A stretch of DNA of 64,000 nucleotides from an uncultured Halobacteriovorax sp. GTDB lineage: Bacteria > Bdellovibrionota > Bacteriovoracia > Bacteriovoracales > Bacteriovoracaceae. Below the pieces are notes generated by a model. The model was not told the DNA's origin. It did no database searches and saw only the letters and a list, made by a program, of their open reading frames with translations. Position numbers and translations under genes: made by a program. The stretch spans positions 1 through 64,000 of the forward strand of contig CAJXVS010000003.1 in assembly GCA_913061265.1 (NCBI GenBank). The letters run 5' to 3'. Position 1 is the first letter of the stretch. Each line of letters starts with the position of its first letter. Of this stretch, positions 1-64,000 are shown piece by piece.

Positions 1-50
1 TACGAGATCATGCCTAGTCTCGTGGGCTCGGAGATGTGTATAAGAGACAG
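1..50 (+). other. Untrimmed Illumina Nextera i7 adapter (not genomic)
   Basis: Bases 1-8 match the end of the P7 flow-cell primer, 9-16 (CATGCCTA) sit where the 8-base i7 index belongs, 17-31 (GTCTCGTGGGCTCGG) are the Nextera read-2 segment, and 32-50 (AGATGTGTATAAGAGACAG) are the Tn5 mosaic end. The order and lengths are exactly those of a Nextera library adapter. Genomic DNA begins at 51. The window therefore starts at a contig end with adapter contamination; no biology should be read from these bases. Confidence 0.97.
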
Positions 51-139
51 TCGCTCAACTAATTCGGAAAAACCTACCTATACTCCTAGGCCTGAGAATA
101 CATTAAAATTTAATTAAACAACTTTGATAGGAAATCTTC

Positions 140-1693
140 ATGAGAACCCAATTTACAATTGTAAGTCTTATTATTTTGGCTGCCCAAGGTGCACTGGCAT
201 ACTTCTATCCTCTTTCAGCTTGGGGTTTTATTATAACTGCACCACTTTTTCTTTTAGGTGTTTATGAAATGCTTCAAAGAAAAAGAACCTTGATGAGAAA
301 CTACCCTCTCTTTGGAAGAATGCGGTATGTGATGGAAATTCTAAGACCTAAGATCTATCAATACTTTGTTGAATCAGATACTGATGGAACACCTATCTCT
401 CGAATCTACCGTTCACTTGTTTATCAACGTGCCAAGAGGCAAACAGCGACAACTCCTTTTGGAACTCAACTTGATGTTTACGAGCCAGGGTATGAATGGG
501 TAAATCATTCAATGAACCCTCTTCCATTAGAAGATGTTAAAGCAGATGACCTTCGTATAACTGTTGGTGGGCCAAGTTGCGCAAAACCATATAGCCTTTC
601 AATCTTAAATATCTCAGCCATGAGTTATGGCTCACTAAGCTCTACCGCCATCGAGGCCCTCAATTGGGGAGCGAAGATTGGTGGCTTTGCACATAATACT
701 GGAGAAGGTTCAGCCTCAATCTTTCACCTCAAACATGAAGGTGATCTCATCTGGCAAATTGGAACAGGTTACTTTGGGTGTAGACATGAAGATGGAACTT
801 TTAACCCCCAAGCCTTTGCTGAAAGGGCCAATTCACCTTCAGTGAAAATGATTGAAATCAAGCTCTCTCAAGGAGCAAAACCTGGGCATGGCGGAATTCT
901 TCCTGCGAAGAAAAACACTCCCCTTATTGCAAAAGCTAGAGGCGTTGAACCCTATACAACTGTTTCTTCCCCATCGAATCATTCTTCATTTTCAGATCAT
1001 AAAGGTCTTTTAAACTTTGTAGCTGAGCTCAGAGAACTTTCAGGTGGAAAACCAGTAGGATTTAAACTCTGCTTTGGTAATCCCGTAGATTTTGAAAACC
1101 TTTGTAAGGCCATGGTTGAGACAAAGATACTTCCAGATTTTATTTCAATCGATGGTGGCGAAGGTGGAACTGGAGCTGCCCCCCTTGAGTTCTCAAACTC
1201 AATTGGAATGAGCTTAAGAGATGGACTTATCTACGCAACGGACTATTTAAAAGCTTATGACCTTAAAAAAGATATTAAAGTTCTGGCCTCAGGAAAGATC
1301 CTAACAGGTTTTGATATTATTCGCGCTATTTCTATTGGAGCAGACGCTTGTTATTCAGCAAGAGGAATGATGCTCTCTCTAGGATGTATTCAGGCCCTAG
1401 AATGTAATACAAATAAATGCCCAGCAGGAGTTGCTACGCAAAATCCAGCGCTCTACAAGGGGCTTGATGTCGCTGATAAGCATTACCGAGTTGCAAGTTA
1501 TCATCACGAGACAGTTCATGCAGTGGCTGAGATGTTAGCCTCTATGGGACATAAAGATACTCTGAAACTCAACAGGTCTTCTGTCTGGAGGCGTGTGTCT
1601 CCTACAATTATTAGAAGTTACTGTGAGTTATTTCCGGATAAGAATATTGGATCTTCTCTTTTAGAGAATGCACCAAAGAGTACAGCCTCTTAA
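140..1693 (+). CDS. FMN-binding glutamate synthase family protein, membrane-anchored
   Basis: A 517-residue protein with two hydrophobic N-terminal segments (about residues 5-45) followed by a domain like the FMN/Fe-S synthase domain of the large glutamate synthase subunit. Visible landmarks are a glycine-rich FMN-binding stretch (SIDGGEGGTGAAP) and a cysteine cluster with C-x5-C-x4-C spacing ending in NKCPAGVATQ (about residues 415-435), which in GltB carries a 3Fe-4S centre. The glutaminase domain of GltB is absent, so this is the stand-alone family whose true substrate is not established. The ATG follows TAGGAAATCTTC, an acceptable ribosome site. Its stop overlaps the convergent M48 gene by four bases. 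Family call is firm; the reaction is not. Confidence 0.88.
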   Translation: MRTQFTIVSLIILAAQGALAYFYPLSAWGFIITAPLFLLGVYEMLQRKRTLMRNYPLFGRMRYVMEILRPKIYQYFVESDTDGTPISRIYRSLVYQRAKRQTATTPFGTQLDVYEPGYEWVNHSMNPLPLEDVKADDLRITVGGPSCAKPYSLSILNISAMSYGSLSSTAIEALNWGAKIGGFAHNTGEGSASIFHLKHEGDLIWQIGTGYFGCRHEDGTFNPQAFAERANSPSVKMIEIKLSQGAKPGHGGILPAKKNTPLIAKARGVEPYTTVSSPSNHSSFSDHKGLLNFVAELRELSGGKPVGFKLCFGNPVDFENLCKAMVETKILPDFISIDGGEGGTGAAPLEFSNSIGMSLRDGLIYATDYLKAYDLKKDIKVLASGKILTGFDIIRAISIGADACYSARGMMLSLGCIQALECNTNKCPAGVATQNPALYKGLDVADKHYRVASYHHETVHAVAEMLASMGHKDTLKLNRSSVWRRVSPTIIRSYCELFPDKNIGSSLLENAPKSTAS

Positions 1694-2673
1694 AAAAGAG
1701 ACTGAGCTTTCTTAAACTCTCTAGAAGAAATAATCCCAGCACTACCAGAGAACTCTCTTGAGAGTTCTTGTTGCTGGGCGACTCTTTGCCTGCTCGGTGG
1801 ATGAGTTGAGAGAGCATCGGTAAAAGAGGCCATAACTCTATTTTGCCCGCTCTTATGTTGCTCTTCCATCTTTAATAGTTCTGCATAAAAGTTACCTACA
1901 TATCCAGAATGAAAGCCGGCCTTCATTGCCGTTTTAAATCCGATACGATCAGCTTCCATTTCATCCTCTCTAGAGTTTGCCATGAATTTAAATTTTTGAA
2001 TAAGGAGTCCACCTGCCCCTCCAGCTAGAGCCCCATAGGCTGCCACTCTCTGAAGACAATCTCGGTCATCTTCTCTACAAAGTTTCTTGCCTAAGAAAAA
2101 ACCTCCTGCCCCTCCAATCAATCCCCCAATAGCTCCGTATATAAGGGACTTCTTTTGTTCAGACTTTGCTTTGTTCATCCTCTCAGCCGTATGCCTAGCT
2201 TGAACATGTCCAATCTCATGACCAACAACTCCTGCCAGTTCTGCTTCAGTCTTAGCCATCTTTAGTAGGGGTGTCGTTACAAAAACTTGCCCTGCAGGAA
2301 GAGCAAAGGCATTAACCATCTTTGCGTCCACTAAGGTAAATTGGTATTGGTAAGGGTTTCCATTTAAACCGTTAGCCGAAGCTATCTTATGCCCTAAGTT
2401 AGAAATATATCCCTGAGCATAACTATTCTTAACAGGAGGATATTCTTTCATCATTTGAGGTAAGTACTCTTGAGTCATTTTCTTTTCGTCAGCGACACTA
2501 AGAGCGGTATCCTGCCCCTTATTATCTCCTTCTCTATAACGAGACTTCTCAGAACTAGAACAACTTGCGATTAAGATAGGAAGGGCTGACAAGAATGCCC
2601 TTCTTCCTAAAGAAGTAGAACATAGGGCGCTTAAGTCTTGATTCATTTTATTAAGAATTATTTTTTGGTCCAT
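1690..2673 (-). CDS. M48-family zinc metalloprotease lipoprotein
   Basis: About 327 residues. The HEIGH zinc motif (GHEIGHVQARH, near residue 151) and the downstream glutamate ligand region (SREDEMEADRIG, near 233) define an M48 (HtpX/BepA/LoiP-like) peptidase. The N-terminus has a twin-arginine-like stretch GRRAFLSALP running into a lipobox (LIASC), suggesting a Tat- or Sec-exported periplasmic lipoprotein. Two glycine-rich hydrophobic patches lie between the zinc ligands. I chose ATG at 2673, preceded by TTGGAGAATCTA, over an in-frame TTG at 2685. Known relatives take part in envelope quality control, turning over or assembling outer-membrane proteins; that role here is inferred. Confidence 0.9.
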   Translation of the reverse strand: MDQKIILNKMNQDLSALCSTSLGRRAFLSALPILIASCSSSEKSRYREGDNKGQDTALSVADEKKMTQEYLPQMMKEYPPVKNSYAQGYISNLGHKIASANGLNGNPYQYQFTLVDAKMVNAFALPAGQVFVTTPLLKMAKTEAELAGVVGHEIGHVQARHTAERMNKAKSEQKKSLIYGAIGGLIGGAGGFFLGKKLCREDDRDCLQRVAAYGALAGGAGGLLIQKFKFMANSREDEMEADRIGFKTAMKAGFHSGYVGNFYAELLKMEEQHKSGQNRVMASFTDALSTHPPSRQRVAQQQELSREFSGSAGIISSREFKKAQSLF

Positions 2674-2751
2674 TAGATTCTCCAAATCATTTAAGAATGA
2701 TTATTATAATCTTTCTGGAGAAGATTTCACTTATTTTTTAAGGCGTATTAG

Positions 2752-3000
2752 CTAACTTTTTCCAAAGATTGAAAATGGTTCTACAGATTCTTCCATAGTT
2801 CCCTTTACATCTAAAAAGAAAAGTTCCTCTAGGTTCACATCAAAATAGTAGGCCATTTTTAATGCTAATTCTAATTGAGGTAAGCTCTTACCTGACTCAA
2901 TTGAGTGGATAGTTTGCCTAGTCGTTCCTACACCTTCAGCTAATTCTTGTTGGGTAACGCCGTAGTCTCGCCTGATGTCTTTTAAATTGTTTGTAATCAT
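2752..3000 (-). CDS. XRE-family helix-turn-helix regulator
   Basis: An 82-residue protein that is almost entirely a Cro/CI-type DNA-binding domain: the helix-turn-helix is in TQQELAEGVGTTRQTIHSIE (about residues 16-35), followed by LPQLELALKMAYYF and NLEELFFLD, the pattern of small YgzD-like regulators. The last 15 residues are family-unlike. It is divergent from the lysine-rich protein at 3171, and the 170 bp between them holds two inverted repeats (3026-3040, 3056-3088) that are natural candidates for its operators. Autoregulation and control of the neighbour are inferences. Confidence 0.88.
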   Translation of the reverse strand: MITNNLKDIRRDYGVTQQELAEGVGTTRQTIHSIESGKSLPQLELALKMAYYFDVNLEELFFLDVKGTMEESVEPFSIFGKS

Positions 3001-3025
3001 ACAATTATTCCTGACCGTAGTTATT

Positions 3026-3088
3026 CACCTTAAAAAGGTGCGCCTAATATCGTAAACTTTACATTACATTACAATAGGCATGTAAAGT
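3026..3088. promoter_or_regulatory. Two inverted repeats between divergent XRE and histone-like genes
   Basis: 3026-3040 reads CACCTT-AAA-AAGGTG, a perfect 6-bp inverted repeat. 3056-3088 has perfect 9-bp arms ACTTTACAT and ATGTAAAGT separated by 15 bases, with extra ATTACA copies inside. Both lie between the divergent start codons at 3000 and 3171, where an XRE repressor would be expected to bind. Operator function is inferred from position and symmetry only. Confidence 0.45.
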
Positions 3089-3170
3089 ATGCATTACACC
3101 CCCACCTTGCATTTTTCTCCATAAAAGCTACATTAGGTTTGTAAACAAGCCCACCATAAAGAGGTAAAGA

Positions 3171-3671
3171 ATGGCTGACGTAAAAGACAAGATACTTGGA
3201 TCCTTTAAGACTCTCGAGAAGAACTTCATCGATTTCGCTCATAACAGTGAAATCCAAAAGACTATCGAAAGTGTAAAGAAAATGAAAACAAAGAGACAAA
3301 AGCAAGTCGATAAGATGTTGAATTCAAACATCAAAGAGCTTCGCAAGGGATATAACAAAGAAGTTAAGAACATGAAGAAGTTCTTTGAAAGCGAGATCGC
3401 AAAGACTAAGAAGCTTCTAGATCAGCAACTTAAAGAGCTTGAAAGCATCAAGAAAACTGTTGAGAGACATTTAGATGATGTGACTTCTGTAGCAAGAAAG
3501 GCCACAGGAACTTCTAAGACAAAGAAAAAAGCCACTAAGAAAAAGGCGTCGAAAAAGAAGGTAGCTAAAAAGGCGACAAAAAAGAAAGTAGCTAAGAAGA
3601 CGACTAAAAAGAAAGCGGTCAAGAAAGCTCCTGCTAAGAAAAAGAAAGTAACAAAAAAGAAGACAAAATAA
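3171..3671 (+). CDS. Histone H1-like / PhaF-like lysine-rich protein
   Basis: 166 residues in two parts. Residues 1-110 are a highly charged, helical, probably coiled-coil region without cysteines. Residues 115-166 are a low-complexity tail of repeated KKKATKKKASKKK-type units, like bacterial histone H1-like proteins (Hc1, AlgP) and the C-terminal tail of the phasin PhaF. Such tails bind DNA without sequence specificity. The start ATG follows AAAGAGGTAAAGA, a good ribosome site. It is divergent from an XRE regulator. Either a nucleoid-compacting protein or a granule-associated phasin-like protein fits; a PhaR-type regulator lies 14 kb away but no PHA synthase is in the window. Confidence 0.7.
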   Translation: MADVKDKILGSFKTLEKNFIDFAHNSEIQKTIESVKKMKTKRQKQVDKMLNSNIKELRKGYNKEVKNMKKFFESEIAKTKKLLDQQLKELESIKKTVERHLDDVTSVARKATGTSKTKKKATKKKASKKKVAKKATKKKVAKKTTKKKAVKKAPAKKKKVTKKKTK

Positions 3672-3713
3672 GGATTTAGACCGGTCTTAGGATCGATTTA
3701 ATGTGCCCGAATT

Positions 3714-3744
3714 GCCTCCAGGACAGAGCTCCTGGCCTGGAGGC
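3714..3744. other. GC-rich hairpin downstream of the lysine-rich gene
   Basis: Perfect 9-bp arms GCCTCCAGG and CCTGGAGGC with a 13-base loop, unusually GC-rich for this AT-rich window. There is no T-run on either side, so it is not a standard intrinsic terminator. A second 10-bp palindrome, AGACCGGTCT, lies just upstream at 3678-3687. It could be an mRNA 3' structure, an attenuator for 3823 or a protein site; the sequence does not decide. Confidence 0.45.
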
Positions 3745-3822
3745 TCCCCTACAACCCATCGAAATCACTAAAATCTATAAGATAGTTCTTGAGTCAATCC
3801 CTCGCCTAACCGATGAGATTAT

Positions 3823-4062
3823 ATGCCCAAGATAGATAATATTCTTCAACAACAACCTCTAGAGATAGCCAATAAGGTTATGGAGGCCATAGACAGGCGT
3901 GAGAAACTTAAAAACGTCGGAAAGAGCGTCTATAGTGGGGACCTGTCTTGGAAAAAAGTTACAACAGAGAGTGAGCATCATAAACTAGCTAAATACCAGC
4001 CTAACCAACCCTCTCTCTCTAGCCTGACTCAAAATCACTCAAAAAAACTCGACATTATTTAG
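3823..4062 (+). CDS. Small hypothetical protein
   Basis: A 79-residue open frame starting MPKIDNILQQQPLEIANK and ending before tRNA-Leu. It is charged, has no signal peptide, membrane segment, cysteine or recognisable motif. The ribosome site is weak (GATGAG nine bases before the ATG). Composition is protein-like and no longer frame competes on either strand, so I keep it with moderate doubt. I do not recognise it. Confidence 0.45.
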   Translation: MPKIDNILQQQPLEIANKVMEAIDRREKLKNVGKSVYSGDLSWKKVTTESEHHKLAKYQPNQPSLSSLTQNHSKKLDII

Positions 4063-4124
4063 CTCTGCGCCATAACAGAACTCTTGCCAAGCCCTCAAAA
4101 TCTCAGTAAAACATATCTCACAGT

Positions 4125-4208
4125 GCCCAGGTGGTGAAATTGGTAGACACGCTAGACTTAGGATCTAGTGCCTTTGGTGTGGAGGTTCAAGTCCTCTCCT
4201 GGGCACCA
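4125..4208 (+). tRNA. tRNA-Leu (anticodon UAG)
   Basis: An 84-base class II tRNA with the CCA end encoded (4206-4208). Acceptor arms GCCCAGG (4125-4131) and CCTGGGC (4198-4204) pair perfectly; the D-arm contains GGTGAAATTGGTAGAC; the anticodon stem CTAGA/TCTAG encloses the loop CTTAGGA, giving anticodon TAG; a long variable arm and a GGTTCAAGTCC T-arm follow. It reads CUN leucine codons. A short T-run (4212-4217) just downstream may help terminate transcription. Confidence 0.97.
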
Positions 4209-4275
4209 ACTCTTTTTTAGAGATTCCACTTAAAAAATCATTTTAAATTTATTGATTGAGTGTTTGAAGCTAGCC

Positions 4276-7269
4276 CTAACTAGCTTTGCGTTCGATCTTA
4301 TTGAGCTTCTGCTCGAGCTCGGCCATCTTGTTTTTAAGTAAGTTGTTCTCTGTTGTTAAGCCAACAGCTTCTTTCTTCTTAGAATCAAGCTGAGAACTTA
4401 ACCTCTGCGTATCCATAGACATCTTTTCTCTAGAGGTTTCAAGTTGTTTTAACTTTAACGCTAACTTAGCTTCTCTACCTGATGATGGAGACTTTCCACC
4501 TGAGGACATCTTCCCTCTTCCCTTATTCGCTGACTCTACTTGAGCATTTAAGAATTTCATTTTCTGTTCTAGTTGCTTGCAACGGATCGTAATGGCCTTT
4601 GTCTGATCAGAGATTTTTCCATTTTCGATTTTCAGGGTTTGAATCTCTTTATCTTTGTCCTTTAATTCCATTGAATGATCAGCGCTTGGCTTAGAGTCTT
4701 TATCTTTTAAGATGGTCGCTTCTGTCTCTTTTTGTTTAATCTCTCGCAAGGCCGCTCGAAGCTTAACTTCAAGGTTGGCTTTTTCAACTTTAAACGCTTG
4801 CATCGCCTCTAAAGCAGCACGGTTTTGCTCTTTAACTCTTTCTAGCTCTACATTTTCTTTATGGTTGCCGTCTTGTTTTCCCATCTCGATACGACGATTC
4901 ATATTGTCGATAGTCCTATCTTTTACTTCAATTTGACTCTGAAGAAGCCTATTTTCATTCGAGACCTTCTTCATTTCAACAGCGAGGTCGTTATCCCCAT
5001 CTTTACTTTTTGAATCAAGGACGGTGTTTATTCTTTGTTCTAACTGCTCAATCTTTTTATCTTTGTTTTCTAAGGCTACAGATTGGCTTTCTTTTAATTT
5101 ATCAAAAGCAATATCTCTAATTGAGATTTCTTTCTTAAGAAGATCAACACTTCCTTTTAATAGTTTAAACTCTTTTGTCTCTTCACTATTAGCTGACGTA
5201 ATATTATCATTTTCACTAGTCTGACTCTCTTCATATAACTTTGTTTTTAGTGAACTGTTTTCTTCTTTAATTGTATCAAGGACTTTTTTCATCCTAAGGA
5301 TTTGTTCATCCCTCATGGCTACGGCCTGAAGAGATCTTTCTTTTTCCAATTTTTCTTTTGTTCTTTGAACTGAATCAAGCTTCTCCGCAATAAGCCTATC
5401 AGATGAATTATCTGCGATTCCTCTTGCAACTGCCTCACCTAATTCTTCACTTCCTAATCCCTCTTTAAAAACCTGCTTTAGTTCTTCTTCGATTTCTTCA
5501 ATACTAGAGGTCTCTTCTCCATTTCTCATTTTCTCTAAGTTCGCATTTAGTTTTTCAGTAATCTTTCTTTTCTTCTCTTCCCACTCACCACTTAGAATTA
5601 ATTCTTCTTGATCATGCTTTCTTTTATTTCTTGCCCGCATTTCTTCACGGACATTTCCTAATTCAACATCTTCTTGTTCAGTTTTTTCCGTTTTAATATT
5701 TAAAATTTCTTCTTGCTGATTCTTCTTAGACTTAGGAGCACCCTGAGAATTGAGGTTCTTAAATTTTAGAACACCTTTTTCTTCTTCTTCGCCTCCTAAA
5801 GACTTAACAAAGAGGTCTTTTTCTTTCTTCTTTTCAGTCGAGCCAATGATTGTTTTAAAATCATCTTTTTCTTCTTCACCACCAGAGACCTTCTTACTAA
5901 ACTCTTCTTCATCTTCTAGGCCTTTAACATTTTGAACTTCATCTTCTTCATCTTCTAGGCTTTTAATATTTTGAACTTCAGTTTCTTCATCTGAGTTAGA
6001 TAGAGTTACGACATCATCAACTTCAAGCTCCGTTAGATTATCTAATACGGTTTGCAGAAATTCTTCTTTATCTAAACCACCCTTTACAGTGTTAATCGTT
6101 TCTTCAACCTCTTCGGCCATGGTTTCGCTCTTAAAGCACTTTAAGATTAACTCTCTATCATTTTGCTCTAATTGAGTAATAACGGACTGATCAGGAAATT
6201 TCCTTAAATACTTAGCAATGTCGCGAATATTTAAGTCTTCATCAAGAGGTGCATCCTCTTCATTTTCTCGATATTTTTTTATAAATTGAACGAGTTTTTT
6301 AATATTAGGTAAATTTCGAGTTTCCTCTATTCCTTCTTCTTCAAAGGTTTCAACGATAGAACCCGGAATATTTTCGTAGGTAACTTCAACTTCTTCTTGG
6401 GATAGCTTAATCTTACTCGTGATATTATTTTTCCTAAGCTCTTTATGCTCTTCGTAAGTATAGAGTTGATTAATAAGCACTGAAGGAAAAAAGTCCTTAC
6501 TTAAAGAGGACTCGTCTTTTAGCCAAACCCCAGTAAAGAGAAGCTTGTTAGACTTTTCTAGATAGTGAAGATCAAGAGCATGAGTTTGTTTGGAGCAGAT
6601 ATTAAGAAGGCCCACATAAGCGTTAGAGCTCTCCTTATCTTGAAGAGATTGAAGGATATAGTCCTTATACATCTTTGATACTGGAGCTGTAATTTGAACG
6701 ACTAAGGCGTCCTCTGTTACTCCATAATCAACATCAAGAGGGAACCAACCAAGGTCTTCTTTTGCTAAAAAAGAGAAGAAGGAAGATCCAGCCGATAAAA
6801 ATGTTCTAAGACCTGAAACATCAGCTTTCTCACTATGAGCAAATTTAGTCACTATGTCTGAATAGTACCCAACTGTCAGAGGATTACTAAACTTTGTTGA
6901 AAAGCTTTTTTGAAGGATCTGCTCATAAGCCGACTCCATTTGAACGACAGCACTTTTTGTAAAGAATCTTTCGAGGATTACTTTACCAATATCAGATTTT
7001 GCAAAGTCAGGGTTAAAAATGACATCTCCCTGATTATTAAAGAATTCTTGTGTTTGACCAATGTTTTGAAAACTAAGAATTCTAGAGTCTTCGAAAAGTG
7101 CATTTTCTTCAAGAGAGAGACTCTCCGGCTTTAGAATGTATAGGGGAGCCCTATTATCGAGTTCATCGATAGATTGAACCACTTCAAGAATATCAAGGCT
7201 TAACACCTCTTCAATTTCTTGAGATAGTTTCTCGAATAAATTTAGAATAAGAATCTTATCTTGTTCCAA
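4276..7269 (-). CDS. Large acidic coiled-coil protein, function unknown
   Basis: 997 residues, cytoplasmic by sequence (no signal or membrane segment). Residues 1-290 look globular. Around 290-400 there is a helical region. About 430-510 holds imperfect acidic repeats of the type EDEEDEVQNVKGLEDEEE and VKSLGGEEEEKG. From about 550 to the end it is nearly continuous heptad-type coiled coil. The start is a TTG (7269) preceded by TAGAGGACATT. It follows the degenerate HD-GYP gene by 8 bases, so the two are surely cotranscribed and probably work together. I do not recognise a family; a scaffold or polar-organiser role would be a guess. Confidence 0.85.
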   Translation of the reverse strand: MEQDKILILNLFEKLSQEIEEVLSLDILEVVQSIDELDNRAPLYILKPESLSLEENALFEDSRILSFQNIGQTQEFFNNQGDVIFNPDFAKSDIGKVILERFFTKSAVVQMESAYEQILQKSFSTKFSNPLTVGYYSDIVTKFAHSEKADVSGLRTFLSAGSSFFSFLAKEDLGWFPLDVDYGVTEDALVVQITAPVSKMYKDYILQSLQDKESSNAYVGLLNICSKQTHALDLHYLEKSNKLLFTGVWLKDESSLSKDFFPSVLINQLYTYEEHKELRKNNITSKIKLSQEEVEVTYENIPGSIVETFEEEGIEETRNLPNIKKLVQFIKKYRENEEDAPLDEDLNIRDIAKYLRKFPDQSVITQLEQNDRELILKCFKSETMAEEVEETINTVKGGLDKEEFLQTVLDNLTELEVDDVVTLSNSDEETEVQNIKSLEDEEDEVQNVKGLEDEEEFSKKVSGGEEEKDDFKTIIGSTEKKKEKDLFVKSLGGEEEEKGVLKFKNLNSQGAPKSKKNQQEEILNIKTEKTEQEDVELGNVREEMRARNKRKHDQEELILSGEWEEKKRKITEKLNANLEKMRNGEETSSIEEIEEELKQVFKEGLGSEELGEAVARGIADNSSDRLIAEKLDSVQRTKEKLEKERSLQAVAMRDEQILRMKKVLDTIKEENSSLKTKLYEESQTSENDNITSANSEETKEFKLLKGSVDLLKKEISIRDIAFDKLKESQSVALENKDKKIEQLEQRINTVLDSKSKDGDNDLAVEMKKVSNENRLLQSQIEVKDRTIDNMNRRIEMGKQDGNHKENVELERVKEQNRAALEAMQAFKVEKANLEVKLRAALREIKQKETEATILKDKDSKPSADHSMELKDKDKEIQTLKIENGKISDQTKAITIRCKQLEQKMKFLNAQVESANKGRGKMSSGGKSPSSGREAKLALKLKQLETSREKMSMDTQRLSSQLDSKKKEAVGLTTENNLLKNKMAELEQKLNKIERKAS

Positions 7270-7277
7270 AATGTCCT

Positions 7278-8360
7278 CTATACTCCTGAGATTTCTAGAT
7301 ACTTAGCGTGATCTGAATCTCTGTTTTCAAATTCGTTAGTTATTATCTTTTTTAATCTTTTTGTTAATACTGTTTCTAGCTGAGCACCTCTTTCCATTAA
7401 ATTCTTAAACAGAGAGCTTGCATCTCCTCTTTCAAAGTTGAGGTCTCGAAAAGGAAGGCGATTATTTACAAAGATAATCAAACCTTCGATATCTGAAATT
7501 TCCCCTTCTCTTAGTCCTAGAGGAAAACCCTTTCCATTAATCTTTTCATGATGAACTTCGATAAAGTGAACGAGACCAGGATTAGAAATCCTCTTGCTGA
7601 ATAAACTAGATGCTCTCGAAGCGCTATTTTTTGAATGATTGAGAAAGGTTTCTTTTTCGCTTTCGCTCAAAGCTTCTTCCCATTCTGATCCATTATTTCT
7701 TTCGTTTTCAAGTGCTGAAATGAGATTTGTACTTAGAGTGACTTCATCTAGGCTACAGTCAAAGAGAAACGAGATATGATAGAGGTCTCTTAAAAGGTTA
7801 GTGTCTAGATAACCTACGACGACTCCAAGACAAACAAGCATAGATCCAATCACGCTTGATCTCTTAAACAATTCAGTACTTGATTCAAAGAGAAGATCTT
7901 CTTCTTCTTCAGAAAAAGAATAGAAGGTTTGCGCGCAAACAAAAGCTAAATCGAGCATGCCGACTTCTTCTTCCGCGTTCCAGTACCCCTTAGCTAACCA
8001 CTCAATAAGTCCTTCACGAATCTCAGCCTTGTCAGACTCTTCCTCTGCTTCAACAAAGGACTTGAATAGCTCTAGTCCTAACGAACAATAATGTTCATTA
8101 ATCTGTGGCTCTATCTCTAAAGTTTTATTGGCCTTTAAAAATTTGTTTAAGTAACTTTTTTGAATCCAGTCGCCTGAGTTGAATAGATTGATCCTCTTGC
8201 CGCTAGTCATGGTCCAAAATATCTGACCTACAGAAAAGTGCATTTCCATAATATTTAATACAAGAGGTTTCGATTCAATAGAAATCGGTTCGCGAAATTC
8301 TACTGATTCCTCTTCATCTTCCAAAAGGAAGCTTGCATTTTCTGACTGGTTTTTGCTCAT
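7278..8360 (-). CDS. Degenerate HD-GYP domain protein
   Basis: 360 residues. The C-terminal third contains HHEKINGKGFPLGL, which matches the HHExxDGxGYPxGL signature of HD-GYP domains, followed by the usual NNRL...-type helix (about 262-310). The metal-binding HD pair is not recognisable: where HDIGK is expected the sequence reads LLRDLYHISFLFD, so catalytic activity as a cyclic-di-GMP phosphodiesterase is unlikely. The N-terminal 180 residues are acidic and unassigned. Start ATG follows GAGGTGTAATATCTT. It is the first gene of a two-gene unit with the large coiled-coil protein. A signal-sensing or c-di-GMP-binding role is inferred. Confidence 0.72.
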   Translation of the reverse strand: MSKNQSENASFLLEDEEESVEFREPISIESKPLVLNIMEMHFSVGQIFWTMTSGKRINLFNSGDWIQKSYLNKFLKANKTLEIEPQINEHYCSLGLELFKSFVEAEEESDKAEIREGLIEWLAKGYWNAEEEVGMLDLAFVCAQTFYSFSEEEEDLLFESSTELFKRSSVIGSMLVCLGVVVGYLDTNLLRDLYHISFLFDCSLDEVTLSTNLISALENERNNGSEWEEALSESEKETFLNHSKNSASRASSLFSKRISNPGLVHFIEVHHEKINGKGFPLGLREGEISDIEGLIIFVNNRLPFRDLNFERGDASSLFKNLMERGAQLETVLTKRLKKIITNEFENRDSDHAKYLEISGV

Positions 8361-8501
8361 AAGATATTACACCTCATGATCTTTTCGGGTTTTAAGTATA
8401 TAGAATTAATGAAATCTTTATTTAAAAAGATACAGGAACAAAGTATTTCCCTCAGTTACCTAAAGGATTTTACTCGGGAATAGAACCTATTGATTCTAGG
8501 T

Positions 8502-9479
8502 CTAAACTTGGTTGGGATTAAAACATCTATAGGCATGATCCGCACTTAGTTCCGTCACTGGCGGATAAGCACTACGACACTCATCAGTTGCATTCCAACA
8601 TCTTGGATGAAAATGACAACCTGAAGGTGGATTCATTGGACTAGGAATATCACCTTCTAGGATGATCCTGTCTGGATTCACATTTGGATTAGGATTAGGA
8701 ATAGCTGAGAACAATGCTTTGGTATATGGATGCCTTGCAGCTCCATAAAGCTCACTAGACTTTGCTACTTCAACCATATTTCCGAGGTACATAACAGCAA
8801 CTCTATTTGAAATATACTCTACAACTTTTAGATCATGAGCAATAAAGAGATAAGTTAGTCCTAAGTCTTTTTGTAAATCCATCATCAGGTTTACAACTTG
8901 GGCCTGAACAGAAACATCAAGAGCGGATACTGGCTCATCACAAACGATAAATTCTGGCTCAACAGCTAGGGCCCTGGCAATGCAGATTCTCTGACGTTGT
9001 CCACCTGAGAACTCATGCGGGTATTTATTTAAAGCATCTGAAGGAAGTTGAACTTGATCAAGGAGTTGAAGAAGTCTTTTATGACGTTCTTGTTTGTCCA
9101 TGAAGAGCTTATGAATTTCCATTGGCTCAGCTAAGATTCCACCAACAGTCATTCTTGGGTTAAGAGAAGCATAAGGATCTTGAAAGATGATCTGCATCTT
9201 TCTTCTCATCTCTCTCATTCCATCTTTATCAAGTGAAGTGATGTCCGTACCATTAAACTTAACTTCACCTGAAGTAGGTTCAATTAATCTCAGTAGAGAG
9301 CGTCCTAAGGTTGTTTTTCCACAACCAGACTCACCAACAAGACCTAAGGTTTCACCTTTTTTAATCTTAAAGCTCACGTTATTGACAGCGCTAACAGCTC
9401 CAACTTCGCGACCAAAAATCCCTCCATTGATAGGAAATCTTTTTGTTAAATTATTTACTTCAAGAATATATTCACTCAT
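8502..9479 (-). CDS. oppF: Oligopeptide/dipeptide ABC transporter ATPase, OppF type
   Basis: 325 residues from the ATG at 9479 (ribosome site AAGAGAGAAA; a longer TTG/ATG-less extension is not needed). Walker [13 protein letters not shown] signature FSGGQRQR, Walker [14 protein letters not shown] and the H-loop AHDL are intact. The C-terminal oligopeptide-transporter domain keeps the cysteines in [14 protein letters not shown], typical of OppF/DppF. It is the last gene of oppABCDF, so it supplies one of the two ATPase subunits driving peptide import across the inner membrane. Peptide specificity cannot be read from the sequence. Confidence 0.94.
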
Positions 9480-9496
9480 TTTATTTTCTCTCTTAT

Positions 9497-10489
9497 TTAG
9501 CTTAAAGGATGAAAGCAAGCGGCATCATGACCAGGACTGATTTCACGAAGCTTTGGCTCCCCTTCACTCCCGCGGCACTTATCTGTTACATTTTTACATC
9601 TGTCTTGAAAGTTACAACCATCTGGAAGGTCAAATAATGAAGGAACCATACCTTCAATAGTTGGTAACCTACCTTTAGTTTGTCCTGACGTTGAATCAAA
9701 TGAAGGAATCGATTCCATCAGACCTTTTGTATAAGGATGCTGAGGATGATTAAAAAGAGTCTTAACATCTGCTCGCTCAACAATTTGACCACAATACATA
9801 ACGGCAACATCGTCACAAGTCTCAGCTACAACACCAAGGTCATGGGTAATCATAATGATCCCCATTCCAAGTTCTTTTTGAAGCTTATTCATAAGCTCTA
9901 ATATCTGCGCTTGAATAGTAACATCTAGTGCAGTTGTCGGCTCATCAGCAATCAAGATATCTGGTTCACAGGCCAAAGACATGGCAATCATAACTCTTTG
10001 TCTCATACCACCTGAAAGCTGGTGAGGGTATTCAGTTACTCTTTGCTCTGGAGAAGGAATCCCCACTAGCTTTAGCATCTCTACTGCTTTTTCTTTTCTT
10101 TGTTCTTTAGATAATTCACTCTGATGGAGTTCAATCACTTCTTCAATTTGATTTCCTACTGTAAAAACAGGATTCAATGATGTCATTGGTTCTTGAAAAA
10201 TCATGGCTATCTTATTTCCACGAATTCTTCTCATTTCATCAAAAGGAATCTCAAGAAGGTTTTCACCTCTATAATCAATTGTTCCATTGGCAATTCTACC
10301 TGGAGGAGTTGGGATAAGGCGCATGATAGAAAGTGCTGTAACAGACTTCCCAGAACCTGATTCGCCCACTACGCCTAGAGTTTTACCTTTGAATACTTCA
10401 AGGTTAACCCCATTAACTGCACGGATACGACCTCTATCAGTATTAAACTCAACACATAGGTCTTTGATTTCTAAAATTTTCTCTGCCAT
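9497..10489 (-). CDS. oppD: Oligopeptide/dipeptide ABC transporter ATPase, OppD type
   Basis: 330 residues. Walker A GESGSGKS, signature LSGGMRQR, Walker [14 protein letters not shown], and the C-terminal cysteine motif [14 protein letters not shown] mark an OppD/DppD subunit. Start ATG follows ACAGGAATTGCTTA. It lies between oppC and oppF in the same orientation and short spacing. With OppF it forms the ATPase heterodimer of the importer. Confidence 0.94.
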
Positions 10490-10520
10490 TAAGCAATTCC
10501 TGTTAAATTCAAGTTAAAGT

Positions 10521-11390
10521 CTACTTACCTTTTAGCTTAGGATCAAGTGCGTCACGAAGAGCATCTCCTAAAATATTTAGCGAGAGGACCACAATCCACA
10601 TGGCCAGAGTTGCTGCAGCTAGTTGCCACCAAACACCTCGGGCTAATTCAAGCTTCGCATCATCAATCATTGTTCCCCAACTAGGTCTTCCTTGAACACC
10701 AAGGCCTAAAAAGGAAAGAATAACTTCAGCCTTAATGGCTGTTTGAAACTGAAGAGAAAAGTTAATGATAACAATATGAAGTACGTTAGGAAGGATATGA
10801 AGAAATAGCTTTCTAAAATCCCCTCCACCAATGGCAGCAGCTGCATGAACGTATTCTCTATCTTTATGGCGGATCACTTCACCTCTAATAAGACGGCAAA
10901 GGCCAACCCAAGAGGTAAGTCCTAGAGCCAAGTAAATGGCCACCAGGCCTTTTCCAAGGATAAAGGTAATCGCAACAAGAAGCATAATATAAGGAATCGA
11001 AGTAAAGGTTGTATAAAACCAGACGATGAATTCATCGATCTTACCACCGAAGTAACCAGCAGTTGCTCCGAGAGTCACACCAATCACCATAGAGATTAAA
11101 GCCGTTACAAGGCCAATCGACATGGCAACTTCAGTTCCCTTAACCATCTTATCAAAGACACTTCTCCCAAAGATATCAAGTCCGAAGATATGATCCCCTG
11201 AAGGTGGAGCATATGAAGGTCCTACTTCTTTTGCCCAGTCAGCACCAATAAAGCCAAGTGCCGAAGCAATGGCCGAGATGGCGTAAACAATAACAACAGT
11301 TAAGCAAAGCATAGCCAGCTTATCACGTGTCAGTTCACTAAAAGCGTGTTGCCATAAAGACTTAGATTTTTGAGTTTTAGTTTCAGACAT
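10521..11390 (-). CDS. oppC: Oligopeptide ABC transporter permease, OppC type
   Basis: 289 residues with an N-terminal membrane segment (about 25-45), then five further helices. The EAA loop that contacts the ATPases is visible as YVHAAAAIGGGDFRKLFLHI, and the sequence begins with a soluble tail and LWQHAFSELTRDKLAM, usual for OppC. Its ATG overlaps the oppB stop (TAATG), so the two permeases are translationally coupled. OppB and OppC form the channel in the inner membrane. Confidence 0.93.
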   Translation of the reverse strand: MSETKTQKSKSLWQHAFSELTRDKLAMLCLTVVIVYAISAIASALGFIGADWAKEVGPSYAPPSGDHIFGLDIFGRSVFDKMVKGTEVAMSIGLVTALISMVIGVTLGATAGYFGGKIDEFIVWFYTTFTSIPYIMLLVAITFILGKGLVAIYLALGLTSWVGLCRLIRGEVIRHKDREYVHAAAAIGGGDFRKLFLHILPNVLHIVIINFSLQFQTAIKAEVILSFLGLGVQGRPSWGTMIDDAKLELARGVWWQLAAATLAMWIVVLSLNILGDALRDALDPKLKGK

Positions 11391-12331
11391 TACTTCAACC
11401 TCACTCTAGGATCCACTAGCGTGTACATTACATCCGTCAAAACTGAGAAGATAATATAAGCAACTGAGATCAAAATAGTCATGGCTTTCACAACTGGAAA
11501 GTCTGACGAATTAATAGCACTTAAAACGATTCCGCCAAGTCCTGGAATTGAGAAAAAGGTCTCTAGTAAAAGAGCCCCTAAGATCAAGAAAGGAATCTGG
11601 ATAATCACATAAGTGATAATAGGAATCATGGCATTCTTAAGAACATGCTTAAACATAATCTTGTTCTCGCTAAGACCTTTCGCACGGGCTGTTCTTACAT
11701 AATCTTGATAGATCTCATCTAGGATAATCGTTCTGTAAAATCGAACGTCGGGACCAATCCCAAGCATTACCCAGATCAACACTGGAAGTATGACGTAAGG
11801 AATAAAGTATGGAAAACCAAACTCATAACCTGAAATTTCAAAGAGACCGAGCTTAAAAGCAAAGAACCATTGTCCAAAGAGAATGTAAGCTAATGAAGAG
11901 ATACTCATCATAGTTACACATAAGAAGACGATAGTACGGTCAAGAATTGTTCCTCTAAAAAAAGCAACAAAGAGTGAAATCGAAATACTTAGAAATGTTG
12001 AGATAACAAAAGCAGGAATCGAAAGAGTTAAAGACGGAATTGCTCCCGCCTTAATCATTTCAATAATCTCTTGCTTTGTTGACCAAGATCTCCCGAAATC
12101 AAAGGTAAATGCTGATTTAACAACATCAAGATACTGAAGGAACCAGGGCCGATCTAAGCCTAGTTCTCTTCTGAGATCTTCCATTTGACTTACACTAGCA
12201 TGCTTTCCGAGCATGATAAGTGTTGGGTCGGGACTAACCAAATTAAACAATACGAAAATAATCAGACAGACTCCCAGTAGAACTGGAATAACGTAAAGAA
12301 GTCGTCTGATTATATAGGCCCAGATATTCAT
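11390..12331 (-). CDS. oppB: Oligopeptide ABC transporter permease, OppB type
   Basis: 313 residues, six predicted helices. The start IIRRLLYVIPVLLGV is characteristic of OppB/DppB, and the EAA loop is YVRTARAKGLSENKIMFKHV. It starts 4 bases after the oppA stop and its stop overlaps oppC. Partner permease of OppC. Confidence 0.93.
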   Translation of the reverse strand: MNIWAYIIRRLLYVIPVLLGVCLIIFVLFNLVSPDPTLIMLGKHASVSQMEDLRRELGLDRPWFLQYLDVVKSAFTFDFGRSWSTKQEIIEMIKAGAIPSLTLSIPAFVISTFLSISISLFVAFFRGTILDRTIVFLCVTMMSISSLAYILFGQWFFAFKLGLFEISGYEFGFPYFIPYVILPVLIWVMLGIGPDVRFYRTIILDEIYQDYVRTARAKGLSENKIMFKHVLKNAMIPIITYVIIQIPFLILGALLLETFFSIPGLGGIVLSAINSSDFPVVKAMTILISVAYIIFSVLTDVMYTLVDPRVRLK

Positions 12332-12335
12332 TTAA

Positions 12336-14117
12336 TTAAAATTTCTCCAAAAGCTTTTTCTTCTGATCAAGATCAATTCTTAAGTAAGATCCTTGTCCAG
12401 CTTCAAAGTCTGTAGACATATAGTTTTTAAGCCAACCATTTACAACTGTGTAAGATTGTCTGTGAACTCCATAAATCCATGGCATTTCTTCAGCAGCGAT
12501 TCTGTACATTTTCTCATAAAGAGCTGTTCTCTCAGGAGAATCTTGCATAGTGGCTGATGAAGCAAAAAGCTTATTAAATTCTGGATTATTATACCCTGAA
12601 CCGTTTGCTCCTGGAGATCTGTTTGGACCATAAAGAAGTTGTAGAAAGTTTTCAGCATCAGGATAATCAGCACCCCAAGCAATCCCATAAAGGTCTACGT
12701 TTCTGTTTGTAATTTTCTTTTGAAGCTCAGGCCATGGATTAGTGATCACGTTGATCTTAATTCCAATTTGAGCCATTTGTTTCTTAAAGAACTCTCCAGT
12801 CTGACGTGAAGTCGTTGAAGAAGGACAATCATAAGAAATCTCTGGAAGACCTTCACCATTTGGGTAACCGGCTTCAGCAAGAAGCTTCTTAGCCGCTTCA
12901 ATATTAGCAGGAGTACCAGAACCTCTATAAGGATTCTTGTAGTTAGGAATATGACCAGCAATTCCAGGAGGAACAACTGATTGAGCAGGCATAGCCGTGT
13001 TATTATAGAAAAGCTTATTTGACTCTTCTACATTGTAAGCAAGACTCATAGCCTGACGTAGCTTAACATTATTAAAAAGTTTCTTATCGTGATTGTAAGC
13101 TGTGTAAGTCACATCAAGTGAAGGAGTTACTGAAAGTCTAACGCCTTTTTCAACAAACTTAGGATCTAAGTTCTTTGCATCAGGAATAGCAGCTTCAAAG
13201 TTATCTTTTGGAACACTGATGTATTCTACTTTACCTTTTTGGAAGTTTAACCAACGAGGCTGACTTTCAACGATAATATTAACAACGATCTTATCTGTTA
13301 AAGGAAGAATCTTTCCACAATCGGCCATATAACCTTGGGCCTTAAGTTCAGGACTTCCGTCACATGGGTATTTTTTCTCTCTGAATGCTTTGTTCTTTGT
13401 ATAAGTAATCTTGTTACTTTGCTCAAAACGAGGAAGAAGAAATGGACCTGTTCCAACTGGGTGGTTTAGGAATTCTTCTCCGTATTTTTCAACAACTTCT
13501 TTTGCAACAGCAAATGTAAATGGCATTGCTAGTGAATAAAGAAACTGAGGAAAGCTTTTCTTAAGTTTAAACTGAAGAGTGTATTTACCAGTCGCTTTAA
13601 GACCAGCCACTTCGTCAGTATAATCTGCTTTTGGAAGTTCAGCGTATTTTGCTCTCCACTCGTCAAGACCAATAATCTTTCCGTCTAGAAGCCAGTAACC
13701 AAGACCTTGAAGTTTTGGATCAGCAAGACGCTTGATTGAGTAAACAAAATCTTCTGCTACAAGCTCACGACCTTTACCATTAGTAAAAGCAGCGTCGTCA
13801 TGAAACATGACACCTTTTTTGATTTGAAATGTATAAGTAAGACCATCAGCAGAAACTGTTGGCATACCGTCAGCAAGGTTTGGCTTAAGAGTATAAGGTC
13901 TCTTTAGGTAGTGATACTCTAAAAGTCCTTCGTAAACTCTCGCAACTTCATTGCTTGAATAACGGTCGTTTGAATAGATTGGATCCATTCCTTTTACTTT
14001 TGAACTAACGGCTAAATTAAGGACACTTTCATTAGATGCTGTTTTTTTCGTGCAACTAACGACAGTGGCAAGGAGCAAGCCGATGATCAGGGTTTGAAAG
14101 ATCTTGATCTTTTTCAT
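12336..14117 (-). CDS. oppA: Oligopeptide-binding lipoprotein, OppA type
   Basis: 593 residues. The signal peptide ends in a lipobox (TVVSC, Cys22), so it is a lipid-anchored periplasmic receptor. The mature part follows the family 5 solute-binding pattern: early GMDPIYSNDRYSSNEVARVYEGLLEY, the YTFQIKKGVMFHDD strand, HPVGTGPFLL, and the LAEAGYPNGEG region. First gene of oppABCDF with a good promoter at 14232-14259. It captures peptides for the OppBCDF importer; in a peptide-consuming organism this is likely a major nutrient route. Confidence 0.94.
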   Translation of the reverse strand: MKKIKIFQTLIIGLLLATVVSCTKKTASNESVLNLAVSSKVKGMDPIYSNDRYSSNEVARVYEGLLEYHYLKRPYTLKPNLADGMPTVSADGLTYTFQIKKGVMFHDDAAFTNGKGRELVAEDFVYSIKRLADPKLQGLGYWLLDGKIIGLDEWRAKYAELPKADYTDEVAGLKATGKYTLQFKLKKSFPQFLYSLAMPFTFAVAKEVVEKYGEEFLNHPVGTGPFLLPRFEQSNKITYTKNKAFREKKYPCDGSPELKAQGYMADCGKILPLTDKIVVNIIVESQPRWLNFQKGKVEYISVPKDNFEAAIPDAKNLDPKFVEKGVRLSVTPSLDVTYTAYNHDKKLFNNVKLRQAMSLAYNVEESNKLFYNNTAMPAQSVVPPGIAGHIPNYKNPYRGSGTPANIEAAKKLLAEAGYPNGEGLPEISYDCPSSTTSRQTGEFFKKQMAQIGIKINVITNPWPELQKKITNRNVDLYGIAWGADYPDAENFLQLLYGPNRSPGANGSGYNNPEFNKLFASSATMQDSPERTALYEKMYRIAAEEMPWIYGVHRQSYTVVNGWLKNYMSTDFEAGQGSYLRIDLDQKKKLLEKF

Positions 14118-14229
14118 GAGTCAATCCTTTGTAATGAACTTAAAAGTCCACGGTTTAAAAATAATTTTGCCAAGACCATCATTGGTTAACTTACTGTCGG
14201 CAGCAGGTTTGAATCAGGCAAGTGTAGTG

Positions 14230-14259
14230 TATATATATAAAAAAACAGGGAATTGCCAA
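14230..14259 (-). promoter_or_regulatory. Predicted sigma-70 promoter of the opp operon
   Basis: Read on the minus strand: TTGGCA (14259-14254), 16 bases, TATATA (14237-14232), embedded in a T-rich spacer. The alternating TA tract also allows an 18-base spacing. It lies about 115 bases before the oppA start and after the end of the preceding lipoprotein gene, the right place for the opp operon promoter. Confidence 0.55.
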
Positions 14260-14288
14260 GGTTTTAGGCTAATTTGGTCGTCGCGGCA

Positions 14289-14936
14289 TTATTCATTAAT
14301 ACACTGACGATGGATCAATGAGAGCGAAAACGGCTGGCGCGCTTCCCTTCTTCGGCGATTATCGATCAAAATGAAATTTATTTTCCTATAATACGACGAG
14401 TTAGCTCGCGCGTTGATAATGAACTTATGATTTGAATCAAAAGGAAACTCTACTTTGAGGCCCTCTGCGTCTTCGCTAAAAGTAAAAGCGTGAGGACTAC
14501 CTTTATGGCATTGGCCCTTCGCGCAGGAATAGTCCCCTATTCGAACCATATGAACAGTCTTCAAGAAAACACTCATCTTAATAAGGACTTTTTTCAATTG
14601 AGCTAATTCCACTTCACGCTTCTCAGCTCTTGCAGCAACTGAGAGGCGTTTATAAAAACTTCCCCCAATGGCCACTCTAGATTCAAGGGCCTCCTTGAAG
14701 CCAAGCTTAAGAACTTCTTCTCCATGCAAGGGAAGCTGGAGACCGAGCAGCCATTGTTCCTCTTTTAACTTAAAGAGGTTTTCATAGCTGAATACGTATT
14801 TTCCATCCGCTAAGGCAATCCTGCCCTTGCCACCACCAGAGAGGCAAAGAGATTTAAAAGCTGCTTGAGATTTTGTTTTCGTGAGGCTTGAGCAGCTTCC
14901 TAAAAATAAGGCTGCTCCTAAAAGGATCGGTATTAT
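14289..14936 (-). CDS. Small putative lipoprotein with unusual start
   Basis: About 215 residues. A hydrophobic stretch PILLGAALFLGSC forms a lipobox-like signal, followed by a mature domain I do not recognise. The only canonical in-frame start is a TTG at 15014, which would put an implausible 26-residue polar leader in front of the signal and an 82-base overlap with the TPR gene. ATA at 14936 overlaps the upstream stop as ATAA and would start directly at the signal, but then the signal lacks its usual positive charge and there is no clear Shine-Dalgarno. The exact start is open. Its position after the TPR lipoprotein suggests coupled synthesis. Confidence 0.65.
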   Translation of the reverse strand: MIPILLGAALFLGSCSSLTKTKSQAAFKSLCLSGGGKGRIALADGKYVFSYENLFKLKEEQWLLGLQLPLHGEEVLKLGFKEALESRVAIGGSFYKRLSVAARAEKREVELAQLKKVLIKMSVFLKTVHMVRIGDYSCAKGQCHKGSPHAFTFSEDAEGLKVEFPFDSNHKFIINARANSSYYRKINFILIDNRRRREARQPFSLSLIHRQCINE

Positions 14937-16750
14937 TCTGAAGCTGGAAGACGCAAGCTCTCTAAGTTTGTAATCGCCTTCATCACTTCGTCTGTTTCTG
15001 ATTGAACTTTGCAATGCTTTAACGCCTCGTTATAGAACTTTTTAGCTTGCCCATATTTCTTGAGCCCTTCATAGATTATAGCGAGGTGCTTAGTGATGAC
15101 AACATCTGTCTTAACCAATTCCCAAGCCTTCTTAATCTCAACGAGGGCCATTTCTAAATTGCCGGTTTTATAATAGTACCAACCAAGAGAGTCTCTAATA
15201 AAGCCATCTTCAGGCTTTAAGTCGACCGCTTTTTTAATATAAGCAAAGGCTTTATCAAGCTCAGTATTTTGTTCTAGTAAGGAATAACCTAAAAAATTAA
15301 GAGCGTGAGCATTATTCGGGTTCTTGGCCAAGAGCTGCTCAATAACCACTCTAGACTCTTCAAACTTTCTCACTTTTTCATAGAGAGAAGCGAGATAGTA
15401 ATCATGGTTTTCAGTATAAGCCTTTTTCTCTCTAACTTCGTTCATTAGATCGATGGCCTTCCCGAAGTCTTTCTTCTCTTCGTGATAGCTCGCTAGCATT
15501 ACTTTAAGCTCTACGGCTAATTCCTCATGCTTCTCAGAACTAGTTTTAACAAATTCTTCAAAACGACCAAATTCTTTATCTTCATCAAGGGCCATAGCAC
15601 TTAAGATTTGGGCCATTTGAATATGGCTGTCATGAAAAAGAGCACTTTGTGATTCGATTTTATTAAAATAACCAATAGCCACTTCATACTCTTCAGTTTG
15701 TAAGAAGAGTGAACCTAGGTAATAAAGGACTTTGTCACTATCTGGCATGGCGACTAGAACTTCTTTAAAGATCCCAATGGCGTTATCGTATTGCTTCTTG
15801 TCAGTATAAAGAATCCCTAACCTAACTTTTAAGTTAAGATCATCTGAATCAAGGCTTGAAAGCCTCTCAGCATAATCGATAATATTCTCATAATCCTCAG
15901 TCGCGAATTTTAACTGAACAATTCTCGTAAGAACTGGATAGCTAGTGGGGTTTTTGACTAAGAATTTTTCGTATACTTTTTTCGCTTTCTTGAAGTTTTC
16001 TTTTTCTTCGTAAAGTAGACCTAGAGCCACTGCTGATTGATAGAAGCTTGGATCTTGTTTGAGAGAATTCTTAAAATCCTTCATCGCTAAGCTTCTCTTC
16101 TCTCGGTTCAAGTTTATCTTCCCGAGGTAGTAAGAAAAGATGCCGTTCTTTGGCATTCTCTTTTGGCAATTATTTAAGAGTTTCACTGCTTTTTTATGCT
16201 CGTCATCTAGAGCATAGGCCTTTCCTAGAAAGACACAGGCTTCTTCTGATTTAGGATTGAACTTAACAACTTTTTCATAGGTCTTTAAGGCCAAGGCCCC
16301 CTGGTCCATAGCAGTATAAACACCACCAAGGATTAAGCCTGTCGTCTCATCTTTGAATTTTTCTTCTACGAAGATCTCTTCTAGGTAGGTCTTAGACTCC
16401 ACTAGCTGGCCAACTCTGATCAGTTCAATGGCGTATTTCTTTTTTAGGTAAAGATCTTCTGGTGCAAGCTTTAAAACATACTTAAAAAGAAAGGCTGCTG
16501 TAGCTGCATCGCCTCTAATAGAGGCATCATTGGCTTTAATATAAAGGTCAGTCGCTAGGTACTCTCTTGATTCTTTAGATGACTTCATGGCCTTATCAGT
16601 TAGAGCATCCATCTCTTTTTCAGCTGACTCAATGCTATGGACTTTCGTCTCTTGAGTCTGCTCAGCAACATCTTCAGGTTCACTCTTAAGAGAGCTACAC
16701 GCTGAGAACATGGACATTATTAAAGCGATCAAAATAAGGTTTTTACTCAT
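14933..16750 (-). CDS. TPR-repeat lipoprotein
   Basis: 605 residues with a lipobox signal (MSMFSAC, Cys18). From about residue 60 to 600 it is a chain of tetratricopeptide repeats; clear units include PEDLYLKKKYAIELI, PSFYQSAVALGLLYEEK, PDSDKVLYYLGSLFLQ, PNNAHALNFLGYSLLEQ and PEDGFIRDSLGWYYYK. Such proteins are protein-protein scaffolds in the periplasm or at the outer membrane, often in complex assembly. Start ATG follows GGAAAGGCTAGT. It is followed by the small lipoprotein at 14289, overlapping at the stop. Confidence 0.92.
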   Translation of the reverse strand: MSKNLILIALIMSMFSACSSLKSEPEDVAEQTQETKVHSIESAEKEMDALTDKAMKSSKESREYLATDLYIKANDASIRGDAATAAFLFKYVLKLAPEDLYLKKKYAIELIRVGQLVESKTYLEEIFVEEKFKDETTGLILGGVYTAMDQGALALKTYEKVVKFNPKSEEACVFLGKAYALDDEHKKAVKLLNNCQKRMPKNGIFSYYLGKINLNREKRSLAMKDFKNSLKQDPSFYQSAVALGLLYEEKENFKKAKKVYEKFLVKNPTSYPVLTRIVQLKFATEDYENIIDYAERLSSLDSDDLNLKVRLGILYTDKKQYDNAIGIFKEVLVAMPDSDKVLYYLGSLFLQTEEYEVAIGYFNKIESQSALFHDSHIQMAQILSAMALDEDKEFGRFEEFVKTSSEKHEELAVELKVMLASYHEEKKDFGKAIDLMNEVREKKAYTENHDYYLASLYEKVRKFEESRVVIEQLLAKNPNNAHALNFLGYSLLEQNTELDKAFAYIKKAVDLKPEDGFIRDSLGWYYYKTGNLEMALVEIKKAWELVKTDVVITKHLAIIYEGLKKYGQAKKFYNEALKHCKVQSETDEVMKAITNLESLRLPASE

Positions 16751-17282
16751 ACTAGCCTTTCCATAAACTGGGGTCAGTGATCCCTTAGTGGGAAAACCCT
16801 CCAGCTTCAGTTACTTTTCGATCTATTGAAGAAGCTTCTTAGAAAAAACTGCATTTACTGGTTAAATGGAATAAATTGCCATGAAACCCATGTTTTATTG
16901 TACGGTTATCGGACGTGCGTCGCATCAAAACCCCTATTTTAGACAAAAATTGGTTAATTTTGACCTCGAGGGCCATTTTTTCGTCCATCATGGTTGACAG
17001 CATCAAATGAAAGTTGCTATTTCTTCGGACACTAAAGCGAAGCAAGGCATTAGTAGCCGCGGGTCAGGAACCATGATTCCTTATCTAAGTTACTGTTATC
17101 ATTTGCCCTATACATGGTTTTAAAGGCGTCATAGAAAATTCTACACGCCACGTTAAAATCATAACAAATGATGCTATAAACGCTCTGAGTTCGCATAAAG
17201 AATGAATTGTTTTTGTTTTAGGGAAATAAAAAAACAAGGGAAAACAAAGTTTAATTACTTTCATCACATAGGGGAAACTAAG
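16751..17282. other. Long non-coding gap between TPR lipoprotein and PhaR-type regulator
   Basis: 532 bases with no convincing gene; short open frames on the minus strand lack family-like sequence. It must hold the divergent promoters of the TPR gene (minus) and the regulator (plus). A TTGACA box occurs at 16994-16999. At 17125-17149 there is a near-perfect two-step hairpin: GGCGT / ACGCC outer arms and TAGAA / TTCTA inner arms. An AGGAA/TTCCT inverted repeat lies near 17066-17081. The extra length leaves room for a small RNA or complex regulation. Confidence 0.4.
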
Positions 17283-17663
17283 ATGAACGAAGTACGAATT
17301 ATCAAAAGGTACCAAAACCGTAAGCTGTATGACACGCATCAGTCATGTTACGTAACTCTTGAGGAAATCGCTCAGATTATCCGCGAAGGTCACGAGATTC
17401 AAGTAATCGACAACAAGACTAAGAATGACATCACTTACACTACTCAGATCCAACTTCTTTTCGATCAAGAAAGAAAGTCTCTGAAAGCTGGTGATACTGA
17501 ACTTCTAAAGCGTGTTATCCGTTCTGAAGAAGGTACATTTACTGGTTATATCAGATCATTAGAAGGAACTACGGCTCCTGAAGTTGAAACAACTACTGAA
17601 TTCAAGCCTTTCATGAATACAGAAGTTAACGCAACTGTTGAAACTCCAAGTACTTTAAACTAA
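17283..17663 (+). CDS. PhaR-type polyhydroxyalkanoate regulator (PHB/PHA accumulation regulator N-terminal domain)
   Basis: 126 residues from the ATG at 17283, which has AGGGGAAACTAAG before it; the 27 extra upstream codons from a TTG/ATG at 17202 are basic and family-unlike. The first 65 residues carry the PHB_acc_N signature RIIKRYQNRKLYDT, then YVTLEEIAQIIREG and DNKTKNDITY. In PHA producers this domain binds DNA and represses phasin genes. The C-terminal half is short and Thr/Glu-rich. There is no PHA synthase in the window, so the target may be different here. Confidence 0.85.
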   Translation: MNEVRIIKRYQNRKLYDTHQSCYVTLEEIAQIIREGHEIQVIDNKTKNDITYTTQIQLLFDQERKSLKAGDTELLKRVIRSEEGTFTGYIRSLEGTTAPEVETTTEFKPFMNTEVNATVETPSTLN

Positions 17664-17698
17664 GCTATAGTTTGTACTAACCGTTTCACGGTAAGATT

Positions 17699-18361
17699 AT
17701 GAAATTTAATTGTTTAAGAAATATACTGGTAGGAGCTACATTATTTGTAGTCTCTACCAGTTTTTCGTTTTCTCAGACTAAGATAGAAAAGCTTACCTCT
17801 AAAGAGAATGAGAAAAAGGCAGCTGCCCTTCCTGCAGCTAGAAGTGAATCACCCCGTCCACAAGGCGCTCTTAATGTTCATTCCCTAGGAATTGGACTTG
17901 GGCAAACCTCCATCTTAGGAGACTTTGACGATAATGGTGAAGACAAGATCACTTTTGATATTCTTTATAACTATTCTGCAAGTCACTCTTTTGACCTCCT
18001 CGTAGATCTGCACTCACATAAGCATTCCCACGAAGGAAGATATGTAAGACTTACGGGACTAGCCACTGGGATCAAGGCAAAGCTTTATAACTTTGATAAC
18101 TTCGCTCCTTTTGCTGTTGTAGGATTAGGTTTCTACTCTCCAAAGGTTAAAAGAATAATCAATAATGCTCTTGTGGAGTCTCAATCTAAGGTTGTTTTCG
18201 GTTACCATTTTGGTGCTGGCGGTGACTTAAAGTTAAATGACAAATTTACAATTGGTCTTCTGGCGCAATACCATAACCCTTTTGATATTAAACAAGAGCT
18301 CGCTCCAGATGTAGAAGGTTCCTATTTCAAACTCCTCATCACAGGCTTTTTCCACTTCTAA
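17699..18361 (+). CDS. Outer-membrane beta-barrel protein
   Basis: 220 residues with a signal peptide (cleavage probably after SFSFS). The mature part alternates hydrophobic and polar residues with turns, as in small 8-stranded barrels (DLLVDLHSHKHSHEGRYVRL, FAPFAVVGLGFY, VFGYHFGAGGDLKL), and ends in GFFHF, a C-terminal phenylalanine as required by the Bam assembly signal. Histidine-rich loop near residue 100. Function unknown. Its 3' end overlaps or abuts the first ArsA-like ATPase gene, suggesting cotranscription. Confidence 0.82.
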   Translation: MKFNCLRNILVGATLFVVSTSFSFSQTKIEKLTSKENEKKAAALPAARSESPRPQGALNVHSLGIGLGQTSILGDFDDNGEDKITFDILYNYSASHSFDLLVDLHSHKHSHEGRYVRLTGLATGIKAKLYNFDNFAPFAVVGLGFYSPKVKRIINNALVESQSKVVFGYHFGAGGDLKLNDKFTIGLLAQYHNPFDIKQELAPDVEGSYFKLLITGFFHF

Positions 18362-18368
18362 TACGGAT

Positions 18369-19184
18369 CTGCCTTCAAGATTATATGTCGTAACAGGTAA
18401 AGGCGGAGTTGGTAAAACAACTCTGGCCATGGCGTTAACGAAAACCTTGAAAGACCAAGGTATAAACGCCGAATACAATAGCTTTGATGTCTCTCCAAGA
18501 TTTGAAACTCTAACTGCCCTTGGTATTCCTCACTTTGAACTCTTCTTAGAGCAATCAATGAAAGAATATATGGGACGAAAGTTAAAGAGTGAAATGGTAG
18601 CTGGCTGGATCATGAAAACTCCCTTCTTTAGCTCTCTTTTTAATATGCTTCCAGCTCTCAGCCAAATGATCCTCTTGGGTCATATCATTGATAAACTCAA
18701 TGCTGATCCTAGTTTGCATATTGTTATAGATGCACCGGCCTCGGGACATTCCTTAACTCTCTTTCAATCAACTCATAATTTTAAAGATATGTTTAAAGAT
18801 GGGCTCTTAGTAGAAGACATCAATAAGATGCATAAGTTCCTTCATACAGAAGGTAACCTAGAGGTTTGGATTGCCACTCTTCCTTCTCGTATGGCGATTC
18901 AAGAAGGTGTGGAATTAGGTGAGAAGCTCGCCTCTATGAATATCGATAATATTAAGTTTTTAGCCAATGGAAACCTTAGCAAGGTTCCTTATATAGAGGC
19001 CAAAGAAGCTGAACTCCCAGATTTTCTGAAACAGAAAGTTTCCATGGAAGATGAAGCGCTTAAGAATATCTCAGAACTAACAAGTTCTAAGATAGGAGTG
19101 CTGCCATACTTTACCGATATTAAGTTTGAAAACATTGTTAACTCTGCCAATAAATACCTTAAAGGTGATTTCAAATGGAGTTAA
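18369..19184 (+). CDS. ArsA/Get3-like ATPase, first of a tandem pair (non-canonical start)
   Basis: About 271 residues. The Walker A motif GKGGVGKTTLA is encoded at about 18393-18425, upstream of the first ATG (18429), so any ATG-based annotation would remove the nucleotide site. No ATG, GTG or TTG occurs in frame between the stop TAG at 18312 and 18429. Candidate starts are CTG 18369 (used here), ACG 18363 just after the barrel gene stop, or ATT 18324, which has AGAAGG five bases upstream. A switch-like motif DAPASGHSL follows the usual ArsA order. It overlaps the second ATPase by 10 bases. The pair resembles the mycobacterial Rv3679/Rv3680 and may act as a heterodimer handling membrane proteins or anions. 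Confidence 0.85.
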   Translation: MPSRLYVVTGKGGVGKTTLAMALTKTLKDQGINAEYNSFDVSPRFETLTALGIPHFELFLEQSMKEYMGRKLKSEMVAGWIMKTPFFSSLFNMLPALSQMILLGHIIDKLNADPSLHIVIDAPASGHSLTLFQSTHNFKDMFKDGLLVEDINKMHKFLHTEGNLEVWIATLPSRMAIQEGVELGEKLASMNIDNIKFLANGNLSKVPYIEAKEAELPDFLKQKVSMEDEALKNISELTSSKIGVLPYFTDIKFENIVNSANKYLKGDFKWS

Positions 19185-20233
19185 ACAATAAGAAAATAGA
19201 AATATTCTGTGGCACTGGTGGCGTTGGTAAAACAACTTTAGCTACTTCAAGGGCCATATATTTAGCAAGGCTTGGACGGAAAGTTCTTCTTATCACAATC
19301 GATCCCGCTAAAAGACTTAAGCAAATCTTAAACCTAAGTGATGATGACTCAGGTGAAGTTCAACAAGTACCAATTGATGATTTTAAAGAGGAACTTGGCG
19401 AATTCAAGGGCTCACTTCACGCTCTTCTGATGTCTCCGAGCCACACCTTGAAACGAATGGGTGAAAAAAGCAACTCCATTAAAGACCTCGATAATCCTAT
19501 TTTAAAGATTCTCACTAGACCTCATGGAGGTATGAATGAAATCATGGCCACCATTGAAGTTCAAAGTCGTATTACTGATGGAGAATTTGATGTCATTATC
19601 TTAGACACTCCTCCTGGAAAACACTTTATGGATTTCCTAAATGCTAGCCAGAAGATCAATCAATTCTTTGATAAGACTTTTGTAGAGATCTTTAAGTATC
19701 TAGGGAAAAGTATTGCTAGCGGCATAGAAAAAGAAAAAAGCATCTTTGGGAAACTTGTCTCTAGTGGTGTTAAGAAGCTACTTTCTTATTTAGAAAAGGT
19801 AACAGGGGCTGAGTTTGTAGATGTCTTTGTTGATGCTGTTGCGGCCCTTTATAAAAATAGAGAATCCTTTTTAGCGGCTCTTAATTTTCAAGAAAAACTT
19901 CGTCAACAAAGCTTCTCAAATTGGTTTCTCGTCACCTCTGTAGAGCAGCATAAGATTGGTGAAGCGAAAGAGTTACAAGAGGAAGCTGTTGAATTTATGC
20001 ATAGCGACAACTTCTTGGCGATCAATAAATGCCTGGCTCCTTATATAGACAGTTGGGAGGAGACAAATCCTGACGGACAAATTCTTCGTAACTCTATGCT
20101 AGAGAGAGAAAATGAGTTAAAAAGCTTTGCGAAGACGAACTTTAAAACAATCTTGGAATTTCCAGAGGTTCTAGGCCCTTCTCCCCTTGAGCATGTCATC
20201 ATGCTCACTAAAAACTGGGAAAAAATGCTTTAG
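19175..20233 (+). CDS. ArsA/Get3-like ATPase, second of a tandem pair
   Basis: 352 residues. Deviant Walker A GTGGVGKTTLA near residue 12, the DPAKRL motif (a switch I signature of ArsA/Get3), and DTPPGKHFMDFL as switch II. The C-terminal half is helical. Start ATG follows AAAGGTGATTTCAA and overlaps the first gene. The metal-binding CxxC of eukaryotic Get3 is not seen. With its neighbour it probably makes one ATP-dependent complex. The next gene, CBS, follows after 28 bases in the same direction. Confidence 0.9.
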   Translation: MELNNKKIEIFCGTGGVGKTTLATSRAIYLARLGRKVLLITIDPAKRLKQILNLSDDDSGEVQQVPIDDFKEELGEFKGSLHALLMSPSHTLKRMGEKSNSIKDLDNPILKILTRPHGGMNEIMATIEVQSRITDGEFDVIILDTPPGKHFMDFLNASQKINQFFDKTFVEIFKYLGKSIASGIEKEKSIFGKLVSSGVKKLLSYLEKVTGAEFVDVFVDAVAALYKNRESFLAALNFQEKLRQQSFSNWFLVTSVEQHKIGEAKELQEEAVEFMHSDNFLAINKCLAPYIDSWEETNPDGQILRNSMLERENELKSFAKTNFKTILEFPEVLGPSPLEHVIMLTKNWEKML

Positions 20234-20261
20234 ATTCCTCGATCTCCAAAGAGGAATTATT

Positions 20262-21644
20262 ATGTTGAAAGGAACTAAAGCAAACGTACTTGATGCCATT
20301 GGTGGAACACCAATCGTTAAATTGAACGTTGTGACTAAAGATGTCGAATCAGAAATCTATGTAAAACTTGAATACATGAACCCAGGCGGATCAACAAAAG
20401 ATCGCATTGGTGCTTACATGCTTGATCAAGCAGTTAAAGAGGGAAAGTTAAAACCAGGTGGAACAATCATCGAGGGTACTTCAGGTAATACTGGTGTAGG
20501 TCTTGCGATGTGGGCCACGGTTCATAATTATAAATGCATCTTTGTGATGGCCGACAAGCAGTCTAAAGAAAAAGTTGATAACCTTCGTGCCTTCGGTGCA
20601 AAAGTTATTGTTTGCCCAACTGCTGTAGAACCAGAAGACCCAAGATCTTATTACTCAGTTTCTAAGAGACTAAGTGAAACTATCCCAAATTCATTTTACG
20701 TCAATCAATATGACAATCTTCATAACAGAAATACTCACTACACATGGACAGCTCCAGAGATGTGGGAACAAACTGGTGGAGAATTTGACACCTTTATGGC
20801 GACAGTCGGAACTGGTGGAACGATCACTGGTTGCGGAATGTACTTTAAAGAAAAAGACCCAACCAAAAAAATTGTTGGCGTCGACTGTGAAGGCTCAATC
20901 GTAAAAGAATTCGCTGAAACGGGAAAGATGGGAAAAGCTTATTCTTATGTTCTTGAAGGTGTTGGAGAAGACTTTATCCCGGAGAATTACGACTTTGATA
21001 AAATTGATTCTTGGGAAATGGTTGGAGATAAAGAAAGCTTTCTAATGACAAGAGCTCTTCTTAAAAAAGAAGGAATCTACGCTGGTGGTTCTGCTGGTGC
21101 GGCTATCTGCGGCGCTATCAAATATGCTAAAAAGCTAGATAAGCCTGAAAAAATTCTTGTTCTTCTTCACGATTCTGGAAACAGATACGCTTCAAAGATC
21201 TATAACGACGACTGGATGAGTGATAATAATTATAATGATCCTAGCTTTAATGTCATGGTCTCCGAGGCGCTTGCTGACCTTGGAAAAGATAAGCAAACAA
21301 TCTTTACTCTAAAAGATATCAATACAATTGGTGACGCCGTTAAGATGATGGAAGAAAAAGGCATTAGTCAGATTCCTGTTTATGGTCATGATTCTGTTGT
21401 TGGTATGGTTCAAGAGAAGAACCTTTTAAGACCTGTCTTCAATGGTGACTTTGCTTTAACTGATAATATCTCATTAGCTTATAGTAATAAGTTTAAAGTG
21501 ATTGATAGTGGTGAGCTTCTCTCTACAGTAACGGAAGCTCTTCTTAATAAAGAAGTTGTGCTTGTTACTGAAGACGGGAAAGTTATCAATATTATGACTG
21601 ATATCGATATCCTTCAGTATATTTCACAAAAAGGAAGCTTCTAA
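20262..21644 (+). CDS. Cystathionine beta-synthase with C-terminal CBS domain pair
   Basis: 460 residues from ATG 20262 (ribosome site AAAGAGGAATTATT); the longer frame from 20187 overlaps the ATPase gene and is not needed. A type II PLP fold with the Schiff-base lysine in PGGSTKDRIG, the substrate loop EGTSGNTGVG and the PLP phosphate loop GTGGTITG. From about residue 335 two regulatory CBS modules follow (IFTLKDINTIGDAVKMMEEK; LSTVTEALLNKEVVLVTEDG). It condenses serine with homocysteine to cystathionine. The gamma-lyase is next and overlaps its stop, giving a reverse transsulfuration operon; AhcY at 48.7 kb supplies homocysteine. Confidence 0.93.
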   Translation: MLKGTKANVLDAIGGTPIVKLNVVTKDVESEIYVKLEYMNPGGSTKDRIGAYMLDQAVKEGKLKPGGTIIEGTSGNTGVGLAMWATVHNYKCIFVMADKQSKEKVDNLRAFGAKVIVCPTAVEPEDPRSYYSVSKRLSETIPNSFYVNQYDNLHNRNTHYTWTAPEMWEQTGGEFDTFMATVGTGGTITGCGMYFKEKDPTKKIVGVDCEGSIVKEFAETGKMGKAYSYVLEGVGEDFIPENYDFDKIDSWEMVGDKESFLMTRALLKKEGIYAGGSAGAAICGAIKYAKKLDKPEKILVLLHDSGNRYASKIYNDDWMSDNNYNDPSFNVMVSEALADLGKDKQTIFTLKDINTIGDAVKMMEEKGISQIPVYGHDSVVGMVQEKNLLRPVFNGDFALTDNISLAYSNKFKVIDSGELLSTVTEALLNKEVVLVTEDGKVINIMTDIDILQYISQKGSF

Positions 21645-22813
21645 TCAAAAGATCTGAATTAGAAAAACTCGATATATCGACGAAGGTTATTCATGCTGGT
21701 GGTGAGCCTGACAAAGAAACAGGCGCCATCATGCCACCGATATTTCAAACAACAACCTTTGTGCAATCCTCTCCTGGAAAACACAAAGGTTATGAATATA
21801 CGCGTAGCCATAATCCAACACGAACGAGACTCGAAGAAAATTTAGCCTCCCTAGAAGGTGCTAAGTATGCTTTGGCCATGTCTTCCGGAATGTCTGTAAC
21901 CACGTTAACTTTAAAAAGTTTTGAAGAAGGCTCTACTATTGTTTGCGGTGATGATGTCTACGGTGGAACATATAGGCTTTTCACGACCGTTTTAAATAAG
22001 TCTTACAACTTTATCTTTGTTGACACCACTGACTCAAAACTAGTGGAACAGACACTCAAAGAGCATAAGCCAGCTTTGCTTTGGCTTGAGACTCCAACCA
22101 ATCCACTTCTTAAAATAACAGATATAAAGAAAACTTCGACCATTGCCAAGAAGTACGGAACACTCGTCATGGTGGATAACACTTTTATGAGTCCCATCTT
22201 TCAAAACCCCCTAAGTCTCGGTGCAGATTTTGTTATGCACTCTATGACTAAGTATATTAATGGTCATAGTGATGTTGTCGGCGGTTGCCTTATGACGAAC
22301 TCAAAGAAGTGGTACGACAAGATTTGGTACTTGCAAAATGCTATTGGTCCCTCGCAATCCCCTTTTGACTCTTGGTTAGTTCTCCGAGGGATTAAGACAT
22401 TATCCATTCGTATGAGAGAGCATCAGAGAAATGCTTTGAAAGTGGCCAAGTTCCTAGAGGATCACAAACAGGTTGAAAGAGTTGTTTATCCAGGGCTTAA
22501 GTCTCATCCCCATCACAAACTAGCAAAGAAGCAGATGAGTGGGTTTGGGGGCATGATTACTTTCTTCCTCAAGGGATCACTTCGCGATAGTAAAAGATTT
22601 CTCTCAACTGTTAAGATATTCGCTTTAGCTGAAAGTCTAGGAGGCGTTGAAAGTCTCATTGAACATCCTGCCATTATGACTCATGCTTCAATTCCAAAGA
22701 AAGTCAGAGAGGAAATAGGAATCTCAGACAACCTTATTAGATTGTCTGTAGGCATTGAACATATTGATGATTTAATCCTCGACCTTGAAAAGGCTTTCAA
22801 GGCCGTTAAATAA
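21644..22813 (+). CDS. Cystathionine gamma-lyase (Cys/Met PLP family), non-canonical ATC start
   Basis: About 389 residues. PLP lysine in HSMTKYINGHSD, cofactor residues in YEYTRSHNPTR, and the ASGMS-like loop ALAMSSGMS identify the Cys/Met PLP-dependent family; context with CBS favours gamma-lyase over MetB/MetC. The first ATG (21731) would remove the conserved leader ISTKVIHAGGEPDKETGAI. Between the in-frame TGA at 21599 and 21731 there is no ATG, GTG or TTG. ATC at 21644 shares a base with the CBS stop (TAATC) and has AAGGAAG six bases upstream, so I place the start there; product then begins KRSELEKLDISTK. It splits cystathionine to cysteine, 2-oxobutyrate and ammonia. Confidence 0.88.
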   Translation: MKRSELEKLDISTKVIHAGGEPDKETGAIMPPIFQTTTFVQSSPGKHKGYEYTRSHNPTRTRLEENLASLEGAKYALAMSSGMSVTTLTLKSFEEGSTIVCGDDVYGGTYRLFTTVLNKSYNFIFVDTTDSKLVEQTLKEHKPALLWLETPTNPLLKITDIKKTSTIAKKYGTLVMVDNTFMSPIFQNPLSLGADFVMHSMTKYINGHSDVVGGCLMTNSKKWYDKIWYLQNAIGPSQSPFDSWLVLRGIKTLSIRMREHQRNALKVAKFLEDHKQVERVVYPGLKSHPHHKLAKKQMSGFGGMITFFLKGSLRDSKRFLSTVKIFALAESLGGVESLIEHPAIMTHASIPKKVREEIGISDNLIRLSVGIEHIDDLILDLEKAFKAVK

Positions 22814-23443
22814 TTAGAACGATCCGGTCTGACCCTTACTCTCTGGAGGAGTAGGATCAACTGCTGGTCCGCCTTCGAAAGGCTCTGGTGTACCTTCACT
22901 TGAAGGAGCTTCTTTTTCAATCATAACTTCTTGAATTACCTTTTTAGGCTGAGCATAGCGGCTATAAATCCTATCGTTGTCTAAGTAACCTTTTAATAAC
23001 TGGTACGAACAATAGATCTTCCCGTGGTCTGTTGAAATATTTTCTTTTTCTCCAGGGGCAAAAATAAGCCCGTCATCTTGAACGACTTCTTTAATACTCT
23101 TTAAAGCATCACAAAAATCAGCTGATTTTTTATTAGGGCAAGGTCCTATCTTCTTTAAGACTTCGACACCTTTAACACCTGATTTAATATGAACAGGTTC
23201 TCTACAAACATCTACCTTCCATTCATTTTTCACAAACTTAAATTTATCGTGTTTTACAGTCAGCTCACATTTTTCTTTAACAATTGAAAGAGAGACCTTG
23301 GCCAAACCAAAAGTACGCTTATCTTTGTGAGTTACTTTCAATTCGAAACTTGAATCTAAGCATTCTTTTTCTGTAAAGTTAGCGAAAGAAGTACTCGTTA
23401 GGATAAGTGACATAAGTAATAAACTAAACTTCGATAATAACAT
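22814..23443 (-). CDS. Secreted hypothetical protein
   Basis: 209 residues with a signal peptide (LLLMSLILTSTSFA). Six or more cysteines in the mature part suggest disulfides. The C-terminus is Pro/Glu/Gly-rich (SSEGTPEPFEGGPAVDPTPP). I do not recognise a family. Start ATG follows TAGAGGTAGACAAAA and overlaps the upstream gene by 20 bases, so it is translated together with the pseudo-phosphatase. Its stop directly abuts the convergent gamma-lyase stop. Confidence 0.75.
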   Translation of the reverse strand: MLLSKFSLLLMSLILTSTSFANFTEKECLDSSFELKVTHKDKRTFGLAKVSLSIVKEKCELTVKHDKFKFVKNEWKVDVCREPVHIKSGVKGVEVLKKIGPCPNKKSADFCDALKSIKEVVQDDGLIFAPGEKENISTDHGKIYCSYQLLKGYLDNDRIYSRYAQPKKVIQEVMIEKEAPSSEGTPEPFEGGPAVDPTPPESKGQTGSF

Positions 23444-24578
23444 TTTTGTCTACCTCTAGATAAATGACGGATGCATCAAACTGTAGAAAGTCTGACTCTC
23501 TTTTTTTCTTTAATTGAAAATATACTTCGTTTAATAATTCTCTTGGTCCAAGAGGAAGTCTTTCTTTTACAAAGTCTTCATACTTTTTATTATCCATGAA
23601 ACCGCCACAGTTCTTTCTTACACCAGGGCTTGAGATAACTAACCTCTCTCCTCTTTCTAAATCAAAACTAAACGCCGCTTGATCGAGAAACTCTTTACTA
23701 AGAGGTATCTCATTAGATGAGAGATAATGCCCTTTAGAAGAAACCAATTCGGTTTTTCCATACTGAAAGCCTTCAATCTTCATTTTACTTAGATCTATCT
23801 TCGCCACTAGAATCTGAAGAGTATCTGAGTTCTTCGTGTCTAAGAGTTCGAGGTCTTTTAGTTCTGCAGAGAGTTCATTAACAAAACTTTTTATTCTATC
23901 GAGGCCAAAGGTTTGATAGGCCCTAAGTTTTTCAAAGTGAGATAAGATAACACTTGAGGCAACGTAGCTAGAAGTATTAGTTAAAAGGAGTAGGACTTCT
24001 TGGTCGCCTTTGACGATATCGAAGAATTCTCCTCCCGCCCCTTCACCAGCAGCAAACTTTGATAATATCTGAACACCCTTAAAATTATCATTCTTCATAG
24101 GAACGACTTTTTCATGGAGGCGTTTAACTCTTTGTAGCTCTTCTAATGAGAACTGAATCATATCATTCAAATCCTCGCCAACCTCTGCCAGGTCTTTCCT
24201 ACCGATTTCACTTTTAACTTCTAAGGCACTTCTCAATAAGGGAATATGAAATCTATAGTCTCGTGATGTATCTATTGGACAGATCAAGCTAGAGTTTTTC
24301 TCTAGATAAGAAATAAATTCTGAGTCATGTCCTTGATCATTATCATAGACAACATAATGCCCTAACTTAAGAACATCCAGTAACTCTTCAGTTTCTCTTG
24401 TAAGAGGCCATTTAAAAAAGACCCATTGTTCAGAAAGACAATGATCAGTAGGGGAAGAAATAAAATCTTCAAGGTCATGTTTTTGGAAATCTGCCTTCAG
24501 CTGATCCGCCATCTTCTCGATGTAGGCAGCAGCATCTCCCTCTTCCATTCCTTTAGATATAAAAATTAGCTTTTTCAC
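23424..24578 (-). CDS. SpoIIE/RsbU-like phosphatase-fold protein, probably inactive
   Basis: 384 residues starting at GTG (ribosome site TAGGAAAAC). Residues 1-130 could be a degenerate receiver-like domain. From about 170 the order resembles PP2C-type SpoIIE domains: VQILSKFAAGEGAGGEFFD for the usual VGGDFYD, then LLLLTNTSSYVASSVILSHF for the GDVSGHGxxAA helix, and ERLVISSPGVRKN for the DG loop. The metal-binding aspartates are replaced (GGE, TNT, SPG), so a binding or regulatory role is more likely than catalysis. Family assignment rests on motif order only. Confidence 0.55.
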   Translation of the reverse strand: MKKLIFISKGMEEGDAAAYIEKMADQLKADFQKHDLEDFISSPTDHCLSEQWVFFKWPLTRETEELLDVLKLGHYVVYDNDQGHDSEFISYLEKNSSLICPIDTSRDYRFHIPLLRSALEVKSEIGRKDLAEVGEDLNDMIQFSLEELQRVKRLHEKVVPMKNDNFKGVQILSKFAAGEGAGGEFFDIVKGDQEVLLLLTNTSSYVASSVILSHFEKLRAYQTFGLDRIKSFVNELSAELKDLELLDTKNSDTLQILVAKIDLSKMKIEGFQYGKTELVSSKGHYLSSNEIPLSKEFLDQAAFSFDLERGERLVISSPGVRKNCGGFMDNKKYEDFVKERLPLGPRELLNEVYFQLKKKRESDFLQFDASVIYLEVDKNVIIEV

Positions 24579-24818
24579 GTTTTCCTATACTACAGGCCTC
24601 ACGCTATTTTGAACAGTTATGGACCCAAAGATTCCAATTACTTAAGTAAAATGCCCAAGGATAGAGGCAGTTCACCCAAAAATGCCTTTTGTGACAACTC
24701 GTCGTAATTACAAGAGCCCCCCCCTAAATTCTAAAGAATTACCCCACAAATGCCGAAAAGAACCTGTTAGTCCTTTAAAATAGAAGAAGGACAATAACCG
24801 ACTATTTGGGTTAGCTAT

Positions 24819-25553
24819 ATGAAAAAGACTGAAAAAGAATCAAATGTACTTCCTATTGCGCAAGCCAGAGCTGAACAAAAAGCCAAAGCTCTTGCAGAGG
24901 AAATCAAGGAACTAAAGTCACAACAAAAGAAAGTTTGTGAACAGGCCGTAAGATCTATTCTTCAGGCACTTGATTGTAAGGACCATTATACATTTGGCCA
25001 TAGTCTTAGAGTTACGCATTTTACATTAAAGCTTGGTGAAGAAATGGGCTTTGATGAAGAGACTCTTTATGACCTAGAAATGTCTGCTCTCTTTCATGAT
25101 ATTGGAAAGATTGCCGTACCTGATGCTGTTCTTTTAAAACCAGCCAGACTTGATGATGAAGAGTTCTTACAAATGAAGCAGCACCCTTCAAAGTCTGCTG
25201 AGATCCTAGAAGGCTTTGAACCATTTGAAGAAGTTGCTAAAAATGCTAAACACCATCATGAAAGATATGATGGCCGCGGATACCCTGATGGGTTGAAAGG
25301 CGAAGATATCCCCCTCTTTTCTAGAATGATTTTAATTGCAGATACTTTTGACGCCATGACCTCTACTAGGCCTTATAGAAAGGGTCTTCCTTATGAAGTT
25401 GCTTTTGCTGAACTTGATGAATTCGCGGGCTCACAATTTGACCCTGAATTAGTAGAGAAATTCATCAAGGCCCTAACTAAGGATAGAGCGGACCAATCTG
25501 ACACTTTCTCATTAAAGATTATCGCAGGCGAGTTCAAAAAAGACGCTGCCTAG
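24819..25553 (+). CDS. HD-GYP cyclic-di-GMP phosphodiesterase
   Basis: 244 residues. A short charged coiled-coil leader (1-50) is followed by a complete HD-GYP domain: HSLRVTHF, the metal pair in LFHDIGKIAVPD, HPSKSAEIL, the signature HHHERYDGRGYPDGLKGEDIP and DTFDAMTSTRPYRKGL. All catalytic motifs are intact, so it should hydrolyse cyclic-di-GMP to pGpG/GMP in the cytoplasm. There is no receiver or other input domain. It is a single gene preceded by 240 bases of non-coding DNA. It contrasts with the degenerate HD-GYP at 7278. Confidence 0.93.
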   Translation: MKKTEKESNVLPIAQARAEQKAKALAEEIKELKSQQKKVCEQAVRSILQALDCKDHYTFGHSLRVTHFTLKLGEEMGFDEETLYDLEMSALFHDIGKIAVPDAVLLKPARLDDEEFLQMKQHPSKSAEILEGFEPFEEVAKNAKHHHERYDGRGYPDGLKGEDIPLFSRMILIADTFDAMTSTRPYRKGLPYEVAFAELDEFAGSQFDPELVEKFIKALTKDRADQSDTFSLKIIAGEFKKDAA

Positions 25554-25591
25554 ACATTCCTAATTAACAAATTTTGAGGCATACTTGGAGG

Positions 25592-26302
25592 ATGAAAAAC
25601 ATCTTCTCCATTTGCCTTATCTTATCTCTCTCAAGTTGCTCTACTTTAAAACAAGATGAAGTCGACTACTCCGAATCTTATATTACTGGGGTCGGAACGG
25701 AATCTTTATCTAGTGAAGATATCAGAGTCAACCTGACTCGAAAGAAAACGATGGCAGGTGGAAACTACGCACTTAGCGCTTATCCCATTAGCAGAGCCTA
25801 CCTAGACGCTCACGCTAAAGAGCTCTCAGCAGGAAGAAGCCTTACAGCATCCCAAGCTAAAAGGTTTGAGAAAAAATTAAATGAAAAGTATATGAATAAT
25901 AAGGTTTGTGTAGATATAAATATCACCATCAAAGAATTCGAACGTGTAAATAATTTGAAGAACTGGCGTGTCACTTTGTTAGATTCAGGTAATAGAGCTT
26001 ACACTTTAAAATGGTTAACAGAGCCCCCTTTAGATATAGCTCTACCGGCACCAATAAGTTCACAAAGGTTCACCTATCACGGTAAGGAAACAATGTGGTT
26101 CTTAGCAGGGCAAGCCTGTGCTGATGCTATTATCGAAATGAAGAAAGGCTTTAAACTTGTCTTTAAACCAAGCTTTGTCCAATGGCCTTTTGAAGCTGAT
26201 GAAAAGCTATCTTGGTCTTTTAACTACACAGAGATCGTTGATGGTAAGAAAATTCTAAAAATGAAGAAGAAAAAGAAAGTCGAAGGCTATCGTGGTTGGT
26301 AA
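25592..26302 (+). CDS. Lipoprotein, hypothetical
   Basis: About 236 residues from the ATG at 25592; the signal MKNIFSICLILSLSSC ends in a lipobox-like cysteine. The in-frame TTG at 25574 adds only RHTWR and is less likely, although GGAGG sits directly against the ATG, which is an odd spacing. The mature part has alternating charged and aromatic strands and no motif I know. It ends in a lysine-rich tail (KMKKKKKVEGYRGW). Convergent with the acidic membrane protein, one base apart. Confidence 0.75.
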   Translation: MKNIFSICLILSLSSCSTLKQDEVDYSESYITGVGTESLSSEDIRVNLTRKKTMAGGNYALSAYPISRAYLDAHAKELSAGRSLTASQAKRFEKKLNEKYMNNKVCVDINITIKEFERVNNLKNWRVTLLDSGNRAYTLKWLTEPPLDIALPAPISSQRFTYHGKETMWFLAGQACADAIIEMKKGFKLVFKPSFVQWPFEADEKLSWSFNYTEIVDGKKILKMKKKKKVEGYRGW

Positions 26303-26303
26303 T

Positions 26304-27440
26304 TTACTCAAGAAGGTTTAATTCATCTTCCACGCTTGTCTCTTCCACAGAAGGCTTAGATCCGTCACAGAAACCAGTCGGCTCAGATTTTTCGATATAA
26401 TGTTTTTGAATAGTCACGCAATCGTCTAGCGATGCATACACATTCTTAGTTACACACTCAGGAACCTTAGAATTCTCCGTTGACCATTTTGTATTCTCTC
26501 GGCAAGTTAGATAACTAAACTTATCAACACAAGCCCAATGTTTTGCTACGCAATTATAAACAAGACCTCTACCGCTTCTTTCATAATTAGGAGGGGAGAT
26601 ATATTCAACCTTCTTTTCAATCATTGAGGCCATTGAGTTCTTTTCAGGGGTTTCAGTCATTCCAGCATCATCTCCAATCTTCATGTCCATACCAGTATCA
26701 ATCTCACCTACATCAGAGGCTTCTCCCATCGGCTTAATTTCTGCTAGAGGCTCTATCGTTGCAGCAGGTTCTGGAGTGACCGGAGCTTCTGCCACTGGAG
26801 TTGGATCTGCTTCTAGTTGCTCTAGAGGCTCTATGGTCTCAATTGGTTCAATTGGCTTAATAACTTCCACAGGAGTTTCTGGTGGTATGTCTACGACCTT
26901 AGGTTTCTCATCTAAGACATTTACCTCGGGAACCTCTGCTGGCTTTTCTACTGCAGTTGGTGCAGCAGGTTTCTTTCTAGGTTTTTTCCTTGCCCTCTTC
27001 TTTTTCTTAACGATTTTAACTGGCGCAGGAATCTCTTCTTCTTTTTGAGGATCTAAAAGGAGTACTCCTACTAAGGCCAAGGCTGCACCATAGATTAATA
27101 TTTTTTTTCTTTTCTTTGCAGCAGCGTCAGCGTCTTCATCTTCATCTTCATCGTCTTCATCGTCATAGTCTTCATCATCATCTTCACTATCTGAATAAAT
27201 CTTTTGAGTCTTCTCTTTAGTATCTGCACCAGTATCGCTTCCCTCTTTGAGAAGGTCTTTGATTTGAACTTTTACTGTTTTACCATCGTCATCTTCATCT
27301 TCATCGCCATGGTACTTTTCTTCATACTCATCATCATCTTCATACTCATCATCATCATCTTCAGACGAACTTCCACCAGGGAGCTTTTTACGGAGCTCCT
27401 CAATCGATGTTTTTAATTTTTTAATTAAGTCTTCAAACAT
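26304..27440 (-). CDS. Single-pass membrane protein with acidic cytoplasmic and Pro-rich outer part
   Basis: 378 residues. Residues 20-110 are extremely acidic (runs of D/E with SSEDDDDEYEDDDE). A basic patch KKRKK precedes one membrane helix ILIYGAALALVGVLLL (about 115-130). A Lys-rich then Pro/Glu/Val-rich stretch follows (about 135-270), resembling the periplasm-spanning linkers of TonB-like proteins, then a C-terminal domain with six cysteines (CVAKHWACVDKFSYLTC). Overall topology would be N-in, C-out. No known family. Start ATG has AGGTTATCAAA upstream. Confidence 0.8.
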   Translation of the reverse strand: MFEDLIKKLKTSIEELRKKLPGGSSSEDDDDEYEDDDEYEEKYHGDEDEDDDGKTVKVQIKDLLKEGSDTGADTKEKTQKIYSDSEDDDEDYDDEDDEDEDEDADAAAKKRKKILIYGAALALVGVLLLDPQKEEEIPAPVKIVKKKKRARKKPRKKPAAPTAVEKPAEVPEVNVLDEKPKVVDIPPETPVEVIKPIEPIETIEPLEQLEADPTPVAEAPVTPEPAATIEPLAEIKPMGEASDVGEIDTGMDMKIGDDAGMTETPEKNSMASMIEKKVEYISPPNYERSGRGLVYNCVAKHWACVDKFSYLTCRENTKWSTENSKVPECVTKNVYASLDDCVTIQKHYIEKSEPTGFCDGSKPSVEETSVEDELNLLE

Positions 27441-27580
27441 TTTGATAACCTTTATCTGTTTACCTATTATACTTATCGAAATTTATTCTAAATGACTTAA
27501 GCTATTAAATTTAAAAGGATCCCTTACTTGAGTAATCTTCTCTTTGGCGATTGAATCGGGGGTTCGGTTTCTGGAGTTTA

Positions 27581-28660
27581 TTAGTCTTCTATAATTTTTG
27601 AAAAAACTGTTGGAAACTCACGTCCTTTAAGGCCTACGACACTCCACCAATCAATGACTTCTTTATAAAGTTTCTTAGTATCACTTGCTGTTACTAGCCA
27701 AAATTTTACGGGTGAATCTATAGGGGAAAGAGGAAAGATGCCATCTATTTCCTCTAGCTTATGACTAAGGTTTTTCAGGGTTGGAAATTTCTTAAGCCAA
27801 GATGATGGAGTTACTAAAAGAGCTGTTTCATTCGCAGGAGGACAGAGACGGCTTAGTTTTTTAATAATATGCCCCATCGTTTTTCGATAGTTGACTTCAC
27901 ATAGCCAATTCCAATCGTCACCAAATCTAAAACTGTCTATTTGAAGTTTAGATCTAGCTCCTCTTTTATAATACTCGCTTGCTATCTTCTCTAATTCTAA
28001 ACCGCCTCTTTTAGACTTTAAGAGAATTCCTCCTCTAAAGACGCCCTTTGAATCATTTAAATTTTTAATCTGAAAAGAAAGCTTGAACTTCCCCCCCGAT
28101 TCTTCAAATGTACTTCCTAAATCATAGTCTCGGTTTTTTTGATGTTTTTCAACAAGCAGAGAACTAGATTTCAGTAGTTTCTCTACTTGATTAAGGTTTT
28201 TATCAAAGTCTTCAATTCTATCTATGATTAGGTTTTTTCTTCCCGATCTTTCATAGGGAGTACGAATAAAGATCTCGTCATGCTTTTTTAGAAGGAGTTC
28301 AATTTCATTAACTTCCCTGACTTCTGTAGCGACAGAGGCATTTGAGTTTAGGAGGTTTGATATTTCAAGGGAGGTTAGTTTAGAATTAAGCTCTTTTTCT
28401 TTTTTTAAATTAGATAAGTCGCCCCACCAATTAAGAGCTTTCCCATTTTTTTTAGTTTGATTCTTAAATCCGGTAGCCTTCTTTATATACTCAAAATACT
28501 CTTCGCTATAATTCTTATTCGTTAGAAGACCTTCACTTTTATCGCTGCAATAAAAAAACAAGTGTTCGAATAACTCATTTACCTTAGGGTCAGTGCGGTT
28601 TTCAAAAAGGACTGATTCATAATCAAAGTTGGCCTTGAAGAGGCTCTTTATTTCTTCCAC
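27581..28660 (-). CDS. ATP-grasp-like protein
   Basis: 359 residues, GTG start overlapping the DUF455 gene by 13 bases. I recognise no close family, but the motif order matches an uncharacterised ATP-grasp group: EIFIRTPYERSGRKNLI (usual KAPWSSSGRG), LLVEKHQKNRDYDLGSTFE (usual VEPxxDKxxDF) and CEVNYRKTMGHIIKKL (usual EINLRMTMG, metal ligands). Such enzymes ligate a carboxylate to an amine or thiol using ATP. As the last gene of a unit with an SUV3-like helicase and a ferritin-like protein, its substrate is unknown. Confidence in the fold is moderate. Confidence 0.6.
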   Translation of the reverse strand: MEEIKSLFKANFDYESVLFENRTDPKVNELFEHLFFYCSDKSEGLLTNKNYSEEYFEYIKKATGFKNQTKKNGKALNWWGDLSNLKKEKELNSKLTSLEISNLLNSNASVATEVREVNEIELLLKKHDEIFIRTPYERSGRKNLIIDRIEDFDKNLNQVEKLLKSSSLLVEKHQKNRDYDLGSTFEESGGKFKLSFQIKNLNDSKGVFRGGILLKSKRGGLELEKIASEYYKRGARSKLQIDSFRFGDDWNWLCEVNYRKTMGHIIKKLSRLCPPANETALLVTPSSWLKKFPTLKNLSHKLEEIDGIFPLSPIDSPVKFWLVTASDTKKLYKEVIDWWSVVGLKGREFPTVFSKIIED

Positions 28661-29466
28661 TTTTTTCTACTTGTAACTAAGAAGTCATCTCGGTAATTAT
28701 CTAAAGAATCAATAAAGTCTTCACTAAAGCCTGCTCTGGCCCTGGCCTCTCTAGAGAAGATCATCCCCTTTGCTCTAGCGGGAGTAATCTTTTCAGGTAA
28801 TAAAGACTTATAATAATCCCATAAACTACCAGTAGGTTTCCACTGTTCTAACCAATGACGCCCAATTGATACATGAGAGATTTCATCTTCTAAAACTGTA
28901 TTAAGGATTGAACTCGTCTTTTCATCCCCAAGAGATTCAAAGATTTCTTTATAATGAATACAGAAATCAAGATTCGCCATCTCAAAGGTAAGAGACATCA
29001 TGGAAAAGAATTCACTTGGGGTCTTTAAATCAGGCATTTGTTTCCAAAAGAAATCATTGACCGGAAAATCACCAAAATCGGATCCGAGTTCATTGATTCT
29101 ACCAACGTAAAGCTTAAAATGTTTTTGTTCATCCCTTAAAGCGGATACAATTCCCTTTTTAAACTTCTTATCCTCTTCAGTTATAGTCGGATAGCAATAA
29201 AGAGCAGCTGCCATCATCTCTATCGCTAATAATTCATGATTAGCAAAGAAGTGAAGCGCCAAGGCTTTATTGGAGTCATTATTTAAGGTATTTCTTTTAG
29301 GGAATTTACCTTGCTTTTCACTGAACTGAATTTCATTTGATCGGCTAGGAGTCAAAGGAATATCTCTACCCTCAAATTCATCAAAGACAAGATCATTGCA
29401 GTTAAAAAGTTTAGAATCTAAACTGCTACCTAAAAGAATCTCTTTACTAAAGTCGCTAGCTTTCAT
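28648..29466 (-). CDS. DUF455 ferritin-like protein
   Basis: About 272 residues, ATG at 29466 just after the helicase stop (a GTG at 29469 is also possible). The helical region holds the di-iron type ligands in HFFANHELLAIEMMAAALY, SALRDEQKHFKLY, TFEMANLDFCIHYKEIF and LEDEISHVSIGRHW, the pattern of the DUF455 family, related to ferritin-like oxidases such as MiaE. It likely binds two metal ions and performs an oxidation or hydroxylation in the cytoplasm; the substrate is unknown. It is overlapped on both sides in the helicase/DUF455/ATP-grasp unit. Confidence 0.82.
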   Translation of the reverse strand: MKASDFSKEILLGSSLDSKLFNCNDLVFDEFEGRDIPLTPSRSNEIQFSEKQGKFPKRNTLNNDSNKALALHFFANHELLAIEMMAAALYCYPTITEEDKKFKKGIVSALRDEQKHFKLYVGRINELGSDFGDFPVNDFFWKQMPDLKTPSEFFSMMSLTFEMANLDFCIHYKEIFESLGDEKTSSILNTVLEDEISHVSIGRHWLEQWKPTGSLWDYYKSLLPEKITPARAKGMIFSREARARAGFSEDFIDSLDNYRDDFLVTSRKKWKK

Positions 29467-29468
29467 CA

Positions 29469-32114
29469 CTAGCGCTTATTGAATTTTCTTTTTCTAGATT
29501 TCTTCTTTGCATTACCATCTTTCGTCCCTGGTGTCTGCTTACCTGGTCTTGAGCCTCTTCTTCCTGCTCCAGATCCAGCTTTTCCGCCTCCACTTCTACC
29601 TCGAGAAGATCCACCATAACGACGCTGCTTAAAGCAAGCCTCGCAAATAGCAAACTTTGAATTCTCTTCAATTTTTTGTCCACAGCTTGAACAAGTTGGA
29701 ACAATCTTATTTGAAAGAAGTAGATTTAGTTTCTCTACAGCAAGAGCCTTATTGGCATGGAGAACTTCGTCATCAAAGCTAAAGTTCTTATTATCAAAGT
29801 GCCTAGCAAGCCATTGGTATAGCTCCACACATTTAATCGTTGTCTCTAGATAATCAATATCATCTGAGTTCGGATCAATGGGATCAAAGAAGATCGGATC
29901 ATTATTTACGTATTTATTTAAGATCCAAACAAAGTATTGAACATGCTCCAAGAGCCCTTGGTTTACAGGAGCGCAAGTAAAGCCGAATATTTCTGAGGAG
30001 CTTAATACTTCTTCAGAATTTGCTTCTTCAACTATTTCAGCTAGATCAATCATTTCCCCAAGCTCTACGCAAAAGAAAGGTTTCTTAAACTGCATAGTAT
30101 TAAAGAGCCTAAGAAACTCAGAGAGCCTAAGCATTGGAAGGCTATTATCTTCTAGCGCCTTATTCACTTGGCTAAAGATATCTAAATCGGGACCAACCAT
30201 ACATTTCTTTTTTTGATCAAGAATAGCACCAATGGCCTCTTCAATCTGATCAATCCCATCCTCAACTCGAGTTAGGCAAGAAACAAAGCCAACAGGAAAA
30301 CGTTGATAGCGCCCAGCTCGACCAGCGATTTGCTTAATCTCACTAGCACTAATGACATGCTCTTGATTATTAAAAAACTTTGAAAGTGTAGAGAAGATAA
30401 TCCTTTTAATAGGAAGGTTCATCCCCATAGCAATAGCATCGGTACTTACTAAAATATCTGTTTCACCTTGATCAAATTTACGGGCCTGCTCTCTTCTCAC
30501 TTCTGGAGATAGCCTTCCGTAGACGATACTGACTTTAAAATTTAGCCGTTCTAGATCCATTTTATATTTAAGCGCCTGCCTTCTTGAAAAAACAATTAGT
30601 GCATCAGAGCGGTCTAGGTTTCCTAGAGTGATGGGTTTCTTCTCTACATTAAGCTCAGTCATTCTTTCGTAGTTCTTAATCTCCATTTCATCGCCGCACA
30701 TTTCGACGATCATTTTGACCAATTCTAGAACTGATGGATCACCACAGATATGAACTTCATCCGCTGAGATATTAACCAGGGCCCTTGTCCAAGCCCAGCC
30801 TCTTTGAGGATCAGTGATCATTTGAATTTCATCAATAACACAGCAATCAAAATGTTCTTGAAGCCGTGCCATTTCAATCGTTGACGAATAATGGGTCGAG
30901 CCTTCAATCTCGATAACTTCTTCACCTGTAAGAAGCGTTGTGACCGCGCCTTTTTGATTCATAGTATCGTATAATTCAGCCGCAAGAAGTCTTAGGGGTG
31001 CTAAGTAGCAACCAGTATGAACTTCACAAAGCCTTTGGATTGCATGATAGGTCTTACCCGAGTTAGTAGGCCCCATATGATAGACGATCTTTCTCTTAAT
31101 CTTTCTCGCTTGAGAGTGAACCCAAAATTCTCCTAGGTATTCTTGAAGAATTGTTCCCGAGATATCTTTTCTTTTTAAAAGAAGGAGAGATTTAACCATC
31201 TTATTAAACTCTCGCCCAATATAATGTTCGTTTCTCCAGATATTAGTTTTTATCTGATTAAAGAATCTTTTGTATTCACTTTCTTCGATGATTTCAGGAC
31301 TAAGCTCTTGTTCTTCAAGCATCCTAATAAGGATTGGCTTAATAACAACTTCTCGTCTTTTAGCCAACTCAGATGGATAAGTGAATTTATCTCTTACAAT
31401 CGATTTCACCTGACTATCTAGTCTATTGATCGTCGATCTCTTAAGCCTTGTTCTAACTTTATGAAAGATCCTATCGAGTTTTTTCTGGAGCTCACGATAG
31501 GTATCATTTACATCTTCAACACCTTCATCAAGAAGAGAAGACATCTCAGCTTCAATACCAGAGATAACTTCTTTACAGTCTTCAAAGACTTTATCTCTTG
31601 TAAAGGCCCTATAATCCGCCACACATTTTACACAATGGCAGTTCATCTCTGACATTTTTAAATCAATATCAAAATTTTCTTTTAAGTTTGTTTGGGTCTT
31701 AGTGTGATCGCCTTCGGTTACTTCACACCACTCATCAATACTTTTAATATGAAGCTTGAAGAACTCAGGGCTAAGGCCCCCATCTTGTCCAAAGTAGAAC
31801 ATTTCCTTTTCTGGAAATAAACAATCATCTAAGAAGATAAGATCTAATACAAAGTCTCTATTAATAAATTCCAGGTATGAAATATAATCTTTATTGAATT
31901 TACTAGTTAAGGAAGGATATTCTTTTAAGAACTTATCAAGCTTCGTTTGAATCTCTTCAACTAAGTCTAAAACAAGACCCGCATCCTCAACAGAACGAAC
32001 GTACTCGTCTTCTTCTGAGAATTTATTAATTTTAATAATGGTCCGCCGTTCTGATTCTAGTAAATCGCGGATGGCGGCAAAATCAGGGATTTCCTGAAGG
32101 GATTCTGTACCCAA
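29469..32114 (-). CDS. SUV3-like DExH helicase with zinc ribbon and RG tail
   Basis: 881 residues. Residues 1-350 are an unassigned helical N-terminus with a CHCVKC motif. The helicase core has Walker A GPTNSGKTYHA (about 358), DEIQM as motif II, GDPSVLE, the SUV3-type LIVFSRRQAL and QIAGRAGRYQ as motif VI. The C-terminus holds a CSSCG...CEAC zinc ribbon and a Gly/Arg/Lys-rich tail (GGSSRGRSGGGKAGSG), suited to RNA binding. SUV3 is the RNA-degradosome helicase of mitochondria; relatives occur in some bacteria. A role in RNA unwinding or decay is inferred. The start is TTG (32114), the only one after an in-frame TGA. Confidence 0.88.
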   Translation of the reverse strand: MGTESLQEIPDFAAIRDLLESERRTIIKINKFSEEDEYVRSVEDAGLVLDLVEEIQTKLDKFLKEYPSLTSKFNKDYISYLEFINRDFVLDLIFLDDCLFPEKEMFYFGQDGGLSPEFFKLHIKSIDEWCEVTEGDHTKTQTNLKENFDIDLKMSEMNCHCVKCVADYRAFTRDKVFEDCKEVISGIEAEMSSLLDEGVEDVNDTYRELQKKLDRIFHKVRTRLKRSTINRLDSQVKSIVRDKFTYPSELAKRREVVIKPILIRMLEEQELSPEIIEESEYKRFFNQIKTNIWRNEHYIGREFNKMVKSLLLLKRKDISGTILQEYLGEFWVHSQARKIKRKIVYHMGPTNSGKTYHAIQRLCEVHTGCYLAPLRLLAAELYDTMNQKGAVTTLLTGEEVIEIEGSTHYSSTIEMARLQEHFDCCVIDEIQMITDPQRGWAWTRALVNISADEVHICGDPSVLELVKMIVEMCGDEMEIKNYERMTELNVEKKPITLGNLDRSDALIVFSRRQALKYKMDLERLNFKVSIVYGRLSPEVRREQARKFDQGETDILVSTDAIAMGMNLPIKRIIFSTLSKFFNNQEHVISASEIKQIAGRAGRYQRFPVGFVSCLTRVEDGIDQIEEAIGAILDQKKKCMVGPDLDIFSQVNKALEDNSLPMLRLSEFLRLFNTMQFKKPFFCVELGEMIDLAEIVEEANSEEVLSSSEIFGFTCAPVNQGLLEHVQYFVWILNKYVNNDPIFFDPIDPNSDDIDYLETTIKCVELYQWLARHFDNKNFSFDDEVLHANKALAVEKLNLLLSNKIVPTCSSCGQKIEENSKFAICEACFKQRRYGGSSRGRSGGGKAGSGAGRRGSRPGKQTPGTKDGNAKKKSRKRKFNKR

Positions 32115-32208
32115 GGTAACTCTTTTCTTTCAAATCGTTAATACTAAGCCATTCTACCAAATCCAGAGGATTCGGTAAAATGACAAAGGTTTTGATTGTT
32201 TTTGGGGT

Positions 32209-33435
32209 TTACTTGTCGAGTTCAAGAACGAAGGCTACGCCCATTCTTGCAAATTTCGCAGCATGTTCTGCAGTTCCACCAGATTGAGAGATAGTGTCTT
32301 TCCCAGTGTGGATCTTTCCGTTCATATCATTCTTCTTAGACTCAAAAGGCATAGAAACAGGGTAACCTTGTCTGTTCCAGCTAGCGTGGTCAGAACAAGC
32401 GTAACCACACTTGTCATAGCCCCACTTGATTGTAGGAAGGTATGTGTCGATCAGCTTTCCTAAGAAGGCGTTTTGGGCCTGATTAGTAAAATCCGTCATC
32501 ATCACGATATCAACTTCTGAGCCTTTATAGTTAGTCATATCAAGTTGAAGGGCACCAACTACATTGATTCCTTTATTCTTGAAACTAGTCGCAATTTCTT
32601 TAGAACCTAAAAGCCCTACTTCTTCAGCGGCATAGGCCATGAACTTAATCGTTTTTTCTGGTTGAAAAGAAGAATCGACAAGTAATCTCATAATTTCTGT
32701 TACTGTCCCAATTCCTGATGCATTATCATCAGCTCCTGGAGCTCTTGCTTTCTCACGTCCCCAAAACCCTGCGATTGAATCAGCATGTCCACCAATAACT
32801 ATCACATCATCAGACTTACCTTTAATAGTTGCTATTAAAGATGGTTGAGGCCAACGGTCATGCTTAAAGAATTTAACAGTTGCATCAGTTCTTCCCGCAG
32901 TGATCTTTTCCCAATGAGACTTTAGCCATTTCTGAGAATCAACACCTGTTGAAGACTTGTAGTATCTGTTTCTAAAGCTTGAAAGTTTTTCAATTGTTTT
33001 TTGAATCTCTATTGCTTGAACTTGAGCAATCATGGGGCGAACCATGTCTCCTCTATTGATTGAGTAGTCTTCTGTAAGAGCTTTTGCTCCAAACTCTCTC
33101 TCGCCAGTAGCGTAAAGAGTCTCAAGACCTTTTTCTTCATTGTCATGAACAACAAAGCCACCGCATCTTTTAAATTTTTCGTGCATCATGGCCGAAATAC
33201 AGTTTACTTGTCCTTCTCTAACTTGAATAAGAGAGATTCCATCGTTGCTCTTATTAGTCGTTAGTTTTTGACCTGGAAAAGTTCCTTGAAGTTCACTAAC
33301 AGCGTCACTTCCGATTGAAATCCAAACTAAAGGTGAAGAATCATTCTTCTCGTTATAGTCGCATTTTACCTCGTGAGCATTCGCTGTCAGGCTCAAGCTT
33401 AAAAATATAGTTGAAATTATTGCTGTCTTTAGCAT
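32209..33435 (-). CDS. Secreted M28-family aminopeptidase
   Basis: About 408 residues from ATG 33435, which has GGAGGGCGAGG upstream; the frame is open to ATG 33465. A signal peptide (LKTAIISTIFLSLSLTANA) precedes a propeptide-like region (30-170). The zinc ligands of bacterial leucyl aminopeptidases are present in order: GGHADSI, GADDNASG, AAEEVGLLGS, LQLDMTNY and CSDHASW. It should release N-terminal residues from peptides in the periplasm or outside. This fits a proteolytic lifestyle with the opp importer. Divergent from the gene at 33625. Confidence 0.92.
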   Translation of the reverse strand: MLKTAIISTIFLSLSLTANAHEVKCDYNEKNDSSPLVWISIGSDAVSELQGTFPGQKLTTNKSNDGISLIQVREGQVNCISAMMHEKFKRCGGFVVHDNEEKGLETLYATGEREFGAKALTEDYSINRGDMVRPMIAQVQAIEIQKTIEKLSSFRNRYYKSSTGVDSQKWLKSHWEKITAGRTDATVKFFKHDRWPQPSLIATIKGKSDDVIVIGGHADSIAGFWGREKARAPGADDNASGIGTVTEIMRLLVDSSFQPEKTIKFMAYAAEEVGLLGSKEIATSFKNKGINVVGALQLDMTNYKGSEVDIVMMTDFTNQAQNAFLGKLIDTYLPTIKWGYDKCGYACSDHASWNRQGYPVSMPFESKKNDMNGKIHTGKDTISQSGGTAEHAAKFARMGVAFVLELDK

Positions 33436-33543
33436 CCTCGCCCTCCACTGGCTTGACTTGGTCATCCCTGACCTTCTTTACTTATTCAATAAGTCTAGCG
33501 ACACCTATATGAATTGCGTTTTTTTTCACCTAATATGTTCTTA

Positions 33544-33579
33544 CAAACTTGTTGTAAGTTTGACGTATTTCACGTCAAA
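33544..33579. promoter_or_regulatory. Two overlapping inverted repeats upstream of the nitronate monooxygenase-like gene
   Basis: 33544-33562: CAAACTT-GTTGT-AAGTTTG, perfect 7-bp arms. 33559-33579: TTTGACGT-ATTTC-ACGTCAAA, perfect 8-bp arms. They share four bases and lie 46-81 bases before the ATG at 33625 and on the upstream side of the divergent M28 gene. Both have 5-base spacers. Dyads of this size are typical of dimeric regulator operators; the regulator is not identified. Confidence 0.5.
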
Positions 33580-33624
33580 GAAACGAATTAACAAGTACTT
33601 AGAGTTAAGTATAAGGACACTCAG

Positions 33625-34614
33625 ATGATTGATACATGGTTGACTAAAACGTTTAACATTAAATACCCCATCATAATGGCGCCAATGTTTTTGGTTTCAA
33701 ATATAGAAATGACAATTGCAGCAGCGGAATCTGGAATCACTGGATGTATTCCTGCCCTCAATTATAGGACCGCAGAAGAGTTCGAAGCGGCCTTAAAAGA
33801 GCTTAAAGAAAAATGTCCTGGAGCTTTTGGAATCAACCTTATTGTAAATAAGAGTAATGTTCTTTTAGAGAAACAAATCGCTCTTTGTGAAAAATATCTT
33901 CCTGACTATATTATCACTTCTCTTGGTTCTCCAAAGGACGTTATTAAGCGTTGTGGATCAAAAGGTGTGAAGGTTATTTGTGATGTTGTAGATATTGAAT
34001 ATGCGATTAAGTGCCAAGAGCTAGGAGCTGATGCTGTTATCGCGGTTAACTCTGGTGCCGGCGGGCATGCTGGTCCGACACCAGCTTCAATCTTAGTTCC
34101 AATGTTAAAAAAGAATTGTTCGATTCCCGTTATTTCTGCTGGTGGAGTTGGAACAGGAGCCGGTCTCTTATCTGTTCTTGCCCTAGGATCAGAAGGTGTA
34201 AGTATGGGTAGCCCCTTTATTGCTACTACCGAAGCTCCTGTAACTCAAGAATATAAGCAGGCCATTGTTGATTACGGCGCAAAAGATATTGCCCTAACGA
34301 CAAAACTCTCTGGCACTCCTTGTACCGTTATTAAAACTCCTTATGTAGAAGAGATCGGACTTGACCAAAATCCAATTGAGAAGTTATTAAATAAAAATAA
34401 GAAGATTAAGAAATATGTAAAGATGCTTACCTTCTATAAAGGAATGAAGCTCTTAGAAAAAGCTGCTATGGGCGCAACTTACAAGAGCGTTTGGTGTGCT
34501 GGTCCTTCAATCGAGTTTGTTAATAAGATTGAACCTACTAAGGTTATTGTAGATAGAATAATGGCTGAGTACTCGGAGGCATTGACCCGTCTAGGGTCAT
34601 TAAAAGATGCCTAA
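33625..34614 (+). CDS. Nitronate monooxygenase / FabK-like flavoprotein
   Basis: 329 residues, TIM-barrel FMN family. IMAPMFLVSN at the start, GINLIVNKSN, the catalytic-type histidine in NSGAGGHAGPTP, and phosphate-binding SAGGVGTG and ALGSEGVSMGSPF identify the 2-nitropropane dioxygenase family. Some members are enoyl-ACP reductases (FabK), so either alkyl-nitronate oxidation or fatty-acid synthesis is possible. Start ATG follows AAGTATAAGGACACTCAG. Possible operators sit just upstream (33544-33579). It overlaps the MFS gene by 8 bases. Confidence 0.87.
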   Translation: MIDTWLTKTFNIKYPIIMAPMFLVSNIEMTIAAAESGITGCIPALNYRTAEEFEAALKELKEKCPGAFGINLIVNKSNVLLEKQIALCEKYLPDYIITSLGSPKDVIKRCGSKGVKVICDVVDIEYAIKCQELGADAVIAVNSGAGGHAGPTPASILVPMLKKNCSIPVISAGGVGTGAGLLSVLALGSEGVSMGSPFIATTEAPVTQEYKQAIVDYGAKDIALTTKLSGTPCTVIKTPYVEEIGLDQNPIEKLLNKNKKIKKYVKMLTFYKGMKLLEKAAMGATYKSVWCAGPSIEFVNKIEPTKVIVDRIMAEYSEALTRLGSLKDA

Positions 34615-35857
34615 ACAGAATATTTTAAAACTTCCTAATTATAGAAGACTCTACCTCGCTGGGCTTACCAGTGAGCTAGGTAGCTTTGTTACTGACTCTG
34701 CGTTGATGCTCTATCTCTTTAGCATCACCAATGATGATAAATCCTTTATGGGAATTAATCGTGCCGTCTTTCTCGTCTTTCTAACCTTAGGAAGCTTACT
34801 TGGTGGCTCTTTAGGAGAGCGGTTTAATCGAAGAAAACTTCTCATCTTTTGTGAGATCGTAAGAATACCCATTGTCTTCTCGTTGCTCTTTGTCAGTAGT
34901 CCTTGGATGTTGGTTTTTATAAACGGCCTTATTGCTTTCTTTACAGGGATCTTTAAACCCTCAAGACAAACCCTCGTTAATGATGTTGTTCCTTCAGATC
35001 GAATCAAAGATGCTAATTCTTTATTTGGATCTACTTTCGCGATCATCCATATGCTAGGTCCCCTTCTTGGAGCTAGCCTCTATGCTTCTCTTAAAGGAAT
35101 CAATGAAGTTGTCTTCTTTGACCTAATGACTTATTTCTTGGGGATCTTTCTTTTATATAGAATGAGTTATAAAGCTCCTACTAATGTCACCCCATCTAAA
35201 AAAGGAATGGGAAAAGATATAATGGAGGGACTAAGCTTTGTCTGGAAGCGAGCAGAACTCAGATGTGTCCTTGTAAACACAGTTATCTTAGGCGGAAGTA
35301 TTGGCGTACTCATCCCATTACTTCTTCCTTTTATAAAAGAAATCCTAGGCAAGAGTGATTTTCACTATGGGATTCTCATGGCGGCCTTTGGCCTTGGTGG
35401 CCTTATTGGCGCAGCTATCACCGGGAGGATCTCTAAGATCTACTCCTCTAGTAAGCTTATTATTATTAGTGTCGTTCTTGAAGCCATCCTCTTTCCTCTA
35501 TGGATAAGAGTTTCAGACTTTAACTTAAACTGTGTTGTTATCTTTGTTTGGGGAGTTGTGGTCTTTGTTAGGATTACTTCTCAACTCAATTATCTCTCAG
35601 AAACTGTCGAGACTGAGTACTTAACGAGAATCTATAGCCTTCTTGATATTTGCTTTATTATTCCCAACGTCGGCGCTGGGATCTTAATAGGAATCATAGG
35701 CAATACAATGAGTACCTTCGAAATTCTCAACTACGCTTCAATTGGTTTTGTCATCTTAATAGCTATAAGGATGTTTTTCCCTGAGACGAAGAGCCTCTAT
35801 ACCAGTGAAGTTAAGCAAGTCTTCCGGGATCCTGAGAGCTTTGACACAAAAGATTAA
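34607..35857 (+). CDS. MFS exporter (EntS-like)
   Basis: 416 residues, about 10-12 membrane helices. YRRLYLAGLTSELGSFVTD at the start, the loop GERFNRRKLL between helices 2 and 3 (the MFS motif A), and GLGGLIGAAITGR in the second half match the MFS drug/siderophore exporter group that includes EntS. Substrate unknown. Its ATG overlaps the preceding flavoenzyme, so the two are coupled; it ends just before a strong bidirectional terminator. Confidence 0.85.
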   Translation: MPKQNILKLPNYRRLYLAGLTSELGSFVTDSALMLYLFSITNDDKSFMGINRAVFLVFLTLGSLLGGSLGERFNRRKLLIFCEIVRIPIVFSLLFVSSPWMLVFINGLIAFFTGIFKPSRQTLVNDVVPSDRIKDANSLFGSTFAIIHMLGPLLGASLYASLKGINEVVFFDLMTYFLGIFLLYRMSYKAPTNVTPSKKGMGKDIMEGLSFVWKRAELRCVLVNTVILGGSIGVLIPLLLPFIKEILGKSDFHYGILMAAFGLGGLIGAAITGRISKIYSSSKLIIISVVLEAILFPLWIRVSDFNLNCVVIFVWGVVVFVRITSQLNYLSETVETEYLTRIYSLLDICFIIPNVGAGILIGIIGNTMSTFEILNYASIGFVILIAIRMFFPETKSLYTSEVKQVFRDPESFDTKD

Positions 35858-35861
35858 AAAA

Positions 35862-35883
35862 AAGGAAGAGCGAGCTCTTCCTT
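35862..35883. terminator. Bidirectional intrinsic terminator
   Basis: A 10-bp inverted repeat AAGGAAGAGC / GCTCTTCCTT with a minimal loop, flanked by an A-run on the left (35856-35863) and TTATTTTAT on the right. It lies between the convergent MFS and M3 peptidase stops and can serve both strands. Confidence 0.85.
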
Positions 35884-35889
35884 ATTTTA

Positions 35890-37920
35890 TTAGAGTAATC
35901 CGCCTCTTTTTAAAAGAGCATCAGGAGTAGGTTCTTTCCCTCGAAACCTTTTATAAAGTTCCATCGGATGCTCAGACCCACCTTTTTCAAGGATCTCGGA
36001 TCTAAACTTATCGGCCACTTCTCTATTGAAGATTCCTTTTTCTTTAAAGGCTTCAAAAGCATCAGCATCTAAAACCTCAGCCCATTTATAGCTATAATAC
36101 CCAGCGGAATAACCACCTTGAAAGATATGACCAAAAGCGCAGCTTGAGGCAGTTCCAGCTACCTTGGGAAGAATTCTTGTTCTCTCTGTAATCTTTTCTT
36201 CAAAAGCAGAGACATCGGTAATCTTTGAAGGGTTTTCACTATGCCAGGCCATATCAACTAGAGCAAAACTGATTTGCCTTAGAGTCGCTCGACCTTCGTG
36301 AAAGTTTGAACTCTCTTTAATCTTTTGAATATACTCTTGAGGAATGCTTTCCCCTGTTTCGTAATGTTTTGCGAAGAGGTCTAAGCATTCTTTTTCAAAG
36401 GCCCAGTTCTCAAGGATCTGACTTGGTAATTCTACAAAGTCCCAATAAACATTTGTACCTGATAGGCTCTCATACTTTCCTTTAGAAAGCATTCCATGAA
36501 GAGCGTGACCAAACTCATGAAAGAGAGTCAGAACTTCATTAAAAGTAAGAAGAGAAGGCTTTGTTTCAGTAGGTTTTGTGAAGTTACAAACAATTGAGAT
36601 ATGGGGACGTGAATCAACTCCATCTCTCATGTATTGATCTTTATAACTAGTCATCCAAGCACCGTTTCTTTTTCCTCCTCGAGGAAAAAAATCTGCGTAG
36701 AAGACTGATTGAAATTCATTCTTTTCATTAAAGACTTCAAAGGCCCTAACATCTTCATGGTAAGTTGGAATCTCTTTATTTTCTTTGAAGCTTAACCCGT
36801 ACAGCTTACTTGCAACGGTAAAGACTCCATCAACAACATTCTCTAACTTGAAGTATGGTTTTAAGAGTTCATCATTAATATCAAATTTCTTTTTCTTAAG
36901 TTTTTCTGCCCAAAAAGAATAGTCCCATGCTTGAAAGTCTTCTGGTCCATTGTTTTCTTTTACAAATTCGATTAAGTCTTTAATTTCTTTTTCAGCCACC
37001 GGCTTTGCTTTATTGAGAAGGTCTTCTAGGAAAGTTTTAACAGTATCTGGCTTAGCGGCCATTCTTTCTTTAAGAGTTAGATCAGCATGAGAAGCGTAAC
37101 CAAGAAGAGAAGCTTTTTCATAACGAAGATTAGCTATCTTTTTTACAATCTCATTATTATCACACTCGTTACCATTATTAGCTCTTGAGATATAGGCCCT
37201 GTATAGTCTCTCTCTAAGTTCACGCTTCTCCGCGTACATCATAAAAGGAAAGAAACTTGGAAAGTCTAATGTAAAGACCCAGCTTCCGGCTTGACCTTTT
37301 TCTTTAGCCGTCATCTCAGCGGCTTCAATGGCACTATCAGGAAGACCGATTAACTCATCTTTATTCTCAATGATCATTTCAAATGAATTCGTTTCTTTTA
37401 AGAGATGATCACCAAACTCCAGAGAGAGTTTAGAGAGCTCTTTGTTTAGCTCTTTTAACTTATCTCGTTTATCCCCTTTAAGTAGGGCACCATTTTGAGC
37501 TCTACTATTATAGAATTTTTCTACAAGTGTTAATTGTTCTGAGTCGAGCCCAAGAGAGTCACGTTTATCGAAGACAGCCTTGATCTTCTCAAAAAGTACT
37601 TCATCTAAAAGAACTTCATTTCCGTATTCAGTAAGCTTTGGAGACAACTCTTTTGCAATCTCTTGCATTTCATCATTAGTATTTGCTGAGTGAAGATTAA
37701 AGAAGACACCAGTTACATAGCCAAGTCTTTCACCTGTTTTATCCAAGGCTTCGATGACATTCTCAAAAGAAGGCTCTTCACTATTAGTTTTAATAGCTTC
37801 AACTTCTTTTCGATCAATTTCAATCGCAGCTTCTAGAGCTGGCATATAGTGTTCATTCTTAATTTTATCAAAGGGCATAACACCGTGAGGGGTGTCGAAT
37901 TTTCCTAGAAATGGATTCAT
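35890..37920 (-). CDS. M3-family oligopeptidase (PrlC/Dcp type)
   Basis: 676 residues, the usual length of oligopeptidase A / dipeptidyl carboxypeptidase. Zinc site FHEFGHALHGML near residue 465, with the third ligand in YWDFVELPSQILENW. The N-terminus PFLGKFDTPHGVMPFDKI is standard for the family; no signal peptide, so cytoplasmic. Start ATG has TAGGAGTTTAA upstream. It degrades oligopeptides imported for instance by Opp. It follows the transporter gene at 37929 by 8 bases. Confidence 0.94.
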   Translation of the reverse strand: MNPFLGKFDTPHGVMPFDKIKNEHYMPALEAAIEIDRKEVEAIKTNSEEPSFENVIEALDKTGERLGYVTGVFFNLHSANTNDEMQEIAKELSPKLTEYGNEVLLDEVLFEKIKAVFDKRDSLGLDSEQLTLVEKFYNSRAQNGALLKGDKRDKLKELNKELSKLSLEFGDHLLKETNSFEMIIENKDELIGLPDSAIEAAEMTAKEKGQAGSWVFTLDFPSFFPFMMYAEKRELRERLYRAYISRANNGNECDNNEIVKKIANLRYEKASLLGYASHADLTLKERMAAKPDTVKTFLEDLLNKAKPVAEKEIKDLIEFVKENNGPEDFQAWDYSFWAEKLKKKKFDINDELLKPYFKLENVVDGVFTVASKLYGLSFKENKEIPTYHEDVRAFEVFNEKNEFQSVFYADFFPRGGKRNGAWMTSYKDQYMRDGVDSRPHISIVCNFTKPTETKPSLLTFNEVLTLFHEFGHALHGMLSKGKYESLSGTNVYWDFVELPSQILENWAFEKECLDLFAKHYETGESIPQEYIQKIKESSNFHEGRATLRQISFALVDMAWHSENPSKITDVSAFEEKITERTRILPKVAGTASSCAFGHIFQGGYSAGYYSYKWAEVLDADAFEAFKEKGIFNREVADKFRSEILEKGGSEHPMELYKRFRGKEPTPDALLKRGGLL

Positions 37921-37928
37921 TTAAACTC

Positions 37929-39170
37929 CTAGCTCTCTCTTGGTTTAAATTTAAATAAGGGAATCAGTAAGATGGCCCAAATAACGAGAGATGCAACGAG
38001 CATGATATTAACAACAATAGGGCTTTGTATAAAGATGAGAATCAAAGAAATTGCCCCTTTCGCTAACCTGTAAACGACTAAATCATTTAGGTACTTAGCA
38101 GCAAATTTTTGCTTTGCTCCAAGGGGGTAATACAAAAGCTCTTTAGATGCCTGAAATACCGAATAGTCGAAGCTTTTGAAAAACCAAAATCCTAATGCTA
38201 TCGGCCACAAGCCTCCATAAGGGAGAAGTAAGATCAAGAGCATTAGTCCTAAATAGGAACTAGGTAAGAACAAGTGAATATTCTTTAGTTTTATAACTTT
38301 AAGAGCAATAGGAAGAATCAGAAGTTGTAGAAAGAGGCTCATGCCATTTACGGCCGTATAGAGCTGTGCCAAGAATTCTGTTTTTCCAATCTTATCTGGA
38401 AAAATACTTTCAAGTTGAAGATTGAACTTAAAGTTCATAAGTGCAATCGCGAACTGGGCCAGGGCAATGATACCTGCAATAGAGAGAACATAAGCTTTCA
38501 CAGAACCTATATCAGAAAATAAACTATCCTTCTTCTCATTCGGTGCTTTCTTATTTTCAGAGAGGTTAATTGAGTGATCAGTAAACCAAAAAGAAAGGCC
38601 TGCCAACAAGACCATAGAAACACCAATCAAAATGATAACTTCTAATCCCCATACCTTCGCGTAGCTCGAAGTAACAATTCCTCCAATCATTCCGCCTAAA
38701 CTCCCAATGGCTCCAAGAGGACCTAAGAGGGACTTGGCTAGCTTTAGGTCAATTGAACTATTAAGAAAACCTATCACCATATGAAAGAGAAGAACGATAT
38801 AGGCTTCCTTTAAGATAAAGAGTGGATAGCTCCACAAGGAATCCCCTCCTTCAAGGAGAAAGTAAAAAAAATAAAGACCAAGACAGGTTCCTAATGAAGA
38901 AAATAAGAACAATGTTTGGATCTTAAATCTGGTCTGAAAAAAGTTATAGAAAGTAACAAGAAGACTTAGAGTTGCTACAGAACCCAGCCAAACCAAAGGA
39001 GAATTCTTGGCTCCATTATGTTGGATAAACAGTGCCGTGGCTGACGCTCTTATAAAAGGATAGGAACCTAAGACAAAGAAAGCTGATAACGATATAAATA
39101 ATATATTTGTTTTCAGAGACTTATCGAGGTTTTTAACCTGAGTAGTTATCTCGGAGATTGTCTTAAAGAT
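37929..39170 (-). CDS. Npt1/Npt2-like (ATP/ADP translocase-related) membrane transporter, likely ATC start
   Basis: About 413 residues, 12 predicted helices, resembling bacterial relatives of nucleotide transporters (Npt1/Npt2) in the MFS superfamily. The only canonical start, TTG 38996, would give 355 residues and delete the first helices. The frame upstream is clearly coding: TNILFISLSAFFVLGSYPFI and ATALFIQHNGAKNSPLVWLG form helix 1 and the first loop. After the in-frame TAG there is no ATG, GTG or TTG; ATC at 39170 with AAAAAGGG seven bases upstream fits, giving FKTISEITTQVKNLDKSL as leader. In intracellular bacteria such proteins import nucleotides; that role here is speculative. Cotranscribed with the M3 peptidase. 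Confidence 0.75.
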   Translation of the reverse strand: MFKTISEITTQVKNLDKSLKTNILFISLSAFFVLGSYPFIRASATALFIQHNGAKNSPLVWLGSVATLSLLVTFYNFFQTRFKIQTLFLFSSLGTCLGLYFFYFLLEGGDSLWSYPLFILKEAYIVLLFHMVIGFLNSSIDLKLAKSLLGPLGAIGSLGGMIGGIVTSSYAKVWGLEVIILIGVSMVLLAGLSFWFTDHSINLSENKKAPNEKKDSLFSDIGSVKAYVLSIAGIIALAQFAIALMNFKFNLQLESIFPDKIGKTEFLAQLYTAVNGMSLFLQLLILPIALKVIKLKNIHLFLPSSYLGLMLLILLLPYGGLWPIALGFWFFKSFDYSVFQASKELLYYPLGAKQKFAAKYLNDLVVYRLAKGAISLILIFIQSPIVVNIMLVASLVIWAILLIPLFKFKPRES

Positions 39171-39252
39171 AGATACACCCTTTTTTACCGTCTAATACCA
39201 AATTCTAATACTTAGTATAATAAATGAGTTGTTTCTTTTGAAAAAGGACTAA

Positions 39253-40035
39253 ATGCAAAAGCAGAATAACTTAGCCGTTGTCATCCCTGTCTATAACGAA
39301 TCCTCTTGTATCGAGAAAGTTGTCGATGAATGGATAGGTGCTTTAAGTTTTCAAAAGATTAACTTCTCAATCATCCTTGTAAACGACGGAAGTACCGACA
39401 ATACTCTTGAGGTTCTTAACCAGCTTGATAAAAAACACTCACAATTATACATACTCGATCAAGTTAATGGTGGTCACGGCAATGCCTTAATCAATGGTTA
39501 CCGCGCAGCTATTGAGATGAAACCAGAATATATCTTCCAAGTTGATAGTGATGATCAATTTAAGCCAAGTGATTTCTCAAAGCTCTGGGCATTAAGAAAT
39601 GAATCTCAGTTCATAAGTGGTATTCGCCACCAAAGAAATGACCCTTGGTTTAGGATCGTTATCTCTAAGATATTAAAAGCTACTCTTAACCTTTCTATAG
39701 GTATCAAAGTGGCTGATGCGAATATTCCTTACAGATTAATGAAGACCGACCTCCTTGAGGCCATGCTTCATTGTCTTCCTTTAAATTGCTTTGCACCTAA
39801 TGTCTTTATCTCAGTTTTGGCAAAATCCTACTTAGGTTCATATCCAGAAGTTGAAGTTGAACATATAGAAAGACAAACCGGACAAGTCTCATTGATCAGA
39901 TTGGGTCTACTCAAGGCCTGTGCTAGAACATTTTTCGAGTTATTGAAGTTCTCTTTTGAATTAAATTACAAAGTCTCTAAAATCGAGCTAGAATTAAATC
40001 AAAAGAACTTTGAACTCGAAAAGCTCTATGCCTAG
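39253..40035 (+). CDS. Glycosyltransferase family 2
   Basis: 260 residues of GT-A fold. AVVIPVYNESSCIEKVV, ILVNDGSTDNT and FQVDSDDQF (the DxD-type metal site) are in order, with the GGHGNALINGYRAAIEM substrate loop. No membrane helices, although the C-terminus is helical. It looks like a transferase using nucleotide sugar and lipid-phosphate acceptor. Start ATG follows AAAAAGGACTAA. First gene of a three-gene cassette with an FAD oxidoreductase and an Agl23-like membrane protein. Confidence 0.9.
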   Translation: MQKQNNLAVVIPVYNESSCIEKVVDEWIGALSFQKINFSIILVNDGSTDNTLEVLNQLDKKHSQLYILDQVNGGHGNALINGYRAAIEMKPEYIFQVDSDDQFKPSDFSKLWALRNESQFISGIRHQRNDPWFRIVISKILKATLNLSIGIKVADANIPYRLMKTDLLEAMLHCLPLNCFAPNVFISVLAKSYLGSYPEVEVEHIERQTGQVSLIRLGLLKACARTFFELLKFSFELNYKVSKIELELNQKNFELEKLYA

Positions 40036-41377
40036 AAAAGTTAAACATCTTATTATTGGTGCTGGCCCTTGTGGACTAGGGGCTGCGTATCGCTTAAAAG
40101 ATTTAGATCAATCAGACTACCTTATCCTAGAAGCCTCACATAAAGTTGGCGGCCTTGCTACTAGTTATATAGATGAAAAAGGATTCACTTGGGATGTTGG
40201 TGGTCATGTCCAATTCTCTCATTATGAATACTTTGATAAGGCCATGAATCACGCTCTCGGTAAAGATGGTTGGCTCAATCATGAAAGAGAAGCTTGGGTT
40301 TGGATTAAAGACAGGTTTGTTCCTTATCCTTTTCAAAACAACCTACACCGCCTTCCTAAAGAAGACCGTGATACTTGCTTAAATGGATTAAAGAAAAGAG
40401 ATACTCATTTAAAACTCAACAGCTTTAAAGATTGGTTACTCTCTTCGTTTGGCGAAGGCCTCTGCGAACTCTTTATGTTTCCCTATAATTTTAAAGTCTG
40501 GGCCTACCCCACCGAGATGCTTAATTACGAATGGGTTGGTGAAAGAGTTGCAAAAATCGACTTAGAAAGGATTCAAAAGAATATTGAAACTGGAATTGAT
40601 GATGTTAGTTGGGGCCCTAATAATACCTTTCAGTTTCCAAAATCAGGTGGGACAGGGAAGATTTGGGATGAAGTAGCTTCCATCATTGATTTAAAGAAGG
40701 TCCTTTTAAATTCAAAGGTCACTCATATTGATTGGAAAAAAAAGAGGGTTAAGGTAGGAGAAGAGATCTTCGAATATGAAAACCTTCTAAGCACAATTCC
40801 CTTAAATAATATCTCTGAGTTATTGGAAGACCCTCAACTGATAGCAAGCTCTTCGGAGCTTATGTCTTCTGCCACTAACGTTGTTGGAATTGGTCTGGAA
40901 GGCGAAGTTCCTGAACATTTAAAAACAAAATGCTGGATGTATTTCCCTGAAGATGACTCTCCTTTTTATAGAGTCACTGTTTTTTCAAATTACTCCCCAA
41001 ATAATGTCCCTTCCCCAGGAAATCAATTCTCCTTAATGGCAGAGATAAGTGAATCTCACTTAAAAGAAGTTGACCAAGAAAGCTTAGTTCAAGAGGTTAT
41101 AGATGGTTTGAAGAATTCAAAACTTATTAAAGATGAAAAGATTCTTTCAACTTGGAAGCTTCATGCACCATTAGGTTACCCTACACCATCCCTTAGTAGG
41201 AATAAGGCTTTGAGAGAAATTCTTCCAAGCCTAGAGGAAAAAGGTATTTCTTCTAGAGGAAGATTCGGCGCTTGGATGTACGAGATCAGTAATCAAGACC
41301 ACACCTTTATGCAGGGAGTGGAATGGGTTAATAAGAAAATTCTGGATGAAGATGAGAAAACTTTTAAAATCCCATAA
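40028..41377 (+). CDS. FAD-dependent amine-oxidase / UDP-galactopyranose-mutase-like protein
   Basis: 449 residues from ATG 40028, which overlaps the glycosyltransferase stop by eight bases. FAD-binding Rossmann motif HLIIGAGPCGLGAAYRL with EAS at the end of strand 2, then GGLATSYIDEKGFTWDVGGHVQFSH, as in protoporphyrinogen-oxidase- and UGM-like proteins found in polysaccharide clusters. The role is probably modification of a sugar or lipid-linked intermediate. Stop overlaps the next gene by 32 bases. Confidence 0.85.
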   Translation: MPRKVKHLIIGAGPCGLGAAYRLKDLDQSDYLILEASHKVGGLATSYIDEKGFTWDVGGHVQFSHYEYFDKAMNHALGKDGWLNHEREAWVWIKDRFVPYPFQNNLHRLPKEDRDTCLNGLKKRDTHLKLNSFKDWLLSSFGEGLCELFMFPYNFKVWAYPTEMLNYEWVGERVAKIDLERIQKNIETGIDDVSWGPNNTFQFPKSGGTGKIWDEVASIIDLKKVLLNSKVTHIDWKKKRVKVGEEIFEYENLLSTIPLNNISELLEDPQLIASSSELMSSATNVVGIGLEGEVPEHLKTKCWMYFPEDDSPFYRVTVFSNYSPNNVPSPGNQFSLMAEISESHLKEVDQESLVQEVIDGLKNSKLIKDEKILSTWKLHAPLGYPTPSLSRNKALREILPSLEEKGISSRGRFGAWMYEISNQDHTFMQGVEWVNKKILDEDEKTFKIP

Positions 41378-43049
41378 AGCTTGGCTCCTATGCCTCATCC
41401 CAATATTTATAGGTCTTTGCCTCCTCTGGCTCAAACGTGATTTGAGACCCATCCATCATGATGAATCGTTGCATGCTCTTTACGGTCTCTATTATTATTT
41501 TGATCCAGCTAAACTTTTCTATAAATATGACCCCATGCTTCACGGCCCCCTTCTTTATCACCTCATGCCATGGGTCTATCACTTTCTTGATGAGAGCTTA
41601 AGCGCCCTAAGGTTCTTACCCGCACTATTTTTCACTCTGCTTCCTATAGGATTTACCATTCTCTTAAAAGAGAGGTTAGGTAAAAGATATCTTATCCCAG
41701 CAGCGCTACTTCTCACTTCCCCTGGGTTTATCTATTGGGGAAACTTCTTAAGGCACGATGGACTAGTGCTCTTTCTTTTGATGGCCTCGGGATTCTCGAT
41801 TTATTCCCGCTTCAAAAAAATAAGTTCGATCATCTTTCTTATCGCTTTGGCCCTTCAGTTTTGTACTAAAGAAAACAGTTATATTCATTTGGTTTTCATT
41901 TTAGCTTTTGCTTTCTTTGATTATTTTGTCTCTAAAAAAGATAGCTTGATTAAACCACTTTTTAACAATAAGAAATGGATCGTTATCATTGGGATAATAT
42001 TAAGCGCTTTTATTTATTCTTATTACTATTCTGGAGGTTTTAGATATTCAGAAGGAATCATTGATGGACTCTTTCGAAAGAGCTTAGCTTATTGGAGCAA
42101 TCAGCATTCAGTAGAAAGACTAACAGGTCCATTTCTGACTCAGTTCTTTGTCCTTCTTTGGTACGACTTACCTATTCTCTTGATCTTAATCTTTTCTGTC
42201 TTCAAGATTCATTGGGAGAGGTCGCTTCCTTTTAGAATCATTCCTTTTGCTTCATTAATAATAGGAGCTTGTTTTCATCTTTCATATGGTCATGATATAT
42301 CTAGTGCTTCTTTATGGTCATCAGTCTTTAAAGTTAAACTTGGGATTGATTTCTATGGCTTTTTCTTTTTACTAATAACCTCCGTAACAGGAACCTGGCT
42401 GCTTATTAAAAACAATACTAGGCTTCTGGCTTTTTTCTACTACTGGACCTTCGCTAGTTTCTTCACCTATTCCTTTTTAGGCGAGAAAGTTCCTTGGCTT
42501 AGTTTATATACTCTCGTCAGTGGTATTATTTTTATCGCGTATTACTATAAAGATTTAAAGGAAAATATATTCGTTCCTCTTTTTACGATTACTCTTTTAT
42601 TTAATGGGTATCAGGCTTACCAATTGAAATTTAATAATGCCGGCAGCAAGACAGAGTTCATTAGCCAAGTTCATACGAGTAAAGATTATCAAAAACTCGC
42701 TTCAGACCTAAGGCTCTTACTTGATTCTAAAAAAGGAATAGAGGTCTTGGCCCTTAGAGATAACTCTTGGCCACTATCTTGGTTTCTTTATAAAAGAGAC
42801 GGCTTCTCATATTTCCAAGGAGGAAGGGACTATACTGAATTTGATGTCGTTTTAGATAAGTGGCCTTCTCAACTTAAGATTGAAGGCTATGAGGTAAAAA
42901 GACTTCCCTTAAGACATTGGTGGGTGCCCGACTGGAACCTATTAACCTGGTCTCGAGCTCTCTCTTACTCATTTAAGCATAAGCCTTGGAATGCACCGGG
43001 TGAGCAATATATTTTGGTTTATTATAAGAAAGGTTTACTTAACTTCTAA
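41346..43049 (+). CDS. Agl23-like / PMT-family membrane glycosyltransferase
   Basis: 567 residues, about 11-12 membrane helices. After helix 1 comes RPIHHDESLHALYGLYYYFD and YDPMLHGPLLYHLMPWVYHF, the signature region of the flippase-activity-associated Agl23 family, related to protein O-mannosyltransferases; the HDE acidic pair is the expected catalytic/metal site. It should use a polyprenyl-phosphate sugar on the periplasmic side. ATG 41346 or 41352 could both start it. Overlaps the FAD gene and, by 15 bases, the convergent gene at 43035. Acts with the GT2 and FAD genes. Confidence 0.82.
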   Translation: MKMRKLLKSHKAWLLCLIPIFIGLCLLWLKRDLRPIHHDESLHALYGLYYYFDPAKLFYKYDPMLHGPLLYHLMPWVYHFLDESLSALRFLPALFFTLLPIGFTILLKERLGKRYLIPAALLLTSPGFIYWGNFLRHDGLVLFLLMASGFSIYSRFKKISSIIFLIALALQFCTKENSYIHLVFILAFAFFDYFVSKKDSLIKPLFNNKKWIVIIGIILSAFIYSYYYSGGFRYSEGIIDGLFRKSLAYWSNQHSVERLTGPFLTQFFVLLWYDLPILLILIFSVFKIHWERSLPFRIIPFASLIIGACFHLSYGHDISSASLWSSVFKVKLGIDFYGFFFLLITSVTGTWLLIKNNTRLLAFFYYWTFASFFTYSFLGEKVPWLSLYTLVSGIIFIAYYYKDLKENIFVPLFTITLLFNGYQAYQLKFNNAGSKTEFISQVHTSKDYQKLASDLRLLLDSKKGIEVLALRDNSWPLSWFLYKRDGFSYFQGGRDYTEFDVVLDKWPSQLKIEGYEVKRLPLRHWWVPDWNLLTWSRALSYSFKHKPWNAPGEQYILVYYKKGLLNF

Positions 43050-43736
43050 AGAATAATTATAGGTCGTATTTGATTTATCTTTTTGATAACTCATTCCATC
43101 ATTGATTGAAACAGAACGATTCTTTGCATTGAGATCATTAACAATCTGACCTAAATCCAACTTCCCGCCAGCTGCTACATAGGCATTTGAGGAAAGGTTA
43201 CTATTCTTTCCTTCTATCTTAAAGCCAAGCTGATAGCCGCCTCCAGATTTATCACAAGTGATGGCCACGGAATCTTCGTTAACTCGAAGACTGGCTTTCT
43301 TTCCATAACTTAAGACCATATTGCTTACGGAGTTAACTTGTTTCTTATTTTCAGATCGAGCTAAGCGTTGTTTTCTTCCAAGCTTTATTTCATCTTTTGA
43401 CGAGTTTTCCTTTCCAGTTTTAATAATCTTAATCTTACACATACCAAGCTTATGAACCTGCCCCGAGGAAGTGTTTGCATCAGCCCCTTTATATGATCTA
43501 AGAACTTTAAAGTTAGAAGCTAGGTACTTTCTATAGAGACCATAGAATTTAGGATTTCCGTTCACTTCTAAACAGTGGACACTCGTTCTCTTATGAAAAC
43601 TATCTCTAGGAGATCTCACTTTGTTAAGATGAGAAATCGCACTATCGAGGGAGGTATTTCTTGAGAAACAATAGCCATAAATGGCTGACCAAGAGAGACT
43701 AGGAATAAAAAAAAGGATGAGCAAAAGTGATTTCAA
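43035..43736 (-). CDS. Secreted hypothetical protein, TTG start
   Basis: 233 residues. Signal peptide KSLLLILFFIPSLSWSA. I place the start at TTG 43736, one base after the stop of the regulator gene (TAATTG); the longer frame from 43820 would put a basic non-signal leader inside the regulator gene. The mature part has a few cysteines (YGYCFSR, HCLEVNG, GMCKIKI, ITCDKSGG) and a beta-type pattern at the end. No family recognised. Coupled translation with the DtxR-type regulator. Confidence 0.7.
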   Translation of the reverse strand: MKSLLLILFFIPSLSWSAIYGYCFSRNTSLDSAISHLNKVRSPRDSFHKRTSVHCLEVNGNPKFYGLYRKYLASNFKVLRSYKGADANTSSGQVHKLGMCKIKIIKTGKENSSKDEIKLGRKQRLARSENKKQVNSVSNMVLSYGKKASLRVNEDSVAITCDKSGGGYQLGFKIEGKNSNLSSNAYVAAGGKLDLGQIVNDLNAKNRSVSINDGMSYQKDKSNTTYNYSLEVK

Positions 43737-43737
43737 A

Positions 43738-44253
43738 TTAAGATTCTTTCTCTGGTAAATGCTTATCGCCCAACTGACTTTCTGTGAAATCAATGGCCGT
43801 TTTAAATTCACAAAGATCAAGAGCTGTAGAGAACTTAGCTAAAGTTCCTTCTTCTTCACAAGAACAAGCAAGGTCTTTCATAAAGTTAAAAAACTTCTCA
43901 CTAGTCTCAGGACTCATGAGATGTTCCATTTGACAGCTATCTTTTTCGGCGATCACTTCACTAACGCCTACGAAGTCTCTTAGAAAGTAAAAAATAAGTG
44001 TTCTTGAAGAGAGGATTCTATGAACTTCATCATGACCATTTTCGGTTAAGAGAAGGAACTTACTATCCTCTTCTTCAGCGACAAGGCCTTTTTTCTTAAG
44101 GTTGTTAATCGCTGTACTTACAGAACCTTTAGTAAGCTCTAGGTCTTTAGCAATATCAGTAACCCTAGCGTATCCTTTGCCTTCCTTTAATTTATGGATA
44201 GTTAAAAGATAATGAACCATTGAATGGGATAACTCTTCATTTAGATTTTGCAT
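43738..44253 (-). CDS. DtxR/MntR-family metal-dependent regulator
   Basis: 171 residues. N-terminal winged helix: MVHYLLTIHKLKEG, YARVTDIAKDLELTKGSVSTAINNLKKKGLV, typical of the DtxR/MntR/IdeR family. The dimerisation domain contains metal-ligand-like residues in DSCQMEHLMSPETSEKF. A CSC motif near residue 132 is unusual. It senses iron or manganese and represses metal-uptake genes in the presence of metal. No uptake genes are adjacent; a coupled secreted protein follows. Confidence 0.87.
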   Translation of the reverse strand: MQNLNEELSHSMVHYLLTIHKLKEGKGYARVTDIAKDLELTKGSVSTAINNLKKKGLVAEEEDSKFLLLTENGHDEVHRILSSRTLIFYFLRDFVGVSEVIAEKDSCQMEHLMSPETSEKFFNFMKDLACSCEEEGTLAKFSTALDLCEFKTAIDFTESQLGDKHLPEKES

Positions 44254-44439
44254 ACACAGGTTCTATCAATAGCTCCTTTTCGAGTCAATTATGTCAACTA
44301 TTTGGGCCATGCCAGAGGAACCTAGCTCGAGGCTAAGCATGTCATAACTACCTATAATTACACATAAAATAAGAAGGATAGTTTTTCTCCCTAAGAACAA
44401 TTTCAGTTGAGTGATAAAATACAAGCTAAGGAAATTGTT

Positions 44440-46257
44440 ATGAAACTGTGTCTACAAGCCATTATCACATTTTTGCTGATCACCGGAGGTTCTGCTCTGG
44501 CACAGGTCTCAAACTCTAATAATGGAACGGCAACTCCTGATCTAGGGGCCCAGCTCAATCAAGGTGTCATAGATTCTCAAGCTAATAATGAAGCCTATTA
44601 TAACCAAGCTCTACAAAACCCTAGCGTAGAAGCAGGAGCAGTCATCCAGCCAAGCGGCGATGGTGCTATGACACAAACGCCAGACGGGCCTGAAAGATCG
44701 ACGGAGCTAAACCTTACAGATGCTGAGAAGAAATTAAGTGAACAATTCGTTCATGATGGTAAGGCCCTTAGAGAACAAAAAGAGGCCTGTGATGCCCTTG
44801 ATGATCCTAGTGCTTGCCGTGGTTCAGAGCCCAAAAGTAAATTTATGGGAATTGATTCCAATATGGTTAAGGCCATTTCGCAAATGTATTCATTGGTTAT
44901 TGGTATGGGTGAATCCGGACTCTCCCACGAAAATACTATGTCCTCGGATAAGGCGACTACCGAGACAAATACTTCAGGAGCAAAAGGCGGTAAACCAGCT
45001 GGTGATAAGCCGGTTGCTACTGATAAAAAGGCTGCCGATAAGGGAAAAGAAGGTAAGGACGAAGACTCTACCGAAGATTATTGTAAGTATATTGCTGTTG
45101 GAATTGAAGCTGTCGCATTTTTTCAGCAAACTCAATCAGCAAAGGTGGCTGATATTCCTGCTGGCCAAACAACATCACAAAAAGAAATTCTTTATAAAGC
45201 AGCAAGAAGTCATCAAGACAGAGCAAAAACTCACAGCATGCAAGAGATCGGATGGGGAGCAACCTCAGTTTGTTATATTGCCATGCTATCCACCACTCCT
45301 GCCTCATGGGCCAACTGGGGAAATCTCGCCAAACTAGCAGCTTCTTCTACAATGTTTCTCTTCTTTAGAGATCAAGCAAAACTTAATAAAGGTTATTATA
45401 AAAGCGTAAAAGCTATCGCTGATAAACTACCTGGTAAAGGAGATTGTAATCCTGTCACTGAAAAGGATTGCTATTGTGGTGAGGAAGAAACCATGAATGA
45501 TCCTAATGTTTGTCTTCCTGAGCTACATAAGCAAAAGGTTAAGCTTGGAAATTACCGTGTCGCTTGCGTTGACGCTCAAGGAAAAGTAGATCCTACATGT
45601 ACCTGTATAGACTCAAATGCCTGCTTAGATAATAAGTTCATGAGTCAAATTAAACCCTTTGGCTTTGGTAGTGCCTTTCATAGCGCTGCTACAAAGCCTT
45701 TATCAAACTTAGCAAGAGGTCAGTTAACAGCTGGAGATATTGCAAGTTCTAGAAGTGGTGCTCAAAATGCTTATATTAGAAAAGGTCTTCGTGATCTAGC
45801 TTCTAAAGTTCCAAGCTCGGGGCAACTAACATCAGCCCAGCAAAATACGGTTAAAGGCCTTAATGATCTAGGTCTCCCTCCAAAACTAGGAGCCGCTTTT
45901 AGTAAAGCTCCTATAACGGCTTCACTTAAAGGCAATACATTTAAGGGCCGTTACCTTGGAGCAAAAAGCGCCCGTAGATCATACGCACGAGCAAAGAAGA
46001 GAGGCAATGTCTTAAACTTTAGTGGTGGACGAGGCGGAAGAAAGAAAGTTTCAAGGAAAACTTCTGGAAATCAATTTAATAAGTATCTAAAAAAATATGG
46101 AAAAAAAGGCAAAGGCCGCAAGTCCAGCAAGGTCCTAAACTATAGTGATCAGGCCATGAGAGATGCGGACATTAATAAAGATAAAAGCAGACCCATCTTT
46201 GAAATCATTTCAAGAAGATACAAGGTTTCAGGATACAAAAGACTAAATATCGAATAA
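44440..46257 (+). CDS. Large secreted protein with basic C-terminal tail
   Basis: 605 residues from ATG 44440 (ribosome site CTAAGGAAATTGTT; the TTG at 44407 adds 11 polar codons before the signal). Signal peptide LCLQAIITFLLITGGSALAQ. A low-complexity Asn/Gln/Ser region, a Lys/Asp-rich linker (GDKPVATDKKAADKGKEGKDE), a helical region with two hydrophobic segments (about 270-325), then a cysteine cluster (GDCNPVTEKDCYCGEEE; CTCIDSNACLD) and a strongly basic tail (KKYGKKGKGRKSSK) ending FEIISRRYKVSGYKRLNIE. I do not recognise the family. It may be an envelope-associated or exported protein. Confidence 0.78.
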   Translation: MKLCLQAIITFLLITGGSALAQVSNSNNGTATPDLGAQLNQGVIDSQANNEAYYNQALQNPSVEAGAVIQPSGDGAMTQTPDGPERSTELNLTDAEKKLSEQFVHDGKALREQKEACDALDDPSACRGSEPKSKFMGIDSNMVKAISQMYSLVIGMGESGLSHENTMSSDKATTETNTSGAKGGKPAGDKPVATDKKAADKGKEGKDEDSTEDYCKYIAVGIEAVAFFQQTQSAKVADIPAGQTTSQKEILYKAARSHQDRAKTHSMQEIGWGATSVCYIAMLSTTPASWANWGNLAKLAASSTMFLFFRDQAKLNKGYYKSVKAIADKLPGKGDCNPVTEKDCYCGEEETMNDPNVCLPELHKQKVKLGNYRVACVDAQGKVDPTCTCIDSNACLDNKFMSQIKPFGFGSAFHSAATKPLSNLARGQLTAGDIASSRSGAQNAYIRKGLRDLASKVPSSGQLTSAQQNTVKGLNDLGLPPKLGAAFSKAPITASLKGNTFKGRYLGAKSARRSYARAKKRGNVLNFSGGRGGRKKVSRKTSGNQFNKYLKKYGKKGKGRKSSKVLNYSDQAMRDADINKDKSRPIFEIISRRYKVSGYKRLNIE

Positions 46258-46284
46258 TCACTTTTAAAGTTACAAGGAAGTAAC

Positions 46285-46704
46285 ATGAATCAGCCACATT
46301 ACAAATTACCTGTGCTCATCTACGATGAGGAATGCTCCCTTTGTCTCAGGTTTATGCAGGCCCTAGAGAAGCTTCCAGGGACAGAGACCATCACTAAGAT
46401 CCCTCTTCAAGATGAAAACCTTTACAATCATTTTAGCGAGCTCTCGATGGACGCCTGCTATGAAGAGATTCATTATATTGATGAAAAGGGACAGATCTTA
46501 AAAGGTCCCCAGGTTCCTGAGATCCTTATCAATAAATTTCCTAATGTTAAGAAGTTCTCATGGCTCATAGAGTCTCAAATGGGGCAGAAGGCCATTGACT
46601 ACTTTCACCATATAGCTTCCAATTATCGAAAGAAATTGAAAAAAGATTGCCCAGGATGTAATAAAAAGCATCATCGCAAGAGAACCCCAGATATCGGAGC
46701 ATAG
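46285..46704 (+). CDS. DCC-family thiol-disulfide-type protein (DUF393)
   Basis: 139 residues. LIYDEECSLCLRFMQAL has the YDxxCxLC signature of the DUF393/DCC family, a small thioredoxin-like group; the rest, with ITKIPLQDENLY and IHYIDEKGQIL, follows the family order. The C-terminus adds a CPGC motif and basic residues. Probably a thiol-redox protein. Start ATG has AAGGAAGTAAC upstream. The next gene starts immediately after its stop. Confidence 0.82.
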   Translation: MNQPHYKLPVLIYDEECSLCLRFMQALEKLPGTETITKIPLQDENLYNHFSELSMDACYEEIHYIDEKGQILKGPQVPEILINKFPNVKKFSWLIESQMGQKAIDYFHHIASNYRKKLKKDCPGCNKKHHRKRTPDIGA

Positions 46705-47448
46705 TTGAACGATAAAAGAATACTCCCCTTTCACGAAACCTTGATCATCATTCCAACTTATAATGAGATCGATAATATTGAGCGAATGATCAAGACTCTT
46801 TTTGAGCTCCATGAAAATGTTCATTTACTCATCATTGAAGACGGCTCTCCTGATGGAACAGCTGATGTTGTTAAGGCTCTTCAAAAAGAGCATCCAGAAT
46901 CTCTTCATATGATTGAGAGGACGGGGAAATTAGGTCTTGGTTCTGCTTATGTTGCTGGTTTTAAGTGGGCCTTAAATCGTGATTATAATTATGTCTTTGA
47001 GATGGATTGTGACTTTAGTCATGACCCTAAGGCGGTTCCTGATCTTCTTCAAGCGGCTATGGCCAACGACCTTGTTATTGGCTCACGTTATATTGATGGA
47101 ATTAGAATTATCAATTGGCCTTTTAGAAGGCTGCTTCTTTCATACCTCGCTAGTATCTACTGCCGCTTTATGACGAATATTCCTGTTTTAGATACAACAG
47201 GTGGCTTCAAGTGTTTTACCAGAAAGGCCTTATCCTCTATTGATCTCGATCATATCATCTCTAGTGGATATATCTTTCAACTTGAACTTAATTATAAGGT
47301 TTGGTCTAAGGGGCTTAAGGTAAAAGAAGTTCCTATCATCTTTTACGAAAGAAGAGATGGGCAATCAAAGATGGCCGGAGGAATTATCTTCGAAGCTTTA
47401 TTTGCTGTTTTTAGATTAAGACTCAAAAAGATCTTTGGTACTCTTTAA
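46705..47448 (+). CDS. Polyprenyl-phosphate mannose synthase-like GT2
   Basis: 247 residues, TTG start directly after the previous stop (TAGTTG) with CGGAG five bases before. Motifs LIIIPTYNEIDNIERM, LLIIEDGSPDGTADVV, EMDCDFSHDP and GSRYIDGIRIINWPF are the dolichol/polyprenol-phosphate-mannosyltransferase (DPM1-type) pattern. No membrane helix beyond a possible C-terminal hydrophobic segment. It makes polyprenyl-phosphate sugars, donors for transferases such as the Agl23-like protein at 41346. Four-base overlap with the convergent membrane gene. Confidence 0.9.
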   Translation: MNDKRILPFHETLIIIPTYNEIDNIERMIKTLFELHENVHLLIIEDGSPDGTADVVKALQKEHPESLHMIERTGKLGLGSAYVAGFKWALNRDYNYVFEMDCDFSHDPKAVPDLLQAAMANDLVIGSRYIDGIRIINWPFRRLLLSYLASIYCRFMTNIPVLDTTGGFKCFTRKALSSIDLDHIISSGYIFQLELNYKVWSKGLKVKEVPIIFYERRDGQSKMAGGIIFEALFAVFRLRLKKIFGTL

Positions 47449-48152
47449 CGTTTTTCCAATTTTCGAGAGAAGATCTCTCTATTAAGTGGTTCGAACATCA
47501 TCAATAAAAAGATCCAGCATCCACCAAACTCTAGGATCTCTCCTTTTTTAGGAGTGGGAATCAATTGCACTAAACCAAATAAGATTAAATAGGCCAAGAT
47601 ATGATAGTTTCTAGGAAGAGGCAGGGCCAACCGATTGATCAAAATTTTTACCTTCTCTTTTTTTCTATAGAGGACAGGAAGAATTAAAAAGTAGATTGCA
47701 ACAGCAATCCCAAGTCCCGTTCCGAAGATAATTCTGTTAACTCTAAAGCCTTTTTCAGTTGGAGTTCCGCCACCAAACCTTAGGTTATGAAAGTTAAACT
47801 CTCCTTGAGTATTGTATTTTAAAAAGAACTCTGGAGTCTTAAATCCAATAAGTCTTTGTCCCCAAGAAATTTCTTCACCTACGCCAAAAACAAAGACAAA
47901 GCCCATTCCGATAAGAGAGATAATAAAAAGATTCTTTTTAAAGGGACCTAAGATGCTGGCCCTGTAAAAACAGAGGAAGGCACACATAAAGAGGGCTAAG
48001 ACTGTTAGGTATTCAACAATACCGTCTTCAACGACTAGCTTTCCTTCAAAGAAAGCCAAGTCAGTTCTAGAGTAATAAACCCCTGCCAAAACAGTAATTG
48101 TCATTAGAGAGAAGAAGACTCTTTCTAAGATCTTTCGAGGTAGTGTGTCTAT
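47445..48152 (-). CDS. Multi-pass membrane protein, probable ATA start
   Basis: About 235 residues and six membrane segments (such as VEYLTVLALFMCAFLCFY and GTGLGIAVAIYFLILPVLY). The first ATG (48104) cuts the first helix in half; the upstream codons encode ILERVFFSLMTITVLAGVYY. Between the in-frame TGA and 48104 there is no ATG, GTG or TTG. ATA at 48152 overlaps the RpiB stop as ATAG, has TTGGAG seven bases upstream, and gives the leader DTLPRKILERVFF. Function not recognised. Translational coupling to RpiB is likely. Confidence 0.75.
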   Translation of the reverse strand: MDTLPRKILERVFFSLMTITVLAGVYYSRTDLAFFEGKLVVEDGIVEYLTVLALFMCAFLCFYRASILGPFKKNLFIISLIGMGFVFVFGVGEEISWGQRLIGFKTPEFFLKYNTQGEFNFHNLRFGGGTPTEKGFRVNRIIFGTGLGIAVAIYFLILPVLYRKKEKVKILINRLALPLPRNYHILAYLILFGLVQLIPTPKKGEILEFGGCWIFLLMMFEPLNREIFSRKLEKR

Positions 48153-48589
48153 GCTAATTCTCCAAGTTCATTGAATATCTCAATCCTTTCACTATGACGG
48201 CCACCTTCAAATTCAGCTTTAAACCAAGCCTCTGAAATAGCCACTAACTCTTCAGCTGAATTAAGACGAGCTCCTAAGCAAAGAACATTTGAATCATTAT
48301 GTTGTCTTGAAAGCTCTGCTTCTAAAGGTGTTCTACAAAGAGCGGCTCTTATGCCTTTAAAGCGATTAGCGACTATAGAAATTCCAATACCTGATCCACA
48401 TAAAAGAATTCCAGGTAGTGGTTCTTTCTGGAAGGCCTTGGCGAACTTGATGGCGTAATCAGGATAGTTGCATCTATCGCTACTATCAGTTCCAAGGTCT
48501 ATGATTTCAAATTTTTTAGACAAGTAGTTTTTAAGCTCAGTCTTGCCATCAAAGGCGGCATGATCACATGCCATGTATATCTTTTGCAT
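48149..48589 (-). CDS. rpiB: Ribose-5-phosphate isomerase B
   Basis: 146 residues, full length. KIYMACDHAAFDGK, the substrate loop with active-site cysteine LLCGSGIGISIVANR, and RQHNDSNVLCLGAR match RpiB. It interconverts ribose-5-phosphate and ribulose-5-phosphate in the pentose-phosphate pathway. It lies downstream of a terminator that separates it from ahcY and overlaps the following membrane protein by four bases. Confidence 0.95.
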   Translation of the reverse strand: MQKIYMACDHAAFDGKTELKNYLSKKFEIIDLGTDSSDRCNYPDYAIKFAKAFQKEPLPGILLCGSGIGISIVANRFKGIRAALCRTPLEAELSRQHNDSNVLCLGARLNSAEELVAISEAWFKAEFEGGRHSERIEIFNELGELA

Positions 48590-48605
48590 AGACTGAGTTT
48601 AACAA

Positions 48606-48631
48606 AAAAGGGCTGTAAAAACAGCCCTTTT
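48606..48631 (-). terminator. Intrinsic terminator downstream of ahcY
   Basis: Perfect 11-bp arms AAAAGGGCTGT / ACAGCCCTTTT with a four-base loop, followed on the minus strand by a T-run (TTTTTTGTT). It sits 25 bases past the ahcY stop and before the rpiB start, ending the ahcY transcript. Confidence 0.92.
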
Positions 48632-48655
48632 GATATAGCAATGTGTTAAATTTTC

Positions 48656-49948
48656 TTAGTATCTGTAATGATCCGGCTTATAAGGACCATCTGCTGAAAT
48701 ACCTAGGTACTTAGCTTGTGAGTCAGATAATTTATCAAGCTTTACGCCAACCTTTTCAAGATGGAGACGAGCGACTTTTTCATCTAGATGCTTAGGAAGC
48801 ATATAAACTTTATTCTCGTACTTATCAGTTCTTTCCCAAAGTTCTAATTGAGCAAGAACCTGGTTTGTGAATGAGTTACTCATAACAAACGAAGGGTGAC
48901 CTGTAGCACAACCAAGGTTAACAAGACGACCTTGAGCCAGAAGAATGATGCTCTTCCCGTTCTTAGTATACTGATCAACTTGTGGCTTAATATTCATTTC
49001 ATCAAATGTCTTATGAAGATGGCTGATCTCAATTTCTGAATCAAAGTGACCGATGTTACAAACGATCGCTCCGTCTTTCATTGAATCAAGGTGACTTGCA
49101 TTGATAACGCCTTCACAACCAGTAGTTGTAACGAAGATATCACCGAGCTTTGCAGCTTCATCCATTGGCATTACTTGATGACCTTCCATAGATGCTTGAA
49201 GAGCACAGATAGGATCGATTTCAGTAATAATAACTCGTCCACCAAGACCTAATAGAGATCCAGCTGAACCTTTTCCAACATCACCGTAACCAGCAACAAC
49301 ACAAGTCTTACCTGCGATCATTACATCTGTGGCACGCTTAATTCCGTCTACTAGAGACTCTCTACAACCGTATAGGTTATCAAACTTAGACTTAGTAACT
49401 GAGTCGTTAATATTGATAGCTGGAAGAGTAAGAGTTCCGGCTTTCATTCTTTCGTATAATCTATGAACACCAGTAGTTGTCTCTTCAGAGAGTCCTCTGA
49501 TTCCTTCAACATATTGAGGGAATAAATCAAGGACCATATTTGTAAGGTCTCCACCATCATCAAGGATTAGGTTAAGAGGTTGACCGTCAGGGAAAACAAG
49601 AGTTTTCTCGATACACCAATTAAATTCTTCCTCGTTCATTCCTTTCCATGCATAAACTGGAACGCCTGTAGCTGCGATAGCGGCTGCTGCGTGATCCTGA
49701 GTTGAAAAGATATTACATGATGACCATGTAACGTCAGCACCAAGTGCTGTTAGAGTTTCAATAAGTACGGCAGTCTGGATTGTCATATGAAGACAACCTG
49801 CGATTCTAGCACCTTTAAGTGGCTTAGATTCTCCGAATTCCTTACGAAGGGCCATAAGACCTGGCATTTCGCCTTCTGCGATTGTAATTTCTTTTCTACC
49901 CCAATCGGCTAGGGCAATGTCTGCAACTTTATAGTTCTGTTCGCTCAC
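48656..49948 (-). CDS. ahcY: Adenosylhomocysteinase
   Basis: 430 residues, GTG start with CAGGAGATTAGCC. Substrate residues near [13 protein letters not shown] and [18 protein letters not shown]-binding [13 protein letters not shown], and the C-terminal signature KPDHYRY complete an SAHH of normal length. It hydrolyses S-adenosylhomocysteine to adenosine and homocysteine, which feeds CBS/CGL at 20-23 kb. Monocistronic: its own terminator follows. No clear SAH riboswitch is seen in the 160 bases upstream. Confidence 0.96.
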
Positions 49949-50110
49949 GGCTAATCTCCTGTTAAACAGCGTTATTTGATATTTTAATTCGGCAGACTAT
50001 AGCACCCAGTATTCAGGCCAACAAGCCTAGCCCCCTATGAGTCATGAGAATCTTACGTAAATAGCTTAGAAAAGGTAGCAATTCTAGGCATTGCGTTATA
50101 ATAAAGGGCT

Positions 50111-51043
50111 ATGGGTGACTATACTAAGCTTCAAAAAGACGAAGCAGCTGAAATTTTTGATTTCTATTCTTTAGGTAAATTGACTGAGATCAGGGCCCTA
50201 AGCCTTGGTATCTCAAACTCAAACTACGAAGTGAATACTGAATCTGGTCATTACTTACTAAAGATCTCAAATGATAAGAATCATGATCAACTTCTTAAAG
50301 AACAAGAAATCCTCCAATACCTAAAAGAAGAAAAATTCTCTTATTCTCTTGAGCCCATCAAGACTAAAGAAGGTGAACTTGTTTACCGCTATAAGGAATA
50401 CTCCGGGGTAGTCTTTCCTTTTGTTGATGGCATCCCTCCAGGGCCAAGTGATTTCACTTGTTTTGAAATTGGAAAGGGATTAGCCACTCTTCATAAAATT
50501 AAGGTTAACGAAAAGCTAAGACCTCATAGTGAAGTAGGTTTTGGAACTCCAGAGATAAAAGTGTTTGTGAACTCTGCAGATTGTCCTGATGATTTCAAAG
50601 AAACCTTTCTCGATATCTTCCCTGATAACCTAGAAGATTTCGACGAAAATCTTTGGCAAGAGGGCATCATTCACGGTGACCTTTACTACGACAATACCTT
50701 ATTTGATCACAATAAATTAGGGCACCTCTTAGACTTCGAACAATCGGGGCTTGGTCCATTTATCTTAGACATTGGAATTTCCATGTCTGGGACATGTTTA
50801 GAAAAAGGACGAATCCTACCAGAGCTCGTCGCTTCTTATCTCAAAGGGTACGAAGAGGTAAGACCACTTCAAGGTCAAGAAATAGAACATTTAACAGACG
50901 CAATCCTCATTGGACTTTTCTCAATTGCCCTATGGCGGATTAAAAGATTTAAGATTGGAAAGCTAAACCCAGAAATGGCCGATAGCTATAAAGATTTACT
51001 TTATAAGGCTTACCTTTTCCATCATAGGATAAATAAAAAATGA
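50111..51043 (+). CDS. Homoserine-kinase-type (APH-like) kinase
   Basis: 310 residues with a protein-kinase-like fold: GISNSNYEVNTESGHYLLKI at the nucleotide loop, catalytic loop IIHGDLYYDNTLF and metal site LLDFEQSGLGPFILD. This is the phosphotransferase group of ThrB type II / MTR kinase / aminoglycoside kinases. The IIHGDLYYDN and overall length favour homoserine kinase. Its stop overlaps the RNA methyltransferase start by four bases (ATGA). Substrate is inferred. Confidence 0.78.
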   Translation: MGDYTKLQKDEAAEIFDFYSLGKLTEIRALSLGISNSNYEVNTESGHYLLKISNDKNHDQLLKEQEILQYLKEEKFSYSLEPIKTKEGELVYRYKEYSGVVFPFVDGIPPGPSDFTCFEIGKGLATLHKIKVNEKLRPHSEVGFGTPEIKVFVNSADCPDDFKETFLDIFPDNLEDFDENLWQEGIIHGDLYYDNTLFDHNKLGHLLDFEQSGLGPFILDIGISMSGTCLEKGRILPELVASYLKGYEEVRPLQGQEIEHLTDAILIGLFSIALWRIKRFKIGKLNPEMADSYKDLLYKAYLFHHRINKK

Positions 51044-52227
51044 AAGAATTTTTCGCAAGTTGCCCAAGAGGCATGGAAGAAATGCTCCTAGAAGAAGCTA
51101 CTCCCTTTGTTCAAGAAGCAGAGTTAGGAAAGGGTGGGATTCTCTTTAAAGCTGATTGGCGCTCTCTCCTTATTTTTACTATCACCACAAGACTCGCTAG
51201 TAGAATTTTTCTCAAGCTTCATGAGTTTAAGTTTAAGAATGAAAAAGATATTCCTAAGCATGTAGAGAGTTTTGAATGGCAAGACTATATCGACACTAGA
51301 GACACTCTAAAGATTCAAACGATTCTCGATAGAGATGGAAAGAAGATCTATAAGAACTCTGTTTATATGAGTCAGCTTGTAAAAGACGGTATCGTCGATA
51401 AGATTAAAAATATTAGAGGAACGAGACCTTCTGTTGAACTTGATAACCCTACTCATAGTTTCAACTTTAGAGTTGAAGGAGACTATCAATGCTTTCGCGG
51501 TATTGTCTCAGTTGACCTTTGCGGTGAAGCCCTTTCAAACAGAGGCTACCGTCCTGCTGGACATAAAGCTCCTCTTAGAGAAAACCTAGCTGCTGCTATC
51601 TTAATGGCCAGTGACTGGAACCCTAAAGAAGATGTCTTAGTTGATGGAATGTGTGGATCAGGAACCTTCCTCGCTGAAGCGGCCTTAATGGTTGCTGATG
51701 TAACACCAGCTTATTTAAGACTTAATAAAGAAGATTCTTTTAGCTTTGAAAAACACCCTTGGTTTAAAAATGACGAAGGCCTAAAGAAGTGGTGGTTAGA
51801 TCTAAAAGAAAAAGTACTTACTGAATCGAGAAGAAAACTTAGCAACTTTCCTATGGATAGAATCTATGGATTTGATAATCATAGAACGGCCATGCACGTA
51901 TCGAGAGAAACTCTCAAGTTTTTAGGTCTTGGAAAAGATTATATCCCACTTGAATTAGCCGATGTAACAGAGCTTGAGCCACCTCAAGAAAAAGGTGTCT
52001 TTATTTGTAACCCTCCTTACGGAGAGAGGCTTGGAGACTTTGATGATCTTGCAGGCCTTTATTATAAGATCGGTGAGAACTTAAAGAATAACTTCAAAGG
52101 CTATAGAGGCTATGTCTTCACCGGTAACCCAGAGCTGCGTAAGAAGATTGCACTTCAAACATCAGCTAGGGTTCCGTTTTGGAACGGGAAGATTGAGTGT
52201 AGGTTGTTGAGATACGAGCTTCGTTGA
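51040..52227 (+). CDS. rlmL: THUMP-domain RNA (guanine-N2) methyltransferase, RlmL-type
   Basis: 395 residues. N-terminal THUMP-type RNA-binding region (about 40-150), then a Rossmann methyltransferase: LVDGMCGSGTFLAEAALM (SAM loop) and the N6/N2 catalytic motif NPPYGERLGD. This matches the N-terminal half of E. coli RlmL, without the RlmK domain. It would methylate 23S rRNA guanine (m2G2445 in E. coli). The last 15 codons plus stop are duplicated in the DNA just downstream (52319-52366), see repeats. Start ATG overlaps the upstream kinase stop. Confidence 0.88.
   Translation: MKEFFASCPRGMEEMLLEEATPFVQEAELGKGGILFKADWRSLLIFTITTRLASRIFLKLHEFKFKNEKDIPKHVESFEWQDYIDTRDTLKIQTILDRDGKKIYKNSVYMSQLVKDGIVDKIKNIRGTRPSVELDNPTHSFNFRVEGDYQCFRGIVSVDLCGEALSNRGYRPAGHKAPLRENLAAAILMASDWNPKEDVLVDGMCGSGTFLAEAALMVADVTPAYLRLNKEDSFSFEKHPWFKNDEGLKKWWLDLKEKVLTESRRKLSNFPMDRIYGFDNHRTAMHVSRETLKFLGLGKDYIPLELADVTELEPPQEKGVFICNPPYGERLGDFDDLAGLYYKIGENLKNNFKGYRGYVFTGNPELRKKIALQTSARVPFWNGKIECRLLRYELR
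52180..52223 (+). repeat. Direct repeat copy 1 (44 bp), inside the 3' end of rlmL
   Basis: Begins TGGAACGGGAAGATTGAGTG and ends ATACGAGCTTCG. Identical to 52319-52362, 139 bases downstream. In frame, it encodes the C-terminus WNGKIECRLLRYELR of the methyltransferase. Confidence 0.95.
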
Positions 52228-52234
52228 AGTTATG

Positions 52235-52278
52235 CTTAATTGCATTACAGGCGCTAACGCTTCTGCAAAGCAATTAAG
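52235..52278. repeat. Imperfect hairpin between the direct repeats
   Basis: 16-base arms CTTAATTGCATTACAG (52235-52250) and CTGCAAAGCAATTAAG (52263-52278) pair at 14 of 16 positions, with a 12-base loop that itself contains GCGCTAACGC. It lies in the 95-base segment between the 44-bp repeats. Confidence 0.8.
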
Positions 52279-52289
52279 TGTGAAACGCA

Positions 52290-52310
52290 TCAAATTACTT
52301 TGTAATTTGA
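52290..52310. repeat. Perfect hairpin between the direct repeats
   Basis: Nine-base arms TCAAATTAC and GTAATTTGA around TTT. Adjacent to the larger hairpin within the inter-repeat segment. No T-run follows, so it is a poor terminator. Confidence 0.85.
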
Positions 52311-52318
52311 CACGACAC

Positions 52319-52362
52319 TGGAACGGGAAGATTGAGTGTAGGTTGTTGAGATACGAGCTTCG
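52319..52362 (+). repeat. Direct repeat copy 2 (44 bp)
   Basis: Exact copy of 52180-52223. Read in the same frame it would give the rlmL C-terminus again followed by TGA. It ends six bases before the 3' end of the convergent nuclease-like gene. Confidence 0.95.
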
Positions 52363-52368
52363 CTGATC

Positions 52369-53202
52369 TTAAATTTCAGGTTTGCTAAAATGCTCAGCCA
52401 AAGTCATCGCAAGAGTAGGATTACTATACTTAAGTAACGCCATATTATTGGCCACTTTCATATAATGCTTATCCGACTTACTAAAGAAATATTGAGAAAC
52501 ATCACTATCTTTTAAAAAGATCGTATGACCCTTGCCACCAAACTTTCTTAAAATAAAGCTACTGTCTAGGAAGCAGATCTCTCTGATCATAAAGTTTCTA
52601 GCAATATAAATAAGAATACAGTGGTCGGCTAAATCAACGAGAGACTTTCTCATCTTCACACCCTTAGGCGAGGAGACGTCACTCCAGTGGACCTTAACTT
52701 CAATCCTTTTATCTTCAAGGTAGAAATCAAAGCCTCTTTGAGAAGAAGATTTTCTTTGCTCTAAACCAAAGATCGCTTTGCAATACCACTCACCGAGTTG
52801 AACGGGGAGGTTCTTGCCATTCATTAAAATCTGCTCTGTCCTTAGAATCTCGTAACACTTGTTTACGGTCTCAATCGCATCAAAGATTTCTTTGTTCTTT
52901 GGAAGATGAAGAATAGAGATTTTCTTAGAAAGAGTTCGGTTTAACTTGCGGCTAAACTGAGACTCAAACCATTTTGGAAAGTCTTCATATTCGAATAAGT
53001 CATAAGTGTCGTGAACTAAGCCTAAAGATAAGAGGTCCCTACTTTTTGTTAGACCTTCAATCTTCTTTGATAAGTACTTTAACGGTGCAAACTCGTCTGG
53101 GCTTTCACCCATCACATAGATTTCATCTTTGTCGTAATCTGTGCTGCCGTGAGTCTCCTTGTTAAAGTCCTTAATCTCACGATAAAGAACTTCGAGGTTC
53201 AT
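52369..53202 (-). CDS. Putative PD-(D/E)XK nuclease-like protein
   Basis: 277 residues. A motif SSSQRGFDFYLEDKRIEVKV (about 163-182) has the G-x-D-(x9)-E-x-K core of restriction-endonuclease-like folds, followed by a strand ILIYIARNFMIREICFLD. The surrounding sequence is unassigned and the rest is helical. No methyltransferase partner for a restriction system is next to it. Start ATG follows AGGATTAAC. Fold assignment rests on that one motif, so it is tentative. Confidence 0.6.
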   Translation of the reverse strand: MNLEVLYREIKDFNKETHGSTDYDKDEIYVMGESPDEFAPLKYLSKKIEGLTKSRDLLSLGLVHDTYDLFEYEDFPKWFESQFSRKLNRTLSKKISILHLPKNKEIFDAIETVNKCYEILRTEQILMNGKNLPVQLGEWYCKAIFGLEQRKSSSQRGFDFYLEDKRIEVKVHWSDVSSPKGVKMRKSLVDLADHCILIYIARNFMIREICFLDSSFILRKFGGKGHTIFLKDSDVSQYFFSKSDKHYMKVANNMALLKYSNPTLAMTLAEHFSKPEI

Positions 53203-53259
53203 GTTAATCCTAAATTTTAAGTTTAAATAATAGTCTTAATTATCTTAACACTAGAACCT

Positions 53260-54972
53260 CTAAACCTGAAAGCCAGATATATCTTCTTCGAACTCTAGAA
53301 CCGAAGAAACAATCCCGCCATGTTTAGTCAGGCAATGCTTACAGAAGACTTTAAAATCAGCCACTTTACTTTCATAAAATGCTTTATCTTCACCAGAGGC
53401 ATCTTTTAATTTCTCATGCGCCAAGTTAGCTGCCTCGAGTAAACGCCAAGCAACAATTAGGTGACCAGAATAGTTTAGAAAATCTGTAGCTGATTCAAGG
53501 ATAGTGTTCATCTTTTTCTCAGCAGCTAGTTTACCAAAGTGCTCCATCATTTTAGCGGCGTTACCGAGGTAACTTCCTAAATAAGTTAATTCATCTTGAA
53601 GGTTCTTTTGATCGGCGGCATTTATTGAAGCGCTGATCTTTGCGGCTACTTTTTTAAAGGTTTCACCTTTTTCGCGAAGGTTCTTTCTCATGACAAAGTC
53701 GATGGCCTGAATTCCATTGGTTCCTTCATAGATAGTTCCAATCTTTGTATCACGAGCAAATTGTTCAATTCCATACTCGCTACAAAAACCATAGCCACCA
53801 TGAACTTGAATCGCCTCTACTGAAACATTAAAACCTTCATCAGTACAAAACCCTTTGCAAATAGGAATTAAAAAAGCGATCTCTTTCGCCGCTTCTTCGT
53901 CCCCTTTATCTTCAGCATCAAAAAGATTTCCTGTATACAGGCAAAGAGATCTCATGCCTCTTGAGTAAGCTCTCATTCTAAGAAGCATTCTTTTTACATC
54001 TGGAAGGTTTACAATCTCAGTACCAAACTGAGAACGCTCTTTAGCGTATTGCTCTGTTAAGCTAGTCACAAGGTTGGCCTGCCCTTCACCTTGAAGTGCA
54101 CATAGTAATCTTGCTTCGTTCATCATGATGAACATATTGGCCATGCCTTCAAATTCTTTTCCAATCAATTGCCCCTTGCACTCTCCATTACCGCCGAAAG
54201 TTAACTCGCAAGTTGCACTAGCGTGGATCCCCATCTTCTCTTCAATCTTTGTACAGACAACATTATTAGGGCTTTGATCATCATTTAATTTAGGTACTGT
54301 AAAAAGAGAGATACCTTTTGTTCCCTCTGGAGCTCCTGGTGTTCTAGCTAGAACCAGGTGAACAATATTTTCGTATAGGTCATTATCGCCTGAGGAGATA
54401 AAGATCTTAACGCCTTTTATATTATAGGTTCCGTCATCATTAGGAGTTGCTGTAGAGACGCAGTTCCCTACATCAGAGCCCGCCCCTGATTCAGTGAGAC
54501 ACATGGTGCCCCCCCACTTTCCTTCCATTATAGGTGCTACGTACTTGGCTTTTTGCTCATCGCTACCAATCTTATTAATAACGTTTAATGCTCCGGCCGT
54601 TAATCCGTTGTACATTGAAAAGGCTACGTTTGATCCGATGCCGATAGACTTACAGGCAAACGTTACGGCCCAAGGAACCATCATTCCGCCAATGTCTTCT
54701 GGGTAACCTAAAGCAAACCATCCATTCTCATAGAATGCTTGGTTAGCAGCGTGAAATTCTTCTGGAACAGTTACGGCGCCATCTTTTAACTGAACACCTT
54801 TTTCATCTCCAACTATTCGAGTAGGAAAGATTTCTTGACCCGTAAAGTAGTCAAACTGACTTACAATCTCTTTTAAGTCTTGTTCACCGAATTCATTGCC
54901 GGATTCATGAACCTTTAAAAGTTCAAAAAGATTGAAGTTAATATCTCTTAAATCAGTTTTATACTGAGCCAT
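53260..54972 (-). CDS. Acyl-CoA dehydrogenase (DmdC/long type)
   Basis: 570 residues, the long acyl-CoA dehydrogenase form with the N-terminal MAQYKTDLRDINFNLFELL region and a C-terminal helical domain. FAD/substrate motifs MCLTESGAGSDVG, KIFISSGDND and the YEGTNGIQAIDFVMRK region (catalytic-base area) are intact. Members oxidise acyl-CoA or 3-methylmercaptopropionyl-CoA; the substrate here is open. Monocistronic, with a terminator at 55066-55095 upstream belonging to the next gene. Confidence 0.92.
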   Translation of the reverse strand: MAQYKTDLRDINFNLFELLKVHESGNEFGEQDLKEIVSQFDYFTGQEIFPTRIVGDEKGVQLKDGAVTVPEEFHAANQAFYENGWFALGYPEDIGGMMVPWAVTFACKSIGIGSNVAFSMYNGLTAGALNVINKIGSDEQKAKYVAPIMEGKWGGTMCLTESGAGSDVGNCVSTATPNDDGTYNIKGVKIFISSGDNDLYENIVHLVLARTPGAPEGTKGISLFTVPKLNDDQSPNNVVCTKIEEKMGIHASATCELTFGGNGECKGQLIGKEFEGMANMFIMMNEARLLCALQGEGQANLVTSLTEQYAKERSQFGTEIVNLPDVKRMLLRMRAYSRGMRSLCLYTGNLFDAEDKGDEEAAKEIAFLIPICKGFCTDEGFNVSVEAIQVHGGYGFCSEYGIEQFARDTKIGTIYEGTNGIQAIDFVMRKNLREKGETFKKVAAKISASINAADQKNLQDELTYLGSYLGNAAKMMEHFGKLAAEKKMNTILESATDFLNYSGHLIVAWRLLEAANLAHEKLKDASGEDKAFYESKVADFKVFCKHCLTKHGGIVSSVLEFEEDISGFQV

Positions 54973-55065
54973 ACTGTTCTCCTCAAGTACTTATCTATAA
55001 TCAATTTAATTATATCTTACTTGAGGTCAGGAGCTAGTTGATATGTGTCAGGAATTTTACGCAAA

Positions 55066-55095
55066 AAAAAGGCAGCTTTTATAAGCTGCCTTTTT
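55066..55095 (-). terminator. Intrinsic terminator downstream of the 55117 lipoprotein gene
   Basis: Arms AAAAAGGCAGCTT / AAGCTGCCTTTTT with loop TTAT, about 20 bases past the stop at 55117. On the minus strand the run continues TTTTTTTT. It separates the lipoprotein from the acyl-CoA dehydrogenase gene. Confidence 0.9.
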
Positions 55096-55116
55096 CTTTC
55101 GTCTATCTTTTTATTC

Positions 55117-55704
55117 TTAGAAACCTACGTGTGAACTTTGTCTATAAGTGATGTCACCGTTAGCGTACTCAATCTGAGTTGGGTTAGCACCAATTGTCTG
55201 ATTGAAGTCGATATAAATAACATCTCCAGCAGAAGTAAGGGCCTTATAAACATTTGGGGCAACTTGCATAATTTGTCCGCTGCTTACAGCTACAACTAAA
55301 TTATTTAAAATTTCTGAAAAACCTGAACCGTAAGGGTTTCCACTTACTGCTCCTGAGTTTGAAGAAACAACATTATAAGTACTGCTTTGATTAAAGTTTG
55401 AAGTGTTCCAATCAAAGATCCACCAGCTTGAAGTATCATAATCAACCGTACCGGTTACAAACTTATGAGTTTCAGTTGGATTAGTTTGTGTTTTAAATTC
55501 ACCTTGGCCTATCTTTTGAGCCAATTGAGCTGCATTAGCTACGGATCCATTTTGACCGTTGTAACCACTACCATTGTTATAACAAACACCGTTATTACAA
55601 AATTGGTTAGCGACTGCATTCTCGTCTGTCTTGTTCTTCTTGCTTCCACATGCACTAAAACCGACGAGGGCCAATGCTAGTAAAAGAGTTGATAGTTTTT
55701 TCAT
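55117..55704 (-). CDS. Hypothetical lipoprotein
   Basis: 195 residues with signal ALALVGFSAC and a lipobox cysteine at 19. After it a short Lys/Asn region, an Asn/Gly/Tyr-rich stretch (GVCYNNGSGYNGQNGS), then a beta-rich domain. No family recognised. Start ATG has AGGAGGAAAGGAA upstream. It has its own terminator (55066-55095). Confidence 0.78.
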   Translation of the reverse strand: MKKLSTLLLALALVGFSACGSKKNKTDENAVANQFCNNGVCYNNGSGYNGQNGSVANAAQLAQKIGQGEFKTQTNPTETHKFVTGTVDYDTSSWWIFDWNTSNFNQSSTYNVVSSNSGAVSGNPYGSGFSEILNNLVVAVSSGQIMQVAPNVYKALTSAGDVIYIDFNQTIGANPTQIEYANGDITYRQSSHVGF

Positions 55705-56069
55705 TTCCTTTCCTCCTGTCCAAAGACTTCTGTCTTAAAGATCTATTGATTCATTTTTAATTCAATTAATATGTATTTATATTTGCAATGGTCGTGCCAT
55801 GATTCTGGATGTGGTTTCAAAGGGTTGCCTAAGGCGCCTTTGTCCTTTATCTAAGGGTTGATCAAAGTTTAGACAGTTCAGAAAAAGCGGTGAACTCTTA
55901 CAGGCTCGAGATTTCAACTAGTTAGACTGCAAACAAGGCCTTGGCGCTGACCTTAAAGCAAAAGAATGGGGTTAAAAACTAGCTTTTCGTCCAGTTTTTG
56001 ATCAGTTAAACCTTAGGCCATGTCACAATTGTACAAAGAAGTTATAAGTAAGTTTGCAGGAGAATCAAG
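55705..56069. other. Non-coding gap between divergent lipoprotein and gpmI
   Basis: 365 bases without a gene. It must contain both promoters. A TATAAG box at 56043-56048 lies close to the gpmI start (an ATGTCA sits 17 bases before it). A 10-bp palindrome AAGGCGCCTT occurs at 55831-55840. Nothing else stands out. Confidence 0.4.
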
Positions 56070-57605
56070 ATGAAGCAATCAATCAAGGGCATAAGTAAGA
56101 AGGTCCTTCTCGTTATCCTCGATGGTTATGGAGTTAATTCTAATACTGAAAAGAACGCTATTAAGGACGCCAAGAAACCTGAGCTTGATGACCTCTTTGA
56201 AAACTATCCCTTTACCACAATTGAAGCTGGCGGAGAAAAGGTTGGTCTTCCAAAAGGTGTCGTCGGAAATTCTGAAGTCGGCCATATGAACTTAGGAGCT
56301 GGTAGGTCCGTCAGGCAAGACTTAGTCAGGATCAATGAGTCCATAGATAATGATTCTTATCAAGATCTTCCCCTTCTTAGTGAACTGAAAGAAAAGGCAA
56401 AGCAAAAAACCAAACGCATTCACCTTTTGGCCCTTCTCTCTGATGGCGGGGTCCACTCTCATATTAATCATATCAAGAAAACCATTGAGTGCCTTAGTAT
56501 GGATAAAGACCTCGAAATCTTTTTCCACGCCTTTATGGATGGAAGAGATACTCAAAAGAATGTGGGCCACAAATATATAGACGAGTTAAATAAGGTTGAA
56601 GGGGCTACCTTCGCTTCCATGCAGGGCCGTTCTATCGGAATGGATAGAGACCGCAGATGGGAGAAAATTAAAACCGCTATGGATTGCTTTGAAGGAAGAG
56701 GGCATATTTCATCCCTTACTCCTGAAGAATATATTCAAGAGCAGTATAAAAAAGACGTCTTCGATGAATTTATTGAGCCTGCTCTTTTTAACAAAGAAGC
56801 AGCTATTCAAGATGATGACTGTATCTTCTTTTTAAACTTTAGACCAGATAGGGCCTCACAACTCTCTCTTGCTTATACGGATCCTAACTTTAATTCTTTT
56901 AAGAGAGAAGTTACTCCCGGATACTTTCTTTGCATGACTCCTTATATTCCAGATGAAGTAAAGCTACCTATTCTCTTTGATAAGGAAAAACTCAAGGGTA
57001 CCCTAGGAGAATTCTTCAGTTCAAAAGGAATTAAACAGTTAAAGATCGCCGAGACTGAAAAGTATGCTCATGTTACTTTCTTTTTTAATGGTGGAGAGAA
57101 GACTCCTTTTGAAGGAGAGGATCACTTCCTTATTCCTTCACCTAAAGAAGTCGCAACTTATGATGAGAAACCAGAGATGTCTGCTCACTTAGTGACGGAT
57201 AAACTAGTCGAGACTCTTCAGAGTGAGAAGTATGACTTCACCCTCGTCAATTTTGCCAATTCAGATATGGTAGGTCATACCGGAAACTACGAGGCAGCTG
57301 TAAAGGCTATTGAAGTCCTAGATCTTTGTGTTGGTAGACTCAAAAAGGTTTGCGCTGAAAAGAGTGTTCTCATGCTTCTTTGCGCGGATCATGGAAATAG
57401 TGATCAGATGACCTATGAAGACGGCTCCCCTCATACAAGCCATACAGGAGCTCCGGTTCCTTTTTCTGCTTTTCATCCCCTATTAAAAAATGAAAAAATA
57501 GGAACCCATAATGATAAGGCCCTTATGGACGTGGCCACTACAATTCTTCACGGTATGGGAATTGAAAAGCCAAAACAATTCACTGGCGAAACAATATTTG
57601 AATAA
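56070..57605 (+). CDS. gpmI: 2,3-bisphosphoglycerate-independent phosphoglycerate mutase
   Basis: 511 residues, full length. Metal/phosphoserine site in VVGNSEVGHMNLGAGR, HAFMDGRDT and substrate loop SMQGRSIGMDRDRRWEKI, FRPDRASQL, and the second metal cluster DMVGHTGNYEAA and CADHGNSDQMTYEDG. It interconverts 3- and 2-phosphoglycerate in the cytoplasm. Start ATG follows AGGAGAATCAAG. It is followed by pfkA after 16 bases, giving a glycolysis operon. Confidence 0.96.
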   Translation: MKQSIKGISKKVLLVILDGYGVNSNTEKNAIKDAKKPELDDLFENYPFTTIEAGGEKVGLPKGVVGNSEVGHMNLGAGRSVRQDLVRINESIDNDSYQDLPLLSELKEKAKQKTKRIHLLALLSDGGVHSHINHIKKTIECLSMDKDLEIFFHAFMDGRDTQKNVGHKYIDELNKVEGATFASMQGRSIGMDRDRRWEKIKTAMDCFEGRGHISSLTPEEYIQEQYKKDVFDEFIEPALFNKEAAIQDDDCIFFLNFRPDRASQLSLAYTDPNFNSFKREVTPGYFLCMTPYIPDEVKLPILFDKEKLKGTLGEFFSSKGIKQLKIAETEKYAHVTFFFNGGEKTPFEGEDHFLIPSPKEVATYDEKPEMSAHLVTDKLVETLQSEKYDFTLVNFANSDMVGHTGNYEAAVKAIEVLDLCVGRLKKVCAEKSVLMLLCADHGNSDQMTYEDGSPHTSHTGAPVPFSAFHPLLKNEKIGTHNDKALMDVATTILHGMGIEKPKQFTGETIFE

Positions 57606-57621
57606 GAAAGGAATAATATAA

Positions 57622-58608
57622 ATGGAAAAGAATAAGAAGATAAAATCAATAGCAGTCCTTTGTAGCGGTGGAGATTCACCGGGAATGAACTGTGCAATAC
57701 GCTCTGTCGTAAGAACTGCGATTTCAGAGGGACTAGAAGTTTATGGGATTAAACGCGGCTATTCAGGACTCCTTGAAGGGGCTATCGAAAAGATGGACGC
57801 TTCATCTGTCGGAAATATCATGCAAAGAGGGGGAACTATTCTACAGACCTCTCGATGCAAAGAGTTTCATGATGCTGGAACGAGAAAAGAAGCTGCCAAT
57901 ATCCTAAGAAGAAAGAAGATTGATGCCCTCGTCGTCATCGGTGGCAATGGTTCTTATAATGGAGCTTTCGCCCTTCATAGCGAACAGGATATTCCTGTTA
58001 TTGGGATTCCTGGAACTATTGATAATGATATTGCTGGAACTGACTACACTATTGGTTTTGATACGGCCGTTCAAACAGCTGTAGAAGCAGTAGATAAGAT
58101 CAGAGACACCGCCCACTCACACGCCAGAACTTTTATCGTGGAAGTTATGGGAAGAAAGTCTCCCGCAATTGCTCTTCATGTTGGGGTTTGCACAGGCGCT
58201 GAGAATGTAGTTTTTCCAAATAAAGAAGTTGATTACGATGAGATCATCTCCGATATAAAAAGAGGCGCTAAACGAGGAAAGAACTCTTCAATCGTTGTTG
58301 TAGCTGAAGGTGAAGTCCCCGGACTTGCTTACAAGATTCAAGAGAATCTTTTTGATAAACATAAATTAAAATCACATGTCTGCATTTTGGGTCATATCCA
58401 AAGAGGCGGACGTCCTTCACCCATTGATCGCTTTATTTCAAGCCGAATGGGTTACGAAGCTGTGAAAGGTTTAATAGCAGGAAACTATTCCAGTGCAGCC
58501 GCTTATGTTAAAGGCGAAGTTGAATTAGTTCCTTTAAAGGATTGCTTAGGTAAGAAAGCTGAGCAAAGGCCTCAAGCCTACGAACTTGTTAAGACGCTTT
58601 CAATTTAG
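57622..58608 (+). CDS. pfkA: 6-phosphofructokinase
   Basis: 328 residues. CSGGDSPGMNCAIRSVVRTA, catalytic GTIDNDIAGTDYTIGFDTA, and ILGHIQRGGRPSPIDRF are PFK-A motifs. In the ATP loop the usual GGDGS is GGNGS (VVIGGNGSYNGA): the metal-binding Asp is Asn. The glycine after it is typical of ATP-using rather than pyrophosphate-using enzymes. It phosphorylates fructose-6-phosphate. Overlaps the convergent gene by 20 bases. Confidence 0.93.
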   Translation: MEKNKKIKSIAVLCSGGDSPGMNCAIRSVVRTAISEGLEVYGIKRGYSGLLEGAIEKMDASSVGNIMQRGGTILQTSRCKEFHDAGTRKEAANILRRKKIDALVVIGGNGSYNGAFALHSEQDIPVIGIPGTIDNDIAGTDYTIGFDTAVQTAVEAVDKIRDTAHSHARTFIVEVMGRKSPAIALHVGVCTGAENVVFPNKEVDYDEIISDIKRGAKRGKNSSIVVVAEGEVPGLAYKIQENLFDKHKLKSHVCILGHIQRGGRPSPIDRFISSRMGYEAVKGLIAGNYSSAAAYVKGEVELVPLKDCLGKKAEQRPQAYELVKTLSI

Positions 58609-59131
58609 AGAGCTGATAATTTAGCCCCACGGCCCCGGCACTATTTAAAAGCTCTTCAAGAGGAATTAAATAACTGCATTCAGGGATACTAACAAAGCTT
58701 GGGGCTAAGATCTTTGACTCTGACTCTCCACTAGAAATATAAGAATTAAGCTCGGGACAAATGATGGTTCCGTTAACTTGAATCTTACCAATGGCGATAC
58801 AATCATCTAGGTTCTCAAGCCCTAGCCTTCCTGATAAAGTCCAAAAGAGAATAAGAATCGGAAGCTCTAGCCAACGGCAACTCTCAAAAGACTTCTCTTT
58901 CTTAAGCTCAATTGGAAGATCAATACAGAGAACATATCGCTTGAGAGGTATCTTGATACCAAATTGTCTTGATAAGAAGATAAGCTTCTCCTTGATAGAC
59001 CGACCTAAAGGGCCAAGGCCTACAATCTCAACTCCGGGCATGCCTTTTGAGCAATAGCCAAAGATCTCAAGCTCCCCCAATTTATCATGCCCAGGGTATA
59101 AGGCCTTTAATCGATAAACACCATTTTGCAT
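58589..59131 (-). CDS. Stand-alone ComM/YifB N-terminal (ChlI-type) domain
   Basis: 180 residues, only the first domain of the magnesium-chelatase-like ComM/YifB proteins: LGELEIFGYCSKGMPGVEIV, then GRSIKEKLIFLSRQFGIKIP and CIDLPIELKKEKSFESCRW, LPILILFWTLSG and GKIQVNGTIICPEL. ComM normally continues with an AAA+ ATPase; here nothing follows. I see no ATPase nearby. The protein could be a decayed remnant or an adaptor. Ribosome site AGAGAGGAGAAT is good, so it is likely translated. Confidence 0.7.
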   Translation of the reverse strand: MQNGVYRLKALYPGHDKLGELEIFGYCSKGMPGVEIVGLGPLGRSIKEKLIFLSRQFGIKIPLKRYVLCIDLPIELKKEKSFESCRWLELPILILFWTLSGRLGLENLDDCIAIGKIQVNGTIICPELNSYISSGESESKILAPSFVSIPECSYLIPLEELLNSAGAVGLNYQLSKLKAS

Positions 59132-59220
59132 ATTCTCTCCTCTCTTGATCTTATTTCAAAAGAAGGGATTGATGATCCTGTTTAAGCCTGTGAATTTTAT
59201 CTTGGGGATTAAATATTGAG

Positions 59221-59730
59221 TTACTTATTGATTTCTAATTTTAAGTTTTGCATGGTTTCATTCTCATCTTCTTTAACTGAATAAAAACAATTAAGAGCAC
59301 GGCCTTTTGAGAATTTTGTTAAGGTAGACCTAAAGACTTCTAGTCTGATCGCAAATATCTTACCGAGTTTTTCACATCCCTCTTTAGGTTTCTTACAATA
59401 AGGAAGATCCCTTTTATCGCAAGCAACCTTTAAGACGACGTTCTTCCCTCTCTCACAAATAACCTGATTTGAAGTACCATCAATATAACCTCTCGTTAGG
59501 GTTGGGTCTTTGGGAAATTTCTTTTCACAGAAGCTCGTCACTTTTTCATATTTTCCCATGCAATCAAGATGTGAACGGTCTTTTTTATCAACGAGTAAGA
59601 GGTCTGTATGCCCAAGGAGCTGACAAGCTTCTTTCATGGAGTAGATTTCGATTCTTTTTAAGGTAACAGAGTGGTCAATGACTTTTGACCACCCGGGGAA
59701 GGAAAGAATTAAAAGAAAGAGAACTTTCAT
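59221..59730 (-). CDS. Secreted hypothetical protein
   Basis: 169 residues. Signal peptide KVLFLLILSFPGWS. Mature part basic, with eight cysteines (for example KEACQLLGH, LDCMGKYEKV, FCEKKFPKD, CDKRDLPYCKKPKEGCEK), so probably disulfide-stabilised in the periplasm. ATG overlaps the gdhA stop (TAATGA), so the two are coupled. No family recognised. Confidence 0.72.
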   Translation of the reverse strand: MKVLFLLILSFPGWSKVIDHSVTLKRIEIYSMKEACQLLGHTDLLLVDKKDRSHLDCMGKYEKVTSFCEKKFPKDPTLTRGYIDGTSNQVICERGKNVVLKVACDKRDLPYCKKPKEGCEKLGKIFAIRLEVFRSTLTKFSKGRALNCFYSVKEDENETMQNLKLEINK

Positions 59731-60989
59731 TAAGCCGGGAAAAGACCTCTAAGTCTCATCGCCTTCTCTAGTCTTTTAAGAGCTCCAATCATAGCCGCTT
59801 TTTTCATATCGACTTTATAATGATCAGCTGCTTCGCAAACGACTTCAAAAGATTCTTCTAAGATATCGTGCAGTGTTTTATTGATACGATCAAGATCCCA
59901 AAAGAAGTTCTGTAAACCTTGAACCCATTCAAAATAAGAAACAATCACACCACCAGCGTTACAAAGAATATCGGGGATTATAAAAGCCCCTTGCTTTGTT
60001 AAGTGCTCAATAGCATCAATTGTTAAAGGACCATTGGCACCTTCAGCGATGATCTTAGCTTTAACTGTATGACAATTGTCTTTAGTCACAACTCCATCAA
60101 TAGCTGCTGGTATAAGGATATCAATATCAAGGGCCAAAAGTTCATCATTAGAGATCATCTTGTGATCGCCTTTCATGTCCTTAAGGTAGTTTCTATTCTT
60201 TACCCATTCAACACAGGCTTCTACATCTAATCCATCTTTATTATAAATAGCGCCAGAGACATCACTAATAGCAACGATCAAAGCGCCCTGCTCTCCAAGG
60301 TCTTCAGCAGCTGGAGCACCAACTTTCCCAAAACCATGAATGGCAACAGTTGAACCTTTAACAGTTCTTCCTAATTTCTTACAAGCAAAGTTCACACAGT
60401 AAGCTACACCTTTTCCGGTGGCTTCTGCTCTTCCTAAAGATCCACCAATACCGATTGGTTTACCAGTTACAACACCTGGAACTGTATAACCTTTGATCTG
60501 AGAATAAGTATCCATAAACCAGGCCATAGTCTGACCGTCAGTTCCAATGTCTGGAGCTGGGATATCAATATTTGGACCGATAATCATATTAATTTCTGTA
60601 GCGTAACGACGAGTTAAAGCCTGAAGTTCTTGTCGTGAGAGTTCATTAGGATCAACTTGAATCCCACCTTTGGCACCGCCAAGAGGAAGACCAACAAGAG
60701 CACACTTAAAAGTCATAAGCATTGCAAGAGCAGCCGTTTCAGAAAGATCCACTTTAGGATGATAACGAATACCACCTTTTCCTGGACCAATAGTCATATT
60801 ATGTTGAACTCGGTAACCCATAAAAGTTTTAACAGTTCCGTCATCTAACCTGATGGGAACAGCAACTTGTAAGGCACGCTTTGGGTACTTAAGACGGTCA
60901 AGAATGTTTGGATCTAGATCCATTGTTGCAGCAGCAATTTCTAATTGCTCAAACGCATCCTTGAATAGAGGACTTTCAAATAAACTCAT
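59730..60989 (-). CDS. gdhA: Glutamate dehydrogenase
   Basis: 419 residues. MTIGPGKGGIRYHPKVDL, the catalytic lysine in LPLGGAKGGIQVDP, PAPDIGTDGQTMAWF and the Rossmann loop AIHGFGKVGAPAAEDL are standard for the NAD-type hexameric enzyme. It deaminates glutamate to 2-oxoglutarate, a key step for growth on amino acids. Coupled at its stop to the secreted protein. Confidence 0.95.
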   Translation of the reverse strand: MSLFESPLFKDAFEQLEIAAATMDLDPNILDRLKYPKRALQVAVPIRLDDGTVKTFMGYRVQHNMTIGPGKGGIRYHPKVDLSETAALAMLMTFKCALVGLPLGGAKGGIQVDPNELSRQELQALTRRYATEINMIIGPNIDIPAPDIGTDGQTMAWFMDTYSQIKGYTVPGVVTGKPIGIGGSLGRAEATGKGVAYCVNFACKKLGRTVKGSTVAIHGFGKVGAPAAEDLGEQGALIVAISDVSGAIYNKDGLDVEACVEWVKNRNYLKDMKGDHKMISNDELLALDIDILIPAAIDGVVTKDNCHTVKAKIIAEGANGPLTIDAIEHLTKQGAFIIPDILCNAGGVIVSYFEWVQGLQNFFWDLDRINKTLHDILEESFEVVCEAADHYKVDMKKAAMIGALKRLEKAMRLRGLFPA

Positions 60990-61068
60990 AGGAATCTTCC
61001 TTTAAAACGCTTGTATAGATTAAGAGCAATCTATCGTGGTTTTACAAAAATTCCAATAGTTAAAATGA

Positions 61069-61998
61069 CTAGAAAGCGGTGTTAAACATCACTTCCATGA
61101 CTTGGTTAGACTCGTTGCCCAAAATCATTTCCTTCTCAGCTTGTGAAGAAGAAACACGGCCAATAAGGTTTTTATAAAGTGGCTTTTGAAGACTAGCGGT
61201 CCAAGTCTCATTTGATACTTGGTAATCGATAGAGGCTTGAACATTTAACTCTTTAAAAGTCTTGGCGACATTGATCTTTAGGTTATCTTCATCGGCTCTG
61301 TAATTAGCCGTAGTATTGACGCCTAGCTCTTTAAATTCTTTACTGGCATCAAGGTTTACTTCACCCTTTAGATTAGCTGTCGTTGAGTATTGAACATATG
61401 GGTTCTTAACTTCCATAACGGCCTTTCCTTGAAGGATTCTGGCCTTAAACTTTAATTTAATATTTTCACTTACAGATGCTTCTGCATTAGGCTTCAAAGC
61501 CTTTTGGGCTTGTCCAACAGAGTGTAAGGCTGAACCTTCCTCTGCGTTTCTGACTTCACCAGAGAGTCTTTTATCAGCGTACTTTAAGATCATCTTCTGC
61601 AAGTAAGCCTTCTTTTGATCAACTGAATCAACATCATAGACCCCAGTACTCTCTAAGTTCCAAGTCCTGGCGTACTCTTGAGTATTTTGCCAATCCGTTA
61701 GGTCTTTACGAACACCGGCCAAAACTCCAGCATCATCTTCTATAAGGATTTGCTCAGTCCAGCTCTTGCTATCTATTGGAAGAGGTTGAATTTGATCATC
61801 AGGAACAAAATTTGAAGGTCCTCTTCCTCTTACCTTTACGGAAGGGTTAAGCATTTGAAGCATGATGGTATTTTCCATATCATCTTCAGGAAATGGTCCA
61901 GCAAAGGCGAAAGTGGCGATGATTGATGAAAGACAGAACACCGACAGGTGTCCAAACTTTAAACAGTTAATTAGAGACTCTTTCGTTTTTACAAACAT
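61069..61998 (-). CDS. Exported protein, possibly outer-membrane-associated
   Basis: 309 residues with a signal peptide (LSVFCLSSIIATFAFA). The first half is helical and charged; the second half (about 165-309) alternates hydrophobic and polar residues (SENIKLKFKARILQGKAVME; LKGEVNLDASKEFKELGV; LNVQASIDYQVSNETWTASL) in repeat-like strands and ends VMFNTAF with a terminal Phe, as in outer-membrane barrels. I do not know the family. Single gene. Confidence 0.75.
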   Translation of the reverse strand: MFVKTKESLINCLKFGHLSVFCLSSIIATFAFAGPFPEDDMENTIMLQMLNPSVKVRGRGPSNFVPDDQIQPLPIDSKSWTEQILIEDDAGVLAGVRKDLTDWQNTQEYARTWNLESTGVYDVDSVDQKKAYLQKMILKYADKRLSGEVRNAEEGSALHSVGQAQKALKPNAEASVSENIKLKFKARILQGKAVMEVKNPYVQYSTTANLKGEVNLDASKEFKELGVNTTANYRADEDNLKINVAKTFKELNVQASIDYQVSNETWTASLQKPLYKNLIGRVSSSQAEKEMILGNESNQVMEVMFNTAF

Positions 61999-62153
61999 GC
62001 TAACCCTTTGAATTTATGGTTTCGTTTACACTTTCTCTAATTTAAAGTGCAAGCGGCGTACCATATCAAAATTCTAGCAAAGATCTGTCGTTGACGCGTA
62101 CAGTTGCAACTATTTACAGTCCTTGTTTTCTCTAAGTGCCTAAAATTACGTAT

Positions 62154-63035
62154 TTAAAGATCAACGATCTCTTTTGTCTCATCTAATAACTGCTGCATAA
62201 GCTTTCTCGTCTTCTTATCCATAGGTAAATCCTTAGACTTAGCTTCCATGGCCTTTAAGAAGGCATTGGCCGAAAGACCACGAGGTAATGCGGGAGATTT
62301 CTTTGTTTGCTTGCGCCCGGCCTGAACAACTCCGCCGGCCTTTAGAACTTTTTTCAGCTGAGCTCTTTTAGTCATCTGCCCAGTTACGATCTGTCCCTCG
62401 ACTTCTTTTCTCAGCTTCCCTTTTTTAAGAGCGTCCCATTCAAGCAGAACATACTTCTCAATATCATAAGCCTTAGCAGCTTCTCTAATCTTCTTAGGTA
62501 GCTTTGCTATAAGAAGTGAACGGTGAACTTCAGATTTTGAAATCCCAAGGGCCGCAGTTATCTTTCTTTCACTAGCCTTAGTGGCGATTTGATAATTTAA
62601 GATACCATCGGCTTTATCAATAAAATGAAGAGCCTCTCTCGAAGAGTTTTCAGAGAACTGAATGGCCATAAGCTCTTCATCAGTCTTTCCTTCAAGAACA
62701 AAACAAGGACAGTCTTCCATATTGATGGATGACATGGCCCTAAATCTTCTCTCCCCACAGATCAAAGTATACTTGTGACCTTTTAAGTGAAGAACTAGTG
62801 GTTGAATCAGACCATTCGCCTGAATATTCTTAGCTAGTTCTCTAATAGATGAGTCATTAAACTTAGTTCTCACCTGATCTCTAACAACAACGTCTTTCAA
62901 CTTTACTTCAGCAAGACGCGCCCCTTTTAAAAGACGATCGTCAGCTAATTTAAAAAGATCTCTTTCAAGTTTATTTGAAAGATCAAGTGTCTTTCTTTGT
63001 TTTTTAGTAACTCTAGGGGCGAAATTTTTAGCCAT
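62154..63035 (-). CDS. ParB-family chromosome-partitioning protein
   Basis: 293 residues. ParB box I/II: IRELAKNIQANGLIQPLVLH, CTP-binding CGERRFRAM, and ENSSREALHFIDKADGI, then a helix-turn-helix (ASERKITAALGISKSEVHRS). The C-terminus is short and basic. It works with ParA in DNA segregation, sliding as a CTP-dependent clamp from parS sites. No exact parS palindrome is seen in this window. Cotranscribed with parA, 18 bases downstream of it. Confidence 0.88.
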   Translation of the reverse strand: MAKNFAPRVTKKQRKTLDLSNKLERDLFKLADDRLLKGARLAEVKLKDVVVRDQVRTKFNDSSIRELAKNIQANGLIQPLVLHLKGHKYTLICGERRFRAMSSINMEDCPCFVLEGKTDEELMAIQFSENSSREALHFIDKADGILNYQIATKASERKITAALGISKSEVHRSLLIAKLPKKIREAAKAYDIEKYVLLEWDALKKGKLRKEVEGQIVTGQMTKRAQLKKVLKAGGVVQAGRKQTKKSPALPRGLSANAFLKAMEAKSKDLPMDKKTRKLMQQLLDETKEIVDL

Positions 63036-63053
63036 AAATAATCCTTTAAATAA

Positions 63054-63827
63054 TTACAAGTTAAGAGACTTCCAAAGTTTTTTGTAGTCGTCTTGCCCTT
63101 TAGATTTCTTGCCCATCATAAAAACCGGTCTTTTCGTAGAGATCGATTCCTGCATCTGAACTAAGTTTCTAATAGGTGGTGTAATATCAAAAGATTGTGA
63201 GAGTTCTGATAACCTCTGTTTTTCAATTTTTCTTCTGGTGTTAACCATTGAAGGAATAATATTAAATTTCAGTTTTGGATTTTCAGTCTCTTTGATAATT
63301 TCAAAAGTATCCATAAGTTCTTCAAGACCATCAATTGAATAATCTTGAGCTTGAGTTGGAATTAAGATTCTGTTACTTGCCACAAGCGACATGATCAATT
63401 CATCACCAAGCATTGGCGGTGTATCGATAACAACATAATCAAAATTCGCAGCGACCTTATCGAGACGAATTTTTAATAGTCGCTCTTTTCTTCCGGCGCT
63501 TTTTCTAATTTCAGCTTCCGAGAGAATCATAAGCTTTGAAAGATTTGCTAGGTGCCTACTTGCAGGTATGAGGCTGATATTTTCGTGAAATTCTTCACCA
63601 TTATCGACTTGAACAATAACTTCTTCCGCTTCTATATCTCCAATTAACCACTCAGGGATTAATGTTCTTTGAATTTGTACACCGAAGGTCGAACTCAAAT
63701 TGGCCTGAGAGTCCAAATCAATAACGAGAACTTTGTTACCTTTGTGAGCTAGATGGCAGGCCAACTGATAGCACTGCATTGTTTTTCCAACTCCGCCTTT
63801 ATTATTTGCAACTGTTATTACTTCCAT
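63054..63827 (-). CDS. ParA-family ATPase
   Basis: 257 residues. Deviant Walker A VANNKGGVGKTMQCYQLAC with the signature lysine, Walker A' DLDSQANLSSTFGV and switch II VIDTPPMLGDELIMS. This is a Walker-type ParA/Soj. It lacks a DNA-binding N-terminal domain, the chromosomal/type Ib form. Upstream of parB in the same direction; start ATG has a good site AAGGAGTGAATCC. Confidence 0.92.
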   Translation of the reverse strand: MEVITVANNKGGVGKTMQCYQLACHLAHKGNKVLVIDLDSQANLSSTFGVQIQRTLIPEWLIGDIEAEEVIVQVDNGEEFHENISLIPASRHLANLSKLMILSEAEIRKSAGRKERLLKIRLDKVAANFDYVVIDTPPMLGDELIMSLVASNRILIPTQAQDYSIDGLEELMDTFEIIKETENPKLKFNIIPSMVNTRRKIEKQRLSELSQSFDITPPIRNLVQMQESISTKRPVFMMGKKSKGQDDYKKLWKSLNL

Positions 63828-64000
63828 GGATTCACTCCTTCGAATATGAAAATAGCTAAACTACTAAAATTTTAGAAAGGTTGTTACACATCGTCAAAGT
63901 TTCTTACTTTTAAAATGCTCTGCACAAAACATATCGCACCAAAACTTATCTTTAAAAATATGCTACAAAGATGCTCAAGTTTTCAAATAGCCTACTACGA

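Follow-up and report, generated by a model that had tools for sequence, protein, structure and literature searches.

A DUF455 ferritin-like protein and a predicted ATP-grasp ligase, encoded in overlapping frames in one bacterial family and as a single protein in several phyla

Our analysis indicates that a DUF455 ferritin-like protein and a predicted ATP-grasp ligase, encoded in overlapping frames in the window (the whole stretch of 64,000 nucleotides analysed here), very probably constitute a functional unit to which the adjacent SUV3-like helicase does not belong. In other families and phyla the two proteins are found as one polypeptide. On balance, we think that the unit probably joins an oxygen-dependent diiron oxidase to an amino-acid or peptide ligase, both acting on the same molecule. 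The three genes all lie on the minus strand, and their ends abut or overlap according to the list of open reading frames and the sequence:

29469-32114, minus strand: SUV3-like RNA helicase (PF22527 DEXQc_Suv3, E=2e-63); the TTG start given by the ORF finder is a predicted start only
28651-29466, minus strand: DUF455 ferritin-like protein of 272 aa, with ATG at 29466 and a stop ending at 28648 (PF04305, E=7e-51)
28648-28660, minus strand: 13 bases shared by the end of the DUF455 frame and the beginning of the ATP-grasp frame (from the sequence)
27581-28660, minus strand: predicted ATP-grasp ligase of 358 aa (placed at 27584-28657) with a GTG start and its own pre-ATP-grasp region (AlphaFold and Foldseek)

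In the window the helicase stop is immediately followed by the DUF455 frame, and the overlap at the other end of this frame likely results in translational coupling of DUF455 and ATP-grasp. The overlapping and abutting ends recorded in the first-pass annotation are real, and the gene order is kept in relatives, which argues that the arrangement is not due to chance.

The two genes of the pair are distributed together in our family sample of 70 genomes, some of them incomplete: both are present in 52 genomes and neither in 16, and two genomes are discordant (Fisher p about 1e-13, with relatedness ignored). In one discordant genome (G009) DUF455 is represented by no more than a 140-residue fragment, and the other (G037) has a carbamoyltransferase-linked paralogue of the ATP-grasp. 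In 21 of 23 family loci the two frames of the pair overlap, by 1-32 bases. The helicase, on the other hand, is present in 68 of the 70 genomes, including 15 of the 16 with neither DUF455 nor ATP-grasp; where the pair is missing, the next gene after SUV3 is often the one found on the far side of the pair in the window, and on the helicase tree the presence and absence of the pair requires at least two changes. Helicase and pair are close or overlapping in 16 of 22 family loci, and a gap of 0.8-1.6 kb separates them in the other 6. Unrelated neighbours are almost as constant in position as the helicase (of 23 loci, 21 keep the gene downstream of the pair, 18 an HD-GYP gene, 18 a nitronate monooxygenase and 17 an M28 peptidase, with some of these loci ending early at contig ends), so that adjacency of the helicase carries little weight. 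For these reasons we abandoned the trio as one unit: its order is conserved in the family, as had been proposed for checking, but the helicase also occurs without the pair and is a widely conserved neighbour that probably takes no part.

Two of these neighbours deserve mention in their own right. The nitronate monooxygenase-like gene (window 33625-34614) is found close to the pair in 18 of 23 loci, against none of 9 pair-less loci. A genome-wide search nevertheless recovered homologues with 55-56% identity in two pair-less genomes (G018 and G041), and only distant homologues in several pair-bearing ones, and this inconsistent co-occurrence led us to reject it as a partner. The gene downstream of the pair (window 26304-27440) encodes an acidic low-complexity protein that may have a membrane segment and whose C-terminal part, which contains cysteine, is conserved.

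In no fewer than seven further families of the phylum, DUF455 and ATP-grasp share one open frame of 601-803 aa, and the fused protein is also found in Verrucomicrobiota, Gemmatimonadota, Latescibacterota and Myxococcota. When a genome collection was scanned, in which 434 candidates encode some relative of the fused query, at least 80 loci matched nearly the whole query; the matches listed are mostly from Verrucomicrobiota and also include Latescibacterota, Gemmatimonadota, Bdellovibrionota and Myxococcota. The split ATP-grasp protein can be aligned over its whole length with the C-terminal half of its fused counterpart (E=7e-26, 298 columns). The fused gene was single-copy in the seven genomes checked and occurred in 3 of 145 genomes sampled from the phylum to which one Verrucomicrobiota genome belongs, and its distribution outside the family looks patchy. 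SUV3 was absent from all four fused-type genomes searched. The pairing, and its fusion in several phyla, provides a concrete biochemical hypothesis for this clade of DUF455 proteins, and the fused form, as a self-contained single-gene enzyme, is open to direct in vitro study. One metagenome-assembled contig with a fused gene (L114) is titled Klebsiella pneumoniae; in the DUF455 tree the gene groups among Verrucomicrobiota-type sequences, and the label is probably wrong.

Assignment of the first member of the pair is straightforward: PF04305 is matched at 173.7 bits against a cut-off of 34.3. The residues E78, E113, H116, E162, E195 and H198 follow the pattern E, ExxH, E, ExxH (E78, E113xxH116, E162, E195xxH198), and are invariant in 11 family members as well as in the fused homologues. 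In the model of the fused protein (pLDDT 88.5, pTM 0.87) their counterparts lie in four long helices. These six residues are the predicted diiron ligands, and retention of the full set agrees with the earlier description of the protein as a putative di-iron oxidase. Weak profile similarity to aldehyde deformylating oxygenase and COQ7 (E about 0.01-0.4) is located mainly around the last E..H motif. Both are ferritin-like diiron oxygenases with the ligand pattern E, ExxH, E, ExxH; their substrates differ from those to be expected for the DUF455 pair, and we know of no ATP-grasp partner for either. A relationship to MiaE-like proteins had also been suggested: DUF455 and MiaE both belong to the ferritin superfamily, but no MiaE family was matched in Pfam at E<=1, and we found no link to tRNA.

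Ordinary DUF455 proteins (PF04305, COG2833-type) belong to the same Pfam family and are of similar size, about 260-300 aa. In the DUF455 tree, however, the paired proteins form a clade apart from them (SH-aLRT 100), and this clade divides, with moderate support, into fused and split forms. In most genomes with an ordinary DUF455, no partner ATP-grasp of the pair's family was found. No DUF455 relative was found in the viral contigs searched. The literature, searched mostly outside subscription journals, contains only passing mentions of DUF455 and COG2833, and as far as this search reached the family is without known function.

The second member of the pair is less easily recognized. As a single sequence it gave no Pfam match above the cut-off, no NCBIfam match and no PDB match, and a family profile built from 30 homologues found PurK as its best PDB sequence match, a weak one (E=8e-5). 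The AlphaFold model (pLDDT 94.5) has an ATP-grasp fold, and a Foldseek search with it gave PDB matches in the hundreds. ATP-grasp enzymes head the list (best E=5e-14, TM about 0.7), with peptide and amino-acid ligases as the closest folds: a Streptomyces peptide ligase (8ynd), 3wvq, SAOUHSC_02373 (7r8q), BesA (8yi6) and the L-amino-acid ligase 3vot. The structural neighbours further include PurK and biotin carboxylase. The search with the fused model was again led by amino-acid and peptide ligases, and weak sequence matches connect the ATP-grasp unit with the Asp-Met ligase LdmS. The positions K/R132, D241, E/D254, N256 and R258 are kept in 30 of 30 homologues; we take K/R132 to be the ATP lysine/arginine and the acidic residue to bind metal, together with an E-x-N motif. 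The predicted structure thus identifies the third gene product as an ATP-grasp enzyme, and both the earlier assignment and the structural check proposed for it are upheld by the fold and the conserved catalytic residues. It shares the ATP-grasp fold and the pre-ATP-grasp region with 8ynd, 3wvq, SAOUHSC_02373/LdmS (7r8q), BesA and 3vot, but at only about 10-14% identity (about 9-14% to any solved structure), and no Pfam family matches it. For none of these ligases do we know of a fusion with a diiron domain. The protein represents a new ATP-grasp family, which extends the group beyond present Pfam coverage.

Paralogues of the ATP-grasp protein occur in other surroundings. In G037 one is fused to a NodU/TobZ-type carbamoyltransferase (L039:9335-11974), apart from any DUF455, and in G044 another lies directly beside such a carbamoyltransferase (L038:9631-12278), with an adjoining glycosyltransferase and no DUF455 near. 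These associations fit small-molecule chemistry.

As read from their sequences, the catalytic residues of DUF455 and ATP-grasp are complete, and a mechanism may be sketched for the oxidase-ligase combination that we favour. The ATP-grasp half would activate a carboxylate with ATP, by way of an acyl-phosphate, and couple it with an amine, in the manner of amino-acid and peptide ligases. The ferritin-like half, with its diiron centre and oxygen, would oxidise the substrate or the ligated product (by hydroxylation, desaturation or cleavage), and the product of one half would be passed to the other. We infer the diiron occupancy, the use of oxygen, the amide chemistry, the amino-acid-type substrate and the order of the steps. 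The permanent pairing suggests such a hand-over between the halves; alternatively, the fusion may mean only shared regulation. More tentatively, the fused proteins could represent a hitherto undescribed bifunctional family of several phyla, in which ATP-dependent ligation and diiron oxygen chemistry on one polypeptide yield a new oxidised amino-acid conjugate from common metabolites by means of a single gene.

A precedent for the combination of activities is the mangotoxin pathway, in which the diiron heme-oxygenase-like oxidase MboA works with the ATP-grasp amino-acid ligases MboC/MboD; 1447 heme-oxygenase-like diiron oxidases have been reported near ATP-grasp genes (PMC13185094). In both cases a non-heme diiron oxidase is encoded together with an ATP-grasp ligase. 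The present pair differs in its ferritin-like DUF455 scaffold, its one ligase, its fused or overlapping frames and the lack of a surrounding biosynthetic cluster. The DUF455/ATP-grasp pairing itself was not found in the literature, again searched mostly outside subscription journals; the earlier view that the set is undescribed as a unit holds for these two genes, and the helicase is not supported as a member.

Other readings of the pair have to be weighed against an oxidase and ligase sharing a substrate. It is conceivable, if unlikely, that the target is a protein or peptide, to which the ATP-grasp half would attach an amino acid, or which it would crosslink, while the diiron domain hydroxylates the same target, comparable to the modification of EF-P. 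That the closest folds include ligases acting on peptides is consistent with this, as is the stand-alone context of a single gene, which would suit a target encoded elsewhere; yet no recurring precursor peptide or target gene lies alongside, and the patchy occurrence outside the family argues against it. We consider it rather improbable that, next to the oxidase, the ATP-grasp half works as a kinase or carboxylase of a small metabolite, with no amide being formed: the sequence match of the profile to PurK and the presence of PurK and biotin carboxylases in the structural search point this way, but the top structural matches, with higher TM-scores, are amino-acid and peptide ligases.

The helicase itself is assigned from its sequence. 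Its DEXQc_Suv3 domain scores 212.9 bits in Pfam against a cut-off of 27, Helicase_C is matched at E=6e-15, and among solved structures Suv3/SUPV3L1 come closest (E down to 2e-75). The SUV3 C-terminal domain PF12513 remains below its cut-off (16.5 bits against 27), and we therefore call the protein SUV3-like. A CSSC...CEAC arrangement (CxxC...CxxC) near the C-terminus precedes a tail rich in RG and K. The RNA helicase and the RG tail of the first description are thereby confirmed, and the zinc ribbon, for which Pfam matches are below cut-off, is indicated by the cysteine motif. In PADLOC, the matches of the helicase are confined to its C-terminal helicase domain and to helicase models from other systems, and there is no match for DUF455, ATP-grasp or the fused protein, so that a link to defence was dropped.

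The RNA modification or processing pathway originally suggested for all three genes, in which the helicase would unwind RNA, DUF455 would hydroxylate a tRNA base like MiaE and ATP-grasp would add an amino acid to RNA, is very improbable: the adjacency of the trio, the RNA-type family of the helicase and the occurrence of some fused genes near ABC-F, YebC or DeaD speak for it, but the helicase is found in nearly all pair-less family genomes and is missing from the four fused-type genomes searched, it stands apart from the pair in several loci, unrelated neighbours keep the order equally well, and DUF455 lacks a MiaE match.

No partner gene stays with the fused gene across phyla, and its surroundings give no hint of a substrate. 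The ABC-F, YebC, DeaD and enolase-like neighbours each occur in no more than about 10% of the fused-gene loci, and were discarded as partners on this account. In several genomes of family f12, MoxR-type AAA and CoxE-like VWA genes lie upstream of the fused gene (L033:7861-9635; also L034, L035, L055, L056 and L057). As they are confined mainly to one genus group we do not regard them as general partners; MoxR/VWA pairs can help metalloenzymes mature.
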